The notes under the pieces are model-generated. The model was given only the letters and a program-made list of their open reading frames with translations. It made no database searches and was not told the origin of the DNA. Source: Neisseria subflava (GTDB lineage Bacteria; Pseudomonadota; Gammaproteobacteria; Burkholderiales; Neisseriaceae). Taken from it: 64,000 bases of DNA. The first letter of the stretch is position 1, and each line of letters starts with the position of its first letter. Shown here one piece after another: positions 1 through 64,000 of this stretch. Position numbers and translations under genes: made by a program. Where the stretch lies: positions 682,001 to 746,000 of the forward strand of contig NZ_POXP01000001.1 of NCBI RefSeq assembly GCF_003044935.1, in the 5' to 3' direction.

Positions 1-12
1 GTCTTTAATCAT

Positions 13-50
13 AAGGCCGTCTGAACAGATTCCGTTCAGACGGCCTTTAT
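13..50. terminator. DUS-pair terminator hairpin
   Basis: Two inverted copies of the AG-type uptake sequence (13-26 and 34-47) form a 14-bp stem with a 7-base loop, followed by a short T run on the + strand. It lies just beyond the stop of the minus-strand yceI gene and can serve that gene as well as any plus-strand gene entering from the left. Confidence 0.75.
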
Positions 51-67
51 TTTGAAATCAAGCAGGA

Positions 68-631
68 TTATTGTTTTACTGCTTCGATTTGGATATTGAT
101 GTTAACTTTTTTGCTCATACCGGCACTTACCAAATAATCCAAGCCCCATTTGGTACGGTCGATGGTGGTGCTGAAGTCGCCGCCGCACGCTTCTGCTTTT
201 GCCATCGGGCTTTGGTAGCAGTTGAATTTGTCGGCTTTGAGTTTTACCGGCGCAGTTTTGCCGTTCATGGTCAGATTGCCGTCAACGGAAAGCAGTTTTT
301 TGCCGTTGAAATTGAATTTGGTGGATACAAAACGGATTTCAGGGTATTTGTCTGCATTGAAAATATCGGCAGATTTCAAATGTTGAGTAAAGCGATCTGA
401 ACCGGTTTGCAGTTTGGACAAAGGCAATACGATATCGACTGAGCCTTGGCGTTTGGCACGATCAAATTCCAAATTGCCGGTCAAACCATAAATACCGCCG
501 ACGTTGGTGCTGGTGTTGAAATGGTCGATGGCAAAGCGGGCATTGGCATGAAATTCGTCCACTTTATAAACAGCGGCAGACGCAGCAGAAGCCAACATGG
601 CCGAACACAATGCAAACATGATTTTTTTCAT
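68..631 (-). CDS. YceI-family periplasmic lipid-binding protein
   Basis: A 187-residue secreted protein of the YceI family, whose members form a lipocalin-like barrel that binds polyisoprenoid or amphiphilic lipids in the periplasm. A signal peptide is clear (MKKIMFALCSAMLASAASAA, cleavage near residue 20), followed by the typical start YKVDEFHANARFAIDHF and a C-terminal stretch with TKWGLDYLV. Length is normal for the family. The start is supported by an AAGGAT ribosome site 9 bases upstream. It is monocistronic: a DUS-pair terminator follows and the divergent gene is ilvD. Family assignment is secure; the natural ligand is unknown. Confidence 0.9.
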   Translation of the reverse strand: MKKIMFALCSAMLASAASAAVYKVDEFHANARFAIDHFNTSTNVGGIYGLTGNLEFDRAKRQGSVDIVLPLSKLQTGSDRFTQHLKSADIFNADKYPEIRFVSTKFNFNGKKLLSVDGNLTMNGKTAPVKLKADKFNCYQSPMAKAEACGGDFSTTIDRTKWGLDYLVSAGMSKKVNINIQIEAVKQ

Positions 632-818
632 CGTCTTATCCTTAGAAATGTGAGAAGTTCCCTATCATATCACTTTTTGATGCCAACATCTTTTGCAAAT
701 GAGAAAGACAACGTTTCATCCTAAGAAAACTTCAGGCCATCCGAAGAAGTGAGCAGCAAATTCAGGTGAAGCAAATACAGTTTAGTTTTATTACAAAATA
801 GCGTGCTTCATCGCTCGT

Positions 819-832
819 AATTGGTATAAAAT
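819..832 (+). promoter_or_regulatory. Extended -10 promoter of ilvD
   Basis: TGG-TATAAA at 822-830 is a good extended -10 element (TGn plus TATAAA) about 80 bases before ilvD. It sits inside the odd palindrome GGTAT-AAA-ATACC, which could also bind a regulator. No convincing -35 is visible, as expected for an extended -10. Confidence 0.5.
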
Positions 833-909
833 ACCGAGTTATTTCTACAACGGGCCGCCAACCAACCAGCCTATTTCAGACGGCCTCAGCATAAAACAAA
901 GGAACAAAA

Positions 910-2769
910 ATGCCTGAATACCGCTCCAAAACCTCTACCCACGGCCGCAATATGGCAGGCGCGCGCGCATTGTGGCGTGCAACCGGCGTCATGGAAACCG
1001 ACTTCGGCAAACCGATTATCGCCATTGCCAACTCCTTCACCCAATTCGTCCCAGGCCATGTGCACCTGCACAACATGGGTCAACTGGTTGCCCGTGAAAT
1101 CGAAAAAGCCGGCGGCATTGCCAAAGAATTCAACACCATCGCCATTGACGACGGTATCGCCATGGGCCACAGCGGTATGCTCTACTCCCTGCCCAGCCGC
1201 GACCTGATTGCCGACTCCATCGAATACATGGTCAACGCCCACTGCGCCGACGCGCTGGTGTGCATTTCCAACTGCGACAAAATCACCCCGGGCATGCTGA
1301 TTGCCGCCATGCGCCTGAACATTCCGACCATCTTCGTTTCCGGCGGCCCGATGGAAGCCGGTAAAGTTATCGGCGTGGCCAATATTCAGCCCGAACGCCG
1401 TTTGGACTTGATTGACGCCATGATCGAATCGGCAGACGACAATATCAGCGACAAACAAGTCGAAGAAGTCGAACAAAACGCCTGCCCGACTTGCGGCTCC
1501 TGCTCCGGCATGTTTACCGCCAACTCCATGAACTGTCTGACCGAAGCACTCGGCCTTTCCCTGCCGGGCAACGGTTCATACTTGGCGACCCACGCAGGCC
1601 GCAAAGAATTGTTCCTCGAAGCCGGCCGCATGATTGTCGAAATCACCAAACGCTACTACGAGCAGGACGACGAAACCGTATTGCCGCGCAGCATTGCCAC
1701 TAAAAAAGCGTTTGAAAACGCCATGACCATGGACATCGCCATGGGCGGCTCTACCAATACCATTTTGCACCTGTTGGCCGTTGCCAACGAAGCCGGTGTC
1801 GATTTCAAAATGGCCGACATCGACCGCCTGAGTCGCGTTGTACCTTGTATCTGCAAAACCGCGCCAAACAACCACGATTACTACATGGAAGACGTGCATC
1901 GCGCCGGCGGTATCTTCGCCATCCTGAAAGAATTGGACAAAGCAGGCAAACTGCACACCGACGTGTACACCATTCACGCGCCGACCCTGAAAGACGCGAT
2001 TGAAAAATGGGACGTAACCAACCCTGAAAACACCCATGCCATCGAGCGTTTCAAAGCCGCTCCCGGCGGCGTGCGCACTACTCAGGCGTTCTCACAAAAC
2101 CGTATGTGGAAAACCCTCGACCTCGACCGCGAAAAAGGTTGTATCCGCGATGTCGAACATGCCTACTCGCAAGACGGCGGTTTGGCAGTATTGTTCGGTA
2201 ATATCGCCGAACGCGGTTGCGTGGTGAAAACCGCAGGCGTGGACGAGAGCATCCTCAAATTTACCGGCCGCGCCCGCGTGTTTGAAAGCCAAGAAGACGC
2301 AGTCGAAGGCATTTTGGGCAACCAAATCGTAGCTGGCGACATCGTCATCATCCGCTACGAAGGCCCTAAAGGCGGCCCGGGCATGCAAGAAATGCTGTAC
2401 CCGACTTCCTACCTGAAATCCAAAGGTTTGGGCAAAGAATGCGCCCTTCTGACCGACGGCCGTTTCTCCGGCGGTACTTCCGGCCTGTCCATCGGCCACG
2501 CTTCGCCTGAAGCGGCAGAAGGCGGCGCCATTGGTTTGGTACACGAAGGCGACACCATCGAAATCGACATTCCAAACCGCAGCATCCACCTTGTCATTTC
2601 CGATGAAGAGCTTGCCGCACGCCGTGCCGAAATGGAAGCACGCGGCAGCAAAGCGTGGAAACCGGAAAACCGCGACCGCTACGTCTCCGCTGCCCTGCGT
2701 GCCTACGGCGCGATGGCGACTTCCGCCGACAAAGGCGCAGTACGCGACGTATCGCAAATCGAACGTTAA
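910..2769 (+). CDS. ilvD: Dihydroxy-acid dehydratase
   Basis: A 619-residue cytoplasmic Fe-S enzyme that converts 2,3-dihydroxy-isovalerate and dihydroxy-methylvalerate to the 2-keto acids of valine and isoleucine synthesis. Family signatures are exact: [12 protein letters not shown] around residues 118-129 (C122, cluster ligand), [18 protein letters not shown] at 192-209 (C195), and [12 protein letters not shown] near 492. The length equals the E. coli-type enzyme. The start follows AAAGGAAC with 5-6 bases spacing. It stands alone between an AG-DUS copy (about 881-892) and a DUS-pair terminator at 2783-2821; other ilv genes are not in the window. Confidence 0.98.
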
Positions 2770-2782
2770 TTAACCTGACTTT

Positions 2783-2821
2783 AAGGCCGTCTGAACGCTT
2801 CCAAGTGTTTCAGACGGCCTT
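2783..2821 (+). terminator. DUS-pair terminator after ilvD
   Basis: Inverted AG-DUS copies (2783-2795 and 2809-2821) form a 13-bp stem 13 bases after the ilvD stop. Confidence 0.75.
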
Positions 2822-2838
2822 CATTCAAACGGACAAAT

Positions 2839-2970
2839 ATGGACAAATTCATTTTAGCGATGATCGGCATGGCCATTGCCCTACTGATTATTATTGGCGG
2901 CGGATTTATCGCTGTCGAATATTTCAAATCCCATCCTGAAGCTTTCCAAGTCAAGCCGCTATCAAAATAA
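2839..2970 (+). CDS. 43-residue single-pass membrane peptide
   Basis: A short open frame starts at ATG 2839 and ends with TAA at 2968-2970. It encodes MDKFILAMIGMAIALLIIIG followed by GGFIAVEYFKSHPEAF and a short polar tail. Residues 4-26 form one strong hydrophobic helix with a Lys/His/Glu-containing C-terminal tail, as in small regulatory or stabilising membrane peptides. The ribosome site is weak (ACGGA). It lies between the ilvD terminator and the CAP-domain gene, with its own DUS to the right. Codon use looks neisserial. I do not recognise a family; coding status rests on the clean helix and tail, so it is moderately sure. Confidence 0.55.
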   Translation: MDKFILAMIGMAIALLIIIGGGFIAVEYFKSHPEAFQVKPLSK

Positions 2971-3038
2971 TCATTCAGCGGCATGAGTCTCAAGGGGAAA
3001 AAGCCGTAGCTCAAGGCCGTCTGAACGCAGTACATATA

Positions 3039-4328
3039 ATGAAACACATTCTTTACTGGCTGGGCGGTTTTGCCGTCGCCCTCGGCATATTCCAATACTA
3101 CGAAACCCATCGCTATTCCGAAGACCAGCTCATCTACGCCCAACCGCCGCAAAATCGTACCGCTGTTGCCGATTTTGACGCCTTGGCGTATTTAAACTTC
3201 CTCCGCGCCTCAGCCAATCTGCCCGCACTGGCGCACTCGGCCACACTCGAACGCGCCGCGCGCAATCATGCCCGCTATCTGCTGCAAAACCCTGACGACG
3301 GACATGACGAACACAATACACGCAATCCCTTTTATACAGGCCCACGCCCATCCGACCGCACGCGCAAAGCCGGTTATGCCTATAAAGGCGTACACGAAAA
3401 CGTCAGCACCGGCCAACACCCGCCAAACGAAAAAATCAACGACCACCTACCTGCCCAACATCAGCTGGACAACCTGATGACGGCGATTTACCACCGTTTC
3501 TCCTTGCTCGATCAAAATATCGACGAGGCCGGTGCGGCGTTTGAATCTCAAGGCAAACAAATCGCGTTGAGCATCAATCAGGGCGACAGCAGATTCAACA
3601 GCCTCTGCCAAAAAAACCGCCCATTATCCGACCTCAGCCGTTCGTTTTATCAAGATGCCTGTCATGGCCATGCCATTGTTTATGCGGATGAAATCTCCAA
3701 CCGCAAACTCCGGCCTTACATTACCTATCCGCAAGGCAATTTCGCTTCGCCGGTTTTCCACGGCGAGCGTCCCGACCCTATGCCGCATTATGAAATGACC
3801 GGCAATCCGGTCAGCATCGCGTTCTCAGAACAATCGCCCCCGGTCAAAATGCGTTCGTTCAAACTGTATCAGGACACAAAAGAAATCAAAGACGTCAAAA
3901 TCTTAGATAAAGATAATGACCCAAACCGCCTCCTGACCGACCGCCAATTCGCGCTGTTTCCTTTACAGCCTTTGGAATACGATACCGACTACCGTGCCGT
4001 GTTCCAATACCGTCAAAACGGAAAAAACAGAACGGCCGAATGGACATTCAGCACGCAAAAACCCGATTATCCTTATTTCATCGTCAAAGGCGGCGAAACG
4101 CTGGCCATCGAATCCGGACAAAAATATTTTATCCATTGGCAGGATTTTTGGTGCTTGAAGCAATGCGAACGCTACAACTACCGCATGAACCGCGACACCC
4201 AACTCGACATTATCGAGCGGCAGGCCGGCGGTATCATTATCCGTGTCAACGGAAGCAAAGGCAGCAGCATCCGCTTAATGCCCGAAGGCGAAGACAGGCG
4301 CGCCATTACACTTTATTTATGGAAATAA
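3039..4328 (+). CDS. CAP/SCP-domain protein, membrane-anchored or secreted
   Basis: A 429-residue protein with an N-terminal hydrophobic segment (residues 4-20, HILYWLGGFAVALGIFQYY), either an uncleaved anchor or signal. Residues about 47-190 look like a CAP (SCP/PR-1) domain: LAYLNFLRASANLPAL, an internal HARYLLQ helix, and HENVSTG as the conserved HEN-type motif. The C-terminal half (about 240-429) is a separate, probably beta-rich region with Cys residues in WCLKQCERYNYR. Bacterial CAP proteins are extracytoplasmic with mostly unknown roles. It has no obvious ribosome site, and a DUS lies just upstream. An AT-type DUS (meningococcal dialect) follows at 4336-4347. Confidence 0.75.
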   Translation: MKHILYWLGGFAVALGIFQYYETHRYSEDQLIYAQPPQNRTAVADFDALAYLNFLRASANLPALAHSATLERAARNHARYLLQNPDDGHDEHNTRNPFYTGPRPSDRTRKAGYAYKGVHENVSTGQHPPNEKINDHLPAQHQLDNLMTAIYHRFSLLDQNIDEAGAAFESQGKQIALSINQGDSRFNSLCQKNRPLSDLSRSFYQDACHGHAIVYADEISNRKLRPYITYPQGNFASPVFHGERPDPMPHYEMTGNPVSIAFSEQSPPVKMRSFKLYQDTKEIKDVKILDKDNDPNRLLTDRQFALFPLQPLEYDTDYRAVFQYRQNGKNRTAEWTFSTQKPDYPYFIVKGGETLAIESGQKYFIHWQDFWCLKQCERYNYRMNRDTQLDIIERQAGGIIIRVNGSKGSSIRLMPEGEDRRAITLYLWK

Positions 4329-4404
4329 AGCCGTTTTCAGACGGCATGAAGCACCAAAAAACTGATAAAATACCGCCTCACCACCCTACGGCAAGCTATC
4401 CAAT

Positions 4405-4638
4405 ATGACCAAACATCCGCAAACAGCAGCCAATACCCGCTATGCCTTTGCCAGCATTGCCGTCATGTTGGCCGCGTTTTTACTGTTCGTTGCCGTGATG
4501 TTGCTGCCCTTGGGGTTGACGGCGGGCACACAAGTAAGCCTGATACGGCTTTCACTCTACGCAATCGTGTTGTTTGCCGTACTTGGCGGTATTTTTTCTG
4601 TACGCGTTGCCTATTTGCGTAAAAAGAACGGAGCATGA
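4405..4638 (+). CDS. Small two-helix inner-membrane protein
   Basis: A 77-residue protein with two predicted membrane helices (about 14-37 and 46-67) and a basic C-terminus YLRKKNGA. Its stop is separated by only one base from the start of the DUF971 gene, so the two are very likely co-transcribed. I do not recognise a family; function unknown. The reading is supported by neisserial codon use and the tight coupling to the next gene. Confidence 0.65.
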   Translation: MTKHPQTAANTRYAFASIAVMLAAFLLFVAVMLLPLGLTAGTQVSLIRLSLYAIVLFAVLGGIFSVRVAYLRKKNGA

Positions 4639-4639
4639 C

Positions 4640-5071
4640 ATGACCCAAGCCGATAAAATCCCACAAGAAATCCGCCTCCAGCAAGAGCGGCGCGTACTGA
4701 CTTTGGTCTATGTTGACGGTGCCAAAAGCCTTCCTGCCGAATACCTGCGCGTGTACTCACCCAGCGCGGAAGTGCGCGGACACGGTCCAGGTCAAGATGT
4801 TTTGCAAACAGGCAAAGCCGAAGTCAGTATTACCGATTTAGACCCCGTCGGCCAATACGCCTTGAAAATTACTTTTTCAGACGGCCACGACAGCGGCCTT
4901 TACGATTGGGACTATCTCTACCGACTAGCGAATAATCAAGATGCACTTTGGCAAGACTATCTCGACCGCCTCGAAAAAGCCGGCGCGTCCAGAACGCCAA
5001 GTGCCGAAGATTTGAAACCCAAACGCACACATTCCTGCGGTAGCGGCGGTTGCGGCGGAAAGGCCGTCTGA
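4640..5071 (+). CDS. DUF971 protein (GBBH-like N-terminal domain)
   Basis: A 143-residue protein starting at ATG 4640, behind AACGGAGC, rather than the longer frame opening at 4574 that overlaps the previous gene. The domain (residues 10-105) has the DUF971 hallmark FSDGHDSGLYDWDYLYRL. That domain also occurs at the N-terminus of gamma-butyrobetaine hydroxylase and next to Fe-S carrier proteins, where it is thought to bind metal or Fe-S. The extension ends SCGSGGCGGKAV, a Cys/Gly-rich tail that may bind metal. The last codons and the stop are supplied by an AG-DUS (5061-5072). A further DUS core encodes FSDGH within the domain. Confidence 0.8.
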   Translation: MTQADKIPQEIRLQQERRVLTLVYVDGAKSLPAEYLRVYSPSAEVRGHGPGQDVLQTGKAEVSITDLDPVGQYALKITFSDGHDSGLYDWDYLYRLANNQDALWQDYLDRLEKAGASRTPSAEDLKPKRTHSCGSGGCGGKAV

Positions 5072-5453
5072 AAAAAGGCGAAGCCGACATTGGATGACGG
5101 CAGAATCATTGACGGCAAAGCGTTCCTCCCCGCCTAAAAAAGGACGGGTAGCGGCTATCTTCGGCGATACCAAAGCCTGTCCTCATGCAGTGCGCGCCGC
5201 ACAAAACGCAGACGTTTTGGCGCATGAAGCAACCTTTGCGGCAAACGATGAAGAGACAGCGGAACGAGTATTCCATTCGACCGTATCCGATGCTGCCAAG
5301 CTGGCTTTGCAAGCCAATGTGAAACAACTCTACCTGACCCACATCAGCGCACGTCATACCGAAGAAGAGCAACGCCTGATGCTGGAGCAGCAGGCACAAA
5401 CTATATTTCCCGCGTCGAAAGTGGTTGGCGATTTCGACGTATTCAATATCTGA
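5072..5453 (+). pseudogene. rnz: Decayed 3' remnant of ribonuclease Z
   Basis: Only the C-terminal third of an RNase Z-like metallo-beta-lactamase remains. From 5094 the frame reads KKGRVAAIFGDTKACPHAV, then ADVLAHEATF, and [15 protein letters not shown], which match motif IV (Asp) and motif V (His) of the tRNA 3'-processing nuclease. The catalytic HxHxDH motif and everything before it are absent. Another frame at 5090-5134 reads LDDGRIIDGKAFLPA then stop, which continues the homology, so a frameshift lies near 5125-5140, at the CCTCCCC/AAAAAA runs. With both a 5' truncation and a frameshift it cannot be an active RNase Z. A complete copy would have to lie elsewhere. Confidence 0.75.
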
Positions 5454-5482
5454 ATCCGTATTATTTTAAGAAGGCAGACACT

Positions 5483-6220
5483 ATGAGCGACCACAAAACC
5501 CATTTCGGCTTCTCTACCGTTGACGAAGACGAAAAAGCAGGCAAAGTTGCCGAAGTCTTCCACTCCGTGGCAAAAAACTACGACATTATGAATGACGTAA
5601 TGTCCGGTGGTCTGCACCGTGTTTGGAAACATTTCACCATCAATACAGCCCGCCTGAAAAAAGGCGACAAAGTATTGGACATCGCCGGCGGTACAGGTGA
5701 TTTGTCCCGAGGCTGGGCAAAACGTGTGGGCAAAGAAGGCGAAGTTTGGCTGACAGACATCAACTCCTCCATGCTGACCGTCGGCCGCGACCGCCTGCTC
5801 AACGAAGGCATGATTCTGCCCGTATCGTTAGCAGACGCTGAAAAATTGCCGTTCCCCGACAACTATTTCAATCTGGTTTCCGTCGCATTCGGCCTGCGCA
5901 ACATGACGCACAAAGATGCCGCGCTGAAAGAAATGTACCGTGTATTGAAACCGGGCGGCACCCTGCTGGTATTGGAATTTTCCAAAGTGTACAAACCTTT
6001 GGAAGGCGTGTACGACCTCTACTCTTTCAAACTGTTGCCGATTATGGGCAAACTGATTGCCAAAGATGCCGACAGCTACCAATACCTCGCCGAGTCCATC
6101 CGTATGCACCCCGACCAAGAAACCTTGAAACAAATGATGCTGGATGCAGGCTTCGACAGCGTGGATTACCACAATATGAGCGCAGGCATCGTCGCCCTGC
6201 ATAAAGGCGTGAAATTCTAA
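5483..6220 (+). CDS. ubiE: Ubiquinone/menaquinone C-methyltransferase UbiE
   Basis: A 245-residue SAM-dependent methyltransferase that methylates the quinone ring in ubiquinone (and menaquinone) synthesis at the inner membrane. The UbiE signatures are present: [21 protein letters not shown] (residues 26-45 region), SAM motif [12 protein letters not shown] (64-75), and [16 protein letters not shown]. Length is typical. AAGAAGG precedes the ATG by 8 bases. It follows the rnz remnant and ends before a strong intrinsic terminator. The pathway gene ubiJ is also in this window, at 26.3 kb. Confidence 0.97.
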
Positions 6221-6237
6221 GGCCGTCTGAAGCAAAC

Positions 6238-6275
6238 ACAAAGGGCGTGATTGATAAACACGCCCTTTGTTTTTT
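6238..6275 (+). terminator. Intrinsic terminator of ubiE
   Basis: A 12-bp perfect stem, ACAAAGGGCGTG (6238-6249) with CACGCCCTTTGT (6259-6270), is followed by TTTTTAAA. This is a conventional rho-independent terminator, independent of the DUS copy directly upstream. Confidence 0.9.
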
Positions 6276-6307
6276 AAACCTTACCCAAGCCAATCTGATA
6301 CAAACCA

Positions 6308-6370
6308 AAGGCCGTCTGAACAGCCGTAAAACGAAATCAAGGATTTCGGTTACACCATTCAGACGGCCTT
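6308..6370. repeat. DUS-capped hairpin element, copy A
   Basis: A 63-bp element with AG-DUS copies at both ends and a nested inner stem CGAAATC-AAG-GATTTCG. It shares its core with copies at 19057, 54686 and 57124 (see findings). It sits between the converging ubiE and polyamine-binding-protein genes, where it can terminate both. Confidence 0.7.
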
Positions 6371-6387
6371 AATATGTTCAAATCAGC

Positions 6388-7518
6388 TTATGTCCCTGCT
6401 TTCACGCTTTGCCATTGACGGACCATAAATTTCAATGCCGCCGGTTGGATAGGCACCATGATAAAGCTGTTTTTCAAATCCTCGTCAGTCGGGAAAATCG
6501 TATTGTCGTTTCTAAACTCTTCATCCATCAGCTCTTGAGCAGGTTTGCTGGACGGCGCATAAGTAACAAAATTGCCGTTTTTCGCCGCAACTTCAGGATC
6601 TAAGAAATCATTGATATACGCATGGGCATTGGCCACATGTTTGGCATCTTTCGGAATCACAAACGAATCCACCCAAATCCCCACGCCTTCTTTCGGCATC
6701 ATCACACGGATTTTTTCCTTGCCACCCGCTTCTTCGGCACGACGTTTGGCAATGTTCAAATCGCCGCCAAAACCAATCGTTACGCAAGTATCGCCGCGCG
6801 CCAAATCATCGATAAAACCAGACGAGGTAAAACGCTTGATGTATGGACGGTTTTTCTTCAAGACTTCCGTAGCCGCCTTAATATCAGCCGTTTCGCTACT
6901 GTTTGGATTTTTACCCATATAGTTCAACACCATAGGATAAATTTCCGCCGCGCTGTCCAAATAGCTGATGCCGCATTGCTTGAGTTTGGACGTGTATTCA
7001 GGGTTAAACACCAAATCCCATTGATTGTCCGGTAGTTTGTCCGTACCCAAAGCCTTTTTCACACGCTCGGTATTGATGGCGAAAGTATTAGTCCCCCAAT
7101 AAAATGGAACGGCGTATTCGTGATTCGGATCAACGCCTTCCATCAGCTTCATCAGTTGTGGATTGAGGTTTTTATAGTTTGGAATCAGAGATTTGTCGAT
7201 TTTCTGATACGCACCTGCCTTAATCTGCCTACCGACAAACGCATTGGAAGGGCCCACGATGTCGTAACCCGACTTGCCGGTCAATACCTTGCTCTCCAGC
7301 GTTTCATCGCTGTCATATACATCGTAAGTTACTGCAATACCGTGTTTTTTCTCAAACGCGGCAACCGTCTCGGGATCGACATATTCCGACCAGTTATAAA
7401 TGCTCAATACCTTTTGATTATCGGTTTGAGCCGCCTTGTCGGCAGAAGTTTTGTCCGAGCCGCCGCAGCCGGCCAATGCCAGCGCAGTCAGTACGATGAG
7501 GGGCAGATGTTTGGTCAT
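6388..7518 (-). CDS. Spermidine/putrescine ABC transporter substrate-binding lipoprotein
   Basis: A 376-residue periplasmic binding protein of the PotD/PotF family, which delivers polyamines to the Pot ABC importer. The start is ATG at 7518, because AAGGAA lies 8 bases upstream and the signal peptide begins there; the longer frame adds 13 unlikely residues. The lipobox LALAGC places the lipidated Cys at residue 18. KVLSIYNWSEYVDPETVAAF and KTGYDIV-type segments are typical of the family. No permease or ATPase genes adjoin it, so it serves a transporter encoded elsewhere. Neisseria carry several potD paralogues, and which one this is cannot be told here. Confidence 0.9.
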   Translation of the reverse strand: MTKHLPLIVLTALALAGCGGSDKTSADKAAQTDNQKVLSIYNWSEYVDPETVAAFEKKHGIAVTYDVYDSDETLESKVLTGKSGYDIVGPSNAFVGRQIKAGAYQKIDKSLIPNYKNLNPQLMKLMEGVDPNHEYAVPFYWGTNTFAINTERVKKALGTDKLPDNQWDLVFNPEYTSKLKQCGISYLDSAAEIYPMVLNYMGKNPNSSETADIKAATEVLKKNRPYIKRFTSSGFIDDLARGDTCVTIGFGGDLNIAKRRAEEAGGKEKIRVMMPKEGVGIWVDSFVIPKDAKHVANAHAYINDFLDPEVAAKNGNFVTYAPSSKPAQELMDEEFRNDNTIFPTDEDLKNSFIMVPIQPAALKFMVRQWQSVKAGT

Positions 7519-7668
7519 TATCATTCCTTGCGTATCCGGTTGAAAATAGAGAGGCATTATAAAGCAGGCAAGCCCGAGCGGATAGGCTTCATTGTTAAAA
7601 GATATCGCCCCGCTTAAGGCCGTCTGAAAGACGGGTTGCAGCCAACTTAAAACCTTTCTGCCGATAGC

Positions 7669-7696
7669 TTGAAATATGGTTTTGCGGTAAGATAAC
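7669..7696 (+). promoter_or_regulatory. Possible alaS promoter
   Basis: TTGAAA (7669-7674) and GATAAC (7691-7696) are separated by 16 bases, about 75 bases before alaS. The -10 is poor, so this is only the best candidate in the gap. Two DUS cores (about 7616-7628 and 7730-7741) frame it. Confidence 0.3.
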
Positions 7697-7768
7697 GCCC
7701 ATTCGTTTTTAATCGCAACGCGCCGTCCGGGCCGTCTGAAATCCTTGTAAAAAATTTATCGAGATATT

Positions 7769-10663
<2,895 letters not shown>

Positions 10664-10669
10664 TGTAAG

Positions 10670-10705
10670 AAAGGCAGCCTGAAAGGTTTCAGGCTGCCTT
10701 TTGTG
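10670..10705 (+). terminator. alaS terminator built from Kingella-type DUS
   Basis: A 15-bp stem with a two-base loop (10670-10684 and 10687-10701) followed by TTTTG. Each arm holds AGGCAGCCTGAA, the dialect reported for Kingella, not the AG-DUS found elsewhere in the window. It lies 6 bases after the alaS stop. Confidence 0.8.
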
Positions 10706-10802
10706 CAAAGAGGCCGTCTGAAAAGCTTGGTTTAGCGTAGGTTTGGGTGCGACCCGACCTATTTACTGTTTAAACATAAGAGTTAATTTTATGGAAATTT
10801 AA

Positions 10803-11984
10803 ATGAAAATCAAAAACTTAAAACTGCATAATGTTGGTGGAATTCCATTTTTATCACTGGAGAATTTAAATCAAAATTGTAATTTAATATGTGGAGAAAA
10901 TGGGGTGGGAAAAACAAATATATTAGATTCAATAGCTTCCTTATATTCAAGTTTTAATAATAATATACTTTTAAGTAGATCTGGCTGTGATTCAGGAAAT
11001 ATTGAAGCAGAAATAATGTTTTCTGAAGAGGGTGAAGAAAATAAATCAATTTCCATGTCCATTACAAAAAGAAAACCAGACAACAGCTCATGGGTTAGGT
11101 GTGAACTATCTGATTATGATAAAAAATTATTATACTTAAAAGTGAATAGAGTATTTGAATATCAGGCACAAAATAGTATAGAAGCAGATCCTAAAGATAT
11201 TACTGGAGAGCGCAATCTTTCGGGGTTAAAAAATGAAAAACTAAAATCATGGTTTATCAATAGGCATCTACATTCAGCGCATGAGGGTAATTTAACTAAT
11301 ACACAGAAAGAAAATTTCAAACTTGCTGTAGATTGTTTTGCAAAGCTAAACTCTGATTATTCATTTAAAAAAACTACAACAGAAAACGAAATAATTGTAA
11401 GTTCACCAACTGGTGATATATATTTCGAATACCTATCTTCTGGTTTTAAATCAATAATTTTTATTCTACTTGGGATAATAAGAGAATTAGAATTTCGTTT
11501 TAATCATGATAATAATGCCATTCTTGCAAAGGATTTTGATGGGATAATCTTAATTGATGAAGTGGAACTTCACTTACATCCTGAATGGCAAGGCCGGATT
11601 ATTAGCATACTAAAAGAAACTTTTCCTAAGGTTCAGTTTTTTATTACAACTCATAGCCCTCATGTCGTTCAAACAGCAGAAAAAGACGAGGTGATCGCCC
11701 TTCAAAGAACACAGGAAAATAATATAACTCGAAGAGAATTGCTTAATTCTAAATATGGCTATCAAGGATGGACTATAGAAGAAATTTTAGAAGACATAAT
11801 GGGAATGCCTACTTTGCGGACTGATTTATATATGAATCTTAAACAAGAATTTGATAAGGCTTTGGATGAAAAAAATAAAAATTTAGCTGAGTCTGCATAT
11901 GCTGAATTAAATGAAATGCTTCATCCAGATTTTCCCCTGCGTCCTATTTTGAAACTTCAATTAGATACATTGCTGGATAACTAA
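10803..11984 (+). CDS. ptuA: Septu-like defence ATPase PtuA
   Basis: A 393-residue SMC/RecF/OLD-like ATPase of the AAA_21 kind. It has Walker A GENGVGKTN (31-39), a signature-like LSSGFKS (211-217), Walker B IILIDEVELHLHPEW (248-262), and a switch THSPHVV (283-289). The C-terminal part (310-393) is helical and carries no extra nuclease domain. One base separates it from the HNH gene, giving the PtuA-PtuB order of the Septu anti-phage system, in which PtuA assembles with PtuB and ATP is thought to control the nuclease. The gene is visibly A/T-rich, lacks any DUS, and differs sharply in codon use from alaS and ygfZ, so it was probably acquired horizontally. No reverse transcriptase is present, so this is not the retron-associated form. 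Confidence 0.8.
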   Translation: MKIKNLKLHNVGGIPFLSLENLNQNCNLICGENGVGKTNILDSIASLYSSFNNNILLSRSGCDSGNIEAEIMFSEEGEENKSISMSITKRKPDNSSWVRCELSDYDKKLLYLKVNRVFEYQAQNSIEADPKDITGERNLSGLKNEKLKSWFINRHLHSAHEGNLTNTQKENFKLAVDCFAKLNSDYSFKKTTTENEIIVSSPTGDIYFEYLSSGFKSIIFILLGIIRELEFRFNHDNNAILAKDFDGIILIDEVELHLHPEWQGRIISILKETFPKVQFFITTHSPHVVQTAEKDEVIALQRTQENNITRRELLNSKYGYQGWTIEEILEDIMGMPTLRTDLYMNLKQEFDKALDEKNKNLAESAYAELNEMLHPDFPLRPILKLQLDTLLDN

Positions 11985-11985
11985 A

Positions 11986-12729
11986 ATGATAAAACTAACA
12001 AGATTGGACAAACCTGAAACCCTAACAGAAGATATAATGAAGGAGCTAAGGACTAGATTTATAAACGAACAAAAACCTGTTTGGAAAAGAGAGGATATAT
12101 ATCAAACTCTACTTGAAAGCAGTAATAAAAAATGTGCTTATTGTGGATGTGTAATAAACATTGAGGATTCATACATGGAAGTTGAGCATTTCTATCCTAA
12201 AAGTTTATATCCTAGTGAGGTAATTAGTTGGGAAAATCTTCTACCAATATGTAAGAGGTGTAATAGTTCAAAAGGAAATTTTGATACTAAAAGTAATCCA
12301 TTTATAAATCCATATGATAATGATCCAAAAGATCATCTGTGCTTGGAAGCTTATAGATTATACCCAAAGAATAGTTCTATTCATGGAGAAAATACGATAG
12401 CAAAACTTAAATTAAATGATCATGAAAAACTAGGGGTATCAATTTATAAATTTTGCAATGAGCTTCTTCAAAAATTGGAACAACTATTAATACAATTAAA
12501 AGAAAGCAAGGATATATCTATACGCCATGATGAACTCCTAGTTGCTATTCTTTCCAATTGCCAAGAATCTTCTCCTTTTACCGCTTTTGCTGCATCACAA
12601 CTACATACATCATCCATTTATAAAGAAATAAAAGAAATATTCATAAATAAAAATAAATGGACTGACGAATTATCATCCCTTGACAGTAATTCTAGGAAAT
12701 TCACTCTTGATAGTAGAAGCAAGCCGTAG
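11986..12729 (+). CDS. ptuB: Septu-like HNH endonuclease PtuB
   Basis: A 247-residue HNH nuclease of the PtuB/TIGR02646 type. It has zinc-binding CAYC (50-53) and CKRC (89-92), catalytic-region EVEHFYPKS (65-73; His68), and ENLLPICKRCNSSKGN (83-98), the usual H-N-H layout. A helical C-terminal half follows (140-247). Translation probably couples to ptuA, one base upstream. In characterised Septu systems PtuB supplies the DNA-cutting activity. It shares the A/T-rich composition of ptuA and also lacks DUS, so the pair moved together. The target here is unknown. Confidence 0.8.
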   Translation: MIKLTRLDKPETLTEDIMKELRTRFINEQKPVWKREDIYQTLLESSNKKCAYCGCVINIEDSYMEVEHFYPKSLYPSEVISWENLLPICKRCNSSKGNFDTKSNPFINPYDNDPKDHLCLEAYRLYPKNSSIHGENTIAKLKLNDHEKLGVSIYKFCNELLQKLEQLLIQLKESKDISIRHDELLVAILSNCQESSPFTAFAASQLHTSSIYKEIKEIFINKNKWTDELSSLDSNSRKFTLDSRSKP

Positions 12730-12743
12730 CCTGCATTCCCACC

Positions 12744-12838
12744 AACCGCGTGCGTGGCTACGCCACACACCCTACCTGCGGGCGACGCAAACCTTAAGAT
12801 TGAGGTGTAGGATGTGTGCGGTACGCACGCACGCGGTT
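12744..12838. repeat. Imperfect inverted repeat at the right edge of the defence island
   Basis: Arms of about 32 bases (12744-12775 and 12807-12838) pair with few mismatches around a 31-base loop. The arms contain ACCGCGTGCGTG and CACGCACGCGGT and end next to a T-rich run. It begins 15 bases after the ptuB stop. It resembles small intergenic repeats of neisserial genomes and may mark the junction of the insert. The rest of 12730-13016 has no credible gene. Confidence 0.5.
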
Positions 12839-12926
12839 TTTGTTGCTACCGAATGATTCCAAACCATGCCGTAATCCAGTCAGCAGCAAACGCTGCTTGG
12901 GTCATGTACCAACAAAACTCAATATC

Positions 12927-12960
12927 AAAGGCCGTCTGAAATTCAGACGGCCTTTCTGTT
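12927..12960 (+). terminator. DUS-pair terminator
   Basis: AAAGGCCGTCTGAA and TTCAGACGGCCTTT are separated by a single base, then TTTCTGTTTT. It lies between the ptuAB region and the converging ygfZ gene and can stop transcription from both sides. Confidence 0.75.
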
Positions 12961-13016
12961 TTCATTTCAAGCTGATTAATCCTTAAATTTAAGCTTTTTA
13001 TTCAATCATCTGACAA

Positions 13017-13874
13017 TCAATCTTTCTCAACCGTAAAAAACAGTTCTTCCTGTTTCAAAGCATTACCGTCTGCATCGGTCAATGCTGCTTCTGCTGCGGA
13101 AAACTTGATAACTGCAAGGCTTAGGCTGCCTTGCTCCGTGAGTGCTGTATTGAGGATGACGCCTGCTTCTTCTTCGCCGACTTTGACGGCAATACCGGCG
13201 GCTTCTAAAGAATCGCCGCTTAATACGGCCAGACCGCGTTTGACTTGGCCTCGGTATTGGGCGCGGGCGATGATTTCTTGGCCGGGGTAGCAGCCTTTAC
13301 GGAAATGAACTGCGCCGATGATGTGTTGGTTGAGCATTTGGGCAACAGCCGCTTCTTTGGTTGCGGCGCAAATCCACGGATAGCCGCTGCGGATTTCGTG
13401 CAGGTTCCATGCGTTTTCGGCTCCTGCCTGATATTCGGCTGCGTTTTCGGCTGCTGAAATTTTCAGACGGCCTGTGTGCGGCAAGGTAACTTCTACGGCG
13501 TTTGCTTGAATTTGGGCTGGGAAAGACAATTGCGGTTCGGTAGCAGGATGTGGTTCTGCATTGTCTGCCAACTCGCCGCTTACTGCCAAATCAGGCATCA
13601 GCTCGAAGACGACTTTTGCACGCAAGACAAACATTCTCAAGCGTTTGACGATGGCTTCGGTCAAATCTTGATCCATGACCAACAGTAAATCTTCTCCGCG
13701 ATTGACGACCAGCATATTTGCCAACACACGGCCTTTAGGCGTATTGTATGTGGCGTAACATGCCTGACCGGAAGCTAAATTATTAATATCGTTGGATAAT
13801 TGACCATGAAGAAATGAAGCTCTGTCTTCGCCGCTGACACGGACAACGCTGAAAAAAGGCAGGCGGGTTTGCAT
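13017..13874 (-). CDS. ygfZ: YgfZ-type folate-binding Fe-S/tRNA modification protein
   Basis: A 285-residue member of the YgfZ/GcvT-like family. These proteins use folate to help maintain certain Fe-S enzymes such as MiaB, and so affect tRNA modification. The diagnostic motif KGCYPGQE is at 193-200 with the conserved Cys195. The N-terminal GEDRASFLHGQLSNDI is also typical. It is a little shorter than E. coli YgfZ. The ATG at 13874 is preceded by TAAGGAGT. It is monocistronic, next to the cyclophilin gene in the same direction across a DUS-pair terminator. Confidence 0.9.
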   Translation of the reverse strand: MQTRLPFFSVVRVSGEDRASFLHGQLSNDINNLASGQACYATYNTPKGRVLANMLVVNRGEDLLLVMDQDLTEAIVKRLRMFVLRAKVVFELMPDLAVSGELADNAEPHPATEPQLSFPAQIQANAVEVTLPHTGRLKISAAENAAEYQAGAENAWNLHEIRSGYPWICAATKEAAVAQMLNQHIIGAVHFRKGCYPGQEIIARAQYRGQVKRGLAVLSGDSLEAAGIAVKVGEEEAGVILNTALTEQGSLSLAVIKFSAAEAALTDADGNALKQEELFFTVEKD

Positions 13875-13943
13875 AATCGACTCCTTAAATTGTAGATGCT
13901 GAATTATCGCCCAAATTGCCGCTTATTATCAAATAAATAAATT

Positions 13944-13972
13944 CAGGCCGTCTGAATGTTTCAGACGGCCTG
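13944..13972 (-). terminator. DUS-pair terminator of the cyclophilin gene
   Basis: CAGGCCGTCTGAA and TTCAGACGGCCTG pair around a three-base loop, downstream of the minus-strand cyclophilin gene and upstream of ygfZ. Confidence 0.7.
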
Positions 13973-13996
13973 TTGTTTGGATTCAAGCAATCAAAA

Positions 13997-14560
13997 TTAT
14001 TTGATGCTGACTTTACGGATAATCACGGCTTCGGTTGGAACGTCTTGATGATAGCCGCGTGTCGCTGTTTTCACTTTGCTGATTTTACGGACCACGTCCA
14101 TGCCGGAAGTGACTTTACCGAAAACGGCATAGCCGTAGCCTTGAGGGGTTTTGCTTTTGAAATTCAAAAAGTCGTTGTCGGCCGTATTGATAAAGAACTG
14201 GCTGGTTGCTGAATTCGGATCGCCGGTGCGCGCCATGGCAATGGTGCCGACGTTATTTTTCAAGCCGTTGTATGCTTCATTGGTGATGGCTTTATCGGTG
14301 GATTTTTGTACCATATTCTCGGTAAATCCGCCGCCTTGAATCATAAAATTGTCGATAACGCGGTGGAAAATCGTGTTGTCGTAAAAACCTTTTTTGGCGT
14401 AATTGACAAAGTTTGCCACGGTTTTCGGCGCTTTGACTTCATCCAGCTCCAGTTGGATGTTGCCCATATTGGTTTCAATCACGGCATGGGTAACCGCTTG
14501 CGCCTGCACGGAAAGTGAGAGTACGAGGGCGCACAGGGTCAGTTTGATGGATTTTTTCAT
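13997..14560 (-). CDS. Periplasmic cyclophilin-type peptidyl-prolyl isomerase
   Basis: A 187-residue cyclophilin that speeds proline cis-trans isomerisation during periplasmic protein folding. The signal peptide [20 protein letters not shown] ends near residue 22. The catalytic core includes [35 protein letters not shown] and [17 protein letters not shown]. Length matches PpiA-like enzymes. The ATG at 14560 is preceded by GAGAAGAC. It stands alone between two DUS hairpins. Confidence 0.93.
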
Positions 14561-14670
14561 ATGTCTTCTCGAATGATGTATTGTGAAAATGGAATATTAA
14601 CCTTGTTTCGCGTGAAATCCATAAAAAACATGTAAGATTTTTCAAGCAAAAAACATCAGGCAATCAAAAT

Positions 14671-14735
14671 CAGGCCGTCTGAAAAGGGATAAAAACCAAA
14701 TTCATGCTTTTTATCATTCCCTTTCAGACGGCCTG
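14671..14735 (-). terminator. Long DUS-capped hairpin after the TonB receptor gene
   Basis: A 65-base hairpin: DUS copies at both ends are extended by AAAGGGATAAAAA and TTTTTATC-ATT-CCCTTT inner arms. It lies just past the stop of the minus-strand receptor gene. Confidence 0.65.
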
Positions 14736-14760
14736 CTATTACGGTCAAACCGAAATCAGA

Positions 14761-17043
14761 TTAGAAATCCAATTCCGCTTTCAGCCAATAAGTACGCGGC
14801 ATGCCGACAACAGCGAAGCTGCGGTCGTATTGGCCGCGCTGTACCTGCCAGTAGTTTTTGTTGAACAGGTTTTCTACCGAGCTGCTGACGGTCAGGGTGT
14901 TTTTACCGAGCTTGGTTTTGTAGCGCGCGCCTACGTCAACCAAGGTATAGGATGGGAAGGCGTATTGTTTTTGCGTGTCTTGGTAAGACTTACCAAAATA
15001 TGAAACATTACCGTTCAAGGTCAAGCCTTTGGCAAACGGGGTATCCCACTCAACACCTGCTTTGGCAATTACGCGCGGATTGGCAACTTGAACACCGTTA
15101 ACCAGCATATCGCGTGAATTTGGATAGTCTTTCACGGTCGATTGCAGATACATCAGGCCCAAAGTCGGACGCAAAGTATTGTTGAGCAAGTTTGCGTAGG
15201 TGTTGAACTCGATACCGCGGCTGCGTTCCATGCCTTGCTTGTCACCTGCCGCGCCGCCCAAGGCTTTATACGCGGCAAAGTCTGTTTTACCGGTGGCAGA
15301 ACCGCGCCAGTAGCCCGGACGTTTGATTTGGAACGCGTTTAACGTGGTCACAAAATTGCCCCAGTTTTTACGCACGCCCACTTCAAACTGACGGCTGACA
15401 CGCGGTTTGGACATGGTGGTATGGCCGTCATCATCGGTTTTGATATCGGCTGGCTCTAAGTCTTCCATGTAGTTGCCGTAAACAACCAAATCAGGTTGCG
15501 GCACCCACGCGGCCATAAACATAGGGCTGAAACGTTTGGCATCGCCGCTTTGGCCTGCTTTTTTATCTGTATATTCAACCACTTGGAAACGACCACCCAA
15601 AGTTAGACGGTATTTGTTGTCGGCAAAGCCCAGTGTATCAGACAAGGCCAAGCTGTTGACTTTGATATTGGCATCAAGATTGGCAGAGCTTTCCCAATCA
15701 GTTGCATAGTCCGGTTGGAAAGAATCAAGTTGCGCAGCAATATCGCCGCTTGCAGAAATTTTCGCGCTGCTGCTGCCTGCTGACAAACCGCGCGTAGTAG
15801 CGCGTTGACGGATAACGCGGTCAAAAGCCGTACTCCAGTTGTGCGTTACAGGGCCGGTTTCAAATTCGCCTCGCGCAGACAGGTTCATGCTTAAAGTGCG
15901 GAAGTATTGGTCGGTCAGGCGGGCAGTACCGGTATTGTAGTCATAGTTGCGGGCCGTTACTTTGCCGCTGGCGTTTGTGTTTTGCGCATCGGTACAAGTG
16001 CTGGTGGCATTCAAACATACTGTCGGGGAAATCAGCGTACCGTAATAACGTGCTTTGTTGTAGCCGATACCGCCTGTAATCTGTGCATTGTCAAACGCAT
16101 CCCATTCGAAAGTCAGCATATTGGTTTGACCGACGGTATTTTGCCAGTTCCAGCTTGGCAACAGATTTGTTTTGCCATCCGGTGCATCGAACAAACGACC
16201 ATCAGCGTTTTGGATGTCCTGCATACGCGCGCGGCCGCCGTTGGTTTTACGTTTTGCATAGATAGAATCGAACGCCACGCGCAGTTTTTCGCCGCGATAA
16301 TCAGCATTCAATGCAAATTCTTTGTTGTCCTCGCTGTAACCATGGCGCGGAGTATCGCCGTGGCGCAGTTTGCCGTTGGCGCGCACGCCGAATTCTTTGT
16401 TTTCGCCGAAGCGTTGGCCCAAGTCGAACGTACCTTGGGCGCGGTTGTTGCTGAACCAACCCAAACCGATTTTGCGGTTGCCTTCGTCGGCGGCTTTTTT
16501 GGTTTCGATATTGACGGAACCGGATACCGCGCCTTCAGGGTCCATGCCGTTTACGGCAGTGGATGCGCCTTTAATCAGTTGTGCGGAGCCGACTTGCACG
16601 CTGGCCGTACCTTGCGTGCCATACATACCGGCCAAACCGTTGACGCTGAATTGGCGCGCATCAAGTTGGTAACCGCGGAAATACAGGCCGGTCAAGGTGT
16701 TGCTTTCGCCGCCAAACTGCCAAGTCGAAGCGTCTTTTTTCGCTACGGCATCTACCAAAGTACGCGCTTCGGTGTTGTTGAGGGCTTTTTCGTCGTAATT
16801 GACCACAGTAATCGGAGCGGTAAAGGCGTTGGCTTTACCCAACACACCCAAATTCACACGGTCGCGCATATCACCGTCACTGGCAATAGAATACGAGCGT
16901 GCGGCTTTGACGCGTTTGGCGTCGGCGCGGACATTGACTTCCTGCAACTGCTGTTGCACAGGGGTTTCGGGTGTCGCTTCATCGGCAGCATAAGAAAATG
17001 CGCTCGCAATCAGCAGCGGCATCAGGGCTAATTTGCTGTTCAT
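14761..17043 (-). CDS. TonB-dependent siderophore-type outer-membrane receptor
   Basis: A 760-residue TonB-dependent receptor starting at ATG 17043 behind AGAAGGAA; the longer frame to 17145 lacks a signal. The signal peptide MNSKLALMPLLIASAFSYA is followed by a short TonB-box region QEVNVRA. The plug domain includes TGLYFRGYQLDARQFSVNG, and the 22-strand barrel ends in the aromatic KAELDF. Overall it resembles FhuE/FpvA-type ferric siderophore receptors. An A/T-rich stretch at 17060-17130 could hold a Fur site but none is clean. A YddA/FusD-like ABC protein is transcribed divergently from 17275, suggesting a shared substrate. The ligand cannot be told from sequence. Confidence 0.88.
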   Translation of the reverse strand: MNSKLALMPLLIASAFSYAADEATPETPVQQQLQEVNVRADAKRVKAARSYSIASDGDMRDRVNLGVLGKANAFTAPITVVNYDEKALNNTEARTLVDAVAKKDASTWQFGGESNTLTGLYFRGYQLDARQFSVNGLAGMYGTQGTASVQVGSAQLIKGASTAVNGMDPEGAVSGSVNIETKKAADEGNRKIGLGWFSNNRAQGTFDLGQRFGENKEFGVRANGKLRHGDTPRHGYSEDNKEFALNADYRGEKLRVAFDSIYAKRKTNGGRARMQDIQNADGRLFDAPDGKTNLLPSWNWQNTVGQTNMLTFEWDAFDNAQITGGIGYNKARYYGTLISPTVCLNATSTCTDAQNTNASGKVTARNYDYNTGTARLTDQYFRTLSMNLSARGEFETGPVTHNWSTAFDRVIRQRATTRGLSAGSSSAKISASGDIAAQLDSFQPDYATDWESSANLDANIKVNSLALSDTLGFADNKYRLTLGGRFQVVEYTDKKAGQSGDAKRFSPMFMAAWVPQPDLVVYGNYMEDLEPADIKTDDDGHTTMSKPRVSRQFEVGVRKNWGNFVTTLNAFQIKRPGYWRGSATGKTDFAAYKALGGAAGDKQGMERSRGIEFNTYANLLNNTLRPTLGLMYLQSTVKDYPNSRDMLVNGVQVANPRVIAKAGVEWDTPFAKGLTLNGNVSYFGKSYQDTQKQYAFPSYTLVDVGARYKTKLGKNTLTVSSSVENLFNKNYWQVQRGQYDRSFAVVGMPRTYWLKAELDF

Positions 17044-17274
17044 AAATTCCTTCTGAATTGAAATATTAATAATTCTTATATCGGGTAAAAAATTACAAAG
17101 TAATTTAGTTTTGTGATTATATTTGATAAGATTTCCGCTTTCCATAAAAACAAATAAGAACCGTTTGTAAACACAAAAAATACAACAGTTCAGAAAACTA
17201 TTATTACAGTTACCATAGTCAAATAAATTTGCCGTCCTTTCAGACGGCCTTTACTTCCTTTCAGAGAACACCCC

Positions 17275-19041
17275 ATGCAAAAATGGCAAATCGAGCTTTA
17301 TTCCACGCCGTCTTGGCTATTGCAGACCTTATTGATGGTCGCTGCAGCCTCGGCGGTAATTCTGTTTTTTGCACGCAACACACGCTTCGGGCGCGAGTTT
17401 AGCTATATCCTGCGCCTTTGCTTGACACCGAAAAGTGCAGTTAAAGTATTGCTGCTGATTACGGCGATGATTACGCTGCTGTTAACCGAAGTGCGGCTGA
17501 ATGTGTTGAGTACCTTTATGTCCAAAGGGCTTTACGACTCGATGCAGGATTTGAATGCCTCCGCGTTTTGGATGTTTGCAGCGATGAATGCAGGCGTGGT
17601 GTTGATACGGGCGTTTAACAACGTCGTCAACGACTTTCTCGATCAAGGCTTAGCGATTAAATGGTCGGAGCGGCTCAATGAAGTTTTGACTTCACGCTGG
17701 CTTGCCGACAAAAACTACTACCGCCTGCAAATGCGCCGCCACGCGCCGGACAACATCGACCAGCGTATCCAACAGGACGCACAGGATTTCATCGCCTCGA
17801 CCATAGAATTTGTGCGCGGCATGGTCAACTCGGTCGTTACCTCGCTGGAATTTGCCGTTGTTTTGTGGGGCTTGGCAGGCATCCTGACCGTGTTTGGCTT
17901 TGACATTCCGCACGGCATCGTTTGGTTTGTCTATATGTTTGTGATTTTGGCGACCTTTATCGCCATGTGGATAGGCAACCCGTTGATTCGTTACAACTAT
18001 GAAAACGAAAAGCTCAACGGCGACTATCGTTATTCCCTCATCCGCGTGCGCGACCACGCCGAAAGCGTGGCGTTTTACAGCGGCGAAAAACACGAACACG
18101 ACCAGCTTTCCAACCGCTTTAAAGCCATTATCCGCAACCGTTGGCGCATTGCGCGACAAAGCGTCTGCCTGAGCGGCTTTAACGATATGTTCACCAACGG
18201 CATCAAACTCTTCCCCATCATTTTGCAAGCTCCGCGCCTGTTTGCCGGACAAATCAAAATCGGCGATATCCAGCAGACTGTCCAAGCCTTCGCACGACTG
18301 CAAAACGCGCTGTCTTTCTTCCGGATGTTCTACAACAAATTCACCGCCTACCGCGCCCGACTGGAGCGTCTGTACGGCTTTTTGCTGAGTACGGAAGAAA
18401 AACACACCGCACGACAACCCGACCTTACCGAAGTTTCAGACGGCCTGATCTTGGAAAACGTTGCCCTATACCGCCACAACGGCGAAGTTTTATTAGACGG
18501 TATCAACATCAACCTCAAAAGCGGCAATTCCCTGCTGATACGCGGTCCTAGCGGTTGCGGAAAAACTTCGTTGCTGCGCACGCTGGCAGGGCTTTGGCCT
18601 TTCGGCAGCAGCGGTAAAGTCAGCCATCCGCCGCATCAAGACATCCTCTTCCTGCCGCAACGCCCGTACACAGCGCAAGGCAGCCTGCGCGATGCGATTT
18701 GTTATCCCGACATCGACAAACAACATCCCGAACTGATCGAAGCCATGAATACCTGCCGATTAGGTTATCTGGTCGATAAATTAGATAAAACCGATGACTG
18801 GCAGCATAAACTCTCCCCGGGCGAACTGCAACGCGTCGCCTTCGTCCGCGCCCTGCTCTCGCAGCCCAAAGTCATCCTGCTCGACGAAGCCACCGCAGCC
18901 TTGGACGAACCGACCGAAGCCATGCTCTACCGCGCCTTAAAACAAAAACTGCCCGACAGCATCATCATCAGCATCGGCCACCGCAGCACGCTCAATGAAT
19001 TCCATGATTTTTGCCTCGATGTCGGTCATGTACAATGCTGA
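17275..19041 (+). CDS. YddA/SbmA-like ABC transporter (membrane plus ATPase)
   Basis: A 588-residue half-transporter of the ABC_membrane_2 (SbmA/BacA, ABCD) kind, with N-terminal membrane helices (about 13-320) followed by a nucleotide-binding domain. The family motif DNIDQRIQQDAQDF is at about 159-172. Walker A is GPSGCGKTSLL, the signature is LSPGELQRV (Pro in place of the second Ser/Gly), Walker B is KVILLDEATAALDE, and the switch is IGHRS. Relatives import peptides or cobalamin. E. coli YddA sits beside TonB receptor YddB, and FusD beside ferredoxin receptor FusA. Here too a TonB receptor lies back to back, so uptake of that receptor's cargo is a reasonable inference. Confidence 0.87.
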   Translation: MQKWQIELYSTPSWLLQTLLMVAAASAVILFFARNTRFGREFSYILRLCLTPKSAVKVLLLITAMITLLLTEVRLNVLSTFMSKGLYDSMQDLNASAFWMFAAMNAGVVLIRAFNNVVNDFLDQGLAIKWSERLNEVLTSRWLADKNYYRLQMRRHAPDNIDQRIQQDAQDFIASTIEFVRGMVNSVVTSLEFAVVLWGLAGILTVFGFDIPHGIVWFVYMFVILATFIAMWIGNPLIRYNYENEKLNGDYRYSLIRVRDHAESVAFYSGEKHEHDQLSNRFKAIIRNRWRIARQSVCLSGFNDMFTNGIKLFPIILQAPRLFAGQIKIGDIQQTVQAFARLQNALSFFRMFYNKFTAYRARLERLYGFLLSTEEKHTARQPDLTEVSDGLILENVALYRHNGEVLLDGININLKSGNSLLIRGPSGCGKTSLLRTLAGLWPFGSSGKVSHPPHQDILFLPQRPYTAQGSLRDAICYPDIDKQHPELIEAMNTCRLGYLVDKLDKTDDWQHKLSPGELQRVAFVRALLSQPKVILLDEATAALDEPTEAMLYRALKQKLPDSIIISIGHRSTLNEFHDFCLDVGHVQC

Positions 19042-19056
19042 ATTAATGGCATACCA

Positions 19057-19121
19057 AAGGCCGTCTGAAACAGTGAAAAACGAAATCAAACGATTTTGTC
19101 CTCACCGTTTCAGACGGCCTT
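19057..19121. repeat. DUS-capped hairpin element, copy B
   Basis: A 65-bp element with AG-DUS ends and the shared core ACGAAATC-N4-GATTTTG, flanked by CAGTGA and TCACCG inner arms. It serves as the terminator of the ABC gene. It is related to copies at 6308, 54686 and 57124. Confidence 0.7.
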
Positions 19122-19145
19122 TTCAAACGCTATGGCATGTTTATT

Positions 19146-19154
19146 TGCTATACT
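19146..19154 (+). promoter_or_regulatory. Extended -10 promoter for the GT2/acyltransferase/thioesterase genes
   Basis: TGC-TATACT at 19146-19154 is a near-consensus extended -10, 33 bases before the glycosyltransferase start. It follows the terminator hairpin directly, so the three-gene unit probably has its own promoter. Confidence 0.6.
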
Positions 19155-19187
19155 CTGCATTGTGTTAACGTCGTCTAAAAAATATTT

Positions 19188-19913
19188 ATGAAAACCCTGG
19201 CCCTCATTCCACATTACAACCATCCGACCACCATCAGCCACGTTGCCCAAACCATGCGCGGCTTCGGTTTAAACGTTTTAATTGTGGACGACGGTTCACG
19301 CGAAGAATGCAAACCTGTATTGCAGGCTTTGGTTTCAGACAGCATTGATGTCCTTTACCGTCCAATCAACGGCGGCAAAGGCGCAGCGGTCAAAACCGGC
19401 TTGGAATACGCTCAAGAACATGGCTATACCCACGTCTTGCAGGTTGATGCAGACGGTCAGCATTGCTTGAGCGACACTCCCAAACTCCTCGCCGCAGCAG
19501 AACAAAATCCCGAAGCCGTTGTTTGCGGCTGGCCGCAATACGGCAATGATGCTCCCAAAGCACGGCTTTACGGACGCAAAATTACCGACTTTTGGAATAT
19601 GTTGCACACTTGGTCATGCGACATCAAAGACGGCATGTGCGGCTTCCGCCTCTATCCGCTTGCACCCGCGCTATCCGTTGTCCGCGAAGAAACTGTAGGC
19701 GACCGCATGGACTTCGACACGGAAATCCTTATCCGCCTCTACTGGCGTGACGTCAAACCGGTTTGGATTAAAACGCCCGTCCAATACGCCGCCGACGGCG
19801 TGTCCCATTTCGATGCCTTTGCCGACAATGTCCGCATCAGCAAAATGCACACACGGCTGTTTTTCGGTATGTTGAAACACCGATTGGGTAAAGTTTTCGG
19901 AAAGGCCGTCTGA
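19188..19913 (+). CDS. Family 2 glycosyltransferase
   Basis: A 241-residue GT-A fold glycosyltransferase with no membrane helix. The nucleotide-binding motif is LIVDDGSR (31-38), the metal-binding DxD is VDADGQH (86-92), and DGMCGFRLYP is the acceptor region seen in dolichyl-phosphate-mannose-synthase-like GT2 enzymes. Four bases separate it from the acyltransferase, and a thioesterase follows. The same GT2, LpxL-like acyltransferase and 4HBT thioesterase set occurs in aryl polyene clusters. The sugar and acceptor are unknown. The final codons KAV-stop are supplied by a DUS. Confidence 0.85.
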   Translation: MKTLALIPHYNHPTTISHVAQTMRGFGLNVLIVDDGSREECKPVLQALVSDSIDVLYRPINGGKGAAVKTGLEYAQEHGYTHVLQVDADGQHCLSDTPKLLAAAEQNPEAVVCGWPQYGNDAPKARLYGRKITDFWNMLHTWSCDIKDGMCGFRLYPLAPALSVVREETVGDRMDFDTEILIRLYWRDVKPVWIKTPVQYAADGVSHFDAFADNVRISKMHTRLFFGMLKHRLGKVFGKAV

Positions 19914-19917
19914 AACC

Positions 19918-20847
19918 ATGACCGATAATAAACAAACCCATTGGGCGGCGCAGCCAGAACGCGGCAGCCGCCTGTTTCTCGCTCTGACCACATTGATGGT
20001 GCGCTATCTGCCGGCTTTTTTCATGAGGCCGTGTATTTGGTTTGTGGTGCTGTATTTTTATGCAACCGCACCCAAACCGCGCCGCCATATCCTGCGGTAT
20101 CAAACCCGTCTTCAGACGGCCTTTCCCCATATCGTCCTGCCGAAACACAGCATATTCAAACAATTCGTCGCATTTGGCGAAGCAGTTTGCGACCGTTTTG
20201 CCGTGTGGCAACGCAAAATCCGTTATGAAGATTTGGTGATTGAAGATCCGGACGACATCTATTCGCAAGTCAAGCGCAACGAACGCGGCCAGATTTTTGC
20301 CTGTTCGCACTTGGGCAATACCGAAGTTTGCCGTGCGCTGGTGTCGCACCATAAAGATTTCAGACTCAATGTATTGGTGCACAGCAAACACGCACAGGCA
20401 TTTAACGAGGCATTGCAAAAAGCCGGCGCAGATCATATCCGTCTGATTCAAGTAACAGATTTGGACACCACCCTGATGATGGAATTGAACAGCCGTATCG
20501 AAAACGGCGAATGGATTGCCATCGCGGCCGACCGCGTGCCTGTACGCGGCGAGAAAACCGCCGACATTAATTTCTTAGGCCATACCGCCCCTATGCCGCA
20601 AGGCGCATGGCTGTTGGCTTCACTTTTAAAAACACAGGTAAATACACTGTTTTGCGTCAAACAAAACGGCCGCTATCATTTGAAACTGCGTCGCTTTACC
20701 GATACTTCCAGCTGGAAACGCGGCAACCGCGAGGCTGCCGTCAAAGACGCAATGCAGGGTTTTGCCGACATTTTGGCGCAAGAATGTGCGCAAAATCCGC
20801 TACAATGGTTCAATTTTTATGATTTTTGGGGCGAAGACGCCGTCTGA
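19918..20847 (+). CDS. LpxL/HtrB-like lipid acyltransferase
   Basis: A 309-residue membrane-associated acyltransferase of the lipid A biosynthesis (LpxL) superfamily. An N-terminal hydrophobic region (about 25-50) is followed by the H-x4-E catalytic motif HLGNTE (His131, Glu136) and ADRVPVRG, the second conserved block. It is not the usual lpxL gene context. Translation follows the glycosyltransferase after four bases, and the thioesterase starts 27 bases later, so the three probably act on one lipid-linked product. An internal DUS lies near 20113. The C-terminus EDAV-stop is encoded by a DUS core. Confidence 0.85.
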   Translation: MTDNKQTHWAAQPERGSRLFLALTTLMVRYLPAFFMRPCIWFVVLYFYATAPKPRRHILRYQTRLQTAFPHIVLPKHSIFKQFVAFGEAVCDRFAVWQRKIRYEDLVIEDPDDIYSQVKRNERGQIFACSHLGNTEVCRALVSHHKDFRLNVLVHSKHAQAFNEALQKAGADHIRLIQVTDLDTTLMMELNSRIENGEWIAIAADRVPVRGEKTADINFLGHTAPMPQGAWLLASLLKTQVNTLFCVKQNGRYHLKLRRFTDTSSWKRGNREAAVKDAMQGFADILAQECAQNPLQWFNFYDFWGEDAV

Positions 20848-20874
20848 AACCAATCACACTTACACTTTTAAACC

Positions 20875-21312
20875 ATGAAAAAACACATCTACTGCCAACA
20901 CAGCTTTGAAACCGAAGTTCCTTTTTTTGACGTAGATGCCATGCACATCGTGTGGCACGGCAACTATGTCAAATACCTTGAAACCGCGCGTTGTGCTTTT
21001 CTGTCTTCCATCGGTTATGACTACAACGAAATGGGACGGCAAGGGTACAGCTGGCCGATTGTGCAGATGAACCTCAAATACATCCGCCCTGCCCGTTTCG
21101 GCCAAAAAATCCGCGTTGATATGGACATTGTCGAAATCGAAAGCTGCCTGCGTATCGATTACACCATTTACGATGCTGAAACCAATGAAAAACTGACCCG
21201 CGCTTCGACTACCCAAGCCGCGGTGTCGCTTTCAGACGGCCTGATGCAGTTTCAAACGCCGGACAGCTGGTTGGAAGCAGTAAAAAGACATCCGACATTT
21301 AAGGCCGTCTGA
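20875..21312 (+). CDS. 4HBT-type acyl thioesterase
   Basis: A 145-residue hotdog-fold thioesterase. The 4HBT signature is near the start, FFDVDAMHIVWHGNYVKYLE (residues 17-36), with Asp19/Asp21 as candidate catalytic residues, and IRPARFGQKIRV follows in the core. Such enzymes release acyl chains from CoA or ACP. It is the last gene of the GT2-acyltransferase-thioesterase unit. One DUS encodes LSDGL within the protein and another supplies the last three residues KAV and the stop. Confidence 0.87.
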   Translation: MKKHIYCQHSFETEVPFFDVDAMHIVWHGNYVKYLETARCAFLSSIGYDYNEMGRQGYSWPIVQMNLKYIRPARFGQKIRVDMDIVEIESCLRIDYTIYDAETNEKLTRASTTQAAVSLSDGLMQFQTPDSWLEAVKRHPTFKAV

Positions 21313-21361
21313 AAAATTTATCGATTAAACAACATATTGCCTGCTTATCAGCATTACCCTT

Positions 21362-21367
21362 TATAAT
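21362..21367 (+). promoter_or_regulatory. -10 element of norM
   Basis: TATAAT (21362-21367) lies 48 bases before norM. TTGCCT at 21337-21342 is a possible -35 with a long 19-base spacer. Confidence 0.45.
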
Positions 21368-21415
21368 TTTACGTTTCTGTTTCAGACGGCCTTTATCCTC
21401 AATCCACACACACTT

Positions 21416-22795
21416 ATGCTACTGAACCTCAACCGCTTTGCCTTTCCTGTTTTCTTAAAAGAAACCCGCCTGCTTACCGCCCTCGCCCTGCCTATGCTGT
21501 TGGCCCAAGTGGCGCAAGTGGGTATTGGTTTTGTCGATACGGTGATGGCCGGTGGCGCAGGTAAGGAAGATTTGGCCGCGGTGGCTTTGGGCAGCAGCGC
21601 GTTTTCTACGATTTACATTACTTTTATGGGTGTAATGGCGGCGTTGAACCCGATGATTGCCCAGCTGTACGGTGCAGGTAAAACCGAAGAAGTCGGCAAA
21701 ACAGGAATGCAGGGCATTTGGTTTGGCTTGTGTTTGGGCGTATTTGGTATGCTGTTGATGTGGGCGATGATTACGCCGTTCCGTCATTGGCTGACATTGA
21801 ACGATTATGTCGAAGACACGATGGCGCAATATATGTTCTTTACCAGCTTGGCAATGCCGGCCGCCATGATACACCGCGCCCTGCACGCCTATGCCTCCAG
21901 CTTGAACCGTCCGCGCGTGATTATGTTGGTCAGCTTCGCGGCATTTGTATTGAATGTGCCGCTGAACTATGTGTTCGTTTACGGCAAATTCGGTATGCCT
22001 GCTTTGGGCGGCGCAGGTTGCGGTGTGGCAACGGCAGCGGTATTTTGGTTCAGCGCATTGGCTTTGTGGCTTTATATCGCCAAAGGAAAATTCTTCCGTC
22101 CGTTTGGTTTGACGGCAAAAATTGGCAAACCCGATTTGGCGGCCTTCAAACAAATTTGGAAAATCGGCGCACCCATCGGCTTGTCTTATTTTTTAGAAGC
22201 CAGCGCGTTTTCGTTTATCGTCTTTTTGGTGGCGCCATTCGGCGAGGATTATGTCGCCGCGCAACAAGTCGTCATCAGCCTGTCGGGCATTTTGTATATG
22301 GTTCCGCAAAGCGTCGGCTCTGCAAGCACTGTACGCGTTGGCTTTTCGCTCGGACGGCGCGATTTTTTGCGGGCGCGTTATATTTCAGGCGTGTCGCTGG
22401 TGTTGGGCTGGGTACTTGCTACCTGCACCGCACTGCTCTTGGTCATCTTTCGCTTTCAGTTGGCCGGTATGTACACCAACGATGCGGCCGTATTGGGCAT
22501 TGCCGCGACCGTTTTATTTTTCGCCTCCCTATTCCAACTGGCAGACGCCACCCAATGTATCGCTTCATATGCGCTGCGCGGCTATAAAGTGACCAAAATG
22601 CCGATGTTCATCCATGCCGTGGCTTTCTGGGGTTGCGGCCTGTTGCCCGGCTACCTGCTTGCCTATCATGTCGATATGGGCATTTACGGCTTCTGGACCG
22701 CGCTGACCGCTTCACTGACGATTGCCGCCATCGCATTGGTATGGTGCCTGGAGCTTTGCAGTAAAGAGATGGTCAAATCACATAAGGCCGTCTGA
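21416..22795 (+). CDS. norM: NorM-type MATE multidrug efflux pump
   Basis: A 459-residue inner-membrane antiporter with 12 predicted helices that exports cationic drugs and dyes using Na+ or H+. MATE signatures appear at the N-terminus (ALPMLLAQVAQVGIGFVDTV, then MAGGAGKEDLAAVALG) and again in the second half (QVVISLSGILYMVPQSVGSA). Length is right for neisserial NorM. The ATG at 21416 is preceded by a DUS and no strong ribosome site. The last residues KAV-stop come from a DUS that forms a terminator with a mucosa-type DUS copy. Confidence 0.93.
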   Translation: MLLNLNRFAFPVFLKETRLLTALALPMLLAQVAQVGIGFVDTVMAGGAGKEDLAAVALGSSAFSTIYITFMGVMAALNPMIAQLYGAGKTEEVGKTGMQGIWFGLCLGVFGMLLMWAMITPFRHWLTLNDYVEDTMAQYMFFTSLAMPAAMIHRALHAYASSLNRPRVIMLVSFAAFVLNVPLNYVFVYGKFGMPALGGAGCGVATAAVFWFSALALWLYIAKGKFFRPFGLTAKIGKPDLAAFKQIWKIGAPIGLSYFLEASAFSFIVFLVAPFGEDYVAAQQVVISLSGILYMVPQSVGSASTVRVGFSLGRRDFLRARYISGVSLVLGWVLATCTALLLVIFRFQLAGMYTNDAAVLGIAATVLFFASLFQLADATQCIASYALRGYKVTKMPMFIHAVAFWGCGLLPGYLLAYHVDMGIYGFWTALTASLTIAAIALVWCLELCSKEMVKSHKAV

Positions 22796-22814
22796 AATTT
22801 CTTTCAGACGACCT
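22784..22814 (+). terminator. Mixed-dialect DUS terminator of norM
   Basis: The left arm is the AG-DUS overlapping the norM stop. The right arm, TTCAGACGACCT (22803-22814), is the exact reverse complement of AGGTCGTCTGAA, the dialect reported for the N. mucosa group. The stem therefore has one mismatch. Confidence 0.6.
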
Positions 22815-22858
22815 CCATTGATATTTCATTTACGGCTTATTCACTCTTAAGGAAAAAA

Positions 22859-23632
22859 ATGTTTTCAACTTCCATTATAGAAAAACTTGCTTACTATATT
22901 TATTGCTTGATTGACCCTAGAGATGGCAATATTTTCTATGTAGGTAAAGGCGTGGGCAATCGCGTTTTCCATCATGCCCTAGGTTCATTACAAGAAACAG
23001 AAACGCCAAGTGATAAAATTGCTTTGATTAGGGAAATACATAAAAGCGGAAACCAGCCCGTGTATTACATTCTGCGGCACAACATCCAAACAGACAAACA
23101 GGCTTTTGAATATGAAGCAATGGCAATAGACCTACTCTCCCTAGTCAAGCCGAGCCAGCAGCCGCTGACTAATATTCAAGGCGGCACGCATTCTTCTGAA
23201 GTAGGATTGATGAGCTTGTCCGAATTAAAACGAAAATATGATGCGCAAGAATTAAAAACTGACAAACCCATTGTTTTAATTACGATTAATAACGAATACG
23301 AGAAACTGAAAAAAGACATCAGATCAGGGAATATTCCTGAAGCCGATAGGCATAAGGAAATTTATGAGCGCACACGGAAATATTGGAAAATCGGAAGCAG
23401 GCGTGAAAAAGCAAAATATGCAGTTGCAGTCTATCGCGGCTGGACATTAGCAGTATATGAAATCGAAAGATGGATTTCCGCCGACGATATTATTCAAGGT
23501 CGTTGGATGTTTGAAGGCAAGCCGTTACCAGATGACTCCAAAATTTATGAAGAAATCGTGAATAAGCTGACCTATTCTTCCCAAGAAAACTATAAAGCGC
23601 CCCAAAACCCCATTACCTATCGTAATTGTTAA
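22859..23632 (+). CDS. LEM-3-like GIY-YIG nuclease-type protein
   Basis: A 257-residue protein with an N-terminal GIY-YIG domain of the LEM-3/ANKLE1-like group. The two tyrosine strands are YYIYCLIDP (12-20) and IFYVGKGVGNRVFHH (25-39, with Arg35 and His38/39). A candidate catalytic Glu lies in FEYEAMAIDLL (84 or 86), and TNIQGG (104-109) closes the fold. Residues 135-257 form a second domain with KYWKIGSRREKAKYAVAVYR and RWMFEG, which looks like a PUA/ASCH-type nucleic-acid-binding fold; that part is inference. AAGGAAAA gives a good start. It lacks DUS inside and is flanked by variant DUS copies. The role is unknown. Confidence 0.7.
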   Translation: MFSTSIIEKLAYYIYCLIDPRDGNIFYVGKGVGNRVFHHALGSLQETETPSDKIALIREIHKSGNQPVYYILRHNIQTDKQAFEYEAMAIDLLSLVKPSQQPLTNIQGGTHSSEVGLMSLSELKRKYDAQELKTDKPIVLITINNEYEKLKKDIRSGNIPEADRHKEIYERTRKYWKIGSRREKAKYAVAVYRGWTLAVYEIERWISADDIIQGRWMFEGKPLPDDSKIYEEIVNKLTYSSQENYKAPQNPITYRNC

Positions 23633-23678
23633 ACAGTAAGTTTTCAGACGACCCGAATCCACAAAATCACAAATCATC

Positions 23679-24719
23679 ATGCAACCCATCCAATACCAAA
23701 CCGACCTCACCCCCTACAACACTTTCGGTCTTCGCGCCCAAGCCCAAGCCTTTATCGCGCTCGAACACGCCGATGAATTGCGCGACATCGTCCGACTGCC
23801 CGAGTTCAACCGAGATACTGTTTTATGGCTCGGCGGCGGCAGCAATATCCTTTTGATGGAGGACTATACCGGTCTGGTTGTGCATATGGAAAACAAGGGA
23901 ATACGCGAAATTGAGCGTTCAGATGGCCTGGTTTATATCGAAGCTCAAGCCGGGGAAATTTGGCATGATTTTGTTTTGCATACGGTTGGACTGGGTTTAA
24001 GCGGGCTGGAAAACCTCAGCCTGATTCCGGGCACGGTCGGCGCGTCTCCAGTACAAAACATCGGCGCATACGGCGTTGAAGTCAAAGATGTTATCCATAG
24101 CGTTCGCTGCTTTGATTTGGATACAGAAACCTTTGTCGAGCTTTCCAATGCCGACTGTGACTTTGCCTATCGTGAAAGCCTGTTCAAACAGGAAGGCAAG
24201 GGACGTTATGTGATTGTTTCGGTTGTATTTGCGTTAAAAGAGCATTTTGTGCCGAACTTGGGCTATGGCGATTTGGCGGCAGCGGTTGCCAAGCTGAGCC
24301 AAGGCCGCGAGGCGACGGCCAAAGATGTTTCCGACGCAGTGTGTGCAATCCGCAACAGTAAACTGCCTAATCCTAACGTGCTTGGTAATGTCGGAAGTTT
24401 CTTTAAAAACCCAGTTGTCAGCGCTGAAAAAGCTGCCGATTTGTTGCAGCAATACCCCAATATGCCACGCTATCCGCAGCCTGACGGTTCGGTCAAACTC
24501 GCGGCCGGCTGGCTGATTGACCAATGCCGTCTGAAAGGCCATCAGATCGGCGGTGCGGCAGTACATGACAGACAGGCTTTGGTTTTGGTGAATAAAAACA
24601 ACGCGTCCGCGCAAGATGTCCACCAGCTGGCACAATATGTTTGTAATACAGTATTTACTCAATTTCAGGTAGAATTACACGCAGAACCCAACTGGCTGCC
24701 GACTTCATACAGCCTATAA
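23679..24719 (+). CDS. murB: UDP-N-acetylenolpyruvoylglucosamine reductase
   Basis: A 346-residue FAD enzyme that reduces enolpyruvyl-UDP-GlcNAc to UDP-MurNAc in peptidoglycan synthesis. Hallmarks: NTFGLRAQA at the start, WLGGGSNILL for FAD binding, GNVGSFFKNPV with the catalytic Ser, and the C-terminal LHAEPNW with the catalytic Glu. It is the long type I form as in E. coli. No other mur genes adjoin it. A partial mucosa-like DUS lies just upstream at 23643-23654. Confidence 0.97.
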   Translation: MQPIQYQTDLTPYNTFGLRAQAQAFIALEHADELRDIVRLPEFNRDTVLWLGGGSNILLMEDYTGLVVHMENKGIREIERSDGLVYIEAQAGEIWHDFVLHTVGLGLSGLENLSLIPGTVGASPVQNIGAYGVEVKDVIHSVRCFDLDTETFVELSNADCDFAYRESLFKQEGKGRYVIVSVVFALKEHFVPNLGYGDLAAAVAKLSQGREATAKDVSDAVCAIRNSKLPNPNVLGNVGSFFKNPVVSAEKAADLLQQYPNMPRYPQPDGSVKLAAGWLIDQCRLKGHQIGGAAVHDRQALVLVNKNNASAQDVHQLAQYVCNTVFTQFQVELHAEPNWLPTSYSL

Positions 24720-24737
24720 AACAAAGGAGTGTATCCC

Positions 24738-25379
24738 ATGCCGCGCATTGCTAAAGTCAACACTTACACACGAATCATCAATGCCAGCCTCGCCTTGTTC
24801 AACGAAGAAGGCGAGCGCAATATCAGCACCAACCATATTGCCGCCCACTTGGGCATCAGCCCGGGCAACCTCTACTACCATTTCCGCAACAAAGACGAAA
24901 TTATCGTCCAATTGTTCAAGCGTTACAGCGAAGCCCTGCTTGTCTACCTTAACGAAGCCGTATTGCCGTCTAATGTTGAAGACTCCATCAACTACATGGC
25001 CGGTATTTATGATGTGATGTGGGAATACCGTTTCCTTTTCAGCGATGTGAATACCCTGCTTGCCCGCAGTGCCGAATTATTGGGCGAACACAATACCTTT
25101 ACCCAAGCCAAAGTTTCCCCGCTGTTGGTCAACCTGCTGACCCAGCTCAACGGCCTGAACATCATCAGCGCAGACCAAACCGCCATGAATGACCTTGCCG
25201 TCAATATGTGGATGGTGACAAAATACTGGTTCGACTTCGACAGCTCCCTGCGCGGCCGCGCCAAGTTGACCGAAGATTCCAAAGTACGAGGCATCAGCCG
25301 CACACTCAGCCTGTTGCGCCCTTACCTCCTGCCGGAACACCGTGCCGAATTCGACCAAAAAATCGGCAGCAACCATTAA
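24738..25379 (+). CDS. TetR-family transcriptional regulator
   Basis: A 213-residue regulator starting at ATG 24738, with AAGGAG 8 bases upstream; the GTG at 24729 overlaps that ribosome site and is rejected. The N-terminal helix-turn-helix is canonical: HIAAHLGISPGNLYYHFRNKDEII (about 32-55). The C-terminal ligand-binding domain is helical. It lies 18 bases after murB and is probably co-transcribed with it. The regulated genes are unknown; no clear operator is visible near it. Confidence 0.88.
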   Translation: MPRIAKVNTYTRIINASLALFNEEGERNISTNHIAAHLGISPGNLYYHFRNKDEIIVQLFKRYSEALLVYLNEAVLPSNVEDSINYMAGIYDVMWEYRFLFSDVNTLLARSAELLGEHNTFTQAKVSPLLVNLLTQLNGLNIISADQTAMNDLAVNMWMVTKYWFDFDSSLRGRAKLTEDSKVRGISRTLSLLRPYLLPEHRAEFDQKIGSNH

Positions 25380-25391
25380 TTTTTCCATACA

Positions 25392-25445
25392 AAGGCCGTC
25401 TGAAAACGTGGCTTTAACCAAGTTAAAGCTATTTTCAGGCGGCCT
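25392..25445 (+). terminator. Long DUS-capped hairpin
   Basis: AAGGCCGTCTGAAAA pairs with TTTTCAGGCGGCCT (one variant base), extended by inner arms GGCTTTAAC and GTTAAAGCT around CAA. It ends the regulator gene. Confidence 0.65.
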
Positions 25446-25468
25446 GTTAATTTTCGGATGCTTTATTT

Positions 25469-26242
25469 ATGCACCTTCCCGATATTTCCATTCTCGGCTT
25501 AGGCTATCTCGGCCTGCCGCTGGCGCAAAAATGTTATGAGCAAGGCAGTCAGGTAGCCGCCGTCAAACGCAATCTGACTTCCGATGATATCAATCTGCCG
25601 ATTGAACTCGACATTATCGATTTAAACCAAAACGATATTTTTCACAGTTCAACCTTATGGCAAAACCATATCAACAAACCGACATGGTTTTGCCTGCTTC
25701 CGCCTTCGTCATTAAACCATTACGCCGATACCCTGAAAAAATGGATTCAACTTGCCGAGCAATCTAAGGTACAACACATCATCTTTACCAGCAGCACCAG
25801 CGTGTATGGCGACCAAGCACGCATATGCAATGAAACCACGCCGCCCGATCCGCAAACCGAATCCGCCCGTCAAATCCTCACAGTCGAGCAAGCCTTGCTT
25901 GAAAGTACCGTCCCCCATATCGACATACTGCGACTGGGCGGACTTTATTCTGCCGACCGTCATCCCATTACCAAGCTGGTTCAAAAAACACGCATTCAAG
26001 GCGGCAATCAACCCGTCAATATTCTTCATAAGGATCTTGCCGTCCAAGTCCTTTTTCAGACGGCCTGCCAAGCTGACGGCAAGCGTATCCGCAATATTGT
26101 CGAACCCCGCCACCCAAGCCGGGCCGAATTTTATACCGCCGAAGCGGCCAAACTCGGCCTGCCGGCTCCTGATTTCATCGTTGATGACAAAAGCAACGGC
26201 AAAATTGTAAATACCGTTTGCGCAGACGGGCTAAGCCTGTAA
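25469..26242 (+). CDS. YeeZ-like NAD-dependent epimerase/dehydratase
   Basis: A 257-residue extended-SDR-type Rossmann protein similar to E. coli YeeZ. The dinucleotide-binding loop is ILGLGYLGLPLAQKC (8-22), and the SSTSVYGDQ segment matches the active-site Ser/Tyr region of sugar epimerases, though the YxxxK Lys is not obvious. The substrate is unknown. It stands between a hairpin and ubiJ, with an AT-type DUS at 26269-26280 to the right. A DUS inside encodes FQTAC. Confidence 0.75.
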   Translation: MHLPDISILGLGYLGLPLAQKCYEQGSQVAAVKRNLTSDDINLPIELDIIDLNQNDIFHSSTLWQNHINKPTWFCLLPPSSLNHYADTLKKWIQLAEQSKVQHIIFTSSTSVYGDQARICNETTPPDPQTESARQILTVEQALLESTVPHIDILRLGGLYSADRHPITKLVQKTRIQGGNQPVNILHKDLAVQVLFQTACQADGKRIRNIVEPRHPSRAEFYTAEAAKLGLPAPDFIVDDKSNGKIVNTVCADGLSL

Positions 26243-26292
26243 AATTGCGACTCAACCCATTAATCCGTTTCAGACGGCATTTAGAGTAAACC

Positions 26293-26865
26293 ATGTCCGC
26301 CCTATTTCCCCTTATCAACCACCTGATACAGCAAAATCCAGAGCAACAGCGCGAGCTGTCTGAATTTGCAGGCAGCATCATCTGCATCAGCCTGACCGGT
26401 TTCAGACTGACCGGACGCATCAGCGAACAAGGTTTTCTTGAAACCGCAAACGAAACCGCCGACACCAACATCACATTCCACAACAGCGCCATCCAAAAAA
26501 TCCTCCAAGGCGGCCAGCCCGGAGTGGGCGACATCAGCCTCGAAGGCGACTTGGTATTGGGCATGTCCGTCCTTCCTATTTTGGGTGGACTGCGCTATTA
26601 TCCAAGCGACGATTTGGCGCGTGTATTCGGTCATGTGGCCGCAGAAAGTATCAGCTCGCGCGCCGGCGATATCGGCCGCACCATGAAAAAAATCGGCAAA
26701 AGCATTGCCGAACAAATCAGCGACTTCTCACGCGAACCCGAATCTCCTGTTATCGACCAAGCCACGCTTGCCGCATGGTTGGAAGAAGTGGACAAACTGC
26801 GTGACGACGTTGCTCGCCTAAACGAACGCCTCGACCGCCTCGAGCGCGATATCTGGATAGATTAA
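26293..26865 (+). CDS. ubiJ: Ubiquinone biosynthesis accessory factor UbiJ
   Basis: A 190-residue protein with an SCP2 (sterol carrier-like) lipid-binding domain at about 10-115 and a C-terminal coiled coil (155-190, LEEVDKLRDDVARLNERLDR). UbiJ binds ubiquinone precursors within the soluble Ubi complex. In E. coli it sits between ubiE and ubiB. Here it is far from ubiE, 27 bases before nadK, and probably co-transcribed with it. The fold and coiled-coil layout support the call well. Confidence 0.85.
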   Translation: MSALFPLINHLIQQNPEQQRELSEFAGSIICISLTGFRLTGRISEQGFLETANETADTNITFHNSAIQKILQGGQPGVGDISLEGDLVLGMSVLPILGGLRYYPSDDLARVFGHVAAESISSRAGDIGRTMKKIGKSIAEQISDFSREPESPVIDQATLAAWLEEVDKLRDDVARLNERLDRLERDIWID

Positions 26866-26891
26866 ATACTTAATTTCAGACGGCCTATTAC

Positions 26892-27782
26892 ATGAAAAGC
26901 CCATTTAAAAACATCGGTATCGTTACACGTCCCAATACGCCCGAAATTCAAGATACCGTCCACACATTGGTTTCTTTTCTGCGCGAAAACGGCTTCACCA
27001 TCTATCTGGATGAATTGAGCGTAGAAGAACACTGCGTCTATATCCAAGATTCCGCCTACTGCGAAACCGTAAACAAAGCCCAGCTGGGCAAATATTGCGA
27101 CCTCGTCGTTGTACTCGGCGGCGACGGCACTTTCCTCTCCGCCGCCCGCGAAGTCGCCCCGCGCGCCGTTCCCATTATCGGCATCAATCAAGGCCACTTG
27201 GGTTTTCTTACCCAAATCTCACGCGACACCATGGTTGAGGGCATCCGCCCAGTACTGGAAGGCAAATATCTGCCCGAAGAGCGCATCCTCATCGAAGCCA
27301 GCATCATTCGTGACGGCGAAACCATCGAACGCGCCCTCGCCCTCAACGACACCGTACTATCTCGTGGCGGCGCAGGCCAAATGATCGAATTTGAAGTCTT
27401 TATCAATCAAGAATTTGTCTATACCCAACGTTCGGACGGTCTGATTATTTCCACGCCGACAGGTTCGACTGCCTACGCGCTTGCCGCCGGAGGCCCCATC
27501 ATGCAGGCCGGTCTGCACGCCTTCACGCTTGTGCCTATCTGCCCGCAATCCATGACCAACCGTCCGATTGCCATCTCCGACACCAGCGTGATCGAAATCC
27601 TCATCACCAAAAGCGGCGACGCACGCGCACATTTTGACGGACAATCCCATATCGACGTACAAAACTTCGACCGCATCATCATCCGCCGCTATCACAACCC
27701 CTTGCGCGTCCTCCATCCCACCGATTACCAATACTTCAAAACCCTGCGCCAAAAGCTGCATTGGGGCGAACAATTGATTTAA
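26892..27782 (+). CDS. nadK: NAD kinase
   Basis: A 296-residue ATP-dependent NAD kinase making NADP. The signature GGDGTFL lies at 76-82, NDTVLSRGGAGQMIEFEV is the NAD-contact region, and GLIISTPTGSTAYALAAGGP is the conserved Gly-rich block. The length equals typical proteobacterial NadK. It follows ubiJ with a DUS between them and precedes a small secreted protein 26 bases later. Confidence 0.97.
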   Translation: MKSPFKNIGIVTRPNTPEIQDTVHTLVSFLRENGFTIYLDELSVEEHCVYIQDSAYCETVNKAQLGKYCDLVVVLGGDGTFLSAAREVAPRAVPIIGINQGHLGFLTQISRDTMVEGIRPVLEGKYLPEERILIEASIIRDGETIERALALNDTVLSRGGAGQMIEFEVFINQEFVYTQRSDGLIISTPTGSTAYALAAGGPIMQAGLHAFTLVPICPQSMTNRPIAISDTSVIEILITKSGDARAHFDGQSHIDVQNFDRIIIRRYHNPLRVLHPTDYQYFKTLRQKLHWGEQLI

Positions 27783-27808
27783 ACACCACTTCAATAAACA
27801 GGCTGACC

Positions 27809-28114
27809 ATGAAAACCATTTCCCAAACCTTAATAATCGCGCTGTGCGCCCTTTCCTCCCTCTCCGTCTCCGCACACGGTATGCACAAAAGCAAACCCTT
27901 GTCCTTTGAAGAATTGCCGAAAATCTGCCAGCAATACTTTACCCGCGCGGATGCGTGTTATCAAAAAGCAGGCGATAAAGCATCGTTCCAACGTGACAAC
28001 ACAAAATACCTGCGCCAAATCCTGCCTGCTGCCGACGTAGGCCAACGTGAACGCATGTGCCAAATTGCCATGGATACATTCGCTGAAAAAACAAAAGGCT
28101 TAAATTGCGAATAA
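27809..28114 (+). CDS. Small secreted four-cysteine protein (DUF5339-like)
   Basis: A 101-residue protein from ATG 27809, chosen because it opens a clear signal peptide (MKTISQTLIIALCALSSLSV, cleavage after SAHA-like site near 22). The mature part is helical and basic, with four Cys (ICQQY, DACYQKA, RMCQIAM, LNCE) likely forming two disulfides in the periplasm. I associate this with DUF5339 from memory, a family seen mainly in Neisseriales. It follows nadK closely. Function unknown. Confidence 0.7.
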   Translation: MKTISQTLIIALCALSSLSVSAHGMHKSKPLSFEELPKICQQYFTRADACYQKAGDKASFQRDNTKYLRQILPAADVGQRERMCQIAMDTFAEKTKGLNCE

Positions 28115-28154
28115 AGACCTTCCCCTTAGCTCTAGTAATTTTAATTTCATAAAA

Positions 28155-28190
28155 AGGCCGTCTGAAACATTAGATTGTTTCAGACGGCCT
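28155..28190. terminator. DUS-pair terminator
   Basis: AGGCCGTCTGAAAC and GTTTCAGACGGCCT pair around an eight-base loop. It lies between the secreted-protein gene and the converging HD-Pnk gene. Confidence 0.75.
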
Positions 28191-28212
28191 ACTTACAAAA
28201 ACCCTTTACTTT

Positions 28213-29346
28213 TTAAGAAGAGACTACAAAATCCACTGTATGCGCTTCACTGTAATCAGGGATTTCCAGCTTTTCTATCATGCGGTGCAACACATCATTC
28301 GGAACAGAATGTTCGCGGTTACGGTTTTGCGATAGTAATTGCGTGTAAGGCACTTCCAAATAAATGAGATGCACACGTGCGCCGTAATCGGCAAACATCG
28401 GCAGCCATTTGCTGCGCAGGTCGCGGTTAAGATTGGTCGCATTAAAGACAAATGACGTACGGGCTCGCAGGTATTCTTTTGCCTGCTCTTTACCCAAACG
28501 CACTGCTTCGGCGGTATGTTTGGAATCTGCAGGATTGAGTTTGCGCTCACGGCGAATCTCATCCAGCGACAGCATAGGCAGATGGGCAAGATGTTGCCTG
28601 ATGTAACTGTCTTTGCCGCTACCTGCTATGGCGCACATGGCGTACACATCGAAGGTCTGATCATCAAATGGCTGATAATCCGGCATTTCGCTACGGCCGT
28701 TAAGATAGAGATAGCGTCCGTAGTAGCTGGCGAACGTACGTGCCTTACCCCAACAAGCGTTTTCTTCACAGAGTTCACGAAACAAATCAATGCGCAGCAA
28801 AATATCCTGTTGATCGCAACATATACGACCCAGTACATCAGCTTTAGCAAGCATGGCAAGATGCGCAGTATTGACCTGCAAACTGGCCACTATGACAGCT
28901 CGATCAGGATTAGGCTTATTAATCGCCCATAAGGGCAATCCGTGCAAGCGCACGAGTTTGGCGATTGCTTCTCTTACGGCAAATGGAGCGGCAAGTTCGG
29001 TATACAGCAAAGTACGGGCGGTATGCTCACCTTTTTTTGCGTGATGCGGCGAAACGATACGCTCTTTGCCGTTTTCTATTTCACTCTTGGTCGTACTGCG
29101 TTTTTCCACATCATGCAGCATGGCGGCAGCAAACAGAATATGCTGCTCCTGTCCATCAAGCGCTTGGAACTCGGGCAGTTGTAAAAGGGCTTCGCATACC
29201 ATTTTGGTATGCGTAAATACATCGCCTTCGGCATGCCACTCAGGGTCTTGCGGAACGTCCTTCATATCGGCAAACCAGCTGAAACGACGTTCTAAGGCTT
29301 GCCAATCAGGAAGTTGACCGGGTATGTAATATGGGAATGTCCACAT
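28213..29346 (-). CDS. HD-domain / polynucleotide kinase (HD-Pnk) RNA end-healing enzyme
   Basis: A 377-residue two-domain enzyme from ATG 29346 (a longer frame to 29460 would run into the ligase gene). Residues about 35-170 form an HD phosphohydrolase with His38, His46, LHD at 77-79 and HHAKKGEH at 101-108. Residues 235-377 form a P-loop kinase: AIAGSGKDS (239-247), LSLDEIRRE (259-267, Asp262 as in T4 Pnk) and RNREHSVPND (341-350) as the lid. Runella HD-Pnk, the known relative, removes 3'-phosphates and phosphorylates 5'-OH RNA ends. It follows the RNA ligase gene by 32 bases in the same direction, so the two likely heal and seal broken RNA. Confidence 0.85.
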   Translation of the reverse strand: MWTFPYYIPGQLPDWQALERRFSWFADMKDVPQDPEWHAEGDVFTHTKMVCEALLQLPEFQALDGQEQHILFAAAMLHDVEKRSTTKSEIENGKERIVSPHHAKKGEHTARTLLYTELAAPFAVREAIAKLVRLHGLPLWAINKPNPDRAVIVASLQVNTAHLAMLAKADVLGRICCDQQDILLRIDLFRELCEENACWGKARTFASYYGRYLYLNGRSEMPDYQPFDDQTFDVYAMCAIAGSGKDSYIRQHLAHLPMLSLDEIRRERKLNPADSKHTAEAVRLGKEQAKEYLRARTSFVFNATNLNRDLRSKWLPMFADYGARVHLIYLEVPYTQLLSQNRNREHSVPNDVLHRMIEKLEIPDYSEAHTVDFVVSS

Positions 29347-29378
29347 AATTGTCTTTCTTATTATTAGATAATTGGACT

Positions 29379-30182
29379 TCAGGCCGTCTGAAACTGCCAG
29401 CTTTGCCAATGGTATTTGTCGTAATCGATAAGACGGGCAGGCTTCCAAGTTTTCGTCCAATGAACGTCGGTTTTAACGTGTTTGGCTCGCACCAATTTGA
29501 AAAGATTATCAAATTCATTGGATTGAACAGGCAGGTTGCCGTTGTTGGTGGCAAAATCAGTTGCATTACGGATAACAAAACCTTCACTGCAAGCCGCTCC
29601 TGTTTTCGGATCGTAGCCGCCAAGCTTGCCGGCAGTTTGTACGCTGTCCGTCCACGTCTCCCCCAAATTAGCGGCAAGCCATTGCGCTAAAGCAATATCT
29701 TCATTGGCGTATTTTTGAGTGAAATCTGCAAGCGGCTGGACAATGGGGATTTCTGGTACAGTCGGAAAATCAAACAGCTGCGCATAAAATTTAACCTCTT
29801 CCCATGAAAGCCAATGTCCGCCACGGCGGACTGCAAACAGGTAAAAATAGCTTTCCAGTTGTGAATAGGCAATCGAATGAATGCCATACAGATTCTCGCC
29901 AAAAAGTTCCAGATCGCCTAAATCATCTTTGATTTGCTGCCATCGTTGCAGCAAAGGTTTATCCCACGGATGCTGGGTAGGCGCAGCATGACTACGGGCA
30001 TAGAGGCCGTGTGCGGCAAAGCAGTTGTTTTGCCCATCTAATTTTTCGGTTAAAACCAATTTCGGCAGTGAGGCAAAATATGAAAGAAAGCCGCGCGGCA
30101 TAAAACGGTCGTCAGAAGTAGTACCGAGGCTGATGGGCGCGTGCAGGCTGCGGGCGTATTTTTGAGGTTCGGTTGTCGTCAT
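29379..30182 (-). CDS. ATP-dependent RNA ligase
   Basis: A 267-residue nucleotidyltransferase-fold ligase. Motif I is EKLDGQN (46-52), with Lys47 as the adenylated residue. ELFGENLYGIHS (92-103) is motif III/IIIa, SEGFVIRN (199-206) motif IV, and FKLVRAKH (228-235) motif V. It joins 3'-OH and 5'-phosphate RNA ends through an AMP intermediate. The start follows AAAGGAAAAAA. The HD-Pnk gene follows 32 bases downstream, with only a DUS between, so an operon for RNA repair is likely. Codon use is neisserial, unlike ptuAB. The damaged RNA substrate is unknown; tRNA cut by a toxin is a reasonable guess. Confidence 0.85.
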   Translation of the reverse strand: MTTTEPQKYARSLHAPISLGTTSDDRFMPRGFLSYFASLPKLVLTEKLDGQNNCFAAHGLYARSHAAPTQHPWDKPLLQRWQQIKDDLGDLELFGENLYGIHSIAYSQLESYFYLFAVRRGGHWLSWEEVKFYAQLFDFPTVPEIPIVQPLADFTQKYANEDIALAQWLAANLGETWTDSVQTAGKLGGYDPKTGAACSEGFVIRNATDFATNNGNLPVQSNEFDNLFKLVRAKHVKTDVHWTKTWKPARLIDYDKYHWQSWQFQTA

Positions 30183-30241
30183 AATATTTTTTCCTTTTTA
30201 TTCATTTTTTAATTTTCTTTTCAAGTATTCCCAGCGACTTG

Positions 30242-31543
30242 TTACATTTTCCCCACTATATTTCCTTGTTTAGAAACCAAAAGCTGGTCGATTTTCAAAT
30301 TTTCAGTATCGATGATTTCAAACTTATAACCGGCATAAACCAGAAAATCCGTACGCTTCGGGATTTTACGCAGGGAATACATCATAAAGCCGGCGATGGT
30401 TTCGTAGTTTTCCGAATCGGGAAACTCTTCGATATCCAACGCACGCATGACATCGGCGAGCGGGGTCGCGCCGTCCACCAACCATGTGTCTTCGGTACGG
30501 CGGATGATTTGCGGCTCTTCTTCGGTATTGACCAGCTCGCCCATCACAATGCTCATCACATCTTTCAGCGTTACCACACCGACCACCAGCGCGTATTCGT
30601 TCACTACGACGGCAAAGTCTTCGCCAGAAGTCTTGAAGGTTTCCAAGACATCGTAAAGCGACAGCGTATCGGGGATAAACAAGGCTTTACGCAACACGCG
30701 CTTGTCGGTCAGCCGGACATCTTTTTCTCTTAAAAATAAGGTCAGCAACGTATGCGATTCGATATAGCCGATGACACGTTCCAAATCACCGTCGCATACG
30801 AGGAATTTGTTGTGCGGTTTGTCCGACATCATTTCCAACACAGTATCGCTGTCGTCATGTTTGTCAAAATAGGCGATATATTCGCGCGTACTCATGGTGG
30901 AAGTGACCGTGCGCTCCTGCATATCAAAAATGTTTTCAATCAGATAGTGTTCTTGTTCTTTCAATACACCAGCCTGCGCGCCTGCATCAACGACGGCATA
31001 AATATCTTCCGAGGTCAGCTGCTCCTGACGGACGGTTGAGATTTTAAAGAGTTTGAATATTGCGTTTGCCAATCCGTCAAAAACCCAGACAAGGGGCTTT
31101 AAGATAAAAATCAAAAACATCATCGGACGGACAATGCGTACCGCCACCGCTTCGGGATGGGTCATTGCCATACGCTTGGGCATCAGGTCGGCAATTAAAA
31201 TAAAGCTGCCTGTAACCAGCGAGAATGTCAGCAAAGAGGCAACTGTGCTGCCCCAACTGCCTGCGTTCTCCAAAAGTTTGCCAAAATACGGACGTATTGC
31301 CGCCTCGCCAACGATACCGGCAAGAATGGCGACGGCGTTCAAACCGATTTGAACAACGGTAATAAAACTGCCCGGCTGCTGCTGCATATTGATTACGTCA
31401 AGCGCACGCGTATCGCCGCCGTCTTTCGCCATGACCTGCAATTTGATTTTGCGTGCCGAAGCAAGCGCAAGTTCGGAACAGGACACAAACGCGCTAATGA
31501 CAATCAGCAGGCACAATAATAATAAGGCTTCAAAAATATTCAT
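30242..31543 (-). CDS. CNNM/CorC-family (HlyC/TlyC-like) membrane transporter
   Basis: A 433-residue inner-membrane protein with an N-terminal CNNM (DUF21) domain of three to four helices (about 1-170), two CBS domains (about 200-330) and a C-terminal CorC_HlyC domain (about 345-428). E. coli YtfL is the nearest familiar layout. Members are proposed Mg2+/Co2+ or polyamine exporters; older names call them hemolysins, which is misleading. Motifs seen: SCSELALASARKIKL, LADLMPKRMAMTHPE, and LTSEDIYAVVDAGAQAGVL. It is monocistronic. Confidence 0.9.
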   Translation of the reverse strand: MNIFEALLLLCLLIVISAFVSCSELALASARKIKLQVMAKDGGDTRALDVINMQQQPGSFITVVQIGLNAVAILAGIVGEAAIRPYFGKLLENAGSWGSTVASLLTFSLVTGSFILIADLMPKRMAMTHPEAVAVRIVRPMMFLIFILKPLVWVFDGLANAIFKLFKISTVRQEQLTSEDIYAVVDAGAQAGVLKEQEHYLIENIFDMQERTVTSTMSTREYIAYFDKHDDSDTVLEMMSDKPHNKFLVCDGDLERVIGYIESHTLLTLFLREKDVRLTDKRVLRKALFIPDTLSLYDVLETFKTSGEDFAVVVNEYALVVGVVTLKDVMSIVMGELVNTEEEPQIIRRTEDTWLVDGATPLADVMRALDIEEFPDSENYETIAGFMMYSLRKIPKRTDFLVYAGYKFEIIDTENLKIDQLLVSKQGNIVGKM

Positions 31544-31644
31544 GAAAATATGTGTGTATGGTATAGGTTAAAAATATTCAAACAGCAAAGGCCGTCTGAA
31601 AAATTCAATTTGATCTTAGATTTGTATTATGTACATTTATTGTT

Positions 31645-32952
31645 TTAATCATCCAGCGCATCTTCATCCAAGGATTTCAGCCATTTCAGCTTTTCGCCAA
31701 TTTTAATTTCCAGCCCGCGCGGGACAGGTTGATAGAAATCCGGTTCGTCCAAGCCATCGGGCATATAGCTTTCGCCGGTGGCGTAGGCATTTGGTTCGTC
31801 ATGGGCGTAGCGGTATTCACGTCCGTAGCCCAATTCTTTCATCAGTTTGGTCGGGGCATTGCGCAGGTGGACAGGTACTTCGTCGCTGGCGTTTTCTTGG
31901 ACAAAGCGGCGCATTTGGTTGTATGCCTTATAGCCTGCATTGGATTTGGCGGCGGCAGCGAGATACAACACGGCTTGAGCCAAAGCGAGCTCCCCTTCTG
32001 GCGAGCCTAAGCGCTCATAAGTAGTGGCGGCATCATTGGCAATCGTTAAGGCACGCGGATCGGCCAAACCGATATCTTCCCATGCCATGCGGACAATGCG
32101 GCGGGCAAGATAGCGCGGGTCGGTACCGCCGTCGAGCATACGGCAGAACCAATACAATGCCGCGTTAGGATGCGAACCGCGTACGGATTTGTGCAGCGCG
32201 GAAATCTGATTGTAGAAACTCTCGCCACCCTTATCAAAACGACGGATTTGCGCACCCAAACTATCGGCAAGAAATTCAGCAGTTAAGGTTTTCAGACGGC
32301 GTGTATTAGCGGCGCGTAAAAGCTGCTCGATCAAGTTCAACAATCTGCGCGCATCGCCATCGGCAGTATTCACAAGCAATTCTTGCGCGTCTGCTTCAAT
32401 CGTGAAATCTTGGTATTCAGGCAAAGCCAATACTTTGGCAATCAGCTTCTTCAGGTCGTCTGAAGACAAGGATTGCAAGACATACACCTGCGCCCTACTG
32501 AGTAATGCCGGATTGACTTCAAATGACGGATTCTCCGTGGTAGCACCGATAAAGGTTAATAAACCACTTTCGACATAAGGCAAAAATGCGTCCTGCTGCG
32601 CTTTGTTGAAGCGGTGTACCTCGTCAACAAACAAAATCGTCGCATGCCCTTGCTGCAAGGCAATTTCAGCTTTCTCAATTGCCTCACGTATGTCTTTTAC
32701 GCCGGAAAATACGGCGGAAACCGGCAGAAACTGGGCATTGAAACTCTGCGCTAAAATCCGCGCCAACGTCGTCTTGCCCACGCCCGGCGGCCCCCACAGC
32801 AACATAGAATGCGGCTTCCCACCCTCGACCGCCACGCGCAAAGGTTTGCCTTCGCCGATTAAGTGCTGCTGCCCGATGACATCGTCTAAAGAATGTGGGC
32901 GCAGGCGTTCGGCTAAAGGGGCTTCGGGTTGGCGGGTAAAAAGGTCGGACAT
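31645..32952 (-). CDS. rarA: Replication-associated recombination ATPase RarA
   Basis: A 435-residue AAA+ ATPase (RarA/MgsA) that acts at stalled replication forks. Walker A is GPPGVGKTTLARIL, Walker B is LFVDEVHRFNKAQQDAFLP, and TENPSFEVNPALLSR (sensor/Arg finger) follows. The C-terminal tetramerisation domain is complete. The start ATG is at 32952. An exact mucosa-type DUS (AGGTCGTCTGAA) lies inside the gene at 32453-32464. The lipoprotein gene is divergent. Confidence 0.95.
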   Translation of the reverse strand: MSDLFTRQPEAPLAERLRPHSLDDVIGQQHLIGEGKPLRVAVEGGKPHSMLLWGPPGVGKTTLARILAQSFNAQFLPVSAVFSGVKDIREAIEKAEIALQQGHATILFVDEVHRFNKAQQDAFLPYVESGLLTFIGATTENPSFEVNPALLSRAQVYVLQSLSSDDLKKLIAKVLALPEYQDFTIEADAQELLVNTADGDARRLLNLIEQLLRAANTRRLKTLTAEFLADSLGAQIRRFDKGGESFYNQISALHKSVRGSHPNAALYWFCRMLDGGTDPRYLARRIVRMAWEDIGLADPRALTIANDAATTYERLGSPEGELALAQAVLYLAAAAKSNAGYKAYNQMRRFVQENASDEVPVHLRNAPTKLMKELGYGREYRYAHDEPNAYATGESYMPDGLDEPDFYQPVPRGLEIKIGEKLKWLKSLDEDALDD

Positions 32953-33039
32953 AGCGGCTTTCGTGCTGGCTGATTGAAAAGAAAACTCGCTAGCATTATA
33001 CGGCAGTTTCGCAAACTCACATATCGGGCCGCATTACGG

Positions 33040-33045
33040 TATAAT
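33040..33045 (+). promoter_or_regulatory. -10 element of the lipoprotein gene
   Basis: TATAAT at 33040-33045 in ACGGTATAATACACGC is a consensus -10, 59 bases before the ATG at 33104. No clear -35 is seen. Confidence 0.55.
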
Positions 33046-33103
33046 ACACGCTATTTTGAGAATTCTTCGGGCGTTTCAGACGGCCTTGCTTACAGGAAAT
33101 ATC

Positions 33104-33478
33104 ATGACTTCAAAAACTCTTTTGGCAGCTGTTACATCAGTTTTCTTATTGGGTGCATGCGCTACCGGCGGCGAATCTTTCGGCGGTTTGGGCAGCGGTA
33201 CAGGTATCGGCAGCAGCGTAGTGAAAATGGCGGTAGACAGCCAATGCCGTACCGAATTGAACAAACGTAACGAATGGCGCGTCATTGCTTTGGCCATGAG
33301 CGCGGAAAAACAAGCCGAATGGGAAAATAAAATCTGCGGCTGCGCCAGCGAAGAAGCGCCAAACCAATTGACTGCAACCGAAATGATGCAGGTGTTGAGC
33401 CCGGCAACTCGCGAGCAGGCCATTGCTTCCGTTACCGCGAAAACGGTTACCGCCTGCTTCAAACGACTCTACAAATAA
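33104..33478 (+). CDS. Small predicted lipoprotein
   Basis: A 124-residue protein from ATG 33104 (AGGAAA 7 bases upstream). A longer frame from 33056 lacks a ribosome site and hides the signal. The lipobox LLGAC puts the lipidated Cys near residue 18, followed by a Gly/Ser-rich linker. The mature part has four Cys (QCRTEL, KICGCAS, TACFKRL) and a helical end. I do not recognise a family; the C-terminal half resembles small stress- or envelope-associated lipoproteins only in general form. Confidence 0.7.
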   Translation: MTSKTLLAAVTSVFLLGACATGGESFGGLGSGTGIGSSVVKMAVDSQCRTELNKRNEWRVIALAMSAEKQAEWENKICGCASEEAPNQLTATEMMQVLSPATREQAIASVTAKTVTACFKRLYK

Positions 33479-33481
33479 TCG

Positions 33482-33518
33482 TTCAGACGGCCTTTTTTAA
33501 TATCGAGGCCGTCTGAAT
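33482..33518. terminator. Outward-facing DUS pair
   Basis: TTCAGACGGCC (33482 onward) and GGCCGTCTGAA (to 33518) pair around a T-rich loop. It lies right after the lipoprotein stop. The T run sits in the loop, so terminator strength is uncertain. Confidence 0.45.
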
Positions 33519-33564
33519 TCGTTTTGACTTTCTATTTGAATTTTAAATATATAGAGAAGAAACC

Positions 33565-34974
33565 ATGAAATACATCAGCACCCGCGGTGCAACCGCACGC
33601 AAGCAATTCAGCGAAGTTTTATTGATGGGCTTGGCTCCTGACGGCGGTTTGATGCTGCCTGAGCAATACCCTCAAATCGACCGTGCTACTTTAGACCAAT
33701 GGCGCACACTCAGCTATCCTGAGTTGGCGTTTGAAGTCATGAGCCTGTTTGCCACCGACATCCCTGCTGATGATTTACGCGATATCATCAACCGTACCTA
33801 CACCGAAGAAGTATTCGGCACAAAAGCCATTACTCCGGTTCGTACACTTTCAGACGGCATCAAAATTCAAGCCCTCTCCAACGGCCCGACTTTGGCATTC
33901 AAAGACATGGCCATGCAATTCTTGGGCAATGCGTTTGAATATGTATTGAACAAAGAAGGCAAAGAACTCAATATCTTAGGCGCCACTAGTGGCGACACCG
34001 GCTCTGCCGCCGAATATGCCCTGCGCGGTAAAAAAGGCGTCAATGTCTTCATGCTGTCTCCGGAAGGCAAAATGAGCGCATTCCAACGCGCGCAAATGTT
34101 CAGCTTGCAAGATGCCAACATCCACAACATCGCTGTTGAAGGCATGTTTGACGACTGCCAAGACATCGTCAAAGCCGTACAAAACGATGCCGAATTCAAA
34201 GCCAAATACCACATCGGCACAGTCAACTCCATCAACTGGGGCCGCATTGTCGCCCAAGTCGTGTACTACTTTGCCGGTTATTTCAATGCCACTTCGAGCA
34301 ATGACGAAAAAGTCAGCTTCTGCGTACCAAGCGGCAACTTCGGCAATGTCTGCGCCGGCCATATCGCCCGCCAAATGGGTCTGCCTATCCATCGCTTGAT
34401 TGTCGCCACTAATGAAAACGACGTATTGGACGAATTTTTCAAAACCGGCGCATACCGCCCGCGCAACAGCGAACACACCCACGTTACTTCCAGCCCGTCT
34501 ATGGATATTTCCAAAGCCTCCAACTTCGAGCGTTTTGTGTTTGACCTGATGGACCGTGATGCAGACGAAATCAAAACCTTATGGGCTGAAGTAGGTTCCG
34601 GTAAAGGTTTTAATTTGGAATTTGCCTTAAACAAAGTACATCAACAATATGGCTTTGTTTCCGGCAAATCGACCCATGCCAACCGCCTTGCCACCATCAA
34701 ACAGGTTTACGAGCAAGACCGTGAATTGATTGATCCGCATACTGCTGATGGCATTAAAGTCGCCCGTGAAGTCCGCGAAGCCGGCGAAACCATTGTCTGC
34801 CTCGAAACCGCATTGGCTGCCAAATTTGAAGCCACCATCCATGAAGCGGTCGGCAAAGTTGCGATCCCCCGTCCGGCCGCATTGGAAGGCTTGGAAAACC
34901 TGCCGCAACGTGTCCGTGTTGTCCCTAATAATGCAACGGCAGTGAAAGACATCATTAAGGAAGCCCTGGCTTAA
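33565..34974 (+). CDS. thrC: Threonine synthase
   Basis: A 469-residue PLP enzyme that converts O-phosphohomoserine to threonine. It is the long class (ThrC with N-terminal MKYISTRG). The PLP Lys is Lys113 in LAFKDMAMQFLG. GATSGDTGSAAEYALRG is the phosphate-binding region and CVPSGNFGNVCAGHIA another conserved block. AGAAGAAA precedes the start. An AT-type DUS (TTCAGACGGCAT, 33849-33860) is inside the gene. It stands alone. Confidence 0.97.
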   Translation: MKYISTRGATARKQFSEVLLMGLAPDGGLMLPEQYPQIDRATLDQWRTLSYPELAFEVMSLFATDIPADDLRDIINRTYTEEVFGTKAITPVRTLSDGIKIQALSNGPTLAFKDMAMQFLGNAFEYVLNKEGKELNILGATSGDTGSAAEYALRGKKGVNVFMLSPEGKMSAFQRAQMFSLQDANIHNIAVEGMFDDCQDIVKAVQNDAEFKAKYHIGTVNSINWGRIVAQVVYYFAGYFNATSSNDEKVSFCVPSGNFGNVCAGHIARQMGLPIHRLIVATNENDVLDEFFKTGAYRPRNSEHTHVTSSPSMDISKASNFERFVFDLMDRDADEIKTLWAEVGSGKGFNLEFALNKVHQQYGFVSGKSTHANRLATIKQVYEQDRELIDPHTADGIKVAREVREAGETIVCLETALAAKFEATIHEAVGKVAIPRPAALEGLENLPQRVRVVPNNATAVKDIIKEALA

Positions 34975-34997
34975 CTGGCCGTCCTTGACGACTGCAT

Positions 34998-35025
34998 AGG
35001 CCGTTTGAAAAAGTTTCAGACGGCC
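34998..35025 (+). terminator. DUS-pair terminator of thrC
   Basis: AGGCCGTTTGAAA (one variant base) and TTTCAGACGGCC pair closely, 24 bases after the thrC stop. Confidence 0.55.
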
Positions 35026-35125
35026 GCAACCGATATTTGAGAAGTGGGTAACATTATTGCCAAACCCACCACGCTGCAGTCGTTCCTAATATAAAATCAA
35101 GGTGTTAAAACAATACCGACTCCTT

Positions 35126-35154
35126 TTGACTTTCAATTGCAAACATTGTAATGA
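35126..35154 (+). promoter_or_regulatory. Possible msbA promoter
   Basis: TTGACT (35126-35131) and TAATGA (35149-35154) with a 17-base spacer lie about 50 bases before msbA. The -35 is good and the -10 weak. Confidence 0.4.
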
Positions 35155-35202
35155 CAGATATTTTCGTTTAGAATTGCATGTTTGCTCTAAATCTGGATTG
35201 AT

Positions 35203-36969
35203 ATGCAGACAACACAAGCCGCATCCAACTGGGAGCTGTACAAGCGTTTGCTTGGATATTTAAAAAGCTATTGGAAGATGTTTATCGTCTCCGTAGTGGC
35301 CATGCTGATTGTCGCCGGTACCATGCCGGCTTTCGGTTACTTGCTCAAACCTCTGATTAATGAAGGTTTTGTTGATAAAAACATGAAAAGCATGTCATGG
35401 TTGCCGCTGGCAATTGTGGCGCTGTTTTTCGTTCGCGGCCTGTTTAACTTCATTAACGAATATTGCACGACTTATCTGTCCAGCCACTTGGTGCAGCGCT
35501 TGCGCGGTGAAATGTTCAACAAAATGATGCACCTGCCGACTTCGTATTTCAGCAGCAATACCGGCGGCCGTTTGATGTCTCGTATCTTGAACGACGTCAA
35601 TCAAATTACCGATGCAGGGTTTAACGTCATTACCGTGATTGCTAAAGACGGCGTGAGCGTAGTCGGCCTATTGGGCTTGCTGACTTATCTGAACTGGCGT
35701 TTGACCCTGATTACTTTTATCATCTTGCCGGTTGTTGCTGTATGTATCCAAACAGTCAGCAAACGCCTGCGCAAACTGTCTGCCAACAACCAAATTTATC
35801 TTGGCCAGCTGATGCAGGTCTTGGGCGAAAGCATTAATGGTGAACGCGTTGTAAAAATCTACGGCGGTCAAGATTATGAAAACCGCCGCTTCGACCGTAT
35901 TGCCAATGATGTTCGCCGCAACCTGCTCAAACAGGTTTCCGCCAGCTCTGCCGGTACCGGCATTACGCAATTAATGGCCTCGGTTGCTCTGGCTGCGATT
36001 ATTTACGCAGCCGCCCGCCAAGCAGGACTTTCCGGCTTTAGTGCAGGCGATTTCATGTCGTTTTTGTCGAGCATGATCATGATGTTTGACCCCATTAAAC
36101 GCATGACCGGCGTGATGCAATCCCTGCAACGCGGTTTGGCGGCGGCAGAAAGTGTCTTCACCTTTTTGGATCAACCCGAAGAAAGCAACGAAGGCAAACA
36201 AACCCTCAGCCCAAACCCTGGCGATATCGAATTTTGCGATGTTGTACACCGCTATCCTGAAGCCGAACGTAACAGCTTGAACCACATTAACCTGCTTGTA
36301 CCGCAAGGCAAAGTGACCGCATTGGTCGGCGCATCAGGCTGCGGTAAAACCACCCTGGCCAATATGTTGCCGCGCTTCCTCAATCCGGATGAAGGCAAGG
36401 TCTTGATTGGCGGCATCAACATCAATGAATATACACTAGAAAGCCTGCGCAGCCGCATGGCATTCGTTAGCCAAAACGTTGTCCTGTTTAATGGTACGAT
36501 TGCTGAAAACATTGCCTATGCTCAAGCTGACAAATTCAGTGAAGAAGAAATTATCAATGCTGCAAAAGCCGCGAATGCTTGGGAATTTATCCAAAAAATG
36601 CCGCAAGGCTTGCACACTGAAGTTGGCGAAAACGGTTTAAAACTGTCCGGCGGCCAACGTCAACGCCTCGCCATTGCGCGTGCACTTTTGAAAAACGCAC
36701 CGATTTTAATTTTGGACGAAGCCACCAGCGCATTGGATAATGAATCCGAACGTTTGGTACAAACCGCATTGGAAAACCTGATGCAAAACCGTACCACATT
36801 GGTGATTGCCCACCGACTTTCGACCATCGAAAAAGCCGACAACATCGTTGTCATGCATGAAGGCAATGTCGTAGAACAAGGCACTCATCATGAATTGATT
36901 AGCGCAGGCGGACGCTATTCCGACCTGCACAGCCTCAGCGAAAAATCAGCCAAACCGGCAAGCAAGTAG
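35203..36969 (+). CDS. msbA: Lipid A export ABC transporter MsbA
   Basis: A 588-residue homodimeric half-transporter that flips lipid A-core across the inner membrane. Six N-terminal helices (about 25-310) precede a nucleotide-binding domain with Walker A GASGCGKTTL, the Q-loop VSQNVVLFNG, signature LSGGQRQRLAIARALL, Walker B ILILDEATSALD and the switch AHRLSTIEKAD. Length and order match MsbA; the generic alternative is another ABCB-type exporter. It has its own promoter region and a fpr gene follows. Confidence 0.92.
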   Translation: MQTTQAASNWELYKRLLGYLKSYWKMFIVSVVAMLIVAGTMPAFGYLLKPLINEGFVDKNMKSMSWLPLAIVALFFVRGLFNFINEYCTTYLSSHLVQRLRGEMFNKMMHLPTSYFSSNTGGRLMSRILNDVNQITDAGFNVITVIAKDGVSVVGLLGLLTYLNWRLTLITFIILPVVAVCIQTVSKRLRKLSANNQIYLGQLMQVLGESINGERVVKIYGGQDYENRRFDRIANDVRRNLLKQVSASSAGTGITQLMASVALAAIIYAAARQAGLSGFSAGDFMSFLSSMIMMFDPIKRMTGVMQSLQRGLAAAESVFTFLDQPEESNEGKQTLSPNPGDIEFCDVVHRYPEAERNSLNHINLLVPQGKVTALVGASGCGKTTLANMLPRFLNPDEGKVLIGGININEYTLESLRSRMAFVSQNVVLFNGTIAENIAYAQADKFSEEEIINAAKAANAWEFIQKMPQGLHTEVGENGLKLSGGQRQRLAIARALLKNAPILILDEATSALDNESERLVQTALENLMQNRTTLVIAHRLSTIEKADNIVVMHEGNVVEQGTHHELISAGGRYSDLHSLSEKSAKPASK

Positions 36970-37054
36970 CTGAACACAATATTCCATTCTTTTTATTAAC
37001 CTTGGCCGCCCCGACTTATCCTTTTCAGACGGCCTTATCCGACAGGAAATATCA

Positions 37055-37831
37055 ATGGCAGCATTCAACACCCAGAAAGTCTTGTCCGTACACCACTGGA
37101 CCGACGCTTACTTCACTTTCACCTGTACCCGTGACGAATCTTTGCGCTTTGAAAACGGCCAGTTCGTCATGGTCGGCCTGATGGTAGACGGCAAACCGCT
37201 GATGCGCGCATACAGCGTGGCTTCCGCCAACTGGGAAGAGCATCTGGAATTTTTCAGTATTAAAGTACAAGACGGCCCATTGACCAGCCGCCTGCAACAC
37301 CTTAAAGTCGGTGATGATGTCCTCATCAGTAAAAAACCAACCGGTACATTGGTTGCCGGCGACCTGAATCCGGGCAAACACCTCTACCTCTTGAGCACCG
37401 GTACCGGCATCGCCCCTTTCTTGAGCATTACCAAAGACCCTGAAATTTACGAGCAATTCGAAAAAATCATCTTGGTTCACGGCGTACGCTACAAAAAAGA
37501 TTTGGCATACTACGACCGCTTCACTAAAGAATTGCCCGAACACGAATACTTGGGCGACTTGGTTAAAGAAAAACTGATTTACTATCCAATCGTTTCACGC
37601 GAAGAATATGTACACCAAGGCCGTCTGACCGATTTGATGCGCAGCGGCAAACTCTTCGAAGACATCGGCCTGCCTAAAATCAATCCACAAGACGACCGCG
37701 CCATGCTGTGCGGCAGCCCTGCCATGTTGAAAGACACCTGCAACGTCTTGGACGATTTCGGCCTGACCGTTTCTCCGAAAACCGGTGTCCGCGGCGACTA
37801 CCTGATTGAGCGCGCATTCGTCGATCAATAA
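37055..37831 (+). CDS. fpr: Ferredoxin/flavodoxin-NADP+ reductase
   Basis: A 258-residue FAD enzyme that moves electrons between NADPH and ferredoxin or flavodoxin. RAYSVASANWEEHLEFF is the FAD-binding RxYS motif, LLSTGTGIAPFLSI the NADP phosphate-binding loop, and GVRGDYLIERAFVDQ the C-terminal end typical of bacterial-type Fpr. The start follows GACAGGAAA. A DUS core lies inside near 37618. It is monocistronic. Confidence 0.95.
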   Translation: MAAFNTQKVLSVHHWTDAYFTFTCTRDESLRFENGQFVMVGLMVDGKPLMRAYSVASANWEEHLEFFSIKVQDGPLTSRLQHLKVGDDVLISKKPTGTLVAGDLNPGKHLYLLSTGTGIAPFLSITKDPEIYEQFEKIILVHGVRYKKDLAYYDRFTKELPEHEYLGDLVKEKLIYYPIVSREEYVHQGRLTDLMRSGKLFEDIGLPKINPQDDRAMLCGSPAMLKDTCNVLDDFGLTVSPKTGVRGDYLIERAFVDQ

Positions 37832-37845
37832 CGTACGTCAGCAAC

Positions 37846-37877
37846 AGGCCGTCTGAAACCCTTCTTTCAGACGGCCT
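37846..37877 (+). terminator. DUS-pair terminator of fpr
   Basis: AGGCCGTCTGAAA and TTTCAGACGGCCT pair around a short loop 15 bases after the fpr stop. Confidence 0.75.
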
Positions 37878-37902
37878 AAACCTTAATAATTTATCCCACA
37901 TT

Positions 37903-40026
37903 ATGCCTACTCTACTCATCATCCGTCCGTCCAACCGTCCGCAACAAGATATCCAAACCTGCCATGCTGCCGGTTGGCAGGCTCAGGTATTGAGTCCGAT
38001 TGAAATAGAGTTGGATCATTCGGCGCTAAAAAAACTTCCCGAGCAATTCAAGCAAGCCGATGTCGTGTTTTGGGTCAGCCCTACCGCTATTGAAACCGCA
38101 GCGCCGCACCTGAACTTTTCAGACGGCCCTAGAGCACACATTACCGTCGGCCAAACCAGCCAACATACTTTAGCACAATTCTCCCCCTATCCCGTATTCT
38201 CCCCCGAAGATGGCAACGACAGCGAAGCCGTCTTGAGAATGCCTATTTGGAAAAACCTGCCACCCAATGCCCAAGTTCTAATCATTCGAGGTCATGGCGG
38301 CCGTAATTTTCTGGCAGACAAACTGACCGAACTGGGTTTCCAAATCGACATCGCCGAAATCTATTTCAGACGGCCACACGCCATCGATTGGCAGCACTTT
38401 AAAACCGAAGACATCGCCGCCGCCTACGTTACATCCGGCGAACTTGCGCGCGAATTTTTCCATCAGATTCCGCCGCAATTTTCCCGATTCTTCGAATCCT
38501 TGCTATACTTTACCCATCATCCGCGCATTGCCGATGCGCTTCGCATCGTCGGTGCCAAACATGTAGAAACCGTCACTTCTCTATCCGCTGCACTTTCATC
38601 CATGCCACAAAGGAGCCAAGCAGTGAACCCAGTCGAAGACAATAAAGATACCCAACAAGTTGCCAATACGGCAGCTCCGGCGCCTGAACGTTCTGAAAAC
38701 ACTAGGCCGTCTGAACAAATCAAACCTACCCAACCTCAGCGAGTGGAGGCGAGCATGCCCGAGTCCAACAATCTCCCACAAAACAACTCCCCTGTTATCA
38801 TCAAACAATCTGGCGGCAAAGCCTTGGCCGCAGGTGCAACCGTCTTGGCACTGCTTGGCCTAGGCGCGAGCGGATTCCTGTTTGTACAGGGTCAAAATGT
38901 TTTAAAAAACCAAGAGCTCGAATTCAACCAAAAAATCGACAAAGCCGCGTTAGGTGAATCTGAAAACGCCAGCCTTTTAAAAGACAACCTCAACCGCCAA
39001 ACCGCTATTCAGGCCGAGTTAGACCGCCTGAACAACGGTCAAAAAAACAATAGCGATCAAATCCTGCAAACGCAGAAAGCTTATCAAGAGTTACTCAAAG
39101 GCCGTATCAACTGGCTGGTTGATGAAGCCGAATCCATGTTGAACACTGCTTCGCAACAATTGATGCTGTCAGGCAACCTCCAAGGCGCGGTCAGCGTATT
39201 GGAACACATCGACAGCCGCTTAAGCCGTTTTGAACAACCTGAACTTATCCCCGTCAAACAAGCCATCAGCAATGATTTGGCTGCACTGAAAAACCGTCCT
39301 TATGTCGATATTTCCGCTACTGCCTTGCGTATCGACCGTTTGGAAACTGGTATTTCCGGCCTGCCTTTGGTCTTGGACGGCGTATTGAAACCGGGTGCCG
39401 CGCCTGTCGAAGCCGCCAATTCAGGAACTTGGTGGGAAAACACATGGGAGAAATCCCTCAATGCCCTCAAAGGCTTGGTTGAAGTCCGTCATCTGGACAG
39501 CAACGACGCCATGTTGATTTCGCCCGAACAAACCTACTTCATCCGTGAAAACCTGCGCCTGCGCCTTTTGGATGCGCGCATTGCCCTGTTGCAACACAAC
39601 GGCGAAGTGTATCAAAGCGATTTGAACAACGTTGAAGCAACCGTCAAACAATACTTCGACAGCAAATCCCCTGCTACGCAGTCATGGTTGAAAGAGTTGG
39701 CTGAACTCAAAGCCCTTGATGTCCGCATGATTTCAGACGACAGCCTGAAAGCCAGCTTGAGCGCCGTTCGTGCTTATCAAGAAGGTTCGCGTACACAAAT
39801 GACGACCGAAGAAGCTACGCAAACCCAAGCTGCCGAGAAAACCGCTTCCGCTCCGGCTGCAACTACCGAGCAAGCCACCACTGCCGCTCCTGCTGCCGCT
39901 TCTGCCCCTCAGTCTTTAGAAGCACCTGCATTGCCGTCTGAAAACAAAAAAGAACCGGCCGCCGAAGCTGCCAAACCACAAAACCAAACCAAGCCTGCTG
40001 CCAAAATTAAAGGAGAGCAAGCATGA
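37903..40026 (+). CDS. hemDX: HemD-HemX fusion: uroporphyrinogen-III synthase plus membrane HemX domain
   Basis: A 707-residue fusion. Residues 1-235 are a uroporphyrinogen-III synthase (HemD), which cyclises hydroxymethylbilane; landmarks are FWVSPTAIETA, VLIIRGHGGRNFLADKLTEL and YVTSGELAREF. A Pro/Gln-rich linker (240-300) follows. One membrane helix (305-328) and a long periplasmic HemX region with a coiled coil (331-390) and an Ala/Thr-rich tail complete it. In E. coli hemD and hemX are separate genes. At the domain junction AAAGGAG is followed 7 bases later by GTG (38623, residue 241), so HemX may also be made alone. hemY overlaps the stop by four bases (ATGA). Confidence 0.9.
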   Translation: MPTLLIIRPSNRPQQDIQTCHAAGWQAQVLSPIEIELDHSALKKLPEQFKQADVVFWVSPTAIETAAPHLNFSDGPRAHITVGQTSQHTLAQFSPYPVFSPEDGNDSEAVLRMPIWKNLPPNAQVLIIRGHGGRNFLADKLTELGFQIDIAEIYFRRPHAIDWQHFKTEDIAAAYVTSGELAREFFHQIPPQFSRFFESLLYFTHHPRIADALRIVGAKHVETVTSLSAALSSMPQRSQAVNPVEDNKDTQQVANTAAPAPERSENTRPSEQIKPTQPQRVEASMPESNNLPQNNSPVIIKQSGGKALAAGATVLALLGLGASGFLFVQGQNVLKNQELEFNQKIDKAALGESENASLLKDNLNRQTAIQAELDRLNNGQKNNSDQILQTQKAYQELLKGRINWLVDEAESMLNTASQQLMLSGNLQGAVSVLEHIDSRLSRFEQPELIPVKQAISNDLAALKNRPYVDISATALRIDRLETGISGLPLVLDGVLKPGAAPVEAANSGTWWENTWEKSLNALKGLVEVRHLDSNDAMLISPEQTYFIRENLRLRLLDARIALLQHNGEVYQSDLNNVEATVKQYFDSKSPATQSWLKELAELKALDVRMISDDSLKASLSAVRAYQEGSRTQMTTEEATQTQAAEKTASAPAATTEQATTAAPAAASAPQSLEAPALPSENKKEPAAEAAKPQNQTKPAAKIKGEQA
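38610..38625 (+). promoter_or_regulatory. Internal ribosome site and GTG start for free HemX
   Basis: AAAGGAGCCAAGCAGTG gives a consensus Shine-Dalgarno and a GTG (38623-38625) in the hemDX frame exactly between the HemD and HemX domains. It may be active or a relic of two once-separate genes. Confidence 0.5.
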
Positions 40027-41246
40027 AAACCGTCGTTTGGATTGTCATTCTGTTTGCCGCCGCCGTCGGTTTAGCTTTAGCTTCCGGTATTTATACCGGC
40101 AACGTGTACGTCGTGGTTGAACAAACCATGCTACGTATCAATCTGCATGCCTTTGTTTTAGGCCTGCTGTTGAGCGTATTCGTCTTGTATTTCCTGATTA
40201 AATTCGTGTTCGGCCTCTTAAATATTCCAGTGCGTATGCAACGCTTCGGTATTGCCCGCAAAGGCCGTCAGGCTTCCGCCTCTTTGAACAGCGCAGGTCT
40301 GGCATATTTTGAAGGTCGTTTTGAAAAAGCCGAACAAGAAGCCGCCAAAGTCTTGCAAAACAAAGAAGCAGGCGACAACCGTACCCTGGCTTTGATGTTG
40401 GGCGCGCATGCAGCCGACCAAATGGAAAACTTTGAATTACGCGACCGCTATCTGCACGAAATCGAACAGCTGCCACAAAAACAGCAGCTTTCCCGTCATC
40501 TTTTGCTGGCCGAATCTGCACTGGGCCGCCGCGATTATTCGACTGCCGCACAAAACCTTGAAGCAGCAGCAAAAATCAATAGCAACCTGAGCCGCCTGGT
40601 CCGCCTGCAATTGCGTTATGCCTTTGATCACGGCGATGCTGCAGATGTCTTGGCAAAAGCGGAAAAACTGGTTAAAGCCGGCGCCATCAACGATTACGAA
40701 GCCGGACAGTATCAAAATTGGGCATATCGCCGCCTCTTAAGCGAAGTAACCGATGCAGGCAGTCTGAAAGCTTGTTTGAAACACATTCCAGAAAGCTTGA
40801 AATCAGGCGAATTATGTGTCGCGATTGCCGAAAAATACGAGCGTTTAGGTTTGTATGCCGATGCAGTCAAATGGGTTAAAACCCATTATCCGCAAAACCG
40901 CCAGCCTGAGCTATTGGAAGCATTTGTCGAATCCGTACGTTTCCTAAGCGAGCGCGACCAGCAAAAAGCCATCGACTTGGCAGATTCTTGGCTGCAGGAA
41001 CAACCAGACAATGCACCGCTGTTGATGTATCTTGGCCAACTGGCTTACGGCCGCAAACTTTGGGGCAAAGCCCAAGGCTACCTCGAAGCCAGCATCGCCC
41101 TGCAACCCAGCGTATCCGCACATTTGGTCTTGGCGCGCGTGTTTGATGAAACCGACCAACCTCAAAAAGCGCAAGAACAACGCAATCTGGTTTTGGAAAG
41201 CGTGGCCGAAGAAGAACATCCGTCAGCCCTTCCTCAACCAAATTGA
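40023..41246 (+). CDS. hemY: HemY, TPR-containing heme pathway protein
   Basis: A 407-residue inner-membrane protein with two N-terminal helices (about 4-24 and 41-65) and a C-terminal region of TPR-like helices. The N-terminal HemY_N motif includes VVVEQTMLRINLHAFVLG. Its exact role in heme synthesis or porphyrin handling is unsettled. Its ATG overlaps the hemDX stop (ATGA), so translation is coupled. hemE follows after a gap with two DUS copies. Confidence 0.88.
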   Translation: MKTVVWIVILFAAAVGLALASGIYTGNVYVVVEQTMLRINLHAFVLGLLLSVFVLYFLIKFVFGLLNIPVRMQRFGIARKGRQASASLNSAGLAYFEGRFEKAEQEAAKVLQNKEAGDNRTLALMLGAHAADQMENFELRDRYLHEIEQLPQKQQLSRHLLLAESALGRRDYSTAAQNLEAAAKINSNLSRLVRLQLRYAFDHGDAADVLAKAEKLVKAGAINDYEAGQYQNWAYRRLLSEVTDAGSLKACLKHIPESLKSGELCVAIAEKYERLGLYADAVKWVKTHYPQNRQPELLEAFVESVRFLSERDQQKAIDLADSWLQEQPDNAPLLMYLGQLAYGRKLWGKAQGYLEASIALQPSVSAHLVLARVFDETDQPQKAQEQRNLVLESVAEEEHPSALPQPN

Positions 41247-41381
41247 TGTGCTGATTTCGCATTAAGCGACAGTATGAAATCTACAACAGAACCAACCATT
41301 TAATCATTTCAGACGGCCTCAATACATATCTAAGGCCGTCTGAACTTTGTCCAACACACCAAATCAGAAAGCCTATTTATC

Positions 41382-42443
41382 ATGACTGCTCTGAAAAACG
41401 ACACTTTCCTCCGCGCCCTGCTCAAACAGCCTGTCGAATACACCCCCATCTGGATGATGCGCCAAGCCGGACGCTATCTGCCTGAATATAAAGCCACGCG
41501 CGCACGCGCAGGCAGCTTTCTCGATTTGTGCAAAAACACCAAGCTGGCGACCGAAGTCACCATCCAGCCTTTAGAACGTTTTGATCTGGACGCGGCAATT
41601 CTGTTTTCCGATATTCTGACCGTACCCGACGCCATGGGTTTGGGCCTGTACTTTGCCGAAGGCGAAGGCCCGAAATTTGAACGCGCCTTGCAACACGAAG
41701 CCGACATTGCAAAACTGCAGGTTCCCGACATGGAAAAACTGCAATACGTCTTTGATGCCGTAACTTCTATCCGTAAAGCATTGGACGGCCGAGTTCCGCT
41801 GATCGGCTTCTCCGGCAGCCCGTTCACACTCGCCTGCTACATGGTCGAAGGCGGCAGCAGCAAAGAATTCCGCACCATCAAAACCATGATGTATTCGCGT
41901 CCTGATTTGCTGCATAAAATCCTCGACACCAATGCCCAAGCCATTACCGCCTACCTCAACGCCCAAATCGATGCCGGTGCACAAGCCGTACAAATTTTCG
42001 ATACTTGGGGCGGCGTGTTGAGCGATGCCGCATTTAAAGAATTCAGCCTGAAGTACATCCGACAAATCGTTGCCGGGCTCAAACGCGAAAGCGAAGGCCG
42101 CCGCGTGCCTGTTATCGTATTTGCGAAAGGCGGCGGCTTATGGCTGGAAAGCATGGCAGAAATCGGCGCAGACGCATTGGGCTTGGACTGGACCTGTAAC
42201 ATCGGCGAAGCACGCCGTCGCGTCGGCGAACAAGTTGCCCTGCAAGGCAATTTTGATCCGTTTGTCCTCTTTGGCACACCGGAATCTATCCGCACCGAAG
42301 TCGCACGCATCCTTGCCGACTACGGCAACGGCAGCGGCCATGTATTCAACCTCGGACACGGCATCAACCAACACACCAATCCGGAACACGCCAAAATCTT
42401 GGTCGATACCGTACACGAATTGTCTCGTCAGTATCACCGTTAA
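41382..42443 (+). CDS. hemE: Uroporphyrinogen decarboxylase
   Basis: A 353-residue enzyme that decarboxylates uroporphyrinogen III to coproporphyrinogen III. Hallmarks: [13 protein letters not shown] (substrate-binding Arg) at about 24-36, [17 protein letters not shown], and [17 protein letters not shown]. Length is typical. It lies 135 bases after hemY, with outward-facing DUS copies between them, so it may be transcribed separately although in the same pathway. Confidence 0.97.
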
Positions 42444-42454
42444 AGAAAAAACGT

Positions 42455-42514
42455 AAAGGCCGTCTGAAAACAAAAAACACAATTATCGTGTAAATTTGTT
42501 TTCAGACGGTTTTT
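42455..42514 (+). terminator. Long DUS-capped hairpin of hemE
   Basis: AAAGGCCGTCTGAAAACAAA pairs with TTTGTTTTCAGACGGTTTTT, with an inner ACAC/GTGT stem, 12 bases after the hemE stop, and ends in a T run. Confidence 0.75.
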
Positions 42515-42586
42515 CTATATACTTAATATTTGAAGCTTGTCGGCCCAAACCTTCAAATTGAAAAACCCAACCACTCCCCACTTAAT

Positions 42587-44080
42587 ATGAATTTCTTAAA
42601 AGACATCACCTGGACCGAGATTTTTATCTTCGCCCATACCTGCGCCGCACTCGCCTGCATGCTGCGCGTGTTGTACAAACAAAAAAACATCGGCTCAACC
42701 TTTGCATGGCTGATTATCCTCTTCCTTTTCCCCGTATTCGGAACCATCGCCTACATCCTCATCGGCGAGCCGCGTCTCGGTACGGCCCGCGCCAAACGTA
42801 CCGGCGAAATGAACCGTTTCTACCGCAACTTTGCCGCCGCCCACCTTACCGATATGTATCTCGATATTGCCGACCAAGTGAAATCGCGTTACCACGGCAT
42901 CAGTAAAGTTGCCGAAAAAGGAACGGGGCTGGGTGCAACCCGAGGCAACGCCATGAGCCTGCTCTCAACCACCGACACTATCATCGACAGCATGCTTGCC
43001 GACATACGCGGCGCAGCACATTCCTGCCTGTTGGCCTTTTACATTATCGAACCCAAGGGCCGCATCGAAGAAATTCTAAATGAAATTCTTGCCGCCGCAG
43101 ATCGAGGCGTAGACTGCGCCATACTGGCCGACGCCGTCGGCAGCAGGAGCTTTCTTGAAAGCGATTGGGTAGAGAAACTGCGCCAAGCCGGCGTTGAAGT
43201 ACATACCTCCTTGCCTGTCGGCATCTGGCGTACATTATTCACACGAACCGACCTGCGCAACCACCGTAAACTCCTCGTCATCGACAGCAAAATCGGTTAC
43301 ACCGGCAGCTTCAACCTCGTCGATCCGCGCTACTTCAAACAAAACTCAGGCGTCGGCGAATGGATAGATGCCATGATGCGTTGCACAGGGCCTATGGTAC
43401 TGGAGCTGTCAGCCGTCTTCTTCGCCGACCTTGCCGTCGAAACCGATAAAAACCTCCAAAACGTACAAACATACCTCAACCAAGCAAAAAACCTGCTGCC
43501 CCAAATCCTTCCCGAAAAAATGCAGCAAGGCAATATTGTTGCCCAAATCATTCCCTCCGCCCCCGAGCAAAGCAGCTTTGTCATCTACGAAACCATCATC
43601 AGCGCCATCTATGCCGCTACCAAACAAATCACAATTACCACCCCCTACTTCGTCCCCGACGAGCCGCTTCTCATGGCATTAACCGTCGCCGCCAAACGCG
43701 GCGTCAAAGTAACCCTGATACTGCCCGCCAAAGTCGATTCACTGATGGTACGCTACGCCTCACGCGCCTACTACCCTATGCTGCTGGAAGCCGGCGTCAA
43801 AATCGCCATGTTTGAAGGTGGCCTTCTGCATGCCAAAACCTTGACCATAGACGAAGACTACTCCCTCTTCGGTACGGTCAATATGGACATGCGCAGCTTC
43901 TTCCTTAACCTCGAAATCAGCCTCGCCATCTACGATCGCGACACCACCAAACAAATCTGCAACCTCCAACGTGACTACCTCAAAAACAGCAGCTACATTG
44001 CCATCAAATCATGGCAACAACGCTCCAAACTCCGCGGCCTCGTAGAAAATGCCGTCCGCCTGATGAGCCCTTTGCTGTAA
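42587..44080 (+). CDS. cls: Cardiolipin synthase
   Basis: A 497-residue phospholipase D-family enzyme of the ClsA type that condenses two phosphatidylglycerols in the inner membrane. Start taken as ATG 42587; a TTG at 42530 would add 19 unlikely residues and neither has a good ribosome site. Two N-terminal helices (about 9-25 and 36-56) precede two HKD motifs, NHRKLLVIDSKIGYTGSFNL and LHAKTLTIDEDYSLFGTVNM. Order and spacing fit ClsA. The next gene is in the same direction after a 318-base gap. Confidence 0.93.
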   Translation: MNFLKDITWTEIFIFAHTCAALACMLRVLYKQKNIGSTFAWLIILFLFPVFGTIAYILIGEPRLGTARAKRTGEMNRFYRNFAAAHLTDMYLDIADQVKSRYHGISKVAEKGTGLGATRGNAMSLLSTTDTIIDSMLADIRGAAHSCLLAFYIIEPKGRIEEILNEILAAADRGVDCAILADAVGSRSFLESDWVEKLRQAGVEVHTSLPVGIWRTLFTRTDLRNHRKLLVIDSKIGYTGSFNLVDPRYFKQNSGVGEWIDAMMRCTGPMVLELSAVFFADLAVETDKNLQNVQTYLNQAKNLLPQILPEKMQQGNIVAQIIPSAPEQSSFVIYETIISAIYAATKQITITTPYFVPDEPLLMALTVAAKRGVKVTLILPAKVDSLMVRYASRAYYPMLLEAGVKIAMFEGGLLHAKTLTIDEDYSLFGTVNMDMRSFFLNLEISLAIYDRDTTKQICNLQRDYLKNSSYIAIKSWQQRSKLRGLVENAVRLMSPLL

Positions 44081-44093
44081 AACATAAATATTT

Positions 44094-44131
44094 AGGCCAT
44101 CTGAAAAATACTTTTCAGATGGCCTTTTTAA
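44094..44131 (+). terminator. Variant DUS-pair terminator of cls
   Basis: AGGCCATCTGAAAA and TTTTCAGATGGCCT form the stem, then TTTTTAAA. Both arms carry the same G-to-A change from AG-DUS, so the pairing was kept while uptake identity was lost. Confidence 0.75.
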
Positions 44132-44339
44132 ATAAAACACTGATAGACAAAATTCTTTATTGACAGATATTCAAGCTATCCCATCTCTCCCTCTCGGAAA
44201 AAGTAAGACTCAACCCCTTTCTCAGCTAAAGAATCTTTACTAAATTTAACTAAAATATAAACTAATTGATTTTTATAAAAATCCTATTAATTTTAGACTG
44301 GAATAAAACAGAATATATTTATTAATATTCATTAAGAAT
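44132..44339. other. Non-coding A/T-rich gap before the FetA-like receptor
   Basis: I see no credible gene here. The stretch grows more A/T-rich toward the receptor gene. TTGACA at 44160-44165 could be a -35, but no good -10 follows at the right distance. There is no homopolymeric C tract like that which switches fetA in pathogenic Neisseria. Confidence 0.5.
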
Positions 44340-44362
44340 TTGATAATCATTATTATAATAAT
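44340..44362 (+). promoter_or_regulatory. Fur-box-like operator of the FetA-like receptor
   Basis: TTGATAATCATTATTATAAT consists of NATWAT-type hexamers in series and matches the GATAATGATAATCATTATC Fur consensus closely at GATAATCATTAT. TATAAT within it (44354-44359) could be the -10, so bound Fur would block transcription. It is 37 bases before the receptor start. Confidence 0.65.
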
Positions 44363-44398
44363 TAGAATAAGCAGTCAATTTTTTACTTAGGAAAAATC

Positions 44399-46495
44399 AT
44401 GAATAAGGTCTCCTCTCCTGTATTCCGCCTTAGTATCATTACACTCGCATTATCAACAAGCTTCGCTCATGCCGAAAATTTGCAACCCGCAGAAACTGCC
44501 GAGTTGAATGAAATTAAGGTCACCGGTACTGCCGTACCGACTCGTGTAACCCGCAACCAGCTCGACCGCGAAATTTCGACCGATTTAAAACAAGTCATGA
44601 AAGATCAAATCGGTATGGATGTTGGTGGCGGCAACGGCGTAGCACAGTTTTACAGCATCCGCGGCGTTGGTGAAGACAAAATTAACCTAGAAGTCGACAA
44701 CACCAGCCAATCCACAAAAATCTTCCACCACCAAAGCCGCTTCCAGCTTGATCCTGCTCTGGTGAAAAGCATCAACGTCGAAAAAGGCACAGGAGCGGCG
44801 AGCGCGGGTTTGGGTGCGGTCGGCGGTACCATCCGCGTAACAACGGTTGACGCCAAAGACCTGCTGACCGACGGCAAACCTTTCGGTTTCAAACTGGGCG
44901 CAGGCTTGAGCAGCAATAAAGGCTCAACCGGCAGCGCAGCGGTTTACGGCTATCAAAACGGCTTCGATGCCCTGTTTGCAGGCAACTTCCTCAACAACCG
45001 TGACTACAAAGACGGCAACGGCAATGTCAATCTCGGCAGTCGTCTGAAACAGCACAGCTACCTCGCCAAACTCGGCTACGACTTCAACGACGACCACGGC
45101 ATCCGCCTGACCTACCGTCAGGAATACCAAAAAGGCAACCGCACCGACAAAGCCGAGTTCCAAAACGTTGACAGCTACATCGGCGTGGACGGCACTTATC
45201 AAAAAGAGCAGACCTACAATCTGGAATACCGTGGCCGTAACGTCGGCTTTATCGACAAAATCGATGCCAACGTCTTCCAAATCAACACCGATGACACCAA
45301 ACCGCCTAAAGGCGCTCCTTCTCCAAAAGCCCAAGCTTCCGGCACGGCGCAAGGCGGCGTTCCCATCGGTCAGCTTGAGCTAAGCAAAATCAAAGCGACC
45401 GGCGCGAATCTGAACCTCGCCAGCTCCTTCGGCGACGGACACATAGTGAAATACGGCGTCAACTACCGCCACGAAACCTCCGAGCCGTCCGACAAAGGCG
45501 CGTGGCTGAAGATTCTCGGCCTGTATGACCGCGACAAAGAGAAAAAAGCCGAATACGGCGTGTACGCGGAAGGCATTTGGAACCTGCACCCCGTTACCCT
45601 GACCACCGGCCTGCGTTACGACCATTTCAAATACAACGCCGCCAGCAAACAAAGTGCGTCGCACGGACAACTCAACCCCAGCATCAGCGCGATTTGGGAC
45701 ATCAACGACAACTTCTCCCTCTTGGCAAACCTCAATCAGGCAAGCCGTGCGCCCCGCCTGAACGAAGCCCTGTTGGCTAACGAACGTGCAGGTGCCGCCG
45801 CCGATTTGGACAGCAACCTCAAAGCTGAAACTGCCCGCCGTGCTGAAATTGGCTTCAAATGGCGCAACGACAACTTCAACGTCAGCGGCAGCGTGTTCCA
45901 CCAACGCATCAAAAACCTCATCGTCTATCGTTGGGCAAAAATCAACAACAACACCGCCTCCATCACCGAACGCGGCAAGATTTACAACGGCGGTACGCTC
46001 AAAACCTACGGCTACGAACTTGACGCATCCTATCGCTGGGGCGGTCTGACCGCACGCGCCGGCGTGTCCTACGTCAAACCCCGTCTGAACGGCGAAATGT
46101 ACTACGGCGAAAGCCCGATTCAAGAGGAAGACCACGAAAGCTCGTTCACCTTCTGGAACACCGGCCGCCAATGGCTGACCGGTCTGTCTTACCAGTTTGA
46201 AAACCCCAAACTCGAAATCGGCTGGCGCGGCCGCTACGCCCAAAGCGTGAAATACACCGACGTCGCCCGCGGACTAGGCACGATACACGGTAAGAAAGCC
46301 GGTTACGGCGTACACGACATCTACGCCAACTGGCAGCCGCTGAAAAAAGACAACCTGAACGTCAACTTCGCCGTCAACAACATCGGCAACAAGCAATACC
46401 GTTCACACAGCCAACGCTTCCCCGACGGCAACGGACGCGTGCCCTTCTACGAACGTGGCCGCGAGTTTGCCTTGGGCGTGAACTATCGTTTCTGA
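44399..46495 (+). CDS. FetA/FrpB-like TonB-dependent receptor
   Basis: A 698-residue outer-membrane receptor resembling neisserial FetA (FrpB) through most of its length. It has a signal peptide to about residue 25 (SFAHA), TonB box ELNEIKVTG, and plug motifs VGGGNGVAQFYSIRGVGEDK, FQLDPALVKSINVEKGTGAA and LGAVGGTI. The C-terminal barrel ends in NYRF. FetA takes up ferric enterobactin-like siderophores, but this protein is a paralogue or divergent orthologue, and the ligand is not certain. AGGA precedes ATG 44399. A Fur-like box upstream predicts iron repression. No fetB-type transport genes adjoin it. Confidence 0.85.
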   Translation: MNKVSSPVFRLSIITLALSTSFAHAENLQPAETAELNEIKVTGTAVPTRVTRNQLDREISTDLKQVMKDQIGMDVGGGNGVAQFYSIRGVGEDKINLEVDNTSQSTKIFHHQSRFQLDPALVKSINVEKGTGAASAGLGAVGGTIRVTTVDAKDLLTDGKPFGFKLGAGLSSNKGSTGSAAVYGYQNGFDALFAGNFLNNRDYKDGNGNVNLGSRLKQHSYLAKLGYDFNDDHGIRLTYRQEYQKGNRTDKAEFQNVDSYIGVDGTYQKEQTYNLEYRGRNVGFIDKIDANVFQINTDDTKPPKGAPSPKAQASGTAQGGVPIGQLELSKIKATGANLNLASSFGDGHIVKYGVNYRHETSEPSDKGAWLKILGLYDRDKEKKAEYGVYAEGIWNLHPVTLTTGLRYDHFKYNAASKQSASHGQLNPSISAIWDINDNFSLLANLNQASRAPRLNEALLANERAGAAADLDSNLKAETARRAEIGFKWRNDNFNVSGSVFHQRIKNLIVYRWAKINNNTASITERGKIYNGGTLKTYGYELDASYRWGGLTARAGVSYVKPRLNGEMYYGESPIQEEDHESSFTFWNTGRQWLTGLSYQFENPKLEIGWRGRYAQSVKYTDVARGLGTIHGKKAGYGVHDIYANWQPLKKDNLNVNFAVNNIGNKQYRSHSQRFPDGNGRVPFYERGREFALGVNYRF

Positions 46496-46530
46496 TAATA
46501 CGAACGACGTTATGACGTTATAAGAAAATA

Positions 46531-46568
46531 AAAGGCCGTCTGAAATCCAGTTTTCAGACGGCCTTTTC
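46531..46568. terminator. DUS-pair terminator
   Basis: AAAGGCCGTCTGAAA and TTTCAGACGGCCTTTT pair around a short loop, between the receptor gene and the converging small lipoprotein gene. Confidence 0.75.
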
Positions 46569-46575
46569 ATTGATT

Positions 46576-46917
46576 TTAATCTTGCCATATAACCTTGTGT
46601 TCAGAACCATATGTAATCTTTTTAATACTGCTTTCAAGAGGAATTTCTTTATCTAATACTCCTGAATATTCCGAACCTGCTAATTTTTGAAATAAAGTAA
46701 TATTCAGCTCATCGTTGCGGCTAGTTGTTTTAATATCTGAAATACCCATTGCACTATTGCCTAATAAGCCTGTCAAATGAACCTGCCTATTCCCCTTAGC
46801 TTCATTGACAGTAATTTTAAAATTCCAAATATCTTCCAACTTAATTTCTTCATTAGAGAAAAAGCAGCCGGATAATATCAAGCCTGCAATACCCAGCATC
46901 ATTGCCCTTATTTTCAT
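46576..46917 (-). CDS. Small predicted lipoprotein
   Basis: A 113-residue protein with an N-terminal signal and lipobox (MKIRAMMLGIAGLILSGC, Cys18). The mature part is short and probably beta-rich, with KITVNEAKGNRQVHLTGLLG and no obvious family. It is more A/T-rich than its neighbours and contains no DUS, so it may be a recent arrival. A/T-rich sequence with an inverted repeat lies upstream. Function unknown. Confidence 0.65.
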   Translation of the reverse strand: MKIRAMMLGIAGLILSGCFFSNEEIKLEDIWNFKITVNEAKGNRQVHLTGLLGNSAMGISDIKTTSRNDELNITLFQKLAGSEYSGVLDKEIPLESSIKKITYGSEHKVIWQD

Positions 46918-46990
46918 AATAATTCCCTGATCGATTTAACAACTTTAGGTTCGATTCCCGAAGCTGATAGTACTATAAATTCTTAAATGC

Positions 46991-47060
46991 GTAGATTGGA
47001 TTGATAAACCTAACGATTTCAATAAATTTAATAGTTCTGTTGGTCCTCAATTCAACCTAC
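46991..47060. repeat. Short inverted repeat, possible small intergenic element
   Basis: GTAGATTGGATTG (46991-47003) and CAATTCAACCTAC (47048-47060) are inverted copies matching at 11 of 13 bases around a 44-base A/T-rich loop. It is a candidate remnant of a small neisserial repeat. The gap 46918-47082 holds nothing else that I can name. Confidence 0.35.
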
Positions 47061-47082
47061 ACTTATTAAGTAGGAATAGTAT

Positions 47083-47118
47083 AAAAAGGCCGTCTGAAAA
47101 TTTTCAGACGGCCTTTTT
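47083..47118 (-). terminator. Perfect 36-bp DUS palindrome, mfd terminator
   Basis: AAAAAGGCCGTCTGAAAA is directly followed by its reverse complement (47101-47118) with no loop. It lies ten bases past the stop of the minus-strand mfd gene and, on that strand, ends in a T run. Confidence 0.75.
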
Positions 47119-47128
47119 TCCTCCTTCC

Positions 47129-50100
47129 TTACTTAACCATCACCCTTTCTTTCAAAGTCTTCAATACGTTCTTCACTGTATTAATCCGCACTTCGATATT
47201 TTCCATCTCTGCGGTAAATCGCAGCTTATCCGCGCCGGCAAGGCGGTATCTTTTGTCGTTTTGAATCAGCAGGATGATTTCGGTTGGATCGACATTGTTG
47301 TTTTTTCCAAAGGTTACCGTTACCGCTTCGCTGGTCGCATCAATGGCATCGATACCCAATTCTTTTGCCATAAGCCGTAAGTGGTGGCTTTCGATGAGGG
47401 TTTTGACGGGTTGTTCGGGCAGACCGAAGCGGTCGACCAGTTCTTCATGTATGGCGTTGATTTGCTGCACGGTTTCGCAGACGGCGAGGCGTTTGTAGAG
47501 GACGAGGCGCTCGTGAATGTCGGAGCAGTAGTCTTCAGGCAATAATGCCGGGCTGTGCAGTTTGATTTCGGTGGTGATGCCCAGCGGTGCGTCGAGGTCG
47601 GGCTGGCGGCCTTTTTTGAGGTCGCGCACGGCTTGTTTGAGCATTTCGGTGTAGAGCGTGAAGCCGACCTGTATCATTTCACCGGATTGTCCTTCGCCAA
47701 GGATTTCGCCTGCGCCGCGGATTTCCAAATCCTGCATGGCTAGGGTGAAACCCGCGCCGAGTTCGTCTGCCGCCGCGATGGCATCGAGGCGTTTTTCTGC
47801 GTCTTTGGTGATGTATTCGGGCGTGAGCAGGTAGGCGTAGGCTTGGTGGTGGCTGCGGCCGACGCGTCCGCGCAGCTGGTGCAGTTGTGCCAGCCCGAAT
47901 TTGTCGGCGCGGTTGATGATGATGGTGTTGGCGTTGGGGATGTCAATGCCGGTTTCGATGATGGTAGAACAGAGCAACACGTTGAATCGTTGCTGTAAAA
48001 AGTCGCGCATCACTTGTTCCAACTCGCGCTCGCGCAGTTGTCCATGTGCCACGCCGATGCGGGCTTCAGGCAGCAGGGTTTCGAGCCGCTCGCGCATATT
48101 TTCAATCGTATCCACTTCATTGTGCAGGAAAAACACTTGTCCGCCGCGTTTGAGTTCGCGCAATACGGCTTCGCGCACGCTGCCTTCGCTGAAGGGTTTG
48201 ACAAAGGTTTTGACGGCGAGGCGGCGGCTGGGCGCGGTAGTAATCAGCGAGAAGTCGCGCAGACCTTCGAGCGCCATGCTGAGGGTACGCGGAATCGGCG
48301 TGGCGGTCATGGTGAGGATATCGACATTGGCGCGCAGGCGTTTGAGTTGCTCTTTTTGGCGCACGCCGAAGCGGTGTTCTTCATCGATAATCACTAAACC
48401 TAAATTTTTGAATTTGATTTCGTCCTGCACCAGTTTGTGCGTGCCGATAACGATATCGACCGTGCCGTCCGCCATGCCTTCCAGCGCGGCTTTGGTGGCT
48501 TTACTGTTGTTGAAACGCGAAAGGCTGGCGACTTTCACAGGGAAATCGGCGAAGCGGTCGGCGAAGTTTTGCGCGTGCTGCTCCACCAGAAGCGTGGTCG
48601 GGGCGAGTACGGCAACTTGTTTGCCACCCATCACCGCCACAAACGCGGCGCGCAGGGCGACTTCGGTTTTGCCGAAGCCGACATCGCCGCACACGAGGCG
48701 GTCCATAGGTTTCGCCTGTGTCAAATCTTTAATCACTGCGGCAATGGCGGCGGCCTGGTCTTCGGTTTCTTCATAGCCAAAACCGTCGGCAAACGCCTGA
48801 TAGTCCATCTCGTTGATTTCAAACTTGTGTCCCGATTGGGCGACGCGTTGGGCGTAGAGGTTGAGCAACTCGGCGGCGGTGTCGCGCGCTTTTTCGGCGG
48901 CTTTGCGTTTCGCCTTGTTCCACGCGCCGCTGCCGAGCTTGTGCAGGGCAACGTTTTCATGCGCCTGACCGGAGTAGCGGCTGATTAAATGCAGCTGCGA
49001 AACAGGCACATAAAGCTGCGCTTCGCCTGCGTATTCAAGCAACATCATTTCGTTGGTTTCGCCACCCAAGTCCATCGTTACCAAGCCCATATATCGGCCG
49101 ATGCCGTGTTCTTCGTGTACAACAGGATCGCCGATATTGATTTCGGCAAGGTCGCGCAACAGGCCGTCTGAAACGGCGGCGTGTTTCTTACGATGATGTT
49201 TGCGCGAGCGGGCGACATATTGATAAAGATCGGATTCGGTAAGGACCGCGATGTTTTGATCTTCTAATTTAAACCCGTAAGCCAACGGCGCCACTGTAAT
49301 CATCAGTGGCTCATGCGCCGACAAAAAGCCCTGCCAGTCGGACACGCTTTTGGCTTTCAAACCGTTTTGCTGTAAGAAACCGAGCATGGTTTCGCGCCGT
49401 CCCAAACTTTCAGCACACAACAAAATCCGTCCATCAAAGGCCGTCTGAAAATCTTTCAGTGCCTGCAACGGTTCATCTGCTTGGCGGTTGACGGCCACGT
49501 TTGGCAACGTATGTTCATCACCAAAAATATCCGGCAATACCTGACCATAATTTTTCAGACGGCCTGCAAAGACATCGGCAGAGAGATACAAATGCTGTGG
49601 AAGCAAAGGCGGATAAGTTTCATCGCCCTGCGCCATGGCATAACGCGATTTAACGTCGCTCCAAAAACGGTTTGCCTCGGCATGAACATCGCCCAAAGAG
49701 ACAAACAGCGCATCTTTGCCGATATAGTCAAACAGCGTTTCCAGCTCGTTTTCAAAAAACAGCGGCAGATAATATTCCACACCCGCACCGAAATGGCCGT
49801 TGCTGACGGCTTTGTACACAGCAGCATCGTTCGGATTGCCATCGACTTCCTCGCGGAAGCGGCTGCGGAAAATCTTTTGCGCCTCGCTGTCGGTGGGGAA
49901 CTCGTGTGCCGGCAGCAGGCGGATTTCGGAAACGGGGGAAATGGTGCGTTGCGTTTCAGTGTCAAAGGTTTTGATGCTGTCGATTTCATCGTCGAACAAA
50001 TCGATGCGGTATGGCATTTCGCTGCCCATCGGGAACAAATCGACAATGCCGCCGCGCACGGCAAACTCGCCTGCCGCGACAACATGGGAAACATGGTTAT

Positions 50101-50533
50101 AACCTGCATCCACCAAATCACTTTTCAGACGGCCTATATCCAAAGTCTGCCCCGTTTTCAGCCAAAACGTGCGCCCTGCCAGAAACGGCACAGGCGGCAG
50201 CTTCTGCATCGCCGTGGCAACCGGCACAAACAACACGTCCGCCGCGCCGCTCTTAATCTGCCATAAAGCCGAGAGCCGCTCCGATACCAAATCCTGATGC
50301 GGTGAAAAACGCTCGTAAGGCAGCGTTTCCCAGTCCGGCAGGAACACCGCCGTATCGTGCGGACGGAAAAACAGCCAGGCCGTCTGAAGGCGTAGCGCCT
50401 GTTCCGCATCTTGGGTCAAGACAACCTTGAGCTGCTTATGCGACAGATAACGCGCCAAAGCCAAGGGCAGCGAGCCTTGCGAAAGATTGAGCCAACGGGA
50501 TTTTTCACGGGGTTTGGGAATTGGATAGGTCAT
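47129..50533 (-). CDS. mfd: Transcription-repair coupling factor
   Basis: A 1134-residue DNA translocase that removes stalled RNA polymerase and recruits UvrA. Start taken as ATG 50533 (the longer frame begins with TTG at 50563). It has UvrB-like N-terminal domains, an RNA-polymerase-interacting region near VHEEHGIGRYMGLV, and RecG-like motor motifs CGDVGFGKTEVALRAAF (Walker A), VIIDEEHRFGVRQKE (DEEH) and TMTATPIPRTLSMAL, plus a C-terminal TRCF domain. Length is typical. Five exact AG-DUS copies lie in its 5' third (49161, 49438, 49554, 50124, 50377), an unusual density for one gene. Confidence 0.97.
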   Translation of the reverse strand: MTYPIPKPREKSRWLNLSQGSLPLALARYLSHKQLKVVLTQDAEQALRLQTAWLFFRPHDTAVFLPDWETLPYERFSPHQDLVSERLSALWQIKSGAADVLFVPVATAMQKLPPVPFLAGRTFWLKTGQTLDIGRLKSDLVDAGYNHVSHVVAAGEFAVRGGIVDLFPMGSEMPYRIDLFDDEIDSIKTFDTETQRTISPVSEIRLLPAHEFPTDSEAQKIFRSRFREEVDGNPNDAAVYKAVSNGHFGAGVEYYLPLFFENELETLFDYIGKDALFVSLGDVHAEANRFWSDVKSRYAMAQGDETYPPLLPQHLYLSADVFAGRLKNYGQVLPDIFGDEHTLPNVAVNRQADEPLQALKDFQTAFDGRILLCAESLGRRETMLGFLQQNGLKAKSVSDWQGFLSAHEPLMITVAPLAYGFKLEDQNIAVLTESDLYQYVARSRKHHRKKHAAVSDGLLRDLAEINIGDPVVHEEHGIGRYMGLVTMDLGGETNEMMLLEYAGEAQLYVPVSQLHLISRYSGQAHENVALHKLGSGAWNKAKRKAAEKARDTAAELLNLYAQRVAQSGHKFEINEMDYQAFADGFGYEETEDQAAAIAAVIKDLTQAKPMDRLVCGDVGFGKTEVALRAAFVAVMGGKQVAVLAPTTLLVEQHAQNFADRFADFPVKVASLSRFNNSKATKAALEGMADGTVDIVIGTHKLVQDEIKFKNLGLVIIDEEHRFGVRQKEQLKRLRANVDILTMTATPIPRTLSMALEGLRDFSLITTAPSRRLAVKTFVKPFSEGSVREAVLRELKRGGQVFFLHNEVDTIENMRERLETLLPEARIGVAHGQLRERELEQVMRDFLQQRFNVLLCSTIIETGIDIPNANTIIINRADKFGLAQLHQLRGRVGRSHHQAYAYLLTPEYITKDAEKRLDAIAAADELGAGFTLAMQDLEIRGAGEILGEGQSGEMIQVGFTLYTEMLKQAVRDLKKGRQPDLDAPLGITTEIKLHSPALLPEDYCSDIHERLVLYKRLAVCETVQQINAIHEELVDRFGLPEQPVKTLIESHHLRLMAKELGIDAIDATSEAVTVTFGKNNNVDPTEIILLIQNDKRYRLAGADKLRFTAEMENIEVRINTVKNVLKTLKERVMVK

Positions 50534-50570
50534 GACAAAACAGTTTGTAATAAGTAAATACAAGCACCAT

Positions 50571-50600
50571 AGGCCGTCTGAAAAATTTTCAGACGGCCTT
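50571..50600 (-). terminator. DUS-pair terminator of the VIT-family gene
   Basis: AGGCCGTCTGAAAA and TTTTCAGACGGCCT are separated by one base, downstream of the minus-strand VIT-family gene and upstream of mfd. Confidence 0.7.
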
Positions 50601-50663
50601 TAGCGATCAAATCAATTTTCAATTTTACTGGATACAGGTTTAAAAGAATATAAGGCCTTACAA

Positions 50664-51356
50664 TCAGACGGTCACACCTGCCAGTTTTCCAATAAATCCG
50701 GTTATCACCAATGCTGCAACGCCCCATATGCACACGCGCAAAACAGCAGGAACGACAGGTGCGCCGCCGAGTTTGGCAGAGACATAGCCCAGTCCTGCCA
50801 GTCCGCACAAAGTGGAAACTGCCAAGGTCGGAACAATGGCGGTAGAAGCTGTCAATGCGACCAGTAAAGGCAAAATCGCTCCGGCACAAAATGAAGCAGC
50901 AGAAGCCAGCGCGGCCTGCATGGGTTGGGCGGCAGAGGTTTCGGTAATGCCGATTTCGTCACGTGCATGAGCGGCGAGTGCATCGTGTTCCATCAAGGCT
51001 TTGGCCACCTCTGTGGCGAGCGGGTCGGACAAACCGCGGCGGCGGTAAATTTCCGTCAGCTCTTCCAACTCCGCATCAGGATTATTTGCCAATTCGTAGC
51101 ATTCTTTGTGCAAATCGGCTTTTTCCGTATCCGATTGGCTGGACACGGAAACGTACTCCCCCGCCGCCATTGATACCGCGCCCCCGATAAGCGCCGAAAC
51201 GCCCGTCAACAGCAGGGTTTGGAAATCAGGCGCGGCTGCGGCTACGCCCGTCAACAGCGAGGCAGTAGAAATCAGGCCGTCATTGGCACCCAATACGCTT
51301 GCCCGAAGCCAGTTATTGCGGTCGCTGAAATGGCGTTCGCTGTGGTGTGAATACAT
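50664..51356 (-). CDS. VIT1/CCC1-family metal (Fe/Mn) transporter
   Basis: A 230-residue inner-membrane protein of the VIT family, whose eukaryotic members move Fe2+ or Mn2+ into vacuoles. ATG 51356 has GGAGC upstream; the longer frame to 51395 lacks one. The family start RASVLGANDGLISTASLLTG (first helix) and MAAGEYVSVSSQSDTEKADL are conserved, a helical cytosolic Glu-rich region (about 88-145) probably binds metal, and three more helices follow. It may export or detoxify iron or manganese. It has its own promoter. Confidence 0.88.
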   Translation of the reverse strand: MYSHHSERHFSDRNNWLRASVLGANDGLISTASLLTGVAAAAPDFQTLLLTGVSALIGGAVSMAAGEYVSVSSQSDTEKADLHKECYELANNPDAELEELTEIYRRRGLSDPLATEVAKALMEHDALAAHARDEIGITETSAAQPMQAALASAASFCAGAILPLLVALTASTAIVPTLAVSTLCGLAGLGYVSAKLGGAPVVPAVLRVCIWGVAALVITGFIGKLAGVTV

Positions 51357-51393
51357 ATATGCTCCGATAAATTGGCGGTTTCCAGATGATAAC

Positions 51394-51422
51394 ATTGTAT
51401 TGTTTTTTGAAATCCATGTCAG
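51394..51422 (-). promoter_or_regulatory. Promoter of the VIT-family gene
   Basis: On the minus strand, CTGACA (51422-51417) and TACAAT (51399-51394) are separated by 17 bases: a near-consensus sigma-70 promoter, 38 bases before the start codon. Confidence 0.6.
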
Positions 51423-51581
51423 TTTATCCCTTCAGATCAAGCATTCTTAAATCTTTCTGCTGCCATTCAAACCATAAAAACCAACACTCTTCTTTGGATT
51501 TTTTTCAGACGGCCTGAACGCTTTTACAAGCAAATTTATTGTTCCAAGTCATGGCATTATCACAAGGCAGTTTTGTGCTGC

Positions 51582-51610
51582 TTGGTTTATCCGCTTAAAG
51601 ATGCTATCTT
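51582..51610 (+). promoter_or_regulatory. Promoter of the Cys/Gly-tailed small protein
   Basis: TTGGTT (51582-51587) and TATCTT (51605-51610), 17 bases apart, with TGC before the -10 (extended form). It lies 42 bases before the start at 51652. Confidence 0.5.
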
Positions 51611-51651
51611 TATGAATCTTTCCACTCCTCAATCCATTGAAAGGATGTATC

Positions 51652-51798
51652 ATGGCCGAAGAAAACAAAATCAAAGTAAACGATTTGCCTGAAGATAAAA
51701 AAGAGCAAACTGAAGAAACCGAACTGCCCGTTATCAACAACGAAGAAAAACGCGGCGGTCATGGCGAAGGTGGTTGCTGCGGCGCATGCGGCGGCTAA
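51652..51798 (+). CDS. 48-residue acidic protein with CCGACGG tail
   Basis: A short frame from ATG 51652 to TAA 51796-51798, with AAAGGA upstream and its own promoter and terminator. The product is rich in Glu/Lys (MAEENKIKVNDLPEDKKEQT) and ends GGHGEGGCCGACGG, three Cys in a Gly context plus a His. That tail could bind metal or carry a thiol modification. It resembles the Cys/Gly tail of the DUF971 protein in this window. I do not recognise a family; a small ribosomally made precursor or metal carrier are open possibilities. Confidence 0.7.
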   Translation: MAEENKIKVNDLPEDKKEQTEETELPVINNEEKRGGHGEGGCCGACGG

Positions 51799-51819
51799 AT
51801 CTTCCCGACAAAGCCTCCG

Positions 51820-51858
51820 AGGCCGTCTGAAAAGTCTTACTTTTCAGACGGCCTTTTC
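51820..51858 (+). terminator. DUS-pair terminator
   Basis: AGGCCGTCTGAAAAG and CTTTTCAGACGGCCT form the stem, followed by a T-rich stretch, 21 bases after the small Cys/Gly-tailed gene. Confidence 0.8.
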
Positions 51859-51926
51859 CTTTCTAAACAATTACAGGTAAATCAATGAAAGGATGCGGGA
51901 GAAGAATTTAAACCCAACCGCGTTTG

Positions 51927-51935
51927 TGCTACATT
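51927..51935 (+). promoter_or_regulatory. Extended -10 promoter
   Basis: TGC-TACATT at 51927-51935 lies about 55 bases before the 66-residue membrane protein. No clear -35. Confidence 0.4.
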
Positions 51936-51990
51936 CACATCTTTACAAACCACAACAATCTGCACCCGCAGACACACAAGGAAGAAAAAA

Positions 51991-52191
51991 ATGTTTTGGT
52001 ATATCGTTGGTTTTTTCGCCTTCATCGTTTCCCTGCTTTCCCTTTGGGTCAATGCCAGCGCATTCGGCATGGAAGAGGATGGCACGCCGCAATCCGAATA
52101 TGAAAAAATGTTGGGCTTGGGCGCGAAATTGAAAGATAAAGAGACAGCCGCAAAAGAGCGCGAAGCGGCACGCTTTCACCCTGACGATTAA
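51991..52191 (+). CDS. 66-residue single-pass membrane protein
   Basis: A small protein with one N-terminal membrane helix (MFWYIVGFFAFIVSLLSLWV) and a charged helical cytosolic tail (KLKDKETAAKEREAARFHPD). AAGGAAGAA lies 7 bases upstream of ATG 51991. It lies 89 bases before aspA. No family recognised; the layout suggests a small membrane-associated accessory protein. Confidence 0.65.
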   Translation: MFWYIVGFFAFIVSLLSLWVNASAFGMEEDGTPQSEYEKMLGLGAKLKDKETAAKEREAARFHPDD

Positions 52192-52280
52192 GCCTTACCG
52201 ACTGGACAATCTTGCCAAACTGGGCTAATGTTCCAAACGCATAATGCACACCAACACAACTATACGAGAAGGTAAGAGAA

Positions 52281-53678
52281 ATGACTGTACGAATCGAACA
52301 CGATTTACTGGGCGACCGCGAGATCCCTGCTGAAGTATATTGGGGCATCCATACTTTGCGCGCCATTGAAAACTTTAAAATTTCCACACAAAAAATTTCC
52401 GACGTACCGCAATTTGTCCGCAGCATGGTCATGGTTAAAAAAGCCACCGCGCAAGCCAACGGCGCATTGGGTGCCATCAAGCCGGAAATCGCGGCAGCCA
52501 TCGAAAAAGCCTGCGATGAAGTATTGGTCAAAGGCCGCTGCCTCGACCAATTTCCGTCCGACGTTTATCAAGGCGGCGCCGGTACTTCGGTCAACATGAA
52601 TACCAACGAAGTCATTGCCAACCTCGCACTGGAAGTCTTAGGTCACGAAAAAGGCCACTACGACATCGTCAATCCAATGGATCATGTCAACGCCAGCCAA
52701 TCCACTAACGACGCCTACCCTACCGGCTTCCGCCTTGCCGTGTATTACAGCATCGGCGAATTGCTCGACAAACTGGCTATCCTGAAAAACGCCTTTGCCG
52801 CAAAAGCCGAAGAATTTAAAGACGTTTTGAAAATGGGCCGCACCCAGCTTCAAGATGCGGTGCCGATGACTGCCGGTCAAGAATTCCAGTCTTTCCAAGT
52901 GTTGTTGGAAGAAGAAATCCTCAACCTCGACCGCACCCGCTCCCTGCTGCTTGAAGTCAACCTCGGCGCCACCGCCATCGGTACAGGCGTGAATACGCCT
53001 AAAGGCTATGCGGCTTTGGTTGTTGAGAAACTCTCCGAAGTCAGCGGCCTGCCTTGCAAACTGACTGAAAACCTGATCGAAGCGACCTCCGACTGCGGCG
53101 CATATGTGATGGTACACGGCGCATTGAAACGCACAGCCGTCAAACTGTCCAAAATCTGTAACGACTTGCGCCTGCTTTCTTCCGGTCCGCGCGCCGGTTT
53201 GAAAGAAATCAACCTGCCTGAATTGCAGGCCGGTTCTTCCATCATGCCTGCCAAAGTCAATCCCGTGATTCCCGAAGTCGTCAACCAAGTCTGCTTCAAA
53301 GTCATCGGCAACGACACCACCATCACTTTCGCAGCCGAAGCAGGTCAGTTGCAGCTGAACGTTATGGAGCCGGTCATCGCCCAATGTATGTTTGAAACCA
53401 TTTCCCTCTTGGGCAACGCCGCGGTCAACCTGGCCGACAAATGCGTCAAAGGCATTACGGTCAACCGCGAAATCTGCGAACACTACGTCTTCAACTCCAT
53501 CGGTTTGGTCACTTATCTGAATCCGTACATCGGCCACCGCAATGGCGACTTGGTCGGAAAAATCTGCGCCCAAACCGGCAAAGGCGTGCGCGAAGTCGTA
53601 CTGGAGCGCAGCCTGTTGAGCGAAGAAGAGCTCAACCGCATCCTCTCCCCAGAAAACCTGATTAATCCTCATCTGTAA
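52281..53678 (+). CDS. aspA: Aspartate ammonia-lyase
   Basis: A 465-residue aspartase that deaminates L-aspartate to fumarate and ammonia. The fumarase/aspartase signature [15 protein letters not shown] is intact, as is [37 protein letters not shown] is the typical aspartase start, distinguishing it from FumC. AGAAGGTAAGAG precedes the ATG. It ends before a perfect palindrome. Confidence 0.96.
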
Positions 53679-53693
53679 TGAGGATTTGAAATC

Positions 53694-53743
53694 AAAGGCC
53701 GTCTGAAACTTTAAACGTTTAAAGTTTCAGACGGCCTTTTCGT
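53694..53743 (+). terminator. Perfect 46-bp palindrome, aspA terminator
   Basis: AAAGGCCGTCTGAAACTTT followed by AAAC (53694-53716) is continued without loop by its exact reverse complement (53717-53739), then TTCG. It is an AG-DUS pair extended by the TTTAAACGTTTAAA centre. It can act as a terminator, but a loopless 46-bp palindrome can also extrude as a cruciform. Confidence 0.75.
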
Positions 53744-53796
53744 ATTGATATTGATATTTATCGAATTTTTTTGCGAAATTCAGAATTAAAAGATAG

Positions 53797-53809
53797 CCTG
53801 ACCGTCAGG
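53797..53809. promoter_or_regulatory. Candidate operator upstream of the nitroreductase
   Basis: CCTGAC-C-GTCAGG is a perfect 13-base odd palindrome, in an otherwise A/T-rich leader, 115 bases before the nitroreductase start. It looks like a dimer-binding site, but no cognate regulator is identified. Confidence 0.3.
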
Positions 53810-53923
53810 TTTGATTTAACATGGTGTTGCCCCAGCCTGTTTCTTCCTTAAGGTTATGCCGGTAATGATGCCTCAAAAGGAACCGGATATTGGAATAACA
53901 TCTTCATTTATTAGGAAAACCAG

Positions 53924-54586
53924 ATGAATCAAATTACACGCGAACAAATGCTGCAAGTATTCGAAAATCGCTGCTCCACCCGTTATTACGATCCCAACAA
54001 AAAAATCAGCCAAGAAGATTTTGCCGCGATTTTAGAATTTGCCCGCCTTTCTCCCAGCTCTGTCGGCTCCGAGCCATGGAAATTCTTGTTGATTCAAAAC
54101 AAAGCCCTGCGTGAGAAAATCAAGCCTTTCAGCTGGGGTATGCAATTCCAACTGGACGACTGCAGCCATCTGGTGATTATCCTTGCCAAGAAAAATGCCC
54201 GTTACGATACCCCGTTCTTCCGCAGTGTTGCCGAACGCAGGGGCCTGCAAGGAGAGCAACTGGAAAAAGCGTTGGCAAGATACAAAAGCTTCCAAGAAAC
54301 CGACATTAAAATTGCCGACGACCAACGCGCACTCTTTGACTGGAGCGGCAAGCAGACCTATATTGCTTTGGCCAATATGCTTACAGGTGCAGCGGCCATC
54401 GGCATCGATTCCTGCCCAATCGAAGGCTTCAACTACGACAAAATGAACGAAGTATTGGCAGCAGAAGGCCTGTTTGATGCCAACGAATGGGGCGTATCCG
54501 TAGCGGCAACATTCGGCTATCGTGCCAAAGAAATCACTAAAAAATCACGCAAACCGATTGATGAAATGGTGACTTGGGTCGAATAA
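53924..54586 (+). CDS. Nitroreductase-family NAD(P)H oxidoreductase
   Basis: A 220-residue FMN enzyme of the nitroreductase superfamily (NfsB/YfkO-like). FMN-binding motifs are RCSTRYYDPNKK (17-28) and ARLSPSSVGSEPWKF (40-54), with GIDSCPIEGF near residue 165. The substrate is not evident; quinones, nitroaromatics and chromate are common for the family. TTAGGAAAACC supports the start. It is monocistronic with an intrinsic terminator. Confidence 0.9.
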   Translation: MNQITREQMLQVFENRCSTRYYDPNKKISQEDFAAILEFARLSPSSVGSEPWKFLLIQNKALREKIKPFSWGMQFQLDDCSHLVIILAKKNARYDTPFFRSVAERRGLQGEQLEKALARYKSFQETDIKIADDQRALFDWSGKQTYIALANMLTGAAAIGIDSCPIEGFNYDKMNEVLAAEGLFDANEWGVSVAATFGYRAKEITKKSRKPIDEMVTWVE

Positions 54587-54601
54587 GCAGTTTGCATTCT
54601 C

Positions 54602-54634
54602 AGGGCGGCGAATGTCGCCCTTTTACTTTTTTAA
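54602..54634 (+). terminator. Intrinsic terminator of the nitroreductase
   Basis: AGGGCG and CGCCCT pair around an eight-base loop, followed by TTTACTTTTTT. Confidence 0.75.
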
Positions 54635-54685
54635 AATAGTGAGGTAAATTCCGTAACAACAAATGCTTCTAAATTTAAAAATCAA

Positions 54686-54747
54686 AAGGCCGTCTGAAAC
54701 CATGTGTCAGAAATCTTAGATTTCATTTCACACCGTTTCAGACGGCC
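54686..54747. repeat. DUS-capped hairpin element, copy C
   Basis: A 62-bp element with AG-DUS ends and inner AGAAATC-TTA-GATTTCA core with TGTG/CACA arms. It lies just beyond the stop of the FepA-like receptor gene. Copy D lies beyond that gene's start, so the pair frames it. Confidence 0.7.
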
Positions 54748-54766
54748 TGATTTAATACGCTTCTAC

Positions 54767-56968
54767 TTAAAACGATACTTTCAAACTGCCGTAGAAGGCA
54801 CGGCCATGCTCGTTGTACGTTTGTGCGCCGGCAGTTGTACGGTACAGTTTTTTGTCAAACAGATTGCTGATACCGCCACGGACGGCCACGCGTTTGTTCC
54901 AGTTGTAGCCTGCATTGATGCCCCAAATGCCGTAAGAGCCGACTTGCGTTTGGTTATGTTCGGAAGACAACGCTGCCACGCCTGCACGCGGATTGCCGTT
55001 TTGCTCCAAACGGTTGACTGCCACGCCGCGCGGCTTGGTGCGGCCGTAGTGGGTAAAGGTCAGGTTGGCATCGAAGCGTTCGTTCGGTGTCCAAGACAGT
55101 GTGCTGTTGATGGTGTGTTTCGGCACCAAAGACAATGGATTGCCTTGATAATCTTCGGATTTGTGCATGTAAGTGAAATTGTTGCTCCACTTGAGTGTGT
55201 CATGCAACGGAATCACCAAGTTGCCTTCGATACCCGAAATAGTCGCTTTCGGCGTATTTTCCCATTGCAAAAGCCAGTTGCCGATATTGCTGGTGGCAAT
55301 AAGCTGGTCGCCAATCACGATTTTATTGCGGTACGCATTATGGAAATAAGTCGCGGAAGCCTGCCAGCCGTTTTTGTTGAACTCAAGACCAATCTCTTTA
55401 TTGATGCTGGTTTCAGGTTTCAAATTGCCATTGCCCATGTAGTAGCAGCGGACACTGTTCGGCGCATTAAGCGGACAGCCCTGACCGCGTGTGTACAGGA
55501 TAAAGTCAGGATTGGTTTGATACAAATTTGGCGCTTTGTACGCACGGGCAATACCGCCTTTGACCAACCAGTTTTCTCCGATTTGATGCGAGAAGTTCAA
55601 AGCCGGACTCCAGTTGCTGCCGCTGTCGCTGTTGTGGTCGAAGCGGATGGCGGGAATCAGATGGGTTTTGTCGGTCAACGAAATATTGTCTTCAACGTAG
55701 GCCGCCCAGTTGCGTTGCGAAGCCTTACCGCCGCGTGTTGCGGAGATACCGTTAAACGCATCGGTTTTGCCTTGGTCTTTAAATCCCTGAGTATTGGAAG
55801 CAGGATCGTCCAACTTACTGTCAGTAAATTCCGCACCGACCGTCAATACATTATCAACACCAAGTTTGAACGGAATATTCGCTTCGCTGCTGAAACGCAG
55901 GTTTTTCAGACGGCTTTGAACAAAATCCAAGCCTGTATAGCTGCCTTCCGGACCGCCGGCCAAACCTTCAGGCAAGTGGCTGTTGACTGTGCGCTCATAA
56001 CTGATCACGTTTTTGGTATCACCCCATTCCCATGCGCCATCATGAGTAAGCGAGAAAGCAGAACGATATAAGCGTGCGGTTTCGGCTTTGCTGTCGGCCA
56101 AAGAATTAACCAAAGCGGAACGCGGATTGCTGTTTTGCGTATCGCCGTTGTAGATATTGCCCTGACGGCTGTAGCTGCTGTCCAAAATCAGCGTTTGCGC
56201 TGGGCTGATTTTCCATTGCAGACGGCCTGCGATGTCTTTATTGCGTACGCCTTCGACACCGGCCGCGCTGTCATTACCGTGTCCGGCATTAATATCAGCA
56301 GCATCTGCATCCGTTTTATTCAAATTGCCGTAAATGCGGAAGCCCAAAGTATCTTGAATAATCGGGCCGCTCAAATTGAAGCCGATACGGCGGGTTGCGC
56401 CTTCTTTGCTGTCTTGCGGTTGATTGGCGTAAAGATTGACCTGGCCTTTAAATTCTTTAGACACTTTTTTGGTAACAATATTGACCACGCCGCCCATCGC
56501 GCCGGAGCCGTAACGCGTTGCCGCCGGACCGCGTAAAACAGTGATGGATTCGATTTCTTCAACCGGCACCCAGTTGCTATCGCCGCGCGTATTGCGTTCA
56601 CCGCGCATACTGATACGCTCGGATTGGCGCGAGTTTACAGGCTTGCCGTCAATCAAAATCAATGTGTTTTCAGGGCCCATACCGCGCAAGTCAATTTGGC
56701 GTTTGTTGCCGCGCTGACCCGTCGCTGTATTGCCGGTCAGGTTGACGCCCGGCATGGTGCGGACAAATTCGGAAATATCGTTGACGGCAGGACGCTTGTC
56801 GATGTCGTCTTTCGAAATACGCGATACGCCCAGCGACTGTTGCAGTTGCTTCTCGGCAGTAACGTAAACGGTATCGACTTCAGCCTGTTCAACTGCTTTC
56901 TCTTCAGCTGCGTGTGAGAATGCACTAATTAACGCCAAAGGCAAAATGGCGAGTGTGAATGTTTTCAT
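54767..56968 (-). CDS. FepA/PfeA-like catecholate siderophore receptor
   Basis: A 733-residue TonB-dependent receptor of the FepA/BfeA group. The signal peptide ends near AFSHA (20). A TonB box-like EVDTVYVTAEK follows. The plug has the group's strong block RGMGPENTLILIDGKPVNSR then RGDSNWVPVEEIESITVLRG and ATRYGSGAMGGVVNI. The barrel ends in SLKVSF. FepA-type receptors take up ferric enterobactin and related catecholates; Neisseria use siderophores of other bacteria. The ribosome site is weak. The A/T-rich upstream region may hold a Fur site but none is clear. It is framed by two related DUS hairpins. Confidence 0.9.
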   Translation of the reverse strand: MKTFTLAILPLALISAFSHAAEEKAVEQAEVDTVYVTAEKQLQQSLGVSRISKDDIDKRPAVNDISEFVRTMPGVNLTGNTATGQRGNKRQIDLRGMGPENTLILIDGKPVNSRQSERISMRGERNTRGDSNWVPVEEIESITVLRGPAATRYGSGAMGGVVNIVTKKVSKEFKGQVNLYANQPQDSKEGATRRIGFNLSGPIIQDTLGFRIYGNLNKTDADAADINAGHGNDSAAGVEGVRNKDIAGRLQWKISPAQTLILDSSYSRQGNIYNGDTQNSNPRSALVNSLADSKAETARLYRSAFSLTHDGAWEWGDTKNVISYERTVNSHLPEGLAGGPEGSYTGLDFVQSRLKNLRFSSEANIPFKLGVDNVLTVGAEFTDSKLDDPASNTQGFKDQGKTDAFNGISATRGGKASQRNWAAYVEDNISLTDKTHLIPAIRFDHNSDSGSNWSPALNFSHQIGENWLVKGGIARAYKAPNLYQTNPDFILYTRGQGCPLNAPNSVRCYYMGNGNLKPETSINKEIGLEFNKNGWQASATYFHNAYRNKIVIGDQLIATSNIGNWLLQWENTPKATISGIEGNLVIPLHDTLKWSNNFTYMHKSEDYQGNPLSLVPKHTINSTLSWTPNERFDANLTFTHYGRTKPRGVAVNRLEQNGNPRAGVAALSSEHNQTQVGSYGIWGINAGYNWNKRVAVRGGISNLFDKKLYRTTAGAQTYNEHGRAFYGSLKVSF

Positions 56969-57123
56969 TGCATCGTTTCTCTTGGTTTTGTTTGTTTAAA
57001 ATCAAAATAAAAATTATTTGAGATTTTAAATAAACTTAACAGAGTTTTCAATGCAATTAAGAGTGATTTACAATTAAAAGTTAAATTGTGCTAATAGAAA
57101 TAACAAAATACCAAACAAGTAAA

Positions 57124-57186
57124 AAGGCCGTCTGAAACAGTATGAAACGAAATCCGAGATTCCTATCATACCGTTCAGACGGCCTT
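57124..57186. repeat. DUS-capped hairpin element, copy D
   Basis: A 63-bp element with AG-DUS ends, TATGA/TCATA arms and the core ACGAAATC-CGA-GATTCC. It terminates the minus-strand DUF465 gene, 14 bases past its stop. Confidence 0.7.
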
Positions 57187-57199
57187 ATTCAATTTTTAA

Positions 57200-57418
57200 T
57201 TATTTGCCTGCTGCTTTTTGCAAAAGGGCATACAATTCGTCTTTGAGTTTGAGTTTGGCTTTTTTCAGCTCTTCAATCTCTTCAGCACCGCTGGTTACCA
57301 CGTTATTCACCAAACCGGTAATTTTATCGTCCAGCTCGTTGTGCTCCTCAAACAAACGAGCAAAGTGTGCATCCTCTTGTTTCAGTTTAGAAATCAGATC
57401 GCGATATTCTGGAAACAT
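57200..57418 (-). CDS. DUF465 (YdcH-like) small protein
   Basis: A 72-residue helical protein of the DUF465/YdcH family. The N-terminal EYRDLISKLKQEDAHFARLF is the typical family start, followed by HNELDDKI and a Lys/Glu-rich second helix. The family is widespread and of unknown function. AAGAGAGGAAAAC precedes ATG 57418. It has its own promoter. Confidence 0.85.
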   Translation of the reverse strand: MFPEYRDLISKLKQEDAHFARLFEEHNELDDKITGLVNNVVTSGAEEIEELKKAKLKLKDELYALLQKAAGK

Positions 57419-57492
57419 TTTGTTTTCCTCTCTTGTTAATTAAATAAAAAAGTACTGCTGTCAAAAACCAGGACGAATCAATCTTTAGCTTC

Positions 57493-57501
57493 ATTATAAC
57501 A
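57493..57501 (-). promoter_or_regulatory. Extended -10 promoter of the DUF465 gene
   Basis: On the minus strand TGT-TATAAT (57501-57493) is a perfect extended -10, 75 bases before the DUF465 start. The -35 is weak. Confidence 0.6.
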
Positions 57502-57640
57502 AACACGGGCGTTTTATCCAGTCTTTTTTAAGTCGAAACTGTTTTACATCAAAATTAATAATATCAACATAAGTTAGCGCCAAAAATAGAAAGAAACGGC
57601 TTTATAGACGGCTTGCCGACTTGGGCATACAATCGGGCCT

Positions 57641-58015
57641 ATGCGTTTACACAATGGCCGAACCACCCTATTCCGTCATATCAACGGCATGGACGGACAA
57701 TTTATCCTGCTTGAGAACCATCCTTCATGGATGCCGGTCAATGATGCCGATTTCAACCATGCCGCACCCCTGTCCGACGGTTTGGCCGTGCACCAAGAAT
57801 CGTTTTATCCATTTGAAAAAATAAATGCCGCCGAATCGGCAGACAATATCAAAATCTTCAGCGAAGAAGCCCTACGGCTGGAGAAAGAACGATTAAATGC
57901 AGTAGCCTTAGTAGAACTGGCAAAAAATCTTAAAGCCGCCCAAGCCGAAGCCGACTTAGCCGCGCTTCTGGAAAAAATGGATTTTCATTTAAAACAAGAT
58001 GATATTTTCAAATAA
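57641..58015 (+). CDS. Hypothetical protein
   Basis: A 124-residue predicted cytoplasmic protein. The N-terminal half is mixed (GRTTLFRHINGMDGQFILLE), and the C-terminal half (75-124) is one long charged helix rich in Ala, Glu and Lys (LRLEKERLNAVALVELAKNL). No family recognised. No good ribosome site precedes ATG 57641; ATG 57689 (MDGQF) is an alternative start. Codon use is neisserial. It may be a small coiled-coil protein. Confidence 0.55.
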   Translation: MRLHNGRTTLFRHINGMDGQFILLENHPSWMPVNDADFNHAAPLSDGLAVHQESFYPFEKINAAESADNIKIFSEEALRLEKERLNAVALVELAKNLKAAQAEADLAALLEKMDFHLKQDDIFK

Positions 58016-58061
58016 ACCCTTCAATCTCAGGCCGTCTGAAACCAAACACCCGACACAATTG

Positions 58062-58090
58062 TTGACAATGCAAGAAAAATAGTTCATCTT
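58062..58090 (+). promoter_or_regulatory. glyA promoter
   Basis: TTGACA (58062-58067), a 17-base spacer and CATCTT (58085-58090), about 58 bases before ATG 58149. The leader is too short for a glycine riboswitch. Confidence 0.55.
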
Positions 58091-58148
58091 GAACCAATTC
58101 GCAGCACTCCATCCTATATTTTCAGCCCATCACAAAGGAATCGAGAAC

Positions 58149-59399
58149 ATGTTTTCAAAAAGCGTTACCCTCGCACAATATGACCCCGATTTGGCAGCAG
58201 CCATCGCCCAAGAAGACAAGCGCCAGCAAGACCATGTCGAGCTGATCGCCTCTGAAAACTACGTCAGCTGCGCCGTAATGGAAGCCCAAGGTTCGCAATT
58301 GACCAACAAATACGCTGAAGGCTATCCTGGCAAACGCTACTACGGTGGCTGCGAATATGTTGATATTGTTGAACAATTAGCGATTGATCGCGTAAAAGAA
58401 CTGTTTGGCGCCGCCTATGCCAACGTTCAACCGCACTCCGGCTCCCAAGCCAACCAAGCCGTGTACGCTTCTGTTTTGAAACCGGGCGACACCATTTTGG
58501 GCATGTCTCTGGCACACGGCGGCCACTTGACCCACGGCGCAAGCGTCAACATCTCCGGCAAACTCTACAACGCCATTACTTATGGTTTGGATGAAAACGA
58601 AGTTCTCGATTATGCTGAAGTAGAACGCTTGGCTCTTGAACATAAACCTAAAATGATTGTGGCCGGTGCATCTGCCTACGCGTTGCAAATCGACTGGGCA
58701 AAATTCCGCGAAATCGCCGATAAAGTCGGCGCATACCTCTTTGTCGATATGGCGCACTACGCCGGTCTGATTGCCGGTGGCGAATATCCTAACCCCGTGC
58801 CATTCTGCGACTTCGTGACCACCACCACCCACAAAACCCTGCGCGGCCCTCGCGGCGGTGTGATTTTGTGCCGTGACAATACCCACGAAAAAGCGCTGAA
58901 CTCTTCCATCTTCCCAAGCCTGCAAGGTGGTCCGTTGATGCACGTTATTGCTGCCAAAGCCGTGGCGTTTAAAGAAGCGCTTCAACCTGAGTTCAAACAA
59001 TACGCAAAACAAGTGAAAATCAATGCTGCCGCTATGGCGGAAGAGTTGGTTAAACGCGGTTTGCGCATCGTTTCCGGCCGTACTGAAAGCCACGTTTTCC
59101 TCGTTGACCTGCAACCGATGAAAATCACCGGCAAAGCCGCCGAAGCCGCTTTGGGCAAAGCTCACATCACCGTCAACAAAAACGCCATCCCGAACGATCC
59201 GGAAAAACCATTCGTTACCTCCGGCATCCGCATCGGCTCCGCCGCCATGACTACACGCGGCTTTAACGAAGCCGACGCGCGCGTATTGGCAAACTTGGTT
59301 GCCGACGTATTGGCCAACCCTGAAGACGAAGCCAACCTCGCCAAAGTCCGCGAACAAGTGACTGCTTTGTGCGATAAATATCCGGTTTACGGCGCATAA
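58149..59399 (+). CDS. glyA: Serine hydroxymethyltransferase
   Basis: A 416-residue PLP enzyme that interconverts serine and glycine with tetrahydrofolate, feeding one-carbon units. Start taken as ATG 58149 (AAAGGAA upstream), not 58089. The PLP Lys lies in [33 protein letters not shown] and [15 protein letters not shown] are conserved N-terminal blocks. Length is typical. It ends before a DUS-pair terminator. Confidence 0.97.
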
Positions 59400-59423
59400 A
59401 CATTTCGCCTTGGATAAAATAAC

Positions 59424-59457
59424 AGGCCGTCTGAAACTTCAGACGGCCTTTTTTTAT
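59424..59457. terminator. DUS-pair terminator between glyA and cysN
   Basis: AGGCCGTCTGAA and TTCAGACGGCCT separated by two bases, followed by TTTTTTTATTTC. It ends glyA and, from the other side, the converging cysN. Confidence 0.8.
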
Positions 59458-59470
59458 TTCAACTTTTCTT

Positions 59471-60781
59471 TTAAATTTCAAAACTGTTTGTTTCGCTGAC
59501 TTTGCGTATCATGCCTGCCGCGACAGTATGGTTGGTGGCTTCGTCAATCAAAATAAACGCGCCTTGGGCATGGTTGTCCTCGTATGCGGCAGCGGCAAGA
59601 GGCTGTTGGGTTTTGAAACTGACGCTGCCGATGTCGTTGAGCTTGAGCGTTTCGGCGGATTCGACGCGGCTGAGGGTGTTCACGTCCCAAACATAGGCAA
59701 TTTCGCTGATTTTTACGGGCGTGGTTTGGGTAGTGTGTTTCAGCAAATATTTGCGGCGCAGATTGAGCGGAATATCGTCAAACCAGCAAAGCGCGGCTTG
59801 AAATTGTTGTTCGGGAACAATGGCGCTGTCGGCTGAAACAATGCTGTTGCCGCGTGAAATATCGATGTCGGTATCCAAAACGACAGTCAACACTTCCCCT
59901 GCCTCGGCAGATTCGGTTTTACCGTTTGCATTATAGATTTCGGCAACTTTGGCAACATGGCCGCTGGGCAGGACTTTGACTTCATCGCCCACTTTCAGAC
60001 GGCCCGCTTCCAATCTGCCTTGATAGCCGCGGAAGTCGTCACTGCTGCTGCCGTCTTGGCGCGCCACGCGTTGTACGGGAAAATGCGCGGCTTGGTCGGC
60101 GGCATTTTGACGGTTGACGGGCAGGCTTTCAAGCAAAGGCAAAAGCGGTAAACCTTGATACCACGGGGTTTGACTGCTTGCATTGACGATATTGTCGCCT
60201 TTCAAGGCGCTGATGGGCAGGAAGTGGATTTGTGCTTGGAGGCCGATTTGTTCTGCCAGTTTTCGATAGGCTTCGGTAATGGCTTGATATTTGGCTTCGT
60301 CAAAGTCGAGCAGGTCGAGTTTGTTGACGGCGACGATGATATTGGGGCAGCCCAAGAGCTTCAAAATCGCGCTGTGGCGTTTGGTCTGCGGCAGGAGAAC
60401 GGGCTCGCTGCCTGAAAAATCGACGCGTGTGGCATCTACCAAAATAATGGCGGCATCGGCAGTCGATGCGCCGGTAACCATATTACGCGTGTATTGCTCA
60501 TGTCCCGGTGTATCGGCAATGATGAATTTGCGTTTGGGTGTAGCGAAATAACGGTAGGCGACGTCAATGGTAATGCCTTGTTCGCGCTCGGCGGCAAGAC
60601 CGTCTGTCAGGCTGGCAAAATCAGGCGTTTCGCCGTTTTCAGCGGCACGGTTGAGCTTGTCAATTTGATCGGTCAGCAAGGTTTTGCTGTCGTAGAGCAG
60701 GCGGCCGATGAGGGTGGATTTGCCATCATCGACACTGCCGGCCGTAATGAAGCGTAAAAGCGGAGCGGAAGCTGCGGTCAT
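59471..60781 (-). CDS. cysN: Sulfate adenylyltransferase subunit 1 (CysN)
   Basis: A 436-residue GTPase subunit of ATP sulfurylase, starting at ATG 60781. With CysD it makes adenylyl sulfate in sulfate assimilation. GTPase motifs are GSVDDGKSTLIGRLLYDSK, DTPGHEQYTRNMVTGAS and VNKLDLLDF. It lacks the CysC kinase fusion. cysD, its usual upstream partner, is absent: the minus-strand neighbour upstream is a YddG-like exporter, and cysJ starts 3 kb away in the opposite direction. Confidence 0.95.
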   Translation of the reverse strand: MTAASAPLLRFITAGSVDDGKSTLIGRLLYDSKTLLTDQIDKLNRAAENGETPDFASLTDGLAAEREQGITIDVAYRYFATPKRKFIIADTPGHEQYTRNMVTGASTADAAIILVDATRVDFSGSEPVLLPQTKRHSAILKLLGCPNIIVAVNKLDLLDFDEAKYQAITEAYRKLAEQIGLQAQIHFLPISALKGDNIVNASSQTPWYQGLPLLPLLESLPVNRQNAADQAAHFPVQRVARQDGSSSDDFRGYQGRLEAGRLKVGDEVKVLPSGHVAKVAEIYNANGKTESAEAGEVLTVVLDTDIDISRGNSIVSADSAIVPEQQFQAALCWFDDIPLNLRRKYLLKHTTQTTPVKISEIAYVWDVNTLSRVESAETLKLNDIGSVSFKTQQPLAAAAYEDNHAQGAFILIDEATNHTVAAGMIRKVSETNSFEI

Positions 60782-60910
60782 GATTCTTTCCCATTTCTCG
60801 TGATTTCTCAAACTGACTGCTACTTTAAACAGGCCGTCTGAAAATGGGAAAGAATGTTTGGTTGTTAAAAAAGCTGTTTTCGTTATATCGCAAAGCTATG
60901 GGATATTGCC

Positions 60911-61825
60911 TCACGCTATCCGTTTTCTCCGGGTCGCCAACCAACACACAATCGATCCTAAGCACACCATTCCCGCACCCTGCCAAAACGTCATGGACAA
61001 AGGCGCGCTAATCAAAAATGATGACACTACCGCAGACAATACCGGAATGAAATAAGATGCGCCTGCCAATACAGTCAGATTACCGCGCGAAATACCGATA
61101 TTCCACACTGCATAGCCCAAGCCCATACAAGACGCGGCGGCAACGGCATAGCCGAGCGATACAGAATCAAAACTCAACGTATCCGCGCCGCTGAGAAAAT
61201 ACTCTATCCACAACAGTATCGACACCAGCGCAAAGAAGAAGCCGACGCTGCTGCCTTCCGCTTTCACGCGCGCCGTCAGCGTACAATATGCCGCCCAAAA
61301 CACTGCGTCCGCAAATGCCATGATGTAGCCGCCGGGATTGGTGCGGACATTGTGGTAAATACCGGAAACCGACAAGCCGACATCGCCGCCCAATACAGTG
61401 GCAATCCCTAAAAACGACAGCACAAAGCCGATGACTATCCACCATTTTGACGGCTGTTTGTTGAAATATACCGCTCCGACGATGGTAAACGTCGGCCACA
61501 AATAATTGACCATGCCGATTTCCACCGCCTGTCTCGCGTTTTGCGCAAAACCGACCGAGAGCGACAAACACAGTTCGCAGCCGACAAAAAACACGCTCGC
61601 CCAAAACAGATAGCTGCGGTTGTAATTGCGCAAATGCGGCCGGCCGAAAATCAGCCAAATCAATACGGTAGACAGGGTGTACATCATTGCCGCGCCGCCC
61701 ACTGCCCCCATATGCAGGCTCAAAGAGCGTATCAGAGAAATGACAAAGCTCCACAAAGCAACGGCAAGCAGCCCGATGGCAGTAGCTTGTTTGGAGGAGA
61801 TGTTTTGAGATAAGAAATGAATCAT
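60911..61825 (-). CDS. YddG-like DMT-family exporter
   Basis: A 304-residue inner-membrane protein with ten predicted helices and EamA-type repeats, most like YddG, an exporter of aromatic amino acids. Landmarks: LLAVALWSFVISLIRSLSLH near the start, VEIGMVNYLWPTFTIVGAVY, and LGYAVWNIGISRGNLTVLAG. It is divergent from the marR operon and separated from it by a DUS hairpin and the marR promoter region. Substrate not proven. Confidence 0.88.
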   Translation of the reverse strand: MIHFLSQNISSKQATAIGLLAVALWSFVISLIRSLSLHMGAVGGAAMMYTLSTVLIWLIFGRPHLRNYNRSYLFWASVFFVGCELCLSLSVGFAQNARQAVEIGMVNYLWPTFTIVGAVYFNKQPSKWWIVIGFVLSFLGIATVLGGDVGLSVSGIYHNVRTNPGGYIMAFADAVFWAAYCTLTARVKAEGSSVGFFFALVSILLWIEYFLSGADTLSFDSVSLGYAVAAASCMGLGYAVWNIGISRGNLTVLAGASYFIPVLSAVVSSFLISAPLSMTFWQGAGMVCLGSIVCWLATRRKRIA

Positions 61826-61903
61826 GGCGTATGTGTTGAAGATGTTATTAGGTTTATTGTAGTTTGAATATATCGTTTCTACATTAATTATTTTAACGGT
61901 TTC

Positions 61904-61938
61904 AAGGCCGTCTGAAAATGATTGTTTCAGACGGCCTT
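61904..61938. terminator. DUS-pair hairpin between divergent genes
   Basis: AAGGCCGTCTGAAA and TTTCAGACGGCCTT around a short loop. It lies between two divergent starts, so it does not end either gene and may instead serve uptake or insulate the promoters. Confidence 0.5.
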
Positions 61939-61942
61939 CTAT

Positions 61943-62003
61943 TTACAATTAGTCCTAAACATGACTATAATCCGCATCCAATTAGTCAATATTGAGACCA
62001 ATT
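61943..62003 (+). promoter_or_regulatory. marR promoter with two phased operator palindromes
   Basis: TTACAA (61943-61948) and TATAAT (61966-61971), 17 bases apart, form the promoter. AATTAGTC-N8-GAC occurs at 61947-61965 and again at 61980-61998, exactly 33 bases apart. The second continues as GACCAATT (to 62003), giving a 7-of-8 palindrome. The first overlaps the -10 and the second the ribosome site. This looks like autorepression by the MarR protein. Confidence 0.6.
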
Positions 62004-62004
62004 T

Positions 62005-62430
62005 ATGAATCAGCTCGATCAACTCGGTATGCGCATCAGCCACATAGACAGCGCATTTGACCAATGGATTAAACAGCAAAACACCAACTACAACACCTTA
62101 GCCGTGCTATACACCTTAGCCACCGAAGGCAGCCGCACTCAAAAATACATAGGCGAAGAATGGAGCCTGCCCAAGCAAACCGTTTCCGGCACATGCAAAA
62201 CGCTGGCGGAACAAGGCTTGCTGACATTTCAAGAAAGCGAACAAGACAAACGCGAACGCTTATTGTCGCTGACCGAGCAAGGCAAGGAATCTGCCGCACC
62301 ATTGATGCAAAACATGCAGGAATTCAGCAAACGAATTTTTACCGCCTTCGGTGAAAAACGTGCAGCCCGACTGTTTGCCGATTTGGACGCGTTGGCCGAA
62401 TTAATGGCGCAAACCCTCAATACTAAATAA
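62005..62430 (+). CDS. MarR-family transcriptional regulator
   Basis: A 141-residue winged-helix repressor. The DNA-binding core includes QKYIGEEWSLPKQTVSGTCK and the wing QESEQDKRERLLSLTEQG with the Asp/Arg pair typical of MarR. It begins one base after a palindromic operator, so autoregulation is likely. It leads a tight operon with an ABC-type membrane protein (11 bases later) and an SMR exporter, suggesting that a toxic compound releases the repressor. The inducer is unknown. Confidence 0.88.
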   Translation: MNQLDQLGMRISHIDSAFDQWIKQQNTNYNTLAVLYTLATEGSRTQKYIGEEWSLPKQTVSGTCKTLAEQGLLTFQESEQDKRERLLSLTEQGKESAAPLMQNMQEFSKRIFTAFGEKRAARLFADLDALAELMAQTLNTK

Positions 62431-62441
62431 GGAGGGCAACC

Positions 62442-63311
62442 ATGTGGAAAATGTTGAAACACATCGGTCAAACACACCGCCGCAAACTCATCACAACCTT
62501 CTCTCTCGTCGGCTTGGATAATCTGCTCTTGCTGATATATCCCGTATTTGGCGGCTGGGCGATTAATGCCGTTATGGAAGGCAACGTCTGGCAGGCAATG
62601 TTGTATGGTGTGGTGGTTTTATTAATGTGGATAATCGGCGCCGCCCGAAGGATAGCCGATACGCGCACATTTACCAAAATCTATACTGAAATAGCCATCC
62701 CGGTCGTTTTGGAACAGCGCAAACGAGAAGTACCGCATTCCGCCATTACCGCACGCGTCGCTCTATCGCGTGAGTTTGTCAGTTTCTTTGAAGAACACCT
62801 GCCCATCGCTGCTACTTCGCTGGTCTCCATCTTCGGTGCATGTATGATGTTGCTGATACTGGAATTTTGGGTGGGTGTATTGGCTGTCGCGATACTTGCC
62901 CTGTTTTTATGGTTGCTGCCGCGTTTTGCCGCCATCAGCGAAAATCTATATTTCCGTTTAAACAACCGGCTTGAACGCGACAACTACCTTATCCGCGACG
63001 GCAACGAGCATCAGCTCTACCGCCACTATGGCTGGGTTGCCAAACTACGCGTGCTGATTTCCAACCGCGAAGCCTTAGGCTATCTCAGTATCGGCATGGC
63101 AATGAGCGTATTGTTCGGCTTCGCCTTTATACACATGACGCTTAAAGGCTATGGCAGCGCCGGCCATATCTATTCCGTCAGCACTTATTTATGGATGTTT
63201 GCAATGAGCTTGGACGATGTACCGCGCTTGGTCGAACAATACTCCAATCTAAAAGATATCGGACAACGCGTTGAACTCTTGGAAGAAAACAATCTTTCCA
63301 AGGCCGTCTGA
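62442..63311 (+). CDS. ABC transporter six-helix membrane domain protein without ATPase
   Basis: A 289-residue protein equal to only the membrane half of an ABC exporter, with about six helices (22-40, 50-68, 118-160, 205-255). No Walker A, signature or Walker B follows; the frame ends with KAV-stop inside a DUS and the SMR gene begins 27 bases later. AAGGAGGG supports the start. It may pair with an ATPase encoded elsewhere, or have an ATP-independent role. It sits between marR and an SMR exporter. Confidence 0.8.
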   Translation: MWKMLKHIGQTHRRKLITTFSLVGLDNLLLLIYPVFGGWAINAVMEGNVWQAMLYGVVVLLMWIIGAARRIADTRTFTKIYTEIAIPVVLEQRKREVPHSAITARVALSREFVSFFEEHLPIAATSLVSIFGACMMLLILEFWVGVLAVAILALFLWLLPRFAAISENLYFRLNNRLERDNYLIRDGNEHQLYRHYGWVAKLRVLISNREALGYLSIGMAMSVLFGFAFIHMTLKGYGSAGHIYSVSTYLWMFAMSLDDVPRLVEQYSNLKDIGQRVELLEENNLSKAV

Positions 63312-63338
63312 AACCTTAACACACTATCAGGATATATT

Positions 63339-63662
63339 ATGAGTTGGTTTTATTTAATCTTAGCCGGTATGCTGGAAATCGGCTGGCCATTAGGCTTGAA
63401 GCTGGCACAACAGGAAGGCTACCGCTGGCATGGCTTTGCCGCCGCGCTTGCCTGCATCATCGGCAGCGGATACTTCCTTTACCTTGCCCAAAAAAGTATT
63501 CCGATGGGTACAGCCTACGCCGTCTGGACAGGCATAGGCGCGGCGGGGGCTTTTTTGGTAGGCGTTGTATTTTTCAACGATGCTGCCAACTTCGGCCGCT
63601 GGCTTGGCGCATTTCTCATCATCTCCGGCGTCGTAGTGATGAAACTCTCCAGCGGAAACTGA
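63339..63662 (+). CDS. SMR-family exporter, Gdx/SugE type
   Basis: A 107-residue four-helix small multidrug resistance protein. The Glu in MLEIGWPLGLKLAQQ (Glu13) is the proton/substrate site, and MGTAYAVWTGIGAAGAFLVG is the SMR motif. EIGWPLGLK is closer to SugE/Gdx (guanidinium exporters) than to EmrE. No guanidine riboswitch is seen; control is more likely by the MarR protein two genes upstream. Partner is normally itself (antiparallel dimer). Confidence 0.88.
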   Translation: MSWFYLILAGMLEIGWPLGLKLAQQEGYRWHGFAAALACIIGSGYFLYLAQKSIPMGTAYAVWTGIGAAGAFLVGVVFFNDAANFGRWLGAFLIISGVVVMKLSSGN

Positions 63663-63685
63663 AAATCTCGTTTCTATCCAATCCA

Positions 63686-63718
63686 AGGCCGTCTGAACGA
63701 GCATGTTCAGACGGCCTA
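63686..63718 (+). terminator. DUS-pair terminator of the marR operon
   Basis: AAGGCCGTCTGAAC and GTTCAGACGGCCT around a six-base loop, 23 bases after the SMR gene. Confidence 0.7.
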
Positions 63719-63852
63719 ATACCTTCCCGAATATAACGAAATCATCTTAAATTAAAACCAAGCATTCTTTCCTTTTTTCAGACGGCCTGTTTAAAGTGGC
63801 GATTGTCCATTATTCAAACAATCGGTTATAGCCGTCCAACAAAGGAATCCAA

Positions 63853-64000
63853 ATGAGCCAAGCCAATCCGCTTCCACCCGAACTCTCCGTCCAACTCTCC
63901 ACCCTATCCCCCACCCAACTTGCCTGGCTCTCTGGCTATTGCTGGGCGCAAAGCCAAGGCGTATCCGGAGCAGCAGCCGAACCATCTGCCCTGCAAACAG
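63853..64000 (+). CDS. cysJ: Sulfite reductase flavoprotein subunit CysJ, 5' end only
   Basis: The first 49 codons of a gene cut by the window end. LSPTQLAWLSGYCWAQSQG matches the N-terminal segment of CysJ (E. coli LTPTQLAWVSGYFWG), the flavodoxin-FNR subunit that passes NADPH electrons to CysI. AAAGGAATCC precedes ATG 63853. It is divergent from cysN, 3 kb away. The assignment rests on a short segment, so it is good but not final. Confidence 0.8.
   Translation, partial: MSQANPLPPELSVQLSTLSPTQLAWLSGYCWAQSQGVSGAAAEPSALQT

Follow-up and report, generated by a model that had tools for sequence, protein, structure and literature searches.

A gene pair for an HD-polynucleotide kinase and a putative small RNA ligase in Neisseria subflava, and its co-occurrence with RtcB2-PrfH

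Genes at the locus

The window, a stretch of 64,000 nucleotides of a Neisseria subflava genome, carries on its minus strand a gene for an RNA-ligase-family protein followed by one for a protein with an HD phosphoesterase and a polynucleotide kinase domain (HD-Pnk) (Table 1). An ORF check of the window finds both frames open, and the gap between them is exactly 32 nt (29347-29378), as in a first-pass annotation made from the sequence. The gene identities given there are borne out by Pfam matches (PF09414, PF13671) and family alignments, and the motifs it listed are all present: KLDG, EGFVIR and FKLVRAK in the ligase, AIAGSGKDS and LDEIRRE in HD-Pnk. At its longest, the open HD frame begins at a TTG (29460) within the ligase gene; the ATG at 29346 is the likelier start because near relatives also begin with MWTFP. 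In pairs computed inside the genus, excluding the ligase pair with G022, whose coordinates run out of frame and yield no usable value, dN/dS is 0.02-0.11 for both genes, which indicates purifying selection and excludes chance open frames; cross-genus pairs, kept out of this range, reach 0.25 with high or saturated dS.

Table 1. Coordinates, in window positions, of the features of the ligase/HD-Pnk locus
Feature	Position	Strand	Remarks
RNA-ligase-family gene, class A (DRB0100-type)	29379..30182	-	267 aa
Predicted ligase nucleotidyltransferase core	29490..30062	-	motif I KLDG (K47), III GEN (E96), IV EGFV (E200), V FKLVR (K229)
HD-Pnk gene: HD phosphoesterase N-terminal, polynucleotide kinase C-terminal	28213..29346	-	377 aa from ATG
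HD phosphoesterase domain	28825..29235	-	aa 38-174; H46, H78, D79, K82, H102, D170 invariant in 38 rows
Polynucleotide kinase domain	28222..28653	-	aa 232-375; G244-K245, D262, R265, R344 invariant in 38 rows
DUS core GCCGTCTGAA	29383..29392	+	within the final ligase codons
Inverted DUS pair after the HD-Pnk gene	28157..28188	.	left edge of the exchanged stretch; G045 homology ends inside

Two statements about base composition and uptake signals held only in part. Base use at the locus had been called native; GC3 is 0.47 for the HD frame, the fourth lowest among 42 non-overlapping window ORFs of at least 150 aa, and 0.47 for the ligase, against 0.56-0.63 for four neighbours. A DUS had been placed between the genes; it overlaps the end of the ligase coding sequence and is not strictly intergenic. 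The window holds 91 copies of the 10-mer GCCGTCTGAA, 77 of them within the 12-mer AGGCCGTCTGAA and only 4 within ATGCCGTCTGAA, a usage for which we take AG-DUS to be the dialect name. Scanning the window for Rfam families and tRNAs gave no matches. Elsewhere in the window, two ORFs at 10803-12729 have a GC3 of 0.20-0.21, far under that of the other ORFs, and are probably a recent import.

The two proteins

The ligase matches Pfam RNA_ligase (PF09414) with 81 bits (cut-off 27; E 1.5e-22). Residues K47, E96, E200, G201 and K229 are invariant in three family alignments (A2, A3, A5), and KLDG, GEN, EGFV and FKLVR are ligase motifs I, III, IV and V. The alignment with Deinococcus radiodurans DRB0100, to our knowledge the only studied member of this family, starts at the N-terminus and runs on past motif V into a C-terminal HV.T..HW stretch, which places the protein in what we call class A. 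Structure comparison puts the fold of the nucleotidyltransferase domain nearest RNA ligases, namely T4 Rnl2 and Naegleria gruberi Rnl (NgrRnl); a PDB sequence search gave chance-level matches only, so that no solved relative was reached via a sequence profile. Rnl2 ligases have a separate C-terminal domain behind the core. Here the core stops near residue 231 of 267, and since only a tail of about 36 aa follows, the protein was not filed as an Rnl2. Neither does it have the N-terminal OB domain that precedes motif I in Rnl5, NgrRnl and DraRnl: the motif I lysine is already K47, and the part of NgrRnl that aligns begins at its residue 139. Judged by sequence, the protein is probably a small ligase that uses ATP, built from an Rnl2-like nucleotidyltransferase core but lacking the additional domains that known RNA ligases have, and its motifs predict ATP-dependent RNA ligase activity.

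In HD-Pnk an N-terminal HD domain precedes a C-terminal P-loop kinase, and both the metal-site and the kinase residues are conserved. The HD part scores only 18.4 bits against Pfam HD (PF01966), under the cut-off of 22; its assignment rests on the 38-row family alignment and on the D. radiodurans homologue DRB0098, which passes Pfam HD (3.9e-13). In addition, a search with profile A6 finds the HD portion of a poly-A polymerase of known structure (E 6e-7). The kinase matches AAA_33 (PF13671; E 1.3e-19), and its profile finds tRNA(Sec) kinase (6e-15), chain 4gp7, the CthPnkp kinase (8e-14), and T4 PNK (4e-9). The AF2 model (pLDDT 95.9) likewise places the kinase fold nearest CthPnkp and T4 PNK. 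The residue behind the P-loop lysine is Asp (D246, in at least 90% of rows) and not Ser/Thr, and in the alignment with T4 PNK the position that we take to be T4 D85 is Ala, and varies in the family. A score of 35.4 bits against the bacterial Pnkp model TIGR04075 (cut-off 750) sets the protein apart from full-length Pnkp. From these features we predict 5' kinase and 2',3'-phosphoesterase activities.

Linkage of the genes in bacteria and viruses

A scan of 84,980 species genomes yielded at least 525 confirmed HD-Pnk relatives, of which 80 loci were kept. A full match to a ligase, of class A (DRB0100-like) or of class B (the type found in the family's genus g10), is present in 76 of these 80; two loci (L089, L113) have only a ligase fragment and two (L119, L133) have none. 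The ligase lies upstream on the same strand in 71 of the 80 (41 class A, 30 class B), most overlaps or gaps being under 250 bases; this count uses the nearest ligase of any size, and one locus (L124) could not be placed. In a second sample, all 14 HD-Pnk loci (L332-L345, the window's included) lie no more than 1.5 kb from a ligase of class A or B. Viral contigs also carry the ligase (at least 92 confirmed, 80 kept), and several large ones have HD-Pnk beside or near it (L145, L152, L153, L156, L161, L199, L222, L230). Plasmid and phage searches found relatives as well, every one below 60% identity, and neither protein matched a PADLOC defence model at E up to 1.

Other RNA-repair genes lie near the pair in some of the 80 loci: KptA/Tpt1 in four (two Spirosoma, two Runella), RtcB together with PrfH in four (Mucilaginibacter, Taibaiella and two Serratia, all four genes forming a cluster), PrfH alone in one (Crocinitomix) and RtcB with RtcA in one (Caulobacterales). 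A further 13-locus neighbour cluster was dropped because it was judged to consist mostly of frames on the opposite strand of the two genes themselves.

Some class A ligases are extended at the N-terminus, to a length of about 337-360 aa (L056:7161-8243 and viral L205, L206, L208-L210, L212, L218, L219 and L224). In L056 the extension looks HNH-like by eye; HNH-ligase fusions are mentioned in PMC7824862.

Distribution in the family and probable mobility

Among 83 genomes of the family, which we take to be Neisseriaceae, the ligase is present in 13 (one a remnant) and HD-Pnk in 18, including a partial match in G073 (residues 30-189) counted as present. The first-pass annotation had suggested looking for the linked pair in neisserial genomes. 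Both genes of the window's type do occur together, in 12 of the 83, and they are adjacent in nine; in one of the nine, G022, the ligase match begins only at residue 6. In the other three the genes are about 0.7 kb apart (G082) or far apart with a split ligase (G065, G040), and G033 retains ligase fragments only. Genus g10 has six HD-Pnk genomes (one partial), and in all five examined a class B ligase is directly upstream. The insertion site of the window's pair is common to G044, G022 and the G033 remnant; other carriers have different sites, some sharing only the corC side. The close relative G045 has an empty site: homology halts in the DUS hairpin at 28167 and returns at the corC stop codon at 30242, with 467 different bases between these endpoints.

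In a ligase tree of 113 rows (near-copies thinned, 'quick' method), the neisserial ligases form a single clade (SH-aLRT 97) nested in a larger one of ligases from Bacteroidota and phages (100), and the enterobacterial ligases are separate from them (98). We infer what looks like a cross-phylum transfer followed by exchange via transformation. The description of the cassette as a settled part of the genome must therefore be dropped, given its patchy occurrence in the family, its several sites, the empty site in G045 and the Bacteroidota-like ligase.

Several other details of these loci were recorded. At the same site in G033 (L038:5753-7752), an opposite-strand frame stands where the window has HD-Pnk; it has Deam_C and DUF6911 matches and a weak MafB19-deam match, and resembles a polymorphic-toxin gene. 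A 96-aa ORF without a Pfam match separates ligase and HD-Pnk in G082 (L035:5436-5726). The match to Mfd (window 47129-50563) is broken near residue 436 in over 20 of the 83 genomes, usually within a single longer frame; the insert varies in size, with frames of about 1160-1430 aa against 1156 in the window.

Co-occurrence with RtcB2-PrfH

The window's genome also has an rtcB2-prfH operon (G000:C1:872428-874127; TIGR03073 and TIGR03072 over cut-offs). It is unlinked, the window ending at 746000, so that the two systems share the genome and do not form a cluster. We distinguished RtcB2 from other RtcB by a split match (about 1-75 plus 140-425), which is found in 34 of the 83 family genomes; G015 (a fragment, though a PrfH frame adjoins it) and G078 (another type) were counted as lacking it. 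RtcB2 is present in 18/18 HD-Pnk genomes of the family against 16/65 others (Fisher 2.9e-9, relatedness ignored), and in 8/8 against 5/38 within the genus alone. A tree-aware independent-pair test gave median p values of 0.5 and 0.125, not significant, with few informative pairs and none contrary; the tree is of a single gene, mfd, in a recombining group, with G004, G041 and G059 left out because they yielded no usable marker, and short rows for G040 and G037.

PrfH lies beside RtcB2 in 15 of 20 RtcB2 stretches (14 among picked frames, plus G021 via the order-wide PrfH search), comprising 10/10 from HD-Pnk genomes and 5/10 of the others. The remaining five may lack it, or longer frames on the opposite strand may conceal it. 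In three genomes (G040, G082, G066) a gene between rtcB2 and prfH encodes a protein of 217-258 aa (MKIISKFKD...; L379:5924-6616, L382:5677-6330, also L381), possibly a third member of the operon; the two of these proteins that were scanned had no Pfam match.

The association extends to the order, presumably Burkholderiales. PrfH was called there at 214 bits or more, the next match (137 bits) being at the level of ordinary release factors; because such factors match, 374 of the 399 genomes pass the E limit. Among these 399 genomes HD-Pnk occurs in 11, PrfH in 17 and both in nine (2.0e-12), so that two of the 11 are without PrfH. With the family removed, PrfH is in 5/7 HD-Pnk genomes against 8/380 (3.7e-7). 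These five span three other families, and each has HD-Pnk and PrfH on different contigs. All five have class B ligases. Farther afield, a phylum sample (n=398) gave 41 HD-Pnk profile matches, of which the seven over the kinase part were counted; the other 34 cover only the HD part (positions about 14-199) and are not HD-Pnk. Among 49 HD-Pnk genomes of other phyla, a set without matched controls, PrfH reaches 214 bits in 17/32 with class A and 0/17 with class B ligases, the latter having three weaker matches. Set beside the five class B carriers of the order, this means that the PrfH link does not track ligase class. The Runella and Spirosoma HD-Pnk genomes had no PrfH match.

In Escherichia coli, 981 of 5426 complete genomes have a chromosomal copy of the pair. 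An intact rtcB2-prfH junction, probed with a stretch absent from the truncated strains sampled, is in 2689, and one or the other is in 2721; hence 949 have both. The junction is accordingly found in 949/981 (97%) of pair carriers against 1740/4445 (39%) of non-carriers, in genomes that are clonal and with lineage ignored.

Relation to known systems

The pair belongs to a known kind, HD-Pnk plus a small RNA ligase, exemplified by DRB0100/DRB0098 and Runella HD-Pnk; the neisserial member is new. Runella slithyformis HD-Pnk, which has the same domain order, is said to be a DNA/RNA end-healing enzyme. Two Runella relatives (L079, L084) have a class A ligase directly upstream, and the two Runella and two Spirosoma loci, unlike the window, add the KptA/Tpt1 gene and lie in genomes without a PrfH match. 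The D. radiodurans operon DRB0100-DRB0099-DRB0098, on a megaplasmid and part of the radiation response, has the same gene order on one strand (ligase 35% identical over residues 8-145, with all motifs; HD-Pnk 29%), but a PARG gene (PF10021) lies between the two where the window has only 32 nt, and its 210-aa ligase is without much of the stretch at residues 150-195 or so of the window protein. DRB0100 is radiation-induced (PMC1997131, PMC1274311), and DRB0098 has 5' kinase activity and phosphorylates DNA 5'-OH ends, its HD mutants keeping a 3'-phosphatase signal (PMC1997131). DRB0100 adenylates itself, but no ligation of DNA or RNA by it was seen, and DNA was not ligated with DRB0098/0099 added either (PMC1997131).

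Pnkp1-Rnl-Hen1, a bacterial complex that repairs ribotoxin-cut RNA (PMC4411300), likewise joins a kinase-type protein to a ligase, but consists of three proteins including Hen1. RtcB2-PrfH resembles the pair in being a sporadic RNA-repair system, directed against ribotoxins (PMC9223846, PMC6514570); a TPR gene and a Pol-beta gene are among the accessory genes of RFH-RtcB (PMC6514570). It differs in that RtcB2 seals 2',3'-cyclic-phosphate to 5'-OH ends with no end healing. We found no role of the pair with RtcB2-PrfH stated in open-licence PMC papers; the likeliest place for one, Burroughs and Aravind 2016, is outside that scope. The pair's distribution and its co-occurrence with RtcB2-PrfH are new here.

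Possible functions

The gene identities, the linkage and the fold comparisons make healing and sealing of RNA, as the first-pass annotation proposed, the likeliest function of the pair. Runella HD-Pnk reportedly converts cyclic-phosphate/5'-OH ends to 3'-OH/5'-phosphate ends. By analogy, the HD domain would strip 2',3'-cyclic, 3' or 2' phosphates to leave a 3'-OH, the Pnk domain would phosphorylate the 5'-OH, and the small ligase would then join the two ends using ATP; RtcB2 would instead seal cyclic-phosphate and 5'-OH ends directly. The latter are the ends left by metal-independent ribotoxins (PMC9223846, PMC9503650), and the association with RtcB2-PrfH suggests damage done by ribotoxins to the translation machinery. 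We consider it probable, on balance, that a mobile cassette for RNA healing and sealing here accompanies an unlinked RtcB2-PrfH operon, a type of system that rescues and mends ribosomes cleaved in the decoding centre, giving the cell two chemically different ways to repair ribotoxin-cut RNA.

The main competing explanation is that the pair repairs cleaved tRNA by itself, like T4 Pnkp-Rnl1, after attack by phage-triggered or toxin anticodon nucleases, and that the link to RtcB2-PrfH is incidental. The frequency of ligase relatives in viral contigs, some with HD-Pnk near, agrees with this, as does the room left for another tRNA repair route by RtcB2-PrfH, which does not protect against colicins E5 and D (PMC9223846). 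However, PrrC/RloC-type nucleases (PF13166) are not associated with HD-Pnk among the 83 family genomes (4/18 against 11/65; Fisher p 0.73) and the window's genome has no PF13166 match over cut-off, which tells against the phage-triggered nucleases named in the first-pass annotation; neither protein matches a PADLOC model, and the pair associates instead with a ribosome-rescue system. We regard this explanation as unlikely.

A module for processing DNA ends, the original proposal for DRB0098-DRB0100, would account for the radiation induction of DRB0100 and the phosphorylation of DNA 5'-OH by DRB0098 (PMC1997131, PMC1274311), but is very unlikely considering that DRB0100, alone or with its partners, ligated no DNA (PMC1997131), that the window protein's fold is nearest RNA ligases and that KptA, RtcB, PrfH and RtcA, which are RNA-repair genes, are among the neighbours. 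The DNA/RNA activity attributed to the Runella enzyme would suit such a module too. Just as improbable is a nucleotidyltransferase with some other product, for instance end adenylation or capping, with HD-Pnk alone acting on ends. Such a role would explain both the self-adenylation of DRB0100 without detectable ligation (PMC1997131) and the absence of the accessory domains of T4 Rnl2 and NgrRnl; against it, every ligase motif including motif V is invariant, and the protein is tightly coupled with a healing enzyme predicted to make the ends that a ligase needs. Finally, the patchy distribution, the several sites, the remnant in G033, the split ligases of G040 and G065 and the nesting of phage ligases near the neisserial ones could all reflect mobile or phage-derived cargo of little function in this host, yet strong purifying selection on both genes and the co-occurrence with RtcB2-PrfH leave this little probability.

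Returning to RNA repair alongside RtcB2-PrfH, a more specific proposal, which we put forward tentatively and at somewhat under an even chance, is that the two systems are arms of one ribotoxin-survival kit. RtcB2-PrfH combines rescue with 16S rRNA repair and protects E. coli from colicin E3 but not from colicins E5 and D, which cut tRNA (PMC9223846), and this leaves a job for a second repair route. Because HD-Pnk would destroy the ends that RtcB2 uses, a cell with both systems would have to divide the work between them, by type of RNA, by site or by time. RtcB2 might seal fresh cyclic-phosphate/5'-OH cuts in 16S rRNA once PrfH has cleared the ribosome, and HD-Pnk with the ligase those that RtcB2 cannot use, such as opened or trimmed ends, or tRNA cuts. 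The healing arm would be swappable across bacteria (ligase A or B; PARG, KptA or RtcB2-PrfH nearby) and, in Neisseria, exchanged at DUS hairpins. If the systems do cooperate, bacteria maintain two complementary chemistries for mending RNA that the ribotoxins of competitors have cut.

The search for the activity of the ligase can now be directed at RNA substrates, with the partner HD-Pnk present and in cells that also possess RtcB2-PrfH. Since 981 E. coli genomes carry the pair, both the link and this unassigned cassette have become testable in a standard laboratory host. In one E. coli record examined, the pair lies between emrB and luxS, and among the matches listed the E. coli proteins are annotated as 'RNA ligase family protein' and as 'ATP-binding protein' or 'AAA family ATPase'.
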